DNA of 31,001 nt, taken from assembly GCA_946886865.1 (NCBI GenBank), contig CAMPJI010000021.1:1-31001 (forward strand). Reading direction: 5' to 3'. The position numbers and the translations under genes are program-made. Below the pieces are notes generated by a model. That model saw only the letters and a list, made by a program, of their open reading frames with translations. It ran no database searches and had not been told where the DNA came from. This document shows positions 1-31,001 of the stretch, piece after piece. The stretch's first letter is position 1. Each line of letters begins with the position of its first letter. The stretch is from an uncultured Lysobacterales bacterium. GTDB taxonomy: Bacteria > Pseudomonadota > Gammaproteobacteria > Xanthomonadales > Xanthomonadaceae.

Positions 1-353
1 ACGAGTACCACCGCATGCTGGAGGACGCCGCGCGCGGCCAGCTGATCAGCCTGGACTCGCATGCCGAGGAACACGACGGCGAACCGCGCCTGGCCTCGCA
101 GGGCGCCGCCACGCCGGCACGCGAGTTCGAGCACGACGCCTTCCGCCACGCCCTGGGCGGCGCGATCGGCGACCTGCCCGAGCGCGAGCAGCTGGTGCTG
201 TCGCTGTACTACGAGCAGGAGATGAACCTGCGCGAGATCGGCGCGGTGCTGTCGATCAGCGAATCGCGCGTCTGCCAGATCCACGGCCAGGCCATGCTCC
301 GCCTGCGCGCCCGTCTGGGCGAGTGGCGCAGCGAGGCGCAGAACGACGAGTAG
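1..353 (+). CDS. fliA: RNA polymerase sigma factor FliA (sigma-28), C-terminal part
   Basis: Partial gene: the reading frame is open from the left edge (first full codon at 3), so the start lies outside the window. The visible part begins EYHRMLEDA and includes QLISLDS, typical of the FliA region 3 to 4 linker. It is followed by region 4: LPEREQLVLSLYYEQEMNL, then the helix-turn-helix LREIGAVLSISESRVCQIH, which reads the -35 element. FliA directs core polymerase to late flagellar, motor and chemotaxis genes and is normally held inactive by FlgM until the hook is complete. Its place directly before cheY matches the flhF-flhG-fliA-cheY order of polar-flagellate gammaproteobacteria. Five FliA-type promoters are visible further along the window, so the gene sits beside its likely targets. 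The identification is firm. Confidence 0.95.
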   Translation, partial: EYHRMLEDAARGQLISLDSHAEEHDGEPRLASQGAATPAREFEHDAFRHALGGAIGDLPEREQLVLSLYYEQEMNLREIGAVLSISESRVCQIHGQAMLRLRARLGEWRSEAQNDE

Positions 354-360
354 CCCATCC

Positions 361-469
361 CCGTCATTCCCGCGAAGGCGGGAACGCAGAGACTTGCTTG
401 CTGGCTTCCGTTCGAATCTTCGCGAGCAACGGCAACGTCCATGGATCCCCGCCTTCGCGGGAATGACGG
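361..469. repeat. Inverted pair of ATTCCCGCGAAGGCGGGA-type repeats
   Basis: One arm at about 361-382 reads CCGTCATTCCCGCGAAGGCG and continues GG. The other at about 447-469 is its reverse complement, ending CGCGGGAATGACGG. They are separated by about 65 bases and could fold into a long hairpin between fliA and the cheY promoter, acting as a terminator or mRNA 3'-end protector. A related single element lies at 19856-19885. This is a dispersed repeat type common in Xanthomonadaceae. Its role here is inference. Confidence 0.75.
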
Positions 470-478
470 CAAGAGCAG

Positions 479-505
479 TCAAGAAACCCCGCCCGCGGCC
501 GATAG
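479..505 (+). promoter_or_regulatory. Predicted sigma-28 (FliA) promoter of cheYZA
   Basis: TCAAGAAA at 479-486, an 11-base spacer, then GCCGATAG at 498-505. The classical sigma-28 consensus is TAAAGTTT-N11-GCCGATAA. The -10 matches 7 of 8 and the spacing is exact. It lies 28 bases before the cheY ATG at 534. The in-frame ATG at 441 would put this promoter inside the gene, so 534 is the better start. Predicted from sequence only. Confidence 0.8.
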
Positions 506-533
506 GTCCTTCAAGAACACCCCCGAGCCCCGT

Positions 534-926
534 ATGGACAAGAACATCCGCATCCTCATCGTCGACGACTTCTCGACGATGCGCCGCATCGTCAAGAACC
601 TGCTCAACGACCTGGGGTTCTTCAACACCACCGAGGCCGACGACGGCAACACCGCACTGGTGGAGCTGCGCAAAGGGCCGTTCGACCTGGTCATCACCGA
701 CTGGAACATGCCCGGCATGCCCGGCATCGACCTGCTCAAGGCGATCCGGTCGGATGCCGCGCTGTCGAAGATCCCGGTGCTGATGGTCACGGCCGAAGCC
801 AAGCGCGAGCAGATCATCGAAGCCGCGCAGGCGGGCGTGAACGGCTATGTCATCAAGCCGTTCACCGCCGGCACGCTCAGCGACAAGCTCGACAAGATCT
901 TCGAGCGGCTGGAGACCGCGGCGTGA
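534..926 (+). CDS. cheY: Chemotaxis response regulator CheY (flagellar switch)
   Basis: A single-domain receiver of 130 aa, the normal CheY length. The acidic pair is in ILIVDDF, the phosphoacceptor Asp is in [12 protein letters not shown], the switch Thr is in VLMVTAEA, and the Lys is in [15 protein letters not shown] and the [12 protein letters not shown] segment are typical of true flagellar CheY rather than of other single-domain receivers. CheY-P binds FliM and changes the direction of flagellar rotation. The ATG at 534 is chosen because the FliA-type promoter at 479-505 excludes the longer frame and the protein then begins [12 protein letters not shown]. The stop overlaps the start of cheZ by 4 bases (GTGA), so the two are translationally coupled. 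CheZ, encoded next, is its phosphatase. Confidence 0.95.
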
Positions 927-1555
927 ACACCCGCGCCGCCGTCGCGCCCGTGGCCGCGGCCGGGGTCGTCCCCGCCGACCGGGCGCACATCACCGAGCGC
1001 CTGCACCAGGCGCTGTGGGCGCTGGAGCACGACGACGCCGAAGGCTGGCGCGAGCATGTCGATGCGCTGATCCAGTGGCGCACGCAGCCGTTCGTGCAGG
1101 GCCTGGCGCGGCTGGCGCGCGAGCTGGAGGCCACGCTGGGCGACGGCACCGGCGCCTCCGGCGCCTCGCTGCCCGACGCCTGCTCGCGGCTGGAGCACGT
1201 CGTCACGCTGACCGAGAACGCCAGCATGCGCACGCTGGATCTCATCCAGGAGTGCGGGCAGCTGCTCGCCACGGTGCCGGCCGGCGACGAGGCGGCCGCG
1301 CAGGCCGTGGCCGGCATCCGCAGCCGCCTGAGCGAGATGACCGCCGCGCAGGGCTACCAGGACCTCACCGGGCAGATCATCCTGCGCGTGGTCGACCTGG
1401 TGCGCGCCGTGCACGCCGGCCTGGGCCAGGCCACCGGCCAGGCCGCACCGCTGCAGCTGTCCAACCGCGGCAACGGCCCGTCGATCGCCGGGCTGGACGA
1501 CAAGCCGGCCACGCAGGACGACGCCAACGACCTGCTGTCGTCGCTGGGCATCTGA
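923..1555 (+). CDS. cheZ: CheY-P phosphatase CheZ
   Basis: 210 aa, starting at a GTG that overlaps the cheY stop. The active motif is YQDLTGQ, with Asp147 and Gln151 corresponding to the Asp143 and Gln147 that assist CheY-P hydrolysis in E. coli CheZ. The C-terminus is NDLLSSLGI, which resembles the CheY-binding tail of E. coli CheZ (DDLLDSLGF). A long helical hairpin is expected between about residues 20 and 170, followed by a flexible Asp/Pro-containing linker (about 170-200). The enzyme ends the CheY-P signal at the flagellar motor. The gene lies between cheY and cheA in one operon, with cheA starting one base after its stop. The family assignment rests on both the catalytic motif and the tail. 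Confidence 0.94.
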
Positions 1556-1556
1556 C

Positions 1557-3332
1557 GTGAGCGGCGCCTTCGACAGCGACATCTGCGCCGACTTCCTGGT
1601 CGAGGCGCGCGAGATCCTCGACCAGCTCGGCGAGCAGATGGTCACGCTGGAACATGCGCCCGACGACCGCGACGGCCTCAACGCCGTGTTCCGCGGGTTC
1701 CACACCATCAAGGGCGGCGCGGGCTTCCTCGACATCCAGCCGATGGTGGTGCTGTGCCACGCGGTGGAAGACCGCTTCGACGCCGCGCGCAGCGGGAAGG
1801 TGCCGCTGGACCCCGTCACCTTCGACGGCGCGCAGCAGGCCGTCGACCTGCTGATGGACATGCTCGACAGCGTCGCCGCCGGTACAACGCCGGCGGAGGT
1901 TCCCGAGCTGCTGCTGGCCAGCCTGCGCATGGAGGACGCGCCCACCGCGGCGGCGTCGGACGTGCTGTCGGACATCACCGACGACAACCTCGACGACCTG
2001 GACTTCGACGCGCTGCTCGACAGCCTGCACGGCAAGGGCACGGTGCCCGGCGCGGCGCCGACGCCCGCCGAACCGGCCACCGCACCCGACGCCGCCCCAC
2101 CGGCGACCGTCACCCCGATCCGCGCGGCCGCCGCACCGCGCAAGGCGCCCGACCCGGCCGATGCCACCGTGCGCGTGGACGTGCGCCGGCTGGACGCCAT
2201 GGTCAACCTGGTGGGCGAGCTGGTGCTGGTGCGCAACCGCCTCAAGACCATCCGCCCGCGCCTGCGCGACGAGGACCTGGACCGCGTGGTCACCGCGCTG
2301 GACGCCTCCACCTCGCGCCTGCAGTCGGCGGTGATGATGGCGCGCATGCAGCCGGTCGGCCGCGTGTTCTCCCGCTTCCCCAAGCTGGTGCGCGACATCG
2401 CGCGGCAGCTCGACAAGTCCGTCGAACTGGACGTCATCGGCGCCGACACCGAGCTGGACCGCAACCTGGTCGAGGCGCTGTCGGACCCGCTGCTGCACCT
2501 GGTGCGCAACGCCATCGACCACGGCATCGAGTCGCCCGGTGCGCGTCGCGCCGCGGGCAAGGGCGACACCGGCCGCGTGCGCCTGAGCGCGCAGCAGGAG
2601 GGCGACCACGTCGCCATCGAAGTGCGCGACGACGGCGCCGGTATCGACCCCGACAAGATCCGCGACAGCGCCGTGCGCAAGGGCCTGATCGACACCGAAT
2701 CCGCGGCGCGCCTGTCCACCGACGAGTGCCTGCAGCTGATCTTCATGCCCGGCTTCTCCACCCGCGCCGAGGTCAGCGACCTGTCGGGACGCGGCGTCGG
2801 CATGGACGTGGTGCAGTCCAAGATCCGCGAGCTCTCGGGCGAGGTGCAGATCCAGTCCGAGCCCGGCGTGGGCAGCCGGTTCCTGATCCGCGTGCCGCTG
2901 ACGCTGGCGATCCTGCCGACGCTGCTGGTGGAGATCGACGACGACGTCTACGCGCTGCCGCTGGTGCGCGTGGTCGAGGTTTTGGCGCACCGCGCCAGCG
3001 AGCCGATGTGGATCGACGGCCAGCGCGTGCTGGACCTGCGCGAGGAGCCGCTGCCGCTGCTGTCGATGCGCGACTGGCTGGGCGCCGGCGCGCCGCCCGA
3101 CGGCGAGACCACCGGCGTGGTGCTGCAGTCCGGCGAGCAGCGCTTCTGCCTGGAGGTGGACCGCGTGCGCGGCCGCGAGGAAGTCGTCATCAAGGCGCTG
3201 CCCCGCACCCTGCGCGGGTTGCCCGGCTACGCCGGCGCCAGCCTGATCGGCGACGGCCGCATGGCGCTGATCCTGGATGTCGACGCGCTGTACCGCACCG
3301 GCGTCAAGGCGCCGACGCGGCTGATCGCCTGA
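1557..3332 (+). CDS. cheA: Chemotaxis histidine kinase CheA (first copy, no folded P2 domain)
   Basis: 591 aa with a GTG start one base after the cheZ stop. Order of parts: P1 Hpt with phosphorylated His49 in FRGFHTIKGGAGF; a linker from about 130 to 200; P3 dimerisation from about 203 (VRVDVRRLDAMVNLVGELV); P4 kinase with the N box HLVRNAIDHG (314-323), G1 DDGAGID (358-364), and F/G2 MPGFST...GRGVGMDVV (397-419); then a CheW-like P5 to the end. It autophosphorylates on receptor arrays and passes phosphate to CheY and CheB. Oddity: the roughly 70-residue linker is too short for a normal P2 domain and instead holds an acidic peptide, DLDFDALLDSLHGK (147-160), similar to the CheZ tail. With cheY, cheZ, motCD and parC/parP it forms the main flagellar chemotaxis set. 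All catalytic boxes are intact. Confidence 0.96.
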   Translation: MSGAFDSDICADFLVEAREILDQLGEQMVTLEHAPDDRDGLNAVFRGFHTIKGGAGFLDIQPMVVLCHAVEDRFDAARSGKVPLDPVTFDGAQQAVDLLMDMLDSVAAGTTPAEVPELLLASLRMEDAPTAAASDVLSDITDDNLDDLDFDALLDSLHGKGTVPGAAPTPAEPATAPDAAPPATVTPIRAAAAPRKAPDPADATVRVDVRRLDAMVNLVGELVLVRNRLKTIRPRLRDEDLDRVVTALDASTSRLQSAVMMARMQPVGRVFSRFPKLVRDIARQLDKSVELDVIGADTELDRNLVEALSDPLLHLVRNAIDHGIESPGARRAAGKGDTGRVRLSAQQEGDHVAIEVRDDGAGIDPDKIRDSAVRKGLIDTESAARLSTDECLQLIFMPGFSTRAEVSDLSGRGVGMDVVQSKIRELSGEVQIQSEPGVGSRFLIRVPLTLAILPTLLVEIDDDVYALPLVRVVEVLAHRASEPMWIDGQRVLDLREEPLPLLSMRDWLGAGAPPDGETTGVVLQSGEQRFCLEVDRVRGREEVVIKALPRTLRGLPGYAGASLIGDGRMALILDVDALYRTGVKAPTRLIA

Positions 3333-3340
3333 CGGGTCAC

Positions 3341-3429
3341 CGTAGCCCGGGTAAGGCCGTAGGCCACACCCGGGAATGCCGCGACGTGATGCAAAACGAC
3401 CCGGGTGCGCTGCGCTTACCCGGGCTACG
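3341..3429. repeat. REP/MITE-like element with 15-bp inverted ends, copy 1
   Basis: About 89 bases beginning CGTAGCCCGGGTAAG and ending in its exact reverse complement, CTTACCCGGGCTACG. The inner part carries further CCCGGG repeats and CGGGTGCGCTGCG. Near-identical elements lie at 6947-7036, 10475-10562 and 10698-10788, and a partial one at 25166-25215. It lies between cheA and motC, where it may act as a bidirectional terminator or transcript-end stabiliser. It is followed (about 3443-3463) by a second palindromic element, CCCCTGCGAGCAGGGG. Confidence 0.85.
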
Positions 3430-3551
3430 GCTCTCCTCACCCCCTGCGAGCAGGGGAGGGAGCAAAGGCCGCTCCGGTTTCGTCACCAGCGTGAGGCAGC
3501 CGCGCCGCGTGCGCCGCGTCGGAAAAACCACGGCACGCGCCGTGCATCCCC

Positions 3552-3579
3552 TCAAGAAATCCCCTTCCCCGACCGTTAA
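3552..3579 (+). promoter_or_regulatory. Predicted sigma-28 promoter of motC-motD-parC-parP
   Basis: TCAAGAAA (3552-3559, identical to the -35 before cheY), a 12-base spacer, then ACCGTTAA (3572-3579), which matches 6 of 8 of GCCGATAA. It is weaker than the others because of the extra spacer base. The -10 ends only 8 bases before the motC ATG, so the expected mRNA would have almost no leader. Confidence 0.6.
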
Positions 3580-3587
3580 TTCCGGAC

Positions 3588-4328
3588 ATGGACAGACTCA
3601 GCGTGATCGGCGTGGTGCTGGCACTCGTCGCCCTGATCGGCGGCAGCATGCTCAAGGGCGCGGGCCTGTCGGGCCTGTGGTCGCCGGCTGCGTTCGTCAT
3701 CGTGATCCTCGGCACCATCGCCGCCATCCTCCTGCAGACGCCGATGGCGACGTTCAAGCGGGCACTGAAGATCGTGCGCTGGGTGTTCCAGCCGCCCGCG
3801 CAGGACCGGGCGAGCGTCATCGCCAAGATCGTCGAGTGGAGCACCACCGCGCGCAAGCAGGGCCTGCTGGGCCTGGAGGCCGAAGTGCAATCGCTGGAGG
3901 ATCCCTTCCTGCGCAAGGGCCTGCAGATGGTGGTCGACGGCGTGGAGCCCGAGGCCATCCGCCAGATGCTGGAGATCGAGTTGCACGGCCAGTCCGACCG
4001 CGACATGTCCGCGGCCAAGGTGTTCGAGGGCATGGGCATCTATGCGCCGACGCTGGGCATCATCGGCGCGGTGCTGGGCCTGATGGCGGTGATGAAGAAC
4101 CTCGCCGACCCCAGCAAGCTGGGCCACGGCATCGCCGCCGCCTTTACCGCCACGATCTACGGCATCGGCGCGGCCAACCTGATGCTGTTGCCCATCGCCT
4201 CCAAGCTGAAAGGCCTGGTCAACCACCAGACCCAGGAGCGCGAAATGATCGTCGAAGGGCTGATCGCCATCGCCCAAGGCGAGAACCCGCGCAACATCGA
4301 GGCGCGGCTCAACGGGTTCATCCACTGA
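3588..4328 (+). CDS. motC: Flagellar motor stator protein MotC (MotA/PomA family)
   Basis: 246 aa, a typical PomA/MotC length. There are four expected membrane segments: about 4-24 (VIGVVLALVALIGG), 30-50 (AAFVIVILGTIAAILL), about 150-170 (YAPTLGIIGAVLGLMAVM) and about 182-205 (AAAFTATIYGIGAANLMLL). The conserved Pro in APTLGIIGAV is the one that acts with the Asp of the B subunit in ion flow. The cytoplasmic loop between segments 2 and 3 contacts FliG. With MotD it forms an ion-driven stator. In Pseudomonas, MotCD is the second stator beside MotAB, so a separate motAB is likely elsewhere in the genome. The next possible Met lies after the first membrane segment, so ATG 3588 stands although no good ribosome binding site is visible. 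Confidence 0.93.
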   Translation: MDRLSVIGVVLALVALIGGSMLKGAGLSGLWSPAAFVIVILGTIAAILLQTPMATFKRALKIVRWVFQPPAQDRASVIAKIVEWSTTARKQGLLGLEAEVQSLEDPFLRKGLQMVVDGVEPEAIRQMLEIELHGQSDRDMSAAKVFEGMGIYAPTLGIIGAVLGLMAVMKNLADPSKLGHGIAAAFTATIYGIGAANLMLLPIASKLKGLVNHQTQEREMIVEGLIAIAQGENPRNIEARLNGFIH

Positions 4329-4331
4329 GCC

Positions 4332-5486
4332 ATGGCCGGCCGTCGCCACAAGCACGAAGACCACGTCAACCATGAAGCCTGGGCGATCCCCTACGGCGAC
4401 CTGGTGACGCTGCTGCTCGCCTTCTTCGTGGTGATGTACGCCATCTCCTCGGTCAACGAGGGCAAATACCGCGTGCTGGCCGACGCGCTGTCGTCGGCGT
4501 TCGGCGGCCCGCCGCGCACGGTGGCGCCGATCCAGCTGGGCGCCACGCAGATCCGCGGCTCGGCGTTCGACCGCCCGTCCATGCAGACGCCCGATTCCAA
4601 GTCCGGTCCCTCCTCGGCCACGCCGGTCAGCAGCCCGGCGATGCGCCAGGTGCTGGACGTGCCCACCTTCGGCGCCATGGCGCGCAAGACGGCCACCGGC
4701 GACGGCGAGGGCAACAGCGCGACGGGCGACGACAGCGCCAAGACCGAGAACACCCAGTTGCTGGAGCAGGTGGAAGGCCGCAACCGGCAGTTGCACTCCC
4801 TGGGCCGTCGCATCCAGCAGGCGCTGTCTGAGCTGGTCCAGCAGAAGCTGGTCACCGTGCGCCGCGGCGACAGCTTCCTGGAAGTGGAAATCCAGAGCGA
4901 CATCCTGTTCGCCAGCGGCTCGGCCGCCCCCAGCCCGGTGGCGCTGACCACGGTGCACAAGCTGGCCGACGTGTTGCGCGGCGAGCCCAACGCCGTGCGC
5001 GTGGAGGGCTACACCGACAACGTGCCGATCAACACGGTGGCGTTCCGCTCCAACTGGGAGCTGTCGTCGGCCCGGGCCGCGGGCGTGGTGCACGAGCTGG
5101 TCGACTGGGGCGTGTCGCCGCAGCGGCTGGCGGTGGTCGGCTTCGGCGAACACCAGCCGGTGGCCGACAACGCCACCATCGAAGGCCGCAACGCCAACCG
5201 GCGGGTGCTGCTGGTCATCCTGGCCTCGCCGCAGGATGCCGATGCCGGCGGCACCGACGCGGATGCCGTGGTCGAGGCCGCCCCGCGCCCGACGCCCGCC
5301 CGCGCCGACACGCGCGTGGCGCAGGCACGGTCCCGTCCGGCGGCCGCACCCGCCACGCCGCCGCCACCGCGCGCCACGCCGGCCCCGGCGCACCGCGGCC
5401 CCGTGCCGCCGGAGCGCCTGCTGCCCATCCTGGCCGCGCGCCGCGCGGCACACGGCCCCGCACCGCGCGACCCGGAGGCCGGCTGA
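4332..5486 (+). CDS. motD: Flagellar motor stator protein MotD (MotB/PomB family) with long C-terminal tail
   Basis: 384 aa. A cytoplasmic start (RRHKHEDHVNHEAW) leads into one membrane helix, LVTLLLAFFVVMYAISSV (24-41), with the ion-binding Asp23 in PYGDLVTL. After a Ser/Thr/Ala-rich periplasmic stretch comes an OmpA-type peptidoglycan-binding domain from about 190 to 300 (LFASGSAAPSP, VEGYTDNVPI, SNWELSSARA, VVGFGEHQPVADN, GRNANRRVLLVI). The gene starts three bases after motC. Unusual: after the OmpA fold there are about 80 more residues rich in Pro, Ala and Arg, with no recognisable domain. The last bases overlap the ATG of the ParA-like gene by one base. It anchors the stator to the cell wall. 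Confidence 0.94.
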   Translation: MAGRRHKHEDHVNHEAWAIPYGDLVTLLLAFFVVMYAISSVNEGKYRVLADALSSAFGGPPRTVAPIQLGATQIRGSAFDRPSMQTPDSKSGPSSATPVSSPAMRQVLDVPTFGAMARKTATGDGEGNSATGDDSAKTENTQLLEQVEGRNRQLHSLGRRIQQALSELVQQKLVTVRRGDSFLEVEIQSDILFASGSAAPSPVALTTVHKLADVLRGEPNAVRVEGYTDNVPINTVAFRSNWELSSARAAGVVHELVDWGVSPQRLAVVGFGEHQPVADNATIEGRNANRRVLLVILASPQDADAGGTDADAVVEAAPRPTPARADTRVAQARSRPAAAPATPPPPRATPAPAHRGPVPPERLLPILAARRAAHGPAPRDPEAG

Positions 5487-6256
5487 TGCTGATCTGGGCG
5501 ATCGCCAACCAGAAGGGCGGGGTCGGCAAGACCACCACGTCGCTGTGCCTCGCGCGCAACCTGGCCGAGTCCGGCGCGCGCGTGCTGCTGGTCGACCTGG
5601 ACCCGCATTCCTCGCTGACGCGCGCCTTCGGCGTGCCGTCCGCGCCGCCCCCTGCCGGCACGCACGACATCTTCAACGGCCCCGACGTGCCGATGGGCTC
5701 GCTGGCACGCAGCACCGCCATCGACGGCCTGCGCCTGGTCGCCGCACAACCGGCGCTGGCGACGCTGGAACGCCGCGGCGCCACCCAGCCCGGCCTCGGC
5801 CTGGCACTGGGCCGCGCGTTGCACGGCGTGCGAGAGAGCTACGACTACGCCCTGCTGGACTGCCCACCCACGCTCGGCCTGCTGATGGTCAATGCGCTGG
5901 CGGCGGCCGACCGGCTGGTGATCCCCACGCAGACCGACCCGCTGGCCATGCACGGCCTCAGCGACATGGTGCGCACCGCGGACATGGTCGAGCGCTCGCG
6001 CCGCCGCCCGCTGGCGCGCCACATCATCCCGACGCTGTACGACCGCCGCACGCGCTCGGGCGTCAAGAGCCTGGAGCTGCTGCAGGACGGCCACCCGTCG
6101 CACTGCTGGCACAAGGCGGTGCCGATGGACACGCGCCTGCGCGATCCATCCGTCCTCACCGCCGAAGAACCCCCGACCGGGAAGGGCGCCGACGCATACC
6201 GCTCGGCGCTGGCCTGGTTGCTCGACAAGGCCGACGTCCGCAAGGAGGCCGCATGA
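5486..6256 (+). CDS. parC: ParA-family ATPase, ParC-like chemotaxis array positioning protein
   Basis: 256 aa. The deviant Walker A, KGGVGKTTT, is at residues 10-18; Walker A' is in LLVDLDPHSSLT; and Walker B is in YALLDCPPTLGLLMVNAL. The family is the ParA/Soj/MinD ATPases. No ParB gene or parS site is near, and the neighbours are motD (1-base overlap) and a CheW-domain gene (4-base ATGA overlap). In Vibrio and Pseudomonas the equivalent gene, ParC, places and partitions polar chemoreceptor arrays through ParP. The same job is inferred from position, not from a residue unique to ParC. It is often annotated simply as ParA or chromosome partitioning protein. Confidence 0.88.
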   Translation: MLIWAIANQKGGVGKTTTSLCLARNLAESGARVLLVDLDPHSSLTRAFGVPSAPPPAGTHDIFNGPDVPMGSLARSTAIDGLRLVAAQPALATLERRGATQPGLGLALGRALHGVRESYDYALLDCPPTLGLLMVNALAAADRLVIPTQTDPLAMHGLSDMVRTADMVERSRRRPLARHIIPTLYDRRTRSGVKSLELLQDGHPSHCWHKAVPMDTRLRDPSVLTAEEPPTGKGADAYRSALAWLLDKADVRKEAA

Positions 6257-6936
6257 GCCAACACGCCATCGACGCATACCTGGACGACCTGCTGTGCGAG
6301 GTCGAACCCGCCACCGCGGCACCGCCGTCCGCACCGGCATCCGCACCGGTGATCGCCGTGCCCGACACGCCCGCCCTGCCCCCGGTGGCGCGCAGCATGC
6401 CGGCGCCGGTGGCGGTGCCGGCCCGCGAGCCGGCGCCTGCCGCCCCGCCTGCGACCGCGCCCGAACCGCGCCACCGCCGCGCCAGCGACACCTCGCCGAT
6501 CAATGGCGAGCACGTGCCCGCCGCCGCACGCAGCAGCCGCTGGCTGCGCATGGGCATCGGCCGCGACAGCTACGCCTTCGAACTGCTGCGCGTGCAGGAG
6601 GTGGTGCGCGTCGCGCCGACCCTGGCCGTGCGCGGGGCGGCGATGTCCATCCTCGGCGTGATGAACCTGCGCGGCCGCATCGTGCCGGTGTTCGACCTCG
6701 GCCGCTGGCTGGGCTCGGCCGCCATCGAGGTGACCGAAGGCGCGCGCATCGTGGTGGTCGAACGCGACGACGAGCTGATCGGCGTGCTGGTCACGCAGGT
6801 CGAGGACGTGGTCAGCCTGTCGCGTGAACACATCGAGCCGCCGCTGGCCAACGGCACGCCCGGCGCCATCGTCGGCATCGCCCGCACCGGTCAGGCGCCC
6901 ACCGTGCTGCTGGACGCGAACGCGCTGTTCGACTGA
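6253..6936 (+). CDS. parP: CheW-domain protein, ParP-like array adaptor
   Basis: 227 aa. Starts at an ATG overlapping the ParC-like stop, with AGGAGG eight bases before. The N-terminus is a short acidic motif, IDAYLDDLLCEVE, followed by a Pro/Ala-rich linker (about 18-95). The C-terminal half (about 96-227) is a CheW fold: SYAFELLRVQEVVRV, ILGVMNLRGRIVPVFDLGRWL, and RIVVVERDDELIGVLVTQVEDVV. This layout, a Pro-rich N-terminus with a CheW-like C-terminus directly after a ParA gene, is that of ParP, which in Vibrio joins ParC to CheA and receptors at the pole. The alternative name is a second CheW. The true coupling CheW is more likely the 166-aa protein at 9909. Confidence 0.85.
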   Translation: MSQHAIDAYLDDLLCEVEPATAAPPSAPASAPVIAVPDTPALPPVARSMPAPVAVPAREPAPAAPPATAPEPRHRRASDTSPINGEHVPAAARSSRWLRMGIGRDSYAFELLRVQEVVRVAPTLAVRGAAMSILGVMNLRGRIVPVFDLGRWLGSAAIEVTEGARIVVVERDDELIGVLVTQVEDVVSLSREHIEPPLANGTPGAIVGIARTGQAPTVLLDANALFD

Positions 6937-6946
6937 TCCGGATCTC

Positions 6947-7036
6947 CGTAGCCCGGATAAGGCCGAAGGCCGCATCCGGGAATCGCCTCCATGGACCTGC
7001 CGCGACCCCGGATGCGCTGCGCTTACCCGGGCTACG
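6947..7036. repeat. REP/MITE-like element, copy 2
   Basis: Same family as 3341-3429. It begins CGTAGCCCGGATAAG (one change, GGG to GGA) and ends CTTACCCGGGCTACG. It lies between parP and the promoter of the STAS-cheY-cheA-cheW unit and may end the upstream transcript. Confidence 0.85.
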
Positions 7037-7061
7037 TGCTGGGGAGGGGGTGAACACCCCC

Positions 7062-7088
7062 TCAAGTCCCCGCCGCCACCGCCGATAA
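7062..7088 (+). promoter_or_regulatory. Predicted sigma-28 promoter of STAS-cheY-cheA-cheW, with palindrome at -35
   Basis: TCAAGTCC (7062-7069), an 11-base spacer, then GCCGATAA (7081-7088), a perfect -10. It lies 29 bases before the STAS ATG. A perfect palindrome, GAGGGGGTG-AA-CACCCCCTC (7044-7063), overlaps the first base pair of the -35. It could be an operator, or a hairpin that ends the upstream transcript. Confidence 0.82.
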
Positions 7089-7117
7089 CCATTTCGAACC
7101 CCCGACGGCGCACGCCC

Positions 7118-7408
7118 ATGACCCCGCTGGCCCTGCAATCGGATCTCGGCATCGAACACGTGGCGGCCCTGCACGCCACCCTGCTGCCGCACCTGGACGA
7201 CGAGGACGCGATCGAGCTGGTCGGCGACCGGGTCGGCCGCGTGCATGCGGCCGGTCTGCAGCTGCTGCACGCCTTCGTGCGCGACCGCGCCCACGCCGGG
7301 CGCCAGACCGCCGTCACCCTCGCCTCGCCCGCCCTGGCCGACGCCGCACGCGCACTGGCGCTGGCCGTCAGCCTCGGCGTCGACGCGCCCACGCCCGCGC
7401 ACGACTGA
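7118..7408 (+). CDS. Small STAS-domain protein, non-phosphorylatable type
   Basis: 96 aa. It resembles a STAS domain (anti-sigma antagonist or MlaB-like fold): a beta strand IELVGDRVGRV, then the helix start HAAGLQLLHAFVRDRA, then TAVTLASPALADAARALAL and a final LGV. In phosphorylated STAS proteins such as SpoIIAA the helix start reads D-S-S-G-L. Here it is H43-A44-A45-G46-L47, so the phospho-serine is missing and control by a kinase is unlikely. STAS genes next to cheY/cheA occur in Xanthomonas and Pseudomonas clusters with no settled function known to me. It probably acts as a protein-binding adaptor. ATG 7118 is chosen because the promoter at 7062-7088 excludes longer starts. First gene of its operon. 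Confidence 0.75.
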   Translation: MTPLALQSDLGIEHVAALHATLLPHLDDEDAIELVGDRVGRVHAAGLQLLHAFVRDRAHAGRQTAVTLASPALADAARALALAVSLGVDAPTPAHD

Positions 7409-7520
7409 TGCGCGGCGCCGGCCCGGCTTCCCACACCCCCGCCCAGCGCCGCATCCCGGCCCTGGGGCAGACCCGCGCGTGCCGGACCGGCGCGCAACGC
7501 AATTCCGATGGAGACCGCTC

Positions 7521-7886
7521 GTGAGTGCCCAACTGCTGATCGTCGACGATTCCACCTCCATGCGGCAGATGGTCGCCTTCGCGCTGTCCTCGGGCGGCTA
7601 CAACGTGCGCGAGGCCGAGGACGGCCAAGCCGCGCTGGACATCGCGCGCACCGCGAAGTTCGACGCCGTGGTCACCGACGTCAACATGCCGCGCATGGAC
7701 GGCATCGAGCTGATCCGCCAGCTGCGTACGCTGCCCGACTACAAGTTCACCCCGCTGCTGATGCTCACGACCGAGTCCGGCGGCGACAAGAAGCAGGAAG
7801 GCCGCGCCGCCGGCGCCACCGGCTGGCTGGTCAAGCCGTTCGACCCGGACCAGCTGCTGGCCACCGTCCGCAAGGTGCTCGGCTAA
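7521..7886 (+). CDS. CheY-type single-domain response regulator, second copy
   Basis: 121 aa from a GTG start with ATGGAGACC just before it. Receiver residues are in place: Asp pair in LIVDDST, phosphoacceptor in VVTDVNMPRMDG, Thr in LMLTTES, and Lys in WLVKPFD. It differs from the first CheY: DVNMPRMDG and the TTESGGDKKQEGRAAGATGW segment are the form seen in regulators that pair with CheA of a second chemotaxis system. Being four bases from the second cheA, it is probably that kinase's own acceptor. It may act as a phosphate sink or as an output regulator rather than binding FliM. There is no output domain. Confidence 0.9.
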   Translation: MSAQLLIVDDSTSMRQMVAFALSSGGYNVREAEDGQAALDIARTAKFDAVVTDVNMPRMDGIELIRQLRTLPDYKFTPLLMLTTESGGDKKQEGRAAGATGWLVKPFDPDQLLATVRKVLG

Positions 7887-7889
7887 GCG

Positions 7890-9878
7890 ATGGACATCAC
7901 CCAGTTCCACGCCGCGTTCTTCGAGGAAAGCCGTGAAGGGCTGGACGCGATGGAAGCCGGCCTGCTGGGGCTGGAGGAATCCGGCCGTGCGGATGCCGAG
8001 ACGGTCAACACCATCTTCCGCGCCGCGCACTCCATCAAGGGCGGCGCGGCGACGTTCGGCTTCGGCGCCGTCACCGACCTGACCCACGTCCTGGAAACGC
8101 TGCTCGACCAGGCCCGCAGCGGCGGCCGCGTGCTCGACCGCGACGCCACCGGCGCGCTGCTGGCGTCGGTCGACGTGCTTCGCGACCTGCTGGCCGTCTA
8201 CGAACAGGGCGGGCCCGACATCGAGGCCCGTATCGATCACGCAGCGCTCGCGCAGGCGCGCGCCGGCCTGGACCGGATGCTGGCAGGAGCCGCTGGCGCT
8301 GCGACCACCACGAGTGCCGCCACGGCGGCGGCCGACACCGGCCCCGACCACTGGCGCATCGCCTTCCACCCGCTGCCCTCGCTGTTCATGAGCGGCAACG
8401 ATCCGCTGCGCATCCTGCGCGAGCTGGCCGGGCTGGGCGAGATGACGGCCGAGTGCCACGACCGCGAGCTGCCGGCATTTGCCGCGCTCGACCCGCATGA
8501 GGCGCACCTGGGCTGGACGCTGACGCTGCCGGGCACGGTCAAGCGCGGCGACATCGACGAAGCGTTCGCGTGGGTCGAGGACCAGTGCGAGCTGGAGATC
8601 GAGGCCGTCGCCCAAGTCGAAGCCGCGCCGGTTGAAGCCGACGCCGGCGCTACCGCGAATACACCCGCCGCCAATTCACCCGCGCGCGGCGGCAATGACG
8701 CCGATACGTCCATCCGCGTGGCGGTCAACAAGGTCGACGCGCTGATCAACCTGGTGGGCGAGCTGGTCATCACCCAGGCGATGCTGCGCCAGCGCGCGCA
8801 GTCGCTCGACCCGGTCGCCAACGAGGCCCTGCTGTCGGGGCTGGAGCAGCTGGACCGCAACACCCGCGACCTGCAGGAGTCGGTGATGGGCGTGCGCATG
8901 CTGCCCGTCGAGTTCGCCTTCAGCCGCTTCCCGCGCATGGTGCGCGATGTCGCCTCGCGCCTGAACAAGAAGGTGCGCCTGAAGACCTCCGGTGAAGCCA
9001 CCGAGCTGGACAAGGGCGTGATCGAGAAGATCGTCGACCCGCTGGTGCACCTGATGCGCAACGCCATCGACCACGGCCTGGAGTCGCCGGAAGAACGGCG
9101 CGCGGCGGGCAAGGACGAGACCGGCACCATCAGCATGAGCGCCGCCCACCAGGGCGGGCACATCATCATCGAGGTCGGCGACGACGGCCGCGGCCTGGAC
9201 CGCGAGCGCATCCTGCGCAAGGCCGCCGAACGCAACCTGCCGGTCCCCGATGAGCCCACCGATTCGCAGGTGTGGGACCTGGTGTTCCACCCCGGCTTCT
9301 CCACCGCCGATGCGCTGACCGACCTGTCCGGCCGCGGCGTCGGCATGGACGTGGTCAAGAGCAACATCGTCGCGCTGGGCGGCAACGTCGAGATCCGCAG
9401 TGCACGCGGCCAGGGCAGCACCATCTCCATCCGCCTGCCGCTGACGCTCGCGATCATGGACGGCATGTCCGTGGCCGTCGGCGACGAGGTCTTCATCATC
9501 CCGCTCAACATGGTGGTGGAGTCCCTGCAGCCCGGGCCCGGCGACGTGCGCACGGTGACCAACGAGGGCCGCGTGCTGCGCGTGCGCGACGAGTTCCTGC
9601 CGCTGCTCAACCTGGCCGCCACCTACGGCCTGCCCGCGCAGCGCCGCGACGACGCCGCCCCGCCCATCGCGGTGGTGGTGGAGTGCGACGGCCGCAAGCT
9701 GGCGCTGGAAGTCGACGAACTGGTCGGCCAGCAGCAGGTCGTGGTCAAGAACCTGGAAGCCAACTACCGCCGCATCGACGGCGTCTCCGGCGCCACGATC
9801 CTCGGCGACGGCCGCGTCGCGCTGATCGTCGACGCCGGCGGCCTGGGCCAGGCCGCGCGCCTGCCCGCCGCCGCCTGA
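7890..9878 (+). CDS. cheA: Chemotaxis histidine kinase CheA (second copy, with P2)
   Basis: 662 aa. P1 Hpt with His47 in FRAAHSIKGGAATF; a folded P2-like domain from about 154 to 240 (HWRIAFHPLPSLFMSGNDP to FAWVEDQCELEIE), which normally docks CheY or CheB; P3 from about 275 (IRVAVNKVDALINLVGELV); P4 kinase with the N box VHLMRNAIDHG (387-396) and GRGVGMDVVKSN; and a CheW-like P5 at the end. All catalytic boxes are intact. Unlike the first CheA at 1557, this one has a classical P2, so the two kinases probably choose their acceptors differently. It follows the second cheY by three bases and precedes cheW by 30. The cheR, cheD and cheB genes downstream probably serve the same arrays. Confidence 0.96.
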   Translation: MDITQFHAAFFEESREGLDAMEAGLLGLEESGRADAETVNTIFRAAHSIKGGAATFGFGAVTDLTHVLETLLDQARSGGRVLDRDATGALLASVDVLRDLLAVYEQGGPDIEARIDHAALAQARAGLDRMLAGAAGAATTTSAATAAADTGPDHWRIAFHPLPSLFMSGNDPLRILRELAGLGEMTAECHDRELPAFAALDPHEAHLGWTLTLPGTVKRGDIDEAFAWVEDQCELEIEAVAQVEAAPVEADAGATANTPAANSPARGGNDADTSIRVAVNKVDALINLVGELVITQAMLRQRAQSLDPVANEALLSGLEQLDRNTRDLQESVMGVRMLPVEFAFSRFPRMVRDVASRLNKKVRLKTSGEATELDKGVIEKIVDPLVHLMRNAIDHGLESPEERRAAGKDETGTISMSAAHQGGHIIIEVGDDGRGLDRERILRKAAERNLPVPDEPTDSQVWDLVFHPGFSTADALTDLSGRGVGMDVVKSNIVALGGNVEIRSARGQGSTISIRLPLTLAIMDGMSVAVGDEVFIIPLNMVVESLQPGPGDVRTVTNEGRVLRVRDEFLPLLNLAATYGLPAQRRDDAAPPIAVVVECDGRKLALEVDELVGQQQVVVKNLEANYRRIDGVSGATILGDGRVALIVDAGGLGQAARLPAAA

Positions 9879-9908
9879 CACGCCAACACCGCTTACGAAG
9901 GACCCGCC

Positions 9909-10409
9909 ATGAGCACCGCCACCACCCAGAACGACGCCCACGCCAGTGATGCCGTGGTCGAGGAGTACCTGACCTTCACCCTGGCGGACGAGGAATACGG
10001 CGTCGACATCCTGAAAGTGCAGGAGATCCGCGGCTACGACGCCGTCACCCGCCTGCCCGACGCGCCGGACTTCATCAAGGGCGTGGTCAACCTGCGCGGC
10101 ACCATCGTCCCGGTGGTCGACCTGCGCCTGAAGTTCAAGATGAAGGACGTCGGCTACGGCCCGACCACGGTGATGATCGTGCTCAACGTCGCCGACCGCG
10201 TCGTCGGCATGGTGGTGGACGCGGTGTCGGACGTGATCCGCCTCACCCCCGACCAGGTCCGCCCGGTGCCGGAGATCGTCTGCACGATCGACCGCAAGTT
10301 CCTCACCGGCATCGGCACCGCCGAAGACCGCATGCTGGTGCTGCTCGACATCGAGCACCTGATGACCAGCGCCGAGATGGGTCTGGTGGCCGAGGCGCTG
10401 GCGGCATAG
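9909..10409 (+). CDS. cheW: Chemotaxis coupling protein CheW
   Basis: 166 aa, the usual CheW length, with GAAGGA seven bases before the ATG. A short polar N-terminus (1-20) is followed by a single CheW fold: VEEYLTFTLADEEYGVDILK, IRGYDAVTRLPDAPDFIKGV, VVNLRGTIVPVVDLRLKF, and DRVVGMVVDAVSDVIRL. It bridges receptors and CheA. It ends the STAS-cheY-cheA operon and is followed by a strong intrinsic terminator at 10439. The last 70 bases of the gene occur a second time downstream (10565-10634) as part of a tandem duplication. Confidence 0.95.
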   Translation: MSTATTQNDAHASDAVVEEYLTFTLADEEYGVDILKVQEIRGYDAVTRLPDAPDFIKGVVNLRGTIVPVVDLRLKFKMKDVGYGPTTVMIVLNVADRVVGMVVDAVSDVIRLTPDQVRPVPEIVCTIDRKFLTGIGTAEDRMLVLLDIEHLMTSAEMGLVAEALAA

Positions 10410-10438
10410 CGCACGCGCTACCATCCCCCTCGAACAAG

Positions 10439-10469
10439 AAAAGGCCCGCTTCGCGCGGGCCTTTTTCGT
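10439..10469 (+). terminator. Intrinsic terminator after cheW
   Basis: GGCCCGC-TTCGC-GCGGGCC stem-loop followed by TTTTT and preceded by AAAA, 30 bases after the cheW stop. A strong rho-independent terminator; the A-rich left side could let it work on both strands. Confidence 0.92.
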
Positions 10470-10474
10470 TACAC

Positions 10475-10562
10475 CGTAGCCCGGGTAAGGTCACCGGCCG
10501 CACCCGGGATTGCCGCGAGGTGAGGCATGACAACCCCCGGGTGCGCTGCGCTTACCCGGGTA
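10475..10562. repeat. REP/MITE-like element, copy 3
   Basis: Begins CGTAGCCCGGGTAAG and contains GGCCGCACCCGGGATTGCC and CGGGTGCGCTGCGCTTACC. The right end is cut at CCCGGGTACT, where the duplicated cheW fragment starts, so its last bases have been lost or changed at the junction. Confidence 0.85.
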
Positions 10563-10564
10563 CT

Positions 10565-10634
10565 CTGCCTCGACATCGAGCACCTGATGACCAGCGCCGA
10601 CATGGCCCTGGTGGCCTAGGCACTGGCGGCATAG
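10565..10634 (+). pseudogene. Duplicated 3' fragment of cheW (broken)
   Basis: CTGCCTCGACATCGAGCACC and the bases up to GCGGCATAG repeat the last 70 bases of cheW (10341-10409) with a few changes, including one inserted C near the start and a change making GCCTAG, an in-frame stop before the old one. With the terminator and repeat copy after it, this is the second unit of a tandem duplication of about 224 bases. It has no start and cannot make a protein. Confidence 0.85.
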
Positions 10635-10661
10635 TCAGCACCCGTCGAACTACGCAAACAG

Positions 10662-10692
10662 AAAAGGCCCGCTTCGTGCGGGCCTTTTTCGT
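10662..10692 (+). terminator. Second copy of the cheW terminator
   Basis: GGCCCGC-TTCGT-GCGGGCC then TTTTT. Differs from the copy at 10439 only by TTCGC to TTCGT in the loop. It sits 223 bases downstream of that copy. Confidence 0.88.
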
Positions 10693-10697
10693 TACAC

Positions 10698-10788
10698 CGT
10701 AGCCCGGGTAAGGCCACCGGCCGCACCCGGGATCGCCGCGAGGTGATGCATGACAACCCCCGGGTGCGCTGCGCTTACCCGGGCTACG
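10698..10788. repeat. REP/MITE-like element, copy 4
   Basis: Both 15-bp ends are intact (CGTAGCCCGGGTAAG and CTTACCCGGGCTACG). Very close to copy 3; the last part of the duplicated unit. It ends four bases before the stop codon of the convergent minus-strand gene. Confidence 0.85.
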
Positions 10789-10792
10789 CTTA

Positions 10793-11317
10793 TTACATCT
10801 CGTGACGACTAGGGCTTGACCGGTTTGGTGCGGACGACGGAGCGACCCGCGACACCACTACATAGAGCAGCCCGCCTCCCGCTATGGCCACGGCCACCTC
10901 TTTGAGCAAGTCCATATCGGTCCGGACAACCGAGAACAGCAGCGCCGCGCCCGAGGCGGTCACAACCACATAGCCCACCGCCAAAAGGCTCGGCCTTAAG
11001 ACTATGAACGACACCCCAAGCACTAGGAACAAGAGGGTCGTACTGGTCTTCAGCACGGCAATGACGGGATGCTCTGACCGCATTGGCTTGCGGAGTACTG
11101 GATCTTCCCTGGCCCGCTGTTCGTAAAGCCGCTGGAAATTGCGCGCATCCGCATCCGGGTGCGCCGCGACAATCGTATCGACCACCCGATTGTGGGCGCG
11201 CACGGCCTCTGCATTGTCGGGATAGCCGCCTAGTGATCCGAGCACGGAGGTGAGCAGGACAGCAACGCCCAATGCGGTCAGCGCTTTCAACAGATCGCGC
11301 ACCGCAGGCCGCAGCAT
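10793..11317 (-). CDS. Membrane protein of unknown function
   Basis: I do not recognise this protein. From the Met at 11317 it is 174 aa: MLRPAVRDLLKALTALGV and a first hydrophobic segment, then a polar loop (YPDNAEAVRAHNRVVDTIVA to LRKPMRSEHP) and three further hydrophobic stretches (AVLKTSTTLLFLVLGVSF, LLAVGYVVVTASGAALLF, and VAVAIAGGGLLYVVVSRV). About four membrane segments are expected, with a soluble loop of about 60 residues between the first and second. A GTG three codons further upstream, with GGAAG five bases before it, is an equally good start. Base composition and codon choice are less GC-biased than in the che genes, with more A and T at third positions, suggesting later arrival. 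It is convergent to cheW and flanked by the duplicated repeat. Confidence 0.6.
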   Translation of the reverse strand: MLRPAVRDLLKALTALGVAVLLTSVLGSLGGYPDNAEAVRAHNRVVDTIVAAHPDADARNFQRLYEQRAREDPVLRKPMRSEHPVIAVLKTSTTLLFLVLGVSFIVLRPSLLAVGYVVVTASGAALLFSVVRTDMDLLKEVAVAIAGGGLLYVVVSRVAPSSAPNRSSPSRHEM

Positions 11318-11508
11318 CGAGGGCACGTTTACTTCCAGGTCGCTGTGGATCCATGAAGGAGACCCTAACGAGGCCCCGTGTGCAACTGGATCCTGAAGGA
11401 CACGCGGGATGAGCCGGGCAGAGCGGGATCGATCACGCCGTGCGCGAGCCAGGTGCCGCGAGGCGATGGGTATCGCACCGCTCAACCCCTCCTACGGCGT
11501 GCTCCGTC

Positions 11509-11541
11509 GCAAAAAAAAACCGCGCCCGGAGGCGCGGTTTC
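11509..11541 (-). terminator. Intrinsic terminator of the TonB-domain gene
   Basis: Read on the minus strand: AACCGCGCC-TCCG-GGCGCGGTT followed by a run of T (the nine A at 11511-11519 on the plus strand). Nine-base stem, four-base loop. It lies about 30 bases past the stop of the gene at 11567. Confidence 0.92.
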
Positions 11542-11566
11542 CTGAAGTCCCAGGGGAGTGGGTCTG

Positions 11567-11872
11567 TCAGAGGTTGAAGTCCAGGCGCACCTTGCCGCGA
11601 CCGCCGCCGGGGGCGAACTGCCACTGCTTGACCGCGCGGACGGCGGCCTGCTCGAAGGTGCGCGAGGGCTTTGCATTCAATACGGAGACGCTTTCGACCT
11701 TGCCGTCGGCGGCCACCGAGAACTCGACCTCGACGAAGCCGGTCTTGCCGGCGCGGGCGGCTTCGGGCGGGTACTGCGGCTCGACGCGCTTGGTCGGGGT
11801 GAGCTCGGCGTGGGCCGGCATCGCAAACGCCATGGCCAGCAACGCGGCGGCGACAACGGACGGACGGGTCAT
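11567..11872 (-). CDS. Small secreted protein with TonB C-terminal domain
   Basis: 101 aa starting at the Met at 11872, with GAGGAG six bases before it. Signal peptide MTRPSVVAAALLAMAFAMPAHA with an AHA cleavage site, then a TonB C-terminal fold that fills the rest: PTKRVEPQYPPEAARAGKTG, FVEVEFSVAADGKVESVSVL, and AAVRAVKQWQFAP. A true TonB has an N-terminal membrane anchor and a Pro-rich spacer. Here there is only a cleavable signal and the periplasmic domain. It cannot pass energy from ExbB/ExbD by itself, so it may be an accessory or decoy for TonB-dependent receptors or an outer-membrane partner. Such stand-alone domains are frequent in Xanthomonadaceae, which have many TonB-dependent receptors. 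It has its own terminator at 11509. Confidence 0.85.
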   Translation of the reverse strand: MTRPSVVAAALLAMAFAMPAHAELTPTKRVEPQYPPEAARAGKTGFVEVEFSVAADGKVESVSVLNAKPSRTFEQAAVRAVKQWQFAPGGGRGKVRLDFNL

Positions 11873-12119
11873 GGACGGCTCCTCATAGACGGGACAGAAG
11901 GCGTGCGCCTTGCTCCCCCGGCAACGGCCGGCACGCGGCTTTCTTGAGGACCGCACCCGGCGCGCACGGCGCTGCGCGGTGAAACTGCGAGACCCGTCAC
12001 AGGATGGCGCGGCCCTGCACCGCGATGCCTGGCCGCCACATCGCCCGATGTGCCGTTGCACCGGGCCCGTCGCCGTCCAGCGCCATGGCACCGCGCCAGT
12101 CGAGGCGGCGTGAACCCGC

Positions 12120-12146
12120 TAAAGATTTGCGCGCTGCCGCCGATGC
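12120..12146 (+). promoter_or_regulatory. Predicted sigma-28 promoter of the large chemoreceptor
   Basis: TAAAGATT (12120-12127), an 11-base spacer, then GCCGATGC (12139-12146). -35 six of eight, -10 six of eight, exact spacing. It lies 49 bases before the ATG at 12196, which has GAGG seven bases upstream. It rules out the longer in-frame starts. The rest of the 323-base gap to the TonB-domain gene holds no other feature I can support. Confidence 0.8.
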
Positions 12147-12195
12147 ACGGTGTGTCGACCCACTCCGGGTCAACCACCCTTGCCGAGGCTGCGAC

Positions 12196-14877
12196 ATGTC
12201 CAACCCCCTTCCCTCGAACCTTCTGGACCGTGCGCTGGCGCCGTCCACGCGCCTGATGGCGCGGCTGCGCTTCGGCCAGAAGGCCATGGTGATCGGCGCC
12301 GCCTTCGCCCTGACGTGCGCGGTGCTGGCCGGCATCGTGCTGGTGCGCGCCAACGAAGAGATCGGACAGGCGCAGATGCAGCTGACCGCCAACGACGGCA
12401 TCGCGCACCTGCACGACGCCATGCTGGCGATGCAGGCGCACCGCCAGATGGTGACGCGCCTGGCGGCGAAGGACGGCGTGGCGCCGGCCGAGATGGCCAC
12501 CGCCGCGACCCAGGCCAATGCCGCGCTCGCCGAGTTCGGCCGCTGGCAGGGCGAGGAAATCCCGGACGCCCCCGTCGCCAACGCCCTGAAGGCCGCGCAG
12601 GCCGCCTGGGTCAAGGCCACGGCCGCCAACGAGGACCTGTTCGCGCAGGCCGAGTTGCACAACGACGCGCTGTTCCACGTGCGCGGCATGATGCGCGAGG
12701 TCTCCGAGTACACCGGCCTGACCCAGGCCAACGACCCGGCCGTGTTCTACACCGGCCGCGCGTCCACCGAATGGCTGCCCTCTCTGGCCGAATACACCAC
12801 GCAGCAGGGCGCGGTGGCGATCCGCGTGCTGGGCGAGGGCTCGATCTGGGTCGAGGACCGCACGGGTCTTGCGATCTCGCAGAACATGCAGGAGTTCGTG
12901 CGCAGCCGCATCGAGCTGGAGCTGGCCAACGCCGAAGCCGCCGACCCCGCCCTGGCCGAAACGCTGGGCGGCCCGGTGCGCCGCGCGCTGGAGGCGATGG
13001 ACAAGCAGAACGCGGCCATCCAGGCCAACGTGCTGGATGCGGACATGATGGAAATGCCGGTGGCGTCCATGGCCGCCCGCGAGAACGCGACCCGCCTGGC
13101 GATGGCCGTGGCGCTGGAAGGCTCGGAGGCCGCGCTGGTCGCCGCCGCCGAGAACGAGATCGGCGCGCTGAAGTCCGAGCGCGCCTCCACGATGCTGGTC
13201 TGCCTGCTGGTGCTGCTGCTGTCGGGCTACCTGTTCCTGGGCTTCAGCCGCAGCACGCGCAGCTCGCTGCGCGAGATCCAGACCGCCGCCGAGTCGCTGG
13301 CCGTGGGCCAGTTCCCGGAACGGGTCAAGGTCGACAGCCGCGACGAACTGCGCGTCATCGCCGACAGCCTGGAACAGGCGGTGGGCAGCCTGCGCCGGTT
13401 CTCCGACGCGCAGGGCCATGTATTCGAGGCCCACCAGGCCGGCAACGTCAACGAGCGCCTGGACGCGGAGTCCTTCCCGGGGTCGTTCGGCGTCATGGCC
13501 GACGAGATCAACACCCTGGTCTCCTCGCACATCGACCTGCAGACGCGCGTCATCGAGCTGGTCGACGCCTACGGCCGCGGCGACCTGTCGCAGGACATCG
13601 AGCGCCTGCCGGGTGAGAAGGCCCGCATCACCGAGGCCGTGGACGCGGTGAAGTCGCGCATGCTGGACGTCAACGGCGAGATCAAGCGCCTGGTGGACGC
13701 GGCGGTGGAAGGCGACTTCAGCCAGCGCGGCAATGCCGACCGCTTCGAGTTCGTCTACCACGACATGGTGCAGGGCCTGAACGCGCTGATGGACAGCGCC
13801 GACCGCGGCGTCAGCGAGATCGGCGCCCTGCTGCGCGCGGTGGCCGACGGCGACCTCACGCAGGAAGTCGATGCCACCCTGCCCGGCCAGTTCGGCGAAC
13901 TGGCGGCCAATGCCAACGGCACCGTGCGCCAGCTGGCGACGGTCGTCGGCCGGATCCGCGCCGGCAGCGATTCGATCAACGCCGCCGCCGGCGAGATCGC
14001 CTCGGGCAACAACGACCTGTCGCAGCGCACCGAGCAGCAGGCCGCCTCGCTGGAGGAAACCGCCTCGTCGATGGAGGAGCTGACGTCGACGGTGCGCCAG
14101 AACGCCGACAACGCGCGCCAGGCCAACCAGCTGGCGATCGGCGCGGCCGATGTCGCCGAGCAGGGCGGCCAGGTGGTGGGCAAGGTCGTGCAGACGATGA
14201 GCGCGATCAACGACTCGTCGCGCAAGATCAACGACATCATCGGCGTCATCGACGGCATCGCGTTCCAGACCAACATCCTGGCGCTCAACGCCGCGGTCGA
14301 GGCCGCGCGTGCCGGCGAGCAGGGCCGCGGGTTCGCGGTGGTGGCTGCCGAGGTGCGCTCGCTGGCGCAGCGCTCGGCCAACGCCGCCAAGGAGATCAAG
14401 CAGCTCATCACCGACTCGGTCGACAAGGTCGAGGACGGCACGCGCCTGGTGGACCAGGCCGGCAAGACGATGGGCGAGATCGTGACCAGCGTGAAGCGCG
14501 TCAGCGACATCATCGCCGACATCAGCGCCGCCTCGCAGGAGCAGACCACCGGCATCGAGCAGATCAACCAGGCGATCCTGCAGATGGACGAGGGCACCCA
14601 GCAGAACGCCGCGCTGGTCGAGGAAGCCTCGGCCGCCGCGCGCAGCATGGAGCAGCAGTCCGTGCAGCTGGCGCAGATGGTGGCGTCGTTCCACCTGGCC
14701 GGCCACGAGGACGGCGACGCCAAGGCCACGCCGCGTGCCGCCGGCAACATCGAGGTCAACCACGGCCACCACGGCGCGCGCCATGCGCGCACGCCGGCCG
14801 CCCCGCGTCCGCGTCCGCCAGCCCGCAAGCGCGGCGCCAACGGCGGTGGCAACGAGCAGCACTGGCAGGAGTTCTGA
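12196..14877 (+). CDS. Methyl-accepting chemotaxis protein with stacked HAMP modules and a WxxF tail
   Basis: 893 aa. Membrane helix 1 at about 31-50 (MVIGAAFALTCAVLAGIVLV); a helical periplasmic sensor of about 280 residues; helix 2 at about 332-351 (LVCLLVLLLSGYLFLGF); then a HAMP and at least three more HAMP-like modules, recognisable by repeated GDLSQDIE, GDFSQRGN and GDLTQEVD segments (about 450-580). The signalling hairpin tip is near 687-725 ([36 protein letters not shown]). Methylation-type Gln/Glu clusters flank the tip. The C-terminus is a flexible Arg/Pro/Gly linker ending HWQEF, like the NWETF tether that binds CheR and CheB in enterics. The ligand cannot be told from sequence. 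It may be first in an operon with the GGDEF/EAL, cheR, cheD and cheB genes. Confidence 0.95.
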   Translation: MSNPLPSNLLDRALAPSTRLMARLRFGQKAMVIGAAFALTCAVLAGIVLVRANEEIGQAQMQLTANDGIAHLHDAMLAMQAHRQMVTRLAAKDGVAPAEMATAATQANAALAEFGRWQGEEIPDAPVANALKAAQAAWVKATAANEDLFAQAELHNDALFHVRGMMREVSEYTGLTQANDPAVFYTGRASTEWLPSLAEYTTQQGAVAIRVLGEGSIWVEDRTGLAISQNMQEFVRSRIELELANAEAADPALAETLGGPVRRALEAMDKQNAAIQANVLDADMMEMPVASMAARENATRLAMAVALEGSEAALVAAAENEIGALKSERASTMLVCLLVLLLSGYLFLGFSRSTRSSLREIQTAAESLAVGQFPERVKVDSRDELRVIADSLEQAVGSLRRFSDAQGHVFEAHQAGNVNERLDAESFPGSFGVMADEINTLVSSHIDLQTRVIELVDAYGRGDLSQDIERLPGEKARITEAVDAVKSRMLDVNGEIKRLVDAAVEGDFSQRGNADRFEFVYHDMVQGLNALMDSADRGVSEIGALLRAVADGDLTQEVDATLPGQFGELAANANGTVRQLATVVGRIRAGSDSINAAAGEIASGNNDLSQRTEQQAASLEETASSMEELTSTVRQNADNARQANQLAIGAADVAEQGGQVVGKVVQTMSAINDSSRKINDIIGVIDGIAFQTNILALNAAVEAARAGEQGRGFAVVAAEVRSLAQRSANAAKEIKQLITDSVDKVEDGTRLVDQAGKTMGEIVTSVKRVSDIIADISAASQEQTTGIEQINQAILQMDEGTQQNAALVEEASAAARSMEQQSVQLAQMVASFHLAGHEDGDAKATPRAAGNIEVNHGHHGARHARTPAAPRPRPPARKRGANGGGNEQHWQEF

Positions 14878-14883
14878 GGCGTG

Positions 14884-14944
14884 CCGCACGTCGCGTGCGG
14901 AGGGTGGGGTCACGGCGCGGGGGTGCCGTGGCCCCGCCCGTTTT
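14884..14944 (+). terminator. Possible weak terminator after the chemoreceptor gene
   Basis: Two hairpins in a row: CCGCACG-TCG-CGTGCGG (14884-14900) and GGGGTCACGGC...GCCGTGGCCCC (14906-14935, one G-T pair), followed by GCCCG and TTTT. The short T run is not directly after the stem, so it may only reduce read-through into the GGDEF/EAL gene. Confidence 0.5.
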
Positions 14945-15002
14945 CAGGCCCCGATGACGCCCCCTGCCCGGCCCTGAGCGCGTCCCGCGCGACCCACCTG
15001 CC

Positions 15003-17195
15003 ATGATCAGCGACGACCTGCACCCCGACGCCGACCCCGATGCCGCCGACACCGCCGGCGGCGCGGAGTTCGATGACCTGATCGCCCTGGCCACCGACCT
15101 GCTCGGGGCCCGCGGCGCGGGCATCGCGGTGGGCCGCCACGCGCACGCGCGCTGGATCGCCGGCCTGCACATGCCGCCGGCCGCCGGGCTGGAGGCGCTG
15201 TTCGCCGCCACCGACACCGATGCCGGCGCACTGCACATCGCCACGGCCGACGCCGACCCGGCGCGCCCGGGCCCCGTGCTGTCCGTCGCGGGCATCGCCC
15301 TGTCCGACCCCGCCGGCCAGCCGCTGGGGACGCTGTGCGTGGCCGGCGATGCGCTGCCGCCGCCGGCGGCGCTCGAGCCCGGCCTGCGGCGGCTGGCGCG
15401 GCTGGCGACGCGGCTGCTGGAACGCCACCAGCTGCAGCGCCGCAACCGCATCGCCGCGCAGATCATGCAGGCCGATTTCAGTGCGGTGGTGGTGACGGAC
15501 GACGACGGTTGCATCGCGTTCGCCAACCGTGCCGCGCAGCGGATGTTCGGCCGCGGCGCGCGCGCGATGCGCGGCACGCCGCTGGCGGTGCTGTTCCCGG
15601 CCCACCTGCAGGGCGATGCCGACGCCGTCGCGCGGTTCCTGCACGCCATGGGCGAGGGCGGGCCGGCGGTGCCCGAGGCGGTCCACCTGCGCATCCCCGG
15701 CGAGGGCGACAGCCGTCGCACGCTGGAGGCCGCGCGATGCAGCTGGCGCCTGGCGCGCGGCCAGGGCATCGCCCTGATCCTGCGCGACATCACCGACCGC
15801 CTGCAGCAGGAAGACCGGCTGCGCCGCATTGCCCTGTTCGACCCGCTCACTGGGCTGCCCAACCGCAACGGCCTGACCGAGGCGCTGGAGCGGCTGCAGG
15901 CCGGCGGCGAATCGCGCATCGGCCTCGCGCTGGTCGACCTGGACCACTTCAAGGCGATCAACGACACGCTCGGCCACGCCTTGGGCGACCGCGTGCTGCG
16001 GCGTGCGGCCGCGCGCCTGCGCCGGGCGCTGCCACCGGGCGCGATGGCCGCGCGGCTGGGCGGCGACGAGTTCGCGCTGGCCTTCACCGGGATGGACGTC
16101 GAGCAGGCCGGCGTTGCCCTGGCGCGCGCGCTGGATGCCCTCGCGCGCCCGCTGCGGCTGGACGGCCACCACGTGCACCTGGAGGCCAGCGCCGGGCTGG
16201 CGATGAGCCGGCACGACCACGACGACGAGGCGCTGCACGACCTGCTCGCACGCGCCGACCTGGCGCTCTACAAGGCCAAGGGCGACGGCCACCGGCAGGT
16301 GGCGGTGTTCGAGGCGTCGATGCGCGAGGAGGTGATCGCCCGCCGCCAGCTGGACCTGGAGCTGCGCCAGGCCTGCGCGCGCGGCGAGTTCGAGCTGCAT
16401 TACCAGCCGCAGGTCGACCTGCTGACCGGCCGCACCGTGGGCGCCGAGGCGCTGCTGCGCTGGCGCCACCCGCGCCGCGGCCTGCTGTCGCCGGTCGACT
16501 TCATCGACGCGCTGGCCGCCAGCCCGGCCGCGGCCGAGGTCGGCGGCTGGATCCTGCGCCAGGCGTGCCTCGACGCCGCGCGCTGGCCGCAGGTGGACGG
16601 CCGCGATGTCGCCATCAGCATCAACCTGTTCCCGGTGCAGGTGAACGACGGCCGCCTGCAGGCCGACGTGGACCGCGCCCTGGCCGACAGCGGGCTGGCC
16701 CCGAACCGGCTGGAACTGGAAATCACCGAATCCATCGCGCTGCGCCCCGACGACCACGCCGCGCTCGCGCTGGCCGCGCTGCGCGCGCGCGGCATCGGCC
16801 TGGCGTTCGACGACTTCGGCACCGGCTTCGCGTCGCTGTCGCTGCTGCAGCGCTTTCCGATCGACCGGATCAAGATCGACCGCTCGTTCGTGCGCGACAT
16901 GCTGGCCAACCGCGACGACGCGGCGATCGTGCGCTCGATCGTGCTGATCTCGCGCAACCTCGACCTGCGCGTGGTGGCCGAGGGCGTGGAGCACGACGAC
17001 CAGGCGCAACTGCTGCGCGGCCTGGGCTGCCACGGCGCGCAGGGCTTCCTGTATGCGCCGGCGCTGGACGCGGCGGCGTTCGACCTGTGGCTGGCGCGGC
17101 ACTTCCGCAACCCGGCCGATGCGCCGGTCGCCACGTCCGTGGCCGCGGTGCCCGACGCCGCCGCGGCGCAGCCGCCGGTGCACGGCCATGGCTGA
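15003..17195 (+). CDS. PAS-GGDEF-EAL cyclic-di-GMP enzyme in the che operon
   Basis: 730 aa, no signal peptide or membrane segment. An N-terminal GAF-like region (about 18-140, ending in SDPAGQPLGTLCVAG), a PAS domain (about 155-270: DFSAVVVTDDDGCIAFANRA), a GGDEF domain with an intact GGDEF (353-357), and an EAL domain with EAL (482-484), ITESIAL, DDFGTG (603-608) and VAEGVE. Both halves have their catalytic signatures, so it could make and break cyclic-di-GMP. The RxxD inhibitory site before GGDEF is absent, so the cyclase half would lack product inhibition. Its end overlaps cheR by eight bases, tying its translation to cheR and suggesting that it links second-messenger level to receptor adaptation. 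Which activity dominates cannot be read from sequence. Confidence 0.93.
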   Translation: MISDDLHPDADPDAADTAGGAEFDDLIALATDLLGARGAGIAVGRHAHARWIAGLHMPPAAGLEALFAATDTDAGALHIATADADPARPGPVLSVAGIALSDPAGQPLGTLCVAGDALPPPAALEPGLRRLARLATRLLERHQLQRRNRIAAQIMQADFSAVVVTDDDGCIAFANRAAQRMFGRGARAMRGTPLAVLFPAHLQGDADAVARFLHAMGEGGPAVPEAVHLRIPGEGDSRRTLEAARCSWRLARGQGIALILRDITDRLQQEDRLRRIALFDPLTGLPNRNGLTEALERLQAGGESRIGLALVDLDHFKAINDTLGHALGDRVLRRAAARLRRALPPGAMAARLGGDEFALAFTGMDVEQAGVALARALDALARPLRLDGHHVHLEASAGLAMSRHDHDDEALHDLLARADLALYKAKGDGHRQVAVFEASMREEVIARRQLDLELRQACARGEFELHYQPQVDLLTGRTVGAEALLRWRHPRRGLLSPVDFIDALAASPAAAEVGGWILRQACLDAARWPQVDGRDVAISINLFPVQVNDGRLQADVDRALADSGLAPNRLELEITESIALRPDDHAALALAALRARGIGLAFDDFGTGFASLSLLQRFPIDRIKIDRSFVRDMLANRDDAAIVRSIVLISRNLDLRVVAEGVEHDDQAQLLRGLGCHGAQGFLYAPALDAAAFDLWLARHFRNPADAPVATSVAAVPDAAAAQPPVHGHG

Positions 17196-18069
17196 GGCCC
17201 TCGCCCGTCGACGCGGTGCTGACCACGACGTGCGCGAGGCGCGCGATTTCGAGTTCACCGAGCGCGACTTCCGGCGCATCTCGCGGCTGATCCAGGCACG
17301 CGCCGGCATCCACCTCAGCGACCACAAGCGCGACATGGTCTACGGACGACTGGCACGCCAGCTCCGGATGCACGGCCACACCCGCTTCTGCGATTACCTG
17401 GACGCGCTGGAGGCCGACGCGGGCCCCGAGTGGCAGGACTTCGTCAATGCGCTGACGACCAACCTGACCTCGTTCTTCCGCGAGGCCTACCACTTCGACA
17501 TGCTGGTCGAGCACCTGCGCGCGGCCGGCCCCGGCCCGCACACGATCTGGTGCTGCGCTGCATCCACCGGCGAGGAGCCCTATTCGATCGCGATCGCGGC
17601 ATGCGAGGCGTTCGGCACCGACACCCCGCCGGTGCGTATCCTGGCCACCGACATCGACACCGCGGTGCTGGAAACCGCGCGCGAAGGCGTCTACCCGCTG
17701 GAGCGCATCGGCCTGCTGACGCCGGAACGCAAGCGCGCGTTCTTCCTGCGCGGCAACGGCCCCAATGCCGACCTGTGCCGCGTGCGACCCGCCCTGCAGC
17801 AGCTGGTGACGTTCCGCCCGCTCAACCTGCTGGGCGACGGCTACGGGCTGCGGGGCGGGTTCACCGCGGTGTTCTGCCGCAACGTGATGATCTATTTCGA
17901 CAAGCCGACGCAGTACCGCGTGCTGCAGCGGATCGTGCCGCTGATGGCACCGGGCGGCGTGCTGTTTGCCGGCCACTCGGAGAGCTTCACGCACGCCCAC
18001 GACCTCATCGAACCGTGCGGGCGCACGAGCTATCGCGCCGCCGGCCGCACGCGCGGAACCGCGCCGTGA
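17188..18069 (+). CDS. cheR: Chemoreceptor methyltransferase CheR
   Basis: 293 aa from the ATG at 17188, eight bases inside the end of the GGDEF/EAL gene. N-terminal helical domain ([20 protein letters not shown], then [16 protein letters not shown]), the hallmark TNLTSFFRE (91-99), the S-adenosylmethionine site [16 protein letters not shown] (123-138), the acidic turn ATDIDT, and [10 protein letters not shown] (about 229-238), then [11 protein letters not shown]. It methylates glutamates on receptors to adapt their sensitivity. A pentapeptide-dependent CheR would bind the HWQEF tail of the receptor at 12196, and this pairing fits the gene order. The stop overlaps the GTG of cheD by four bases. 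Confidence 0.95.
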
Positions 18070-18719
18070 ACGCCGTGGCCCGCAGCGTCCGCCGCGCGTT
18101 GCCGTCGGTCCCGGCCGAGCCGGTGACCTACTACGACAGCGCCATCGAGAGCGAAGCAATCAAGCTGCTGCCGGCCGACTATGTGGTCACCGACCGCCCG
18201 GTCGCGCTGGTGACGCTGCTGGGCTCGTGCGTGGCCGCGTGCCTGTACGACCCGACCATGGCCGTGGGCGGCATGAACCACTTCATGCTGCCCGACGGCG
18301 GCGTGTCCGACGGCGATGCGCGTGCGGTGCCGGCCGGCGGCGACACCGTCAGCGCGCGCTACGGCATGCACGCGATGGAGCTGCTGATCAACGACCTGCT
18401 CAAGCGCGGCGCACGCCGGCAGCGGCTGCTGGCCAAGGTCTTCGGCGGCGGCAACGTGCTGAGCGGCTTCCAGACCGACCCCATCGGCACGCGCAACGCG
18501 CGCTTCGTGCTGGAGTACCTGCGCGCCGAGCGCATCCCGGTGCTGGCCGAGGACCTGGGCGACATCCACCCGCGCAAGGTCTGCTTCTTCGCGCAGACCG
18601 GGCGCGCGCTGGTGCGCCGCCTGCCCGCCACGCGCGAGGCGGAGATCGCCAAGCTCGAACGCGCCTACTACGGCCAACTCACACAGGCGCCTGTTGCAGG
18701 CAGCGTGGAACTGTTTTGA
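18066..18719 (+). CDS. cheD: Chemoreceptor glutamine deamidase CheD
   Basis: 217 aa from a GTG overlapping the cheR stop. The catalytic Cys55 is in [13 protein letters not shown], and His72 is in GGMNHFMLP, 17 residues later as in the Thermotoga enzyme. Further family segments are [29 protein letters not shown] and [13 protein letters not shown]. It converts receptor glutamines to glutamates and in Bacillus also partners the CheC phosphatase. Unusual: the C-terminus ends in AGSVELF, exactly the last seven residues of the receptor-like protein at 20039-21205, encoded with different codons. The tail lies outside the catalytic fold and may be a docking peptide. The gene overlaps cheB by one base. 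Confidence 0.95.
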
Positions 18720-19813
18720 TGAACATGATGACCCGTTCCACCGCGCCGGCAACGGCGCATGCACGTCCCGTGCGCGTGCTGGTGGTCGACGATTCCGCGC
18801 TGATCCGGAAGCTGCTGGCCGAACTGCTGTCGCAGGACCCGGGCATCGTCGTGGTGGGCACCGCGTCGGACCCGTTCATCGCGCGCGAGAAGATCAAGCA
18901 GCTCAACCCCGACGTGCTGACGCTGGACGTCGAGATGCCGCGCATGGACGGCCTGACGTTCCTGCAGAACCTGATGCGGCTGCGGCCGATGCCGGTGGTG
19001 ATGCTGTCGTCGCTGACCGAGCGTGGCGCGCAGGTCACGCTGGACGCGCTGGCGCTGGGCGCGGTGGACTTCGTCGCCAAGCCCAAGCTCGACATCGCCC
19101 GCGGCCTGCGCGACTACGCGCAACTGCTGGCGGAAAAAGTGAAGCTGGCTGCCCAGGCGCGCGTGACCGCGATGAGCCCGGTGCCGCAGGACCTGCGCGA
19201 TGCCTCCGCGCCGCGTGCGATCGGCTACCGCACCACCGACCGGCTGCTGGCCATCGGCGCGTCGGCGGGCGGCACCGAGGCCATCCGCCACGTGCTGGCC
19301 TCGATGCCGGCCGACGCACCCGCCACGGTGATCAGCCAGCACATCCCGGCCGCCTTCAGCACCGCCTTTGCCGAGCGCCTGGACCGGCACAGCCGGATGA
19401 CGGTGATCGAGGCGACCTGCGACCAGCCGCTGCTGCCGGGCCATGCCTACGTCGCGCCCGGTGGCCGCCACCTGCGCGTGTTCCGCAGCGGCGCGCGCTG
19501 GCACTGCCGCCTGGGCGACGACGACCCGGTGCGCGGCCACCGGCCGAGCGTCGACGTGATGTTCGACTCCCTCGCCCGCTGCGCCGGTGCCAACGTCAGC
19601 GCCGCGTTGCTGACCGGCATGGGCGACGACGGTGCACGCGGCCTGCTCGCACTGCGCCAGGCCGGCGCCCTGACGCTGGCCCAGGACCAGGAAACGAGCG
19701 TGATCTGGGGCATGCCCGGCGCCGCGGTGGCGATGGGCGCAGCGCAGTCGGTGGTGCCGCTGTCGGACGTGGCGGAGCGGTTGCTGGCCGAGGCGTTGAC
19801 CGCTGGCGGGTGA
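18719..19813 (+). CDS. cheB: Chemotaxis methylesterase/response regulator CheB
   Basis: 364 aa. Receiver domain with the Asp pair in VLVVDDSA, phosphoacceptor Asp70 in [11 protein letters not shown], Ser in [12 protein letters not shown], and Lys in VDFVAKPK. A linker is followed by the CheB methylesterase with its triad Ser182 ([10 protein letters not shown]), His208 (SQHIPAAF) and Asp304 ([10 protein letters not shown]). The spacings of 26 and 96 residues equal those of E. coli CheB (164, 190, 286). CheA-P activates it to remove receptor methyl groups, completing the CheR/CheD/CheB adaptation set. The ATG overlaps the cheD stop by one base. Confidence 0.96.
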
Positions 19814-19855
19814 AATCGCGTCGCGGTGGAATTGTCTCCTTGCGTAGCCACGGTT

Positions 19856-19885
19856 CCGTCATTCCCGCGAAGCCGGGAATGACGG
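19856..19885. repeat. Palindromic ATTCCCGCG-type repeat
   Basis: CCGTCATTCCC-GCGAAGCC-GGGAATGACGG: an 11-bp perfect stem 42 bases after the cheB stop. Same sequence family as the pair at 361-469, in both cases between one che/flagellar unit and a following sigma-28 promoter. It could stabilise or end the cheB transcript. Confidence 0.75.
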
Positions 19886-19982
19886 GAAACGGAGAGTCGA
19901 CGGAGGCGAGCCAACTCGTCGAACGACACACCGCCCCTTCCCAAACCGCGACTTCCATCGCACCCGTTCACGAAGCTGCATC

Positions 19983-20009
19983 TAAAGCACGGCCGCGCGG
20001 TGCCGTTAT
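19983..20009 (+). promoter_or_regulatory. Predicted sigma-28 promoter of the small receptor-like gene
   Basis: TAAAGCAC (19983-19990), an 11-base spacer, then GCCGTTAT (20002-20009). -35 five of eight, -10 six of eight, exact spacing. It overlaps the GTG at 20000 and nearly touches the ATG at 20015, so the ATG at 20039, with GACGAGAA upstream, is the preferred start. Confidence 0.72.
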
Positions 20010-20038
20010 CACCCATGAAGTCCCCGACGAGAACTGCG

Positions 20039-21205
20039 ATGGACCCCCGCGTACTGATCCGCCTTGCAGCGCCCCTTGCGCTCACCCTGATCCTCACCAT
20101 CGCCGAGATCCTCGGTTGGCCGCTGGCCGTCCGCCTCGGCACGATGGCGGCGATGACCCTGGCCTGGCTGGCGTTTGCCTGGAGTGCCTACCGCCCGGCG
20201 GAAGCCAATGCGCTGTCGCGCGAGCAGACGCGCCTACTGGAGGAACTGCGCAACTTCGTCGGTTCGGAAGTCTCCGGCTCCAAACAGGAAATCGAACGCA
20301 CCCGCGAGCTGATCCGCGAGTCGGTCGCCAAGCTCGGCTCCAGCTTCGATGCGGTCAACCGCAAGTCGCGGCAGCAGGGTGAAGTGGTGGCCCGCATCAT
20401 CGACCGCACCGGCGACGACGGCGCGGGCGTGGACGTGCAGCAGTTCGCGCTGCAGGCCAGCCAGAAGATGGAACAGCTGGTGGAAGCGCTGGAAGCCGTC
20501 GCCGGCCAGAGCGGTACCACCGTGACCCACATCGACGCCATGGCCGAGCACCTGGACGGCATCTTCGCGCTGCTGGAGGACGTCAAGTCAATCGCCGACC
20601 AGACCAACCTGCTGGCGCTCAACGCCGCCATCGAGGCCGCGCGTGCCGGCGAAGCGGGCCGCGGCTTCGCGGTGGTGGCCGACGAGGTGCGCAACCTGTC
20701 GGAGCGCTCGACCGCCTTCAACGAACAGATCCGCAAGCTGGCGCACAGCTCGAAGGAATCCATCGCCAAGGTGCGCGACACCGTCACCACCATGGCCTCG
20801 CGCGACCTGGACCGCTCGCGCGGTGCCCGCGTCGAGGCGGCGGCGATGCTGGAGCGCGTGGACGGCATCAACCGCGGCCTCGGCAACGGCATGCGCGAGA
20901 TCGCCGAGTGCGGCCGCGCGATCGACGGCTCGGTGGCCGAAGCCGTGCGCTCGCTGCAGTTCGAGGACATCGCCACGCAGGCGCTGGGCGCCGCCAACCT
21001 GCACCTGGAGCGCCTGAGCGCGATCAACCAGGAAGCCACTGCCCTGCACGACCTGCTGCACCGCAGCCACCACGACTCCGAGGTCAAGCAGGCGCTGGGC
21101 AAGCTGGTGCAGCGCATCGGCCAGATGCGCAGCGAGTGGGAGCGCCCGCCGCACAAGCCGGTGATGCAACAGTCGATGGACGCCGGCAGCGTCGAGCTCT
21201 TCTGA
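20039..21205 (+). CDS. Small membrane-anchored receptor-like protein with CheZ-like motif and VELF tail
   Basis: 388 aa from ATG 20039. Two membrane helices close together (about 5-25 and 30-50) leave no periplasmic sensor, and no HAMP follows. Then comes a long coiled coil with the receptor hairpin tip at about 185-218 ([33 protein letters not shown]), so it can probably join receptor arrays. After the tip, at 307-314, is QFEDIATQ: Asp310 and Gln314 have the same spacing as the catalytic Asp and Gln of CheZ (QDLTGQ). It ends AGSVELF, as CheD does. It may be a membrane-bound CheY-P phosphatase or adaptor rather than a sensor; this is inference. Usual automated name: methyl-accepting chemotaxis protein. 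It is followed by a strong terminator at 21234. Confidence 0.85.
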
Positions 21206-21233
21206 CGCAATCGAGCGGTTCAGCTTTCGAAAC

Positions 21234-21265
21234 GACGCCGGTCCATCGACCGGCGTCACTTTTTT
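21234..21265 (+). terminator. Intrinsic terminator closing the chemotaxis island
   Basis: GACGCCGGTC-CATC-GACCGGCGTC perfect 10-bp stem (21234-21257), then AC and six T (21260-21265), 29 bases after the stop of the receptor-like gene. Confidence 0.92.
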
Positions 21266-21312
21266 CAGTGGGCTTCGTGGACCCTTCACCGCCCGGGCGG
21301 CAGACTGGCCGC

Positions 21313-22608
21313 ATGATCCCCCGCGTGGCCGAAACCCGATCCCGCGCGCCCGATGCGCGGTCCGCGCCTTTCCTTGCCGTGGCGATGCTGAGCGTCGTGG
21401 CGCTGTGCTTCGCCTGGCAGGCGCTGGCGGCCCCGGTCCTGCAGGCGGCCCTGCCGGTGGCGGCATTCTGGGCGGTCCAGTTCGTGGCACTGCTGGTGGC
21501 GACGGCGACCGCCGTCGCGTTCGCGCGGCATGCCGGCCAATCCGGTGCCGGCACCGCCCCCCGGTTCGATGCCGACGAGTGCGAGCGCCAGCTGCTCGCG
21601 ATGGCACACGGGCTGCCGCTGGGCGTGCTGCTGGTCGAGGATGGACGCGTGCGCCACGCCAACCCGCTGGCCCTGGAGCAACTGGGCCTCACGGCCTCGA
21701 TGGGCGAGGACGGGCCGGACGCACGCACGCTGTTTGACGACGACGCCACGGCGCGCGCCGCGCTCGAAGCCACAGCGCCGTTCGATGCCTGCGTCACGCT
21801 GCGGCGCGCCGATGCCACGACGCTGCGGGCGCAGGTCAGTGCCAGCACGTTGGCGCTTGGCGCCAGGCGACATCGCCTCGTGCTGCTGGCCGACCTCACC
21901 GAGGGCGATCGCCTGGCGGCCGACCTGGCACGCCAGCGTGGCGAACTCCAGGCCATGGGCCACCGGCTGATGACGGTGCAGGAGGACGAGCGGCGTTCGC
22001 TGTCGCGCGAGTTGCACGACGACATCGGCCAGTCGATCACCGCGATCAAGATGTGTGCGATGGCGCTGGCCGACGAGGACGAGGCGCGGCGCATGGAGAC
22101 GATCGGCGAGATCACCGGCATCGCCGACGACACCGTCGCCAAGCTGCGCAACCTCTCGCTGCTGCTGCGACCGCCCCAGCTCGATGCGCTGGGGCTGGAG
22201 GCGGCGCTGCGCTGGCAGGCGGGTGCGATGTTCCGCAACGGCCGCCCCACGGTCGAACTGGACCTGGCCCGGCTGGAGTCGCGCCCGGCCCACGACGTCG
22301 AACAGGCATGCTTCCGCATCGCCCAGGAGGCGATGACCAATGCGCTGCGCCATGCCAACGCCGGCACGGTCACCCTGCGCCTGCGCAACGGCGATGGCAC
22401 GCTGAAGCTGGATATCCAGGACGACGGCCGCGGCTTCGACCCGCTGGCCGCGCGTGGGCTGGGCCTGGTGACGATGCGCGAGCGTGCGCAGCAGCTGGGC
22501 GGCGATGTCTGGATCGAAGCCGGCCCCGACGGCGGCACGCACGTGCGTGCACGGCTGCCGTTGCGCACGGCCGGCGATGCCGGCACGTCGGTGGGCGACA
22601 GCTACTGA
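21313..22608 (+). CDS. Sensor histidine kinase, NarL-partner (HisKA_3) type
   Basis: 431 aa. Two membrane helices (about 19-37 and 47-70), then a PAS-like domain (about 91-195: LLAMAHGLPLGVLLVEDGRV), a HisKA_3 dimerisation domain with His235 in SRELHDDIGQSITAIKM, and a HATPase_c domain with the N box AQEAMTNALRHA and the G boxes DDGRGFD and GLGLVTMRERA. This kinase class phosphorylates LuxR-type response regulators. No regulator gene is beside it, so it is an orphan here; the partner may be elsewhere. The signal is unknown. The gene stands alone: a terminator before it, a convergent gene after it. Confidence 0.9.
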   Translation: MIPRVAETRSRAPDARSAPFLAVAMLSVVALCFAWQALAAPVLQAALPVAAFWAVQFVALLVATATAVAFARHAGQSGAGTAPRFDADECERQLLAMAHGLPLGVLLVEDGRVRHANPLALEQLGLTASMGEDGPDARTLFDDDATARAALEATAPFDACVTLRRADATTLRAQVSASTLALGARRHRLVLLADLTEGDRLAADLARQRGELQAMGHRLMTVQEDERRSLSRELHDDIGQSITAIKMCAMALADEDEARRMETIGEITGIADDTVAKLRNLSLLLRPPQLDALGLEAALRWQAGAMFRNGRPTVELDLARLESRPAHDVEQACFRIAQEAMTNALRHANAGTVTLRLRNGDGTLKLDIQDDGRGFDPLAARGLGLVTMRERAQQLGGDVWIEAGPDGGTHVRARLPLRTAGDAGTSVGDSY

Positions 22609-22657
22609 GTCCGGGGGTCCAGGGGGCCAGTCGCGCTACGCGGACGGCGCGCCACCT

Positions 22658-23509
22658 TCAACGCCGGTGGCGCCACGCGGCCAGCAACACCGCCGTGGCG
22701 GCCGCCACGTTGAGGCTCTCGACGGCGCCGGTGCCCGGGATCGACACGCGCAGGTCGCAGTCGGCGGCCAGCGCGCGGTCCATGCCCTCGCTTTCCGCCC
22801 CCATCACATAAACGAGGCGCTGCGGCAGCGGTGACGCGAACACGTCGTCGCCACCGGCCACCAGCGTGGCGGCCAGCGCGAAACCGGCGCTGTGCAGCGT
22901 GTCCATCGACGCGCGCGCGCCGTCCAGACGCACCAGCGGCACCGCCTCCGCGCCGCCTTCGGCCACGCGCGCAGCAGCACCGGACACGTCCAGCCGCGCA
23001 TGTTCGGGCAGCAGGATGGCGGCGACGCCGAAGTGCGCGGCCGAGCGCAGGATCGCGCCGAAGTTGTGCGGGTTGCCGACGCCGTCCAGCCAGATCGCCA
23101 GCTGCGGACCGGCCGGCAACGCCTCCAGCCATGCGTGCAGGCCGGGCATCGGTGCGCGCAGCACGTCGGCGACCACACCTTCGTGGTGCTGGCTGGCGGC
23201 GAGCTTCTGCAGGTCGCCGTCCTCGACGATGCGATACCCGACGCGATGGGCCGCACACCAGGCCAGCAACGGTTTGAGATCGGCCACGCGGGCCTGCGAC
23301 AGGTAGAGCTTGCGGATGGCCTCGGGCCGGCGCGCATGCACGGCGCGCACGGCGTTCAGCCCGTGGATCCGGACCTCGCGGCCGCCCTCCCCCCGCGCCG
23401 GCGGCGCGTGCGCCGGCCCGGGCGCAGCGATCGGGCGGCCAGGCGGGCGCGACGGCGCCCGGGCCGGCGGTCGGCCCGAGCGGTCCCATGGGTTGCGCGG
23501 TGCGCTCAT
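22658..23509 (-). CDS. SPOUT (TrmH/SpoU) RNA 2'-O-methyltransferase, YfiF-like
   Basis: 283 aa from the Met at 23509. A basic Pro/Arg-rich N-terminus (1-45), an RNA-binding substrate domain (about 46-125: EVRIHGLNAVRAVHARRPEA), then the knotted methyltransferase with its three motifs: NPHNFGAILRSAAHFG, VYVMGAESEGMD and VSIPGTGAVESLNVAAA. The N-terminal domain and motif wording resemble E. coli YfiF more than RlmB or TrmH. It should methylate a ribose in tRNA or rRNA using S-adenosylmethionine; the target base is not readable from sequence. It begins 10 bases after the symporter stop, so the two may be co-transcribed without an obvious link in function. Confidence 0.9.
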   Translation of the reverse strand: MSAPRNPWDRSGRPPARAPSRPPGRPIAAPGPAHAPPARGEGGREVRIHGLNAVRAVHARRPEAIRKLYLSQARVADLKPLLAWCAAHRVGYRIVEDGDLQKLAASQHHEGVVADVLRAPMPGLHAWLEALPAGPQLAIWLDGVGNPHNFGAILRSAAHFGVAAILLPEHARLDVSGAAARVAEGGAEAVPLVRLDGARASMDTLHSAGFALAATLVAGGDDVFASPLPQRLVYVMGAESEGMDRALAADCDLRVSIPGTGAVESLNVAAATAVLLAAWRHRR

Positions 23510-23519
23510 GCGGCGTCCG

Positions 23520-25004
23520 TCAGGGCCGCTCGGACGGCGGCGGTGGCGGTGGAGCGGGCACCTCGCCCGTGTCGACACGGCGCTGCCAGAACGTGGCGTT
23601 GCGGATGCCCAGCGCCTCGGGCTCGAACACCGGGTCCAGCCCGGCCTTCTTCTGCCGCTCGTAGTCGCGCAGCGCCTGGAACGCGGGCTTCTGCAGGATC
23701 AGGATGGCGATGAGGTTCAACCAGGCCATCAGCCCCACGCCGATGTCGCCCAGCCCCCATGCCAGCGAGGCCGAACGCACCGAGCCGTACGCGACCGCCG
23801 CCATGATGCCGACGCGCAGCGCCAGCGTCAGCCACGGGCGGTGCACCCGGCGGTTGATGTAGGCCACGTTGGTTTCGGCCATGTAGTAGTACGCGACGAT
23901 GGTGGTGAAAGCGAAGAACAGCAACGCCACGGCCACGAACGGCGCGCCGAAGCCCGGCAGCACCGACTCCACCGATGCCTGGGCGAAACCCGGGCCCGCC
24001 TCGATGCCCGGCAGCGCGTTGACGATCATCGCCCCGTCCGGCCCCTGCACGTTGTACATGCCCGTCGACAGGATCAGGAACGCCGTGGCCGAGCACACCA
24101 GCAGCGTGTCGACGTACACCGAGAACGCCTGCACGTAGCCCTGCTTGGCCGGGTGCGTGACCTCGGCGGCGGCGGCGGCGTGCGGGCCGGTGCCCTGCCC
24201 GGCCTCGTTGGAGTAGATCCCGCGCTTGACGCCCCATTCGATCGCCAGGCCCAGCACGGCGCCGAAGCCGGCGTTCCAGCCGAACGCGCTGTCGACGATC
24301 AGCATGAACATCGCCGGCACGCGGTCGACGTTGAGCGCAAGGATGCCCACGGCGATCAGCATGTACGCCAGCGCCATGAACGGCACGGCGATCTGCGCGA
24401 AGTGGGCGATGCGCTTGACGCCGCCGAAGATGATGAAGCCCAGCGCGACCACGACCACCGCGGCGGTGATCGCCGGGTTGATGTCCCACGCGTTGGTCAT
24501 GCCCTGGGCGATGGAGTTGGCCTGCACGCCCGGCAGCAGCAGGCCGGTGGCGATCACGGTGACCAGCGCGAACAGCCACGCGTACCAGCGCACGCCCATG
24601 GCCTTTTCGATGTAGTACGCCGGGCCGCCGCGGTACTGGCCGTTGTCGTCCTTTTCCTTGTAGATCTGCGCCAGCGTCGACTCGACGTACGCCGTGGACG
24701 CGCCCAGGAACGCCACCACCCACATCCAGAACACCGCGCCGGGGCCACCGAACGCAATGGCCGTGGCGACACCCGCGATGTTGCCGGTGCCCACCCGGCC
24801 CGACAGCGACATCGCCAGCGCCTGGAACGAGGACACGCCGGCGCTGGAGGACTGGCCGCGGAAGATCAGCCGGATCATCTCGCCGAACCCGCGCACCTGC
24901 AGGAACCGGCTGCGGATGGAGAAGTACAGGCCGGCGCCCAGGCAAAGGTAGATGAGCGGCGGGCTCCAGATGATGGCGTTGAGCGAGTTGACCAGGGCTT
25001 CCAC
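23520..25004 (-). CDS. Alanine/glycine:cation symporter (AGCS family)
   Basis: 494 aa from a GTG at 25004, with GGGGGA nine bases before it; the longer frame upstream reads through a repeat remnant and looks non-coding. About ten membrane segments. Family segments include LSGRVGTGNIAGVATAIAFG, the acidic ESTLAQIYKEKD, GGPAYYIEKAMGVRW, NEAGQGTGPHAAAAAEVTHP and TTIVAYYYMAETN. It imports alanine or glycine with sodium ions. The C-terminus ends in a Pro run (APPPPPPPSERP). Start confidence is lower than family confidence. Confidence 0.92.
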   Translation of the reverse strand: MEALVNSLNAIIWSPPLIYLCLGAGLYFSIRSRFLQVRGFGEMIRLIFRGQSSSAGVSSFQALAMSLSGRVGTGNIAGVATAIAFGGPGAVFWMWVVAFLGASTAYVESTLAQIYKEKDDNGQYRGGPAYYIEKAMGVRWYAWLFALVTVIATGLLLPGVQANSIAQGMTNAWDINPAITAAVVVVALGFIIFGGVKRIAHFAQIAVPFMALAYMLIAVGILALNVDRVPAMFMLIVDSAFGWNAGFGAVLGLAIEWGVKRGIYSNEAGQGTGPHAAAAAEVTHPAKQGYVQAFSVYVDTLLVCSATAFLILSTGMYNVQGPDGAMIVNALPGIEAGPGFAQASVESVLPGFGAPFVAVALLFFAFTTIVAYYYMAETNVAYINRRVHRPWLTLALRVGIMAAVAYGSVRSASLAWGLGDIGVGLMAWLNLIAILILQKPAFQALRDYERQKKAGLDPVFEPEALGIRNATFWQRRVDTGEVPAPPPPPPSERP

Positions 25005-25165
25005 GTGTCGATGTCCCCCGTTGCAGGTGCGGATGGCTGCGCGCACCGGCGGGTACGCACGCAAGCGGCCACGATACCTGCAATCGGCGCGGGCGACGAC
25101 GCGCGGTTCACTGACACGACGCGCGACGCGTTGCCGGCTACGCGGTACCAGGCCCCCGCAGCAGC

Positions 25166-25215
25166 GCACCCGGGGTCCCACGGCCAATCCCGGGTGCGCT
25201 TCGCTTACCCGGGCC
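25166..25215. repeat. Partial REP/MITE-like element, copy 5
   Basis: GCGCACCCGGGGTCC... followed by CCCGGGTGCGCTTCGCTTACC and CGGGCCAC. Only the right half of the family is recognisable; the left 15-bp end is missing. It lies in the gap between the symporter start and the RND pump stop, which otherwise shows nothing I can name. Confidence 0.7.
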
Positions 25216-25242
25216 ACTCGAATGGGTCTTCAGCGGGCGGTG

Positions 25243-28200
25243 TCAGGCGAGTCCGCCCGCGTCCGGCGTCTCGGCCTCCAGCTTCTCCAGCTTCTGCGCG
25301 ACCGCGTTGGGCGAGCGCGTGTACGGGGCCAGCAGGGTGTAGAACACCGGCACCACGAACAGCGACAGCAGCGTCGAGAAGGCCACACCGGCGATCACCA
25401 CCACGCCGATGGTGGCGCGGCTGGCCGAGCCGGGGCCGCCGGCCAGCACCAGCGGCAACGCTCCGGCGATCGTGGCGATCGACGTCATCAGGATCGGCCG
25501 CAGGCGCACGCCGGCCGATTCGACGATGGCCTGGTGGACATTGCGCCCCTCGTCGCGCAGCTGGTTGGCGAACTCCACGATCAGGATGCCGTTCTTGGCC
25601 GCCAGGCCCACCAGCATCACGATGCCGATCTGGCTGAAGAGGTTGAGCGTGCCGCCGGTCACCGCCAGGCCGATCAGCGCGCCGAGCACGCCCAGCGGCA
25701 CGGTCAGCATGATCACCAGCGGGTGGATGAAGCTCTCGAACTGCGCCGCCAGCACCAGGTACACCACCAGCAGCGCCAGGGTGAAGGTCAGCAGCACCGC
25801 GCCGCCGGCCTTCTGGTACTCGCGCGACTCGCCCTTCCAGTCGATTTGCGCGTACTCGGGCAGCTCCTGCTCGACCGTGCTGTTGAGGAACTCCAGCGCC
25901 TCGCCCATGGTGTAGCCCGGCGCGAGGCCGGCGCTGATGGTGATCGCACGCAGGCGGTTGAAGCGGTTGAGGCTGCCCGCTTCGGCCAGCTCGGTCAGCG
26001 CAACCAGGTTGGACAGCGGCACCAGCGCGCCATCGCGCGAGCGCACCTCGATCGCCGAGAGGTCCGCGGGGCTGGCGCGGCCGTCGCGGCCGGCCTGCAG
26101 CACGACGTCGTATTCCTCGCCGTCCTGCACGAACGTGGTCACCTGCCGGCTGCCCATCATGGTTTCCAGCGCGCGGCCGATCTCGGTCACGCTGACGCCC
26201 AGGTCGGCGGCCCGCTGGCGGTCGATCTGCACGCGCATCTGCGGACGGGTTTCCTTGTAGTCCGAATCCACCGAGAAGAAGCCGGGGTTGTCTTCCATGC
26301 GCGCCATCAAAGTGTCGCGCCAGCCGGCGATCTCGGCGTACTCCGGACCGCCCAGCACGATCTGGATCGGCTGGCCGCGGCTGCCGACCAGGCCACCGCC
26401 CACGCGCGGCTGTGCCTGCACGCCGGTCAGCTGGCCCAGGTCGGCACGCAGCGAATCGGCCACTTCGGCGGTGCTCTGCTCGCGCTCGTCCCAGTCCTGC
26501 AGGAAGACGATCACGTTGCCGGTGTGCATCTCCTCGCTGGCGCCCCAGCCGCCCGGCGCGCGCGTGTTGTAGCGACGGATCGCCTCACCCTCGCCGGCGT
26601 GCTCGGCCATGATCCGCTCGACCTGCTGGACCTGCCCGACGGTGTAGTCGAAGCCCGCGCCCTCCGGCCCCAGGATGGAGATGAAGAACGCGCCGCGGTC
26701 CTCGGCCGGCGCCAGTTCCGAGGGCACCCACTTCACCAGGCCCCACGTCGCGGCGACGGCCGCCAGCATCAGCGCGGCGAACAGCCAGTGCCGCTCGACG
26801 TTGCGCTCCAGCACGCCCCGATAACGGCGCGTCACGCCGTCCAGGCGCGCGTTGACCCAGCGGTTGACGCGGGTCGACTTCTCCTCGCTGTGCGGGCGCA
26901 CCAGCTTGGAGGCCATCATCGGCGTCAACGTCAGCGCGACGAACGCCGACAGCGCCACGGCGCCCGCCAACGCGACCGACAGTTCGCGGAACAGGCGGCC
27001 CGTGTTGCCCTCCATGAAGCCCACCGGCAGGAACACGGCCACCAGCACGGTGGTGGTCGCGATCACCGCGAATGCCACTTGGTTGGTGCCGCGGCGTGCG
27101 GCCACCAGGCGCGGCTCGCCCAGGTCGGCGCGGCGCTGGATGTTCTCCAGCACGACGATGGCGTCGTCCACCACCAGCCCGATCGACAGCACCAGCGCCA
27201 GCAGCGTGAGCAGGTTGATCGAGTAATCGAACAGGTACAGCGGGATGAAAGCGGCGATCAGGCAGACCGGCACCGTGAGCGCCGGGATGAGCGCGGCGCG
27301 CAGGCTGCCCAGGAACAGCCAGATCACGATCAGCACCAGCGCGATCGCCTCGGCCAGCGTCCAGTACACGCGCTCGATCGACGCCTCGATGAACAGCGTG
27401 TCGTCGAACGCCACGAAGATGTCGGTGCCTTCCGGCAGCGTCTTCTGGATCTCCTCGGCCTGCGCGCGCGCGGCGCGCGTGACGTCCAGTGCGTTGGCCG
27501 TCGACGTCTTGATGATGCCCAGGCCGATGTTGGGTTCGCCGTTGCTCTTGTAGTACGCACGCCGCTCGGCCGATCCGAGCTCGACCTGCGCCACGTCCCC
27601 GATGCGCACGACGTAGCCGTCGGCGCCGGTGCGGATCGGGATCTGCGCGAAGTCCTGCGGCTCGACGTAATCGCGCGCCACGCGCAGGGTGAAGTCGCGG
27701 TTCTCCGATTCGATCCGCCCGGCCGGCAACTCGACGTTCTCGGCGCGCAGCGCGGTTTCGACATCGCTGGCGGTGATGCCGCGCGCGGCCATCGCCGCGC
27801 TGTCCAGCCACAGGCGCATCGCGTAGCGCTGCTGGCCGCCGATGCGCACCTGTGCGACGCCGTCCAGGCTGGATAGGCGGTCCACCACGTAGCGCTCGGC
27901 GTAGTCGGACAGCTGCAGGCTGTCCATGTTGGTCGAGCTCATGTTGAGCCAGATGACCGTGTCCGAATCGCTGTCGGCCTTCTCCACCTCCGGCGGATCG
28001 GCCTCCTGCGGCAGGCGGTCGGCGATGCCGCTGATGGCGTCGCGCACATCGTTGGCGGCCGCCTCGATGTCGCGCTCCAGCGTGAACTCCAGCGTGACGC
28101 CCGCGCGCCCGTTGCGGCTGTCCGACTGGATCGTCTCGATGCCCTCGATCCCCGACAGCGCATCCTCCAGCACCTGGGTGATGCGCGTCTCCACCACCGC

Positions 28201-28368
28201 CGCGGACGCGCCGGGGTAGTTCACGTCCACCGACACGATGGGCGGGTCGATCGCCGGCAGCTCGCGCAGGGTCAGTCGGCTGAACGCCATGACGCCCAGG
28301 ACGATGAGCAGCAGGCTCATGACCGTGGCGAACACGGGGCGGCGGATGGAGAGGTCGGAGAGGTTCAT
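25243..28368 (-). CDS. RND efflux pump inner-membrane transporter (HAE-1/AcrB type)
   Basis: 1041 aa, the normal length for the family. Starts MNLSDLSIRRPVFATVMSLL. Two large periplasmic loops follow helices 1 and 7, with 12 membrane helices in all. The proton-relay pair is Asp401-Asp402 in GLVVDDAIVVLENIQRR (AcrB Asp407/408), and LTLTPMMAS and NGILIVEFANQLRDEG are present. It exports drugs or other hydrophobic molecules using the proton gradient, as a trimer with the adaptor encoded directly upstream (3-base gap). No outer-membrane channel gene is present, so it probably borrows a TolC-like protein. Substrate unknown. No regulator gene lies next to the operon in this window. Confidence 0.95.
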   Translation of the reverse strand: MNLSDLSIRRPVFATVMSLLLIVLGVMAFSRLTLRELPAIDPPIVSVDVNYPGASAAVVETRITQVLEDALSGIEGIETIQSDSRNGRAGVTLEFTLERDIEAAANDVRDAISGIADRLPQEADPPEVEKADSDSDTVIWLNMSSTNMDSLQLSDYAERYVVDRLSSLDGVAQVRIGGQQRYAMRLWLDSAAMAARGITASDVETALRAENVELPAGRIESENRDFTLRVARDYVEPQDFAQIPIRTGADGYVVRIGDVAQVELGSAERRAYYKSNGEPNIGLGIIKTSTANALDVTRAARAQAEEIQKTLPEGTDIFVAFDDTLFIEASIERVYWTLAEAIALVLIVIWLFLGSLRAALIPALTVPVCLIAAFIPLYLFDYSINLLTLLALVLSIGLVVDDAIVVLENIQRRADLGEPRLVAARRGTNQVAFAVIATTTVLVAVFLPVGFMEGNTGRLFRELSVALAGAVALSAFVALTLTPMMASKLVRPHSEEKSTRVNRWVNARLDGVTRRYRGVLERNVERHWLFAALMLAAVAATWGLVKWVPSELAPAEDRGAFFISILGPEGAGFDYTVGQVQQVERIMAEHAGEGEAIRRYNTRAPGGWGASEEMHTGNVIVFLQDWDEREQSTAEVADSLRADLGQLTGVQAQPRVGGGLVGSRGQPIQIVLGGPEYAEIAGWRDTLMARMEDNPGFFSVDSDYKETRPQMRVQIDRQRAADLGVSVTEIGRALETMMGSRQVTTFVQDGEEYDVVLQAGRDGRASPADLSAIEVRSRDGALVPLSNLVALTELAEAGSLNRFNRLRAITISAGLAPGYTMGEALEFLNSTVEQELPEYAQIDWKGESREYQKAGGAVLLTFTLALLVVYLVLAAQFESFIHPLVIMLTVPLGVLGALIGLAVTGGTLNLFSQIGIVMLVGLAAKNGILIVEFANQLRDEGRNVHQAIVESAGVRLRPILMTSIATIAGALPLVLAGGPGSASRATIGVVVIAGVAFSTLLSLFVVPVFYTLLAPYTRSPNAVAQKLEKLEAETPDAGGLA

Positions 28369-28371
28369 GGG

Positions 28372-29583
28372 TCAGTCGCCGTCGGCCGGAGCCGGCTGCG
28401 CGGGCGCGGCGTCCGCGGGGGCGCCGGCCGCGTCATCGGCCGGGGTGGCGGGCGCGGCGTCCGGCGTCGAGGGAATCTCGCGGCCCGGGCCGGTGTCGCC
28501 GCCATCGGCCGGCGACGCCGCGGCCGCGGGCGCAGCCTGCGAGACCGTGCCTTCCTCGATGCGGTCGCCGGGGCGCAGCTTGCCGGTGCCGTCGACCACG
28601 ATGCGGTCGCCCGGCGAAAGCCCGGCGGTGACTTCAGCCAGGCCGTCGCGGCGCGCGCCCACCGTCACCGTCGCCTGCGCCACCGTGTCGTCCTCGCCGG
28701 CGAGCCAGACGTAGGAGCGGCTGCCGACCTGGACAATGGCGATCTCCGGGATCACCAGCGCCTCGCGCTCGGGCCGGCTGAGCACGATCTGCACCAGCAT
28801 GCCGGGGCGCAGCAGGTGGTCGGGGTTGGCGAAATCGCCGCGTACGGTGACGGCACGGGTGGCGGGGTCGACGCGCGAGTCGATCGTGCTGACCACGCCC
28901 TCGAACCCCCGGCCCGGATACGCGGCGGTGGTCCCGCGCAGCGACTGGCCCGCGTCGAGCACCGCCAGCGCGGTCTCCGGCACGGGGAAGTCCACGTATA
29001 CGCGGTCGATGTCATCGAGCGTGGCGATCGCGGTGCCCGGCGTCACCAACGCGCCGGGGCTGACCTGGCGCAGGCCGAGCACGCCGGAGAACGGCGCACG
29101 CACGACGCGGTCGGCCAGTTGCGCGCGGATCTGCGCGACGCGGGCGTTGGCGGCATCGCGCGCGGCGCGCTGCGCGTCCAGCGAGGAGCGCGCGATCAAC
29201 TGCTGCGCGGCCAGCTCGTCCTGCCGCCGGAACAGCTGGCCTGCCTCGGCGGCGGCTGTCTGCGCCTCGCGCAGCTGCGCCTGCTGGGCCTGCCCGCTCA
29301 GCGTCACCAGCGGCTCGCCGGCGCTGACGCGGTCGCCGCTGTCGAAATGCACGTCCGTCACCGTCTCGCTGACCTTGGCGGTCACGGTCACCGACTCGCG
29401 CGCCTTCACCGTACCCAGCGCCTGCACCGTGTCGCTCCACGGCCGCATGCGCACCTGCTCGGTCGTCACCGGCACGGCGCGGCCCTCCCCCCGCGACTGC
29501 GCCGCTTCGTTGTTGCCACAGGCCGCCAAGGCCAACGAAAGAACAAGGGCGCCGATGGCACCGAATCGGGAGTCGGGTCGCAT
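28372..29583 (-). CDS. RND efflux periplasmic adaptor lipoprotein (membrane fusion protein)
   Basis: 403 aa from the Met at 29583. A lipoprotein signal with lipobox LALAAC, Cys22, anchors it to a membrane. Then barrel-sandwich/lipoyl segments (ESVTVTAKVSETVTDVHFDS, RVVRAPFSGVLGLRQVSPGA), a short coiled-coil hairpin between them (QLREAQTAAAEAGQLFRRQD), a beta-barrel domain (VYVDFPVPETALAVLDAGQS) and a membrane-proximal domain (GLAEVTAGLSPGDRIVVDGT). The last about 60 residues are an Ala/Pro/Asp tail without a recognisable fold. It connects the RND pump to an outer-membrane channel. First gene of the two-gene operon. Confidence 0.94.
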   Translation of the reverse strand: MRPDSRFGAIGALVLSLALAACGNNEAAQSRGEGRAVPVTTEQVRMRPWSDTVQALGTVKARESVTVTAKVSETVTDVHFDSGDRVSAGEPLVTLSGQAQQAQLREAQTAAAEAGQLFRRQDELAAQQLIARSSLDAQRAARDAANARVAQIRAQLADRVVRAPFSGVLGLRQVSPGALVTPGTAIATLDDIDRVYVDFPVPETALAVLDAGQSLRGTTAAYPGRGFEGVVSTIDSRVDPATRAVTVRGDFANPDHLLRPGMLVQIVLSRPEREALVIPEIAIVQVGSRSYVWLAGEDDTVAQATVTVGARRDGLAEVTAGLSPGDRIVVDGTGKLRPGDRIEEGTVSQAAPAAAASPADGGDTGPGREIPSTPDAAPATPADDAAGAPADAAPAQPAPADGD

Positions 29584-29883
29584 GCCTCTCTCTGAACGGG
29601 AGTGGGGGTGGGGGAACAGCAAGCGGGGCAGTGTAGCCAAGGCCATGTAACGCCCGCGTGGGCCAAAGGTTGACGGCCAGCGCGCACCGCCCGATGCGGC
29701 AAAGCCGGCACCACTGGCGCCGCCCGCCATCGTGGTGGCACGCTGCGGGCGCGGCGCTGGCCGGCCTTGGCCTGCACCCATGGCCCGCCGTCGGCCGGCA
29801 GGCCGTTGGGCCTGCAGGTACGGTGGCCCGGCCGAGCCGGATTCAGCCCCCTGCGTCGCCCCCTCCCCACGCGAGCCTCCGCC
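29584..29883. other. Intergenic region between divergent adaptor and cysK genes
   Basis: Three hundred bases of GC-rich sequence that must hold the promoters of both divergent genes. I see no clear sigma-70 pair, riboswitch or repeat. GTAGCCAAGGCCATGTAA near 29630-29650 is the only AT-richer spot. Confidence 0.5.
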
Positions 29884-30840
29884 ATGATCCACGACAGCAT
29901 CCTCGACACCATCGGCCGCACCCCGGTCGTGCGCCTGCACCGCATCGCGCCGTCGCACGTGACCCTCTACGCGAAAGTCGAATCGTTCAATCCCGGTGGC
30001 TCGGTCAAGGACCGGCTGGCGCTGGCGATCATCCTCGACGCCGAGGCACGCGGCCTGATCAGGCCGGGCGACACCGTGGTGGAAGCCACGTCCGGCAACA
30101 CCGGCGTGGCGCTGGCGATGGTGTGCGCGGCGCGCGGCTACAAGTTCGTGGCGACGATGAGCGAGACCTTCTCGATCGAGCGCCGCAAGCTGATGCGCGC
30201 CTACGGCGCCCGCGTCATCCTGACGCCGGCCGCCGAACGCGGCAGCGGCATGGTCCGCCGCGCGGAGGAACTGGCGAAGCAGCACGGGTGGTTCCTCGCC
30301 CGGCAGTTCCAGAACCCCGCGAATCCGGCGTACCACCGCAGCACCACGGCCGCGGAAATCCTGCAGGACTTCGCCGGGCGCCGTCTGGACCACTTCGTGA
30401 CCGGCTGGGGCACCGGCGGGACGCTGACCGGCGTGGGCGAGATGCTGAAGCTGGCGCGGCCGGAGGTGCGCATCACCACCAGCGAGCCGGCCGGTGCGGC
30501 GCTGCTGTCGGGCCAGGAATGGCAGCCGCACAAGATCCAGGGCTGGACACCGGACTTCATCCCCGAGGTGCTCAACCGCGACGTGGCCGATGCAATCGTC
30601 CCGATCGACGACACCACCGCGCGCGACACCGCGCGCCGGCTGGCGCAGGAGGAAGGCCTGTTCGTCGGCGTGTCGGCCGGGGCCACCGCCGCGGCCGCGC
30701 TCGAGGTCGCACGCAAGGCCGAGGACGGCGCGGTGATCCTGACGATGCTGCCCGACACCGGCGAGCGCTACCTGAGCACGTTCCTGTTCGAGGACGTCAA
30801 CGAGGGCAGCGACGACGAGTGGCTGGCCGGGTTGCCGTAA
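29884..30840 (+). CDS. cysK: Cysteine synthase (O-acetylserine sulfhydrylase)
   Basis: 318 aa. PLP lysine Lys42 in NPGGSVKDR, substrate loop TSGNTG (69-74), phosphate-binding GWGTGGTLTGVG, and the late serine loop GVSAGATAAAAL. EWQPHKIQGWTPDFIPEVLN is the CysK form rather than CysM. It makes cysteine from O-acetylserine and sulfide in the cytoplasm, as a homodimer. ATG 29884 gives the usual start MIHDSILDTIGRTPVVRL. It appears to stand alone. Confidence 0.95.
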   Translation: MIHDSILDTIGRTPVVRLHRIAPSHVTLYAKVESFNPGGSVKDRLALAIILDAEARGLIRPGDTVVEATSGNTGVALAMVCAARGYKFVATMSETFSIERRKLMRAYGARVILTPAAERGSGMVRRAEELAKQHGWFLARQFQNPANPAYHRSTTAAEILQDFAGRRLDHFVTGWGTGGTLTGVGEMLKLARPEVRITTSEPAGAALLSGQEWQPHKIQGWTPDFIPEVLNRDVADAIVPIDDTTARDTARRLAQEEGLFVGVSAGATAAAALEVARKAEDGAVILTMLPDTGERYLSTFLFEDVNEGSDDEWLAGLP

Positions 30841-30854
30841 TCCCGCCCGGCTTC

Positions 30855-30910
30855 TGTAGGAGCGGCTTCAGCCGCGATCGAATCTCCGGCACCTGCCGTT
30901 GTAGGAGCGG
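30855..30910. repeat. TGTAGGAGCGGC-type dispersed repeat, one and a half copies
   Basis: TGTAGGAGCGGCTTCAGCCG and CGA at 30855-30877 contains the small palindrome CGGCTTCAGCCG. A second copy starts with TGTAGGAGCGGC at 30900 and is lost in the homopolymer tail. This is a familiar extragenic repeat of Xanthomonadaceae and Pseudomonas; here it follows cysK. Confidence 0.8.
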
Positions 30911-30915
30911 CCTGT

Positions 30916-31001
30916 GTGGGGGCCCCCCCCCGCCCCCCCCGGGGGGGGGGGGCGGCGGAACGCGCGGCAAAAAAAAGCGGGGGGGGGGGGGGGGGGGGGG
31001 G
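30916..31001. other. Homopolymer-rich contig end, probable artefact
   Basis: Runs of C, then G, then CGGCGGAACGCGCGGC, then eight A, then G to the end. No biological pattern; typical of low-quality read ends or polyG from two-colour chemistry. Confidence 0.85.

What the first reader, a model, noticed from the sequence alone, without database searches (positions are those of the whole stretch)
20039..21205. Receptor-like protein carrying a CheZ-like active motif
After the receptor signalling tip, the protein has QFEDIATQ with Asp310 and Gln314 in the same relative places as the catalytic Asp and Gln of CheZ (QDLTGQ in the CheZ of this window). It has no sensor domain and no HAMP, only a short membrane anchor. 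A receptor-array component that carries a CheY-P phosphatase motif would place signal destruction at the array or membrane rather than at the motor. Similar proteins may be known under generic receptor names; I cannot rule out an earlier description. The motif match is short, so the function is inference.
Basis: partly seen in the sequence, partly recalled or inferred. Interest (0 to 1): 0.75.

Follow-up and report, generated by a model that had tools for sequence, protein, structure and literature searches.

The report
Chemoreceptor-like protein with CheZ-style site
A receptor-like chemotaxis protein whose role is a known puzzle carries, in nearly every relative examined, the two catalytic residues of the signal-erasing enzyme CheZ, so it may switch the swimming signal off at the membrane rather than sense anything.

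Summary
Window 20039-21205 encodes a 388-aa receptor-like protein with two predicted membrane helices, no sensor domain, no HAMP, and QFEDIATQ with Asp310 and Gln314. By gene order and homology it is the McpA-like receptor of an F7 chemosensory cluster (CttP/PA0180, VCA1088, SO_2117), whose function Ortega et al. 2020 call unclear. FxDxxxQ is absent from 27 control receptors. A CheZ profile aligns in register (score 37.9; shuffles at most 26.7; control receptors 21.2), but the register rests on the motif itself. Magnetococcia-type soluble versions have a degenerate tip but intact motif and C-terminal tail; their tandem paralogs lost Asp and tail together. Most likely this is a membrane-anchored CheY-P phosphatase. 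Against or unresolved: no enzymology; most carriers also have CheZ; the Magnetococcia-type genomes have CheX; the published deletion has no swimming defect; Pfam does not call it CheZ; the tail also occurs on CheD.

The parts
20039..21205 (+). McpA-like receptor (388 aa): two predicted membrane helices, MCP hairpin, CheZ-like site, conserved tail
   Evidence: family identified through
20045..20188 (+). membrane hairpin, residues 3-50 (two predicted helices)
   Evidence: AlphaFold2 helices 3-25 and 29-50; hydrophobic sequence
20309..20347 (+). conserved N-helix block, residues 91-103 (L99, F103), inferred to lie roughly level with the motif in the hairpin
   Evidence: F103 43 of 44 and L99 41 of 44 in A2; F103 85 of 85 in A3; the level is inferred by counting residues on the secondary structure
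20591..20710 (+). receptor signalling tip, residues 185-224
   Evidence: conserved block; MCPsignal 134-299
20954..20980 (+). LQFEDIATQ with Asp310 and Gln314, counterpart of CheZ FQDLTGQ
21137..21205 (+). conserved C-terminal tail [22 protein letters not shown], low confidence (disordered) from residue 375
   Evidence: pLDDT under 50 for 375-388; G383 and F388 85 of 85 in A3
18066..18719 (+). cheD of the F7-type cluster, ending in the same GSVELF
   Evidence: PF03975
18719..19813 (+). cheB of the F7-type cluster (by reading the translation)
17188..18069 (+). cheR of the F7-type cluster
12196..14877 (+). HAMP-repeat MCP in the Aer2-like place, C-terminus HWQEF, pentapeptide-like
7890..9878 (+). 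cheA of the F7-type cluster
7521..7886 (+). cheY of the F7-type cluster, candidate substrate
   Evidence: PF00072
923..1555 (+). cheZ of the F6-type cluster (catalytic Asp147/Gln151), used as reference
   Evidence: PF04344
534..926 (+). cheY of the F6-type cluster (by reading the translation), alternative substrate

Best explanation
The protein is the F7-cluster McpA-like receptor, and most likely a membrane-anchored CheY-P phosphatase built on a chemoreceptor scaffold. Its MCP hairpin tip docks it in a receptor array. Beyond the hairpin, the C-terminal helix presents Asp310 and Gln314, which would act on phosphorylated CheY as the CheZ Asp/Gln pair does (Gln positions the attacking water, Asp orients CheY; mechanism recalled). 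The flexible tail ending GSVELF is probably a docking tag of a kind shared with CheD. Substrate: either the CheY of the F7 cluster, which has no CheZ of its own, or the flagellar F6 CheY at the array where such receptors are reported. Shown: architecture, gene place, invariance, profile match. Inferred: helix-surface geometry, catalysis, substrate, tail partner.
For: F308, D310 and Q314 are invariant in 45 of 45 non-redundant sequences, the only invariant columns outside the tip over residues 85-325; D and Q in 151 of 151 loci of that set, 85 of 85 in A3 and 73 of 73 in A4. hhalign of 35 CheZ against the 45 aligns FQDLTGQ to FEDIATQ, score 37.9, probability 51%; against 28 control MCPs 21.2 and 1%; 60 column shuffles reach at most 22.7 and 60 seven-column block shuffles 26.7. 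Soluble Magnetococcia-type relatives have Val for the tip Glu in 48 of 48 that parsed (of 73) but the motif in 73 of 73: the site is kept without a normal tip. In 6 of 6 tandem loci the first copy lost both Asp and tail. Residues after the Asp: 54-93 in the 45, 74-88 in the 12 CheZ printed (whose printed values count the Asp). F7 clusters are reported to have cheY but no cheZ (passage).
Against: No activity has been measured. With F, D and Q randomised the CheZ alignment falls to 30.2 and leaves the register. The hydrophobic profile match outside F, D and Q is not distinctive (0.52; one other McpA register and two control registers are higher). So common descent with CheZ is unproven. P0001 has no Pfam CheZ hit at E up to 1. 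Pfam CheZ scores 6 of 10 relatives below cut-off, but those 6 had been picked from a CheZ search, the 4 others gave 0, and unrelated coiled-coil families score as well. CheZ Thr and Gly of DLTGQ, invariant in 35 CheZ, are not conserved here. Of 65 genomes with a McpA-like match of 96 bits or more, 60 also have CheZ (read by eye). The 37 Magnetococcia-type genomes have no CheZ over the cut-off but CheX in 37 and CheC in 34. Deleting McpAso had no effect on swimming, and three other receptors raised swimming as its overproduction did.
Confidence: 0.58

Rival explanations
1. The site binds CheY, or another receiver domain such as that of CheB, without dephosphorylating it: a phosphate sink, a docking surface for CheB or CheD, or a clamp that links the F6 and F7 systems.
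For: Asp plus Gln on a helix also suits receiver binding (inference); the tail is a pentapeptide-like tag shared with CheD; CheZ Thr and Gly are not conserved.
Against: Strict invariance of exactly the catalytic pair, with the residues between them free to vary, is what catalysis predicts more than binding.
Confidence: 0.17
2. A structural element of short receptors: the conserved LQFxDxxxQ and the N-helix block pack together to end the signalling bundle, with no enzymatic role.
For: F103 and L99 on the N-helix are conserved along with the motif; the fold search returns MCP cytoplasmic domains first and then long helical proteins, CheZ not in the best 50.
Against: With a 3.5-residue period, D and Q fall away from the hydrophobic side in both McpA-like and CheZ helices (with a period of 3.6 and other stretches this holds less well). 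Five short MCPs of 380-404 aa do without the motif. First copies of tandem pairs kept the helix but lost the Asp.
Confidence: 0.15
3. An ordinary chemoreceptor (CttP is listed for chloroethylenes) whose C-terminal motif merely recalls CheZ.
For: Literature assigns CttP to taxis (passage); McpAso clusters at the pole depending on CheA3 and its overproduction behaves as for other receptors.
Against: No sensor domain or HAMP; the soluble relatives lack both membrane anchor and a normal tip yet keep motif and tail.
Confidence: 0.1

Closest known systems
McpA-like receptors of F7 systems (PA0180/CttP, VCA1088/Mlp44, SO_2117/McpAso)
   Same: Same gene order (cheR, cheD, cheB, mcpA-like), short transmembrane architecture, conserved C-terminus without pentapeptide; a Vibrio homolog in that order aligns over 94% of the query
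   Different: The published passages seen here name the conserved C-terminus but no CheZ-like site; the site and its invariance are what this study adds. The three named proteins themselves were not fetched
CheZ (PF04344)
   Same: FxDxxxQ in a helix, in the C-terminal part of the protein, followed by about 75 residues that end in a conserved peptide
   Different: Receptor tip and membrane anchor; Thr-Gly between Asp and Gln not kept; different tail; no Pfam hit for the window protein
CheC/CheX/FliY phosphatases
   Same: Remove phosphate from CheY-P (recalled)
   Different: Different fold and motif (recalled); a CheX gene lies about 5 kb from the soluble relative in G286 and G292
Other short HAMP-less MCPs (CZB-type label recalled)
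   Same: Short receptor-like proteins
   Different: L199, L200, L201, L204 and L205 have no FxDxxxQ

Membership tests
McpA-like receptor of the F7 cluster | gene after cheR-cheD-cheB of an F7 cluster | tested here: met
   gene order; order described in a PMC7184735 passage. The F7 class of the cluster is inferred from gene order, not from a class model
McpA-like receptor of the F7 cluster | predicted transmembrane region, no sensor domain | tested here: met
McpA-like receptor of the F7 cluster | conserved C-terminus without the CheR pentapeptide | tested here: met
   tail GSVELF; definition from PMC7184735 section 11
McpA-like receptor of the F7 cluster | physical association with the F6 array | not testable with these tools
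   published for relatives
CheZ | PF04344 above its curated cut-off | tested here: not met
   no hit for the window protein at E up to 1; six preselected relatives at 18.6-22 bits against 30.7
CheZ | FxDxxxQ with invariant Asp and Gln | tested here: met
CheZ | homology to CheZ beyond the motif | tested here: inconclusive
CheZ | CheY-P phosphatase activity | not testable with these tools
   needs purified proteins
CheZ | C-terminal CheY-binding helix (DDLLxSLGF type; role recalled) | tested here: not met
   tail is GSVELF; the 12 CheZ printed end DDLLxSLGF
MCP chemoreceptor | MCPsignal domain with intact tip | tested here: met
   PF00015 95.5 bits; tip

The most novel reading that the evidence does not exclude
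McpA-like receptors and their soluble relatives form a widespread class of receptor-derived CheY-P phosphatases in Pseudomonadota: the F7 system supplies a phosphatase that sits in the flagellar F6 array and drains CheY-P there, which would be the missing F7-to-F6 link; in Magnetococcia the tip has degenerated and a near-dedicated phosphatase, with an inactive tandem partner in some species, is left.
Probability: 0.45. Interest if true: 0.85.

Novelty: new variant of a known kind. Interest (0 to 1): 0.7.

Why it matters
Ortega et al. 2020 state that it is unclear what McpA-like receptors do for the F7 system while sitting in the F6 array, and that the role of their strikingly conserved C-terminus is unclear. 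A CheZ-like site in the helix before that C-terminus turns the puzzle into one enzyme assay with two point mutants. If it holds, some 'chemoreceptors' are not sensors, and one chemosensory system could damp another through a shared array.

Tried and rejected
Rejected: 'the soluble Magnetococcia-type relatives replace CheZ as the only phosphatase'. The 37 genomes have no CheZ over the cut-off (four of them have weak sub-cut-off matches in frames of 599-917 aa) but all have CheX and 34 have CheC. The 37 were picked by score and open-frame length; 12 loci were read at motif and tail.

Rejected: 'the GSVELF tail is a CheY-docking peptide specific to this protein'. CheD of the same cluster has it. 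In 29 parsed of 30 CheD loci from McpA-like genomes, 22 have the strict tail, six have near variants by eye, and one was a wrong ORF; not every such CheD lies in the McpA-like cluster. It is also on 7 of 11 CheDs from plasmid records, with no motif-bearing MCP found in the 4-6 kb flanks. It now looks like a pentapeptide variant with an unknown partner.

Weakened: 'McpAso overproduction raises swimming, as a phosphatase would'. Three other receptors did the same.

Weakened: 'Pfam CheZ recognises the family'. All six Pfam-positive relatives (L186-L190, L193) had been preselected from the CheZ search; the other four tested (L195, L202, P0242, L132) gave no CheZ hit. In the six, counting back from the end of the matched stretch puts the Asp at profile position 129, where the window CheZ has its catalytic Asp; counting from the start gives 129-136. 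The one search list also holds sub-cut-off matches in longer, unrelated frames.

Inconclusive: hydrophobic-profile correlation; fold search. AlphaFold2 monomers have pTM 0.39 and 0.41, so no geometry is claimed from them beyond helix limits. No CheY complex could be modelled. A tail DNA pattern gave 6 hits in 4 of 5 genomes, five of them McpA-like or CheD ends and one without a matching closed ORF; it is strict on codons and misses real tails.

Selection: L086-L115 were the best matches of an alignment that contains the motif, and the 40 regions L116-L155 were chosen by score and open-frame length, so '151 of 151' describes this family, not short MCPs at large, and many of the 151 are close kin. 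One search compared residues 85-325 only. Wider sets: 13 of 18 parsed of 20 loci have [FY]xDxxxQ (L193 and L196 shifted by 1-2 positions; L191 and L192 did not parse); of L327-L346, 17 of 20 have it in register, two shifted, one lacks it. L143 was in the 45 but left out of A2.

Full report
What is there. Window 20039-21205 (+) encodes 388 residues. Pfam sees only MCPsignal (134-299) above cut-off. AlphaFold2 places helices at 3-25, 29-50 and 53-125, a break, helices to 342 and 346-368, and a low-confidence end 375-388 (mean pLDDT 77, pTM 0.39). QFEDIATQ puts Asp at 310 (20966-20968) and Gln at 314 (20978-20980). The window holds two chemosensory clusters: an F6-type one with cheY, cheZ, cheA and motor genes from 534, and an F7-type one with STAS, cheY, cheA, cheW, a HAMP-repeat MCP, cheR, cheD, cheB and this gene (STAS, cheB and the first cheY are named by reading the translation, and the F6 and F7 classes by gene order). 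One named genome contig encodes an identical protein (MAG Lysobacterales bacterium RIFOXYA1_FULL_69_10).

Identity. A 29.7%-identical Vibrio protein covering 94% of the query lies in the order cheW, MCP, cheR, cheD, cheB, short MCP (genes named by reading). That is the place of the McpA-like receptor of F7 systems. From Ortega et al. 2020 (PMC7184735; passages, section 11 read): McpA-like receptors (PA0180, VCA1088) are not needed for the F7 array, are reported to associate with the F6 array, have a strikingly conserved C-terminus of unclear role, and only F6 systems include cheZ in genomes with stage 1 or 2 F7 systems. From PMC9855816 (passages, section 22 read): McpAso clusters at the pole depending on CheA3 and CheW3. 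PMC7534058 (passages) lists VCA1088 as a 24H receptor without experimental reports.

Conservation. A search of 274 class-level genomes with A1 found matches in 195; 65 genomes have one of 96 bits or more (my count), and the weaker ones, which look like other MCPs, were mostly not read. From 134 loci with a recognisable tip, reduced to 45 sequences below 75% identity, and over residues 85-325, the only invariant columns outside the tip are F308, D310 and Q314; Q307 is 44 of 45 and L306 43 of 45. D and Q are in 134 of 134, and in 17 of 17 loci first dropped by my tip pattern. In A2 (44 sequences over the whole length, the others 23-42% identical to the query) the invariant columns outside the tip are Q307, F308, D310, Q314 and the last residue F388. 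The residues between Asp and Gln vary. In larger lists D and Q are in register in 117 of 119 close relatives (two displaced), 120 of 120 of the A2 search list, and 47 of 48 parsed soluble ones (one displaced).

Controls. Thirty MCP loci from six genomes gave 29 MCP ORFs; two have D and Q at those offsets without the Phe, 0 of the other 27 have FxDxxxQ, and 18 of the 27 have some DxxxQ nearby. Five short MCPs (L199, L200, L201, L204, L205) lack the motif.

Comparison with CheZ. hhalign of 35 CheZ against the 45 gives score 37.9, probability 51%, with FQDLTGQ on FEDIATQ; 28 control MCPs give 21.2 and 1%. Column shuffles reach 22.7 and block shuffles 26.7 at most, 60 each; the reversed alignment 25.2; randomising F, D and Q gives 30.2, and randomising 304-316 gives 29.1, both in another register. 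A CheZ HMM scores McpA-like proteins above controls (median 3.1 against -0.6 bits; the sequences are related, so the test is only indicative). Pfam CheZ hits 6 of 10 relatives at 18.6-22 bits, below its 30.7 cut-off; the six were preselected, and the Asp falls on profile position 129, that of the window CheZ, when counted from the match end. Other coiled-coil models score alike. The likeness is strong at the site and unproven beyond it: convergence and common descent are both open.

Soluble relatives. A phylum-level search found proteins of about 331-370 aa without membrane helices. Their named kin are nearly all Magnetococcus or Magnetococcales. In the first 73 new proteins of that list the motif is in 73 and an ELF or DLF tail in 72; the tip Glu is Val in the 48 that parsed. 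In six tandem loci the first copy has FEE or YEE in place of FED and no tail; in the three whose second copy I read (L306-L308), it keeps both. This is one lineage, so it may be a single event. Of 37 such genomes none has CheZ over the cut-off, but 37 have CheX and 34 CheC.

CheZ co-occurrence. Of the 65 genomes, 60 have CheZ over the cut-off (by eye). Of the five without (G076, G207, G109, G222, G090) four have FliM and none has CheC; CheX was not searched there, and genome completeness is not given.

Tail. CheD of this cluster also ends GSVELF. The same kind of ending is on CheDs from other groups without a motif-bearing MCP in the flanks. The partner is unknown.

Judgement. Literature searches (open-licence full texts only) listed no paper that I saw to describe this site; of most listed papers I saw only the listing.

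Noticed in passing
window 10344-10788: Tandem duplication with a period of about 225 bp that includes the 3' end of cheW and the stretch after it (92% and 97% identical blocks).
   Followed up: no
window 3399, 7006, 10535, 10758, 25188: A 31-nt GC-rich repeat (CCCGGGTGCGCTGCGCTTACCCGGGCTACG type), five copies, REP-like.
   Followed up: no
window 15003-17195: A GGDEF-EAL gene sits between the HAMP-repeat MCP and cheR of the F7-type cluster.
   Followed up: no
window 18700-18719; L236-L265; L351-L358: CheD and McpA-like proteins share a C-terminal tag G-x-[VI]-[DE]-L-F; several CheDs from other proteobacteria carry it or a variant too.
   Followed up: partly
L306, L307, L308, L347-L349: Tandem McpA-like pairs in Magnetococcia-type genomes, in one open frame in L307; the first copy has lost the Asp and the tail.
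   Followed up: partly
L186-L190, L194, L195, L197, L198, L202, L203: A further short-MCP subgroup with a QFQDR-type motif; 10 of these 11 end in FF.
   Followed up: partly
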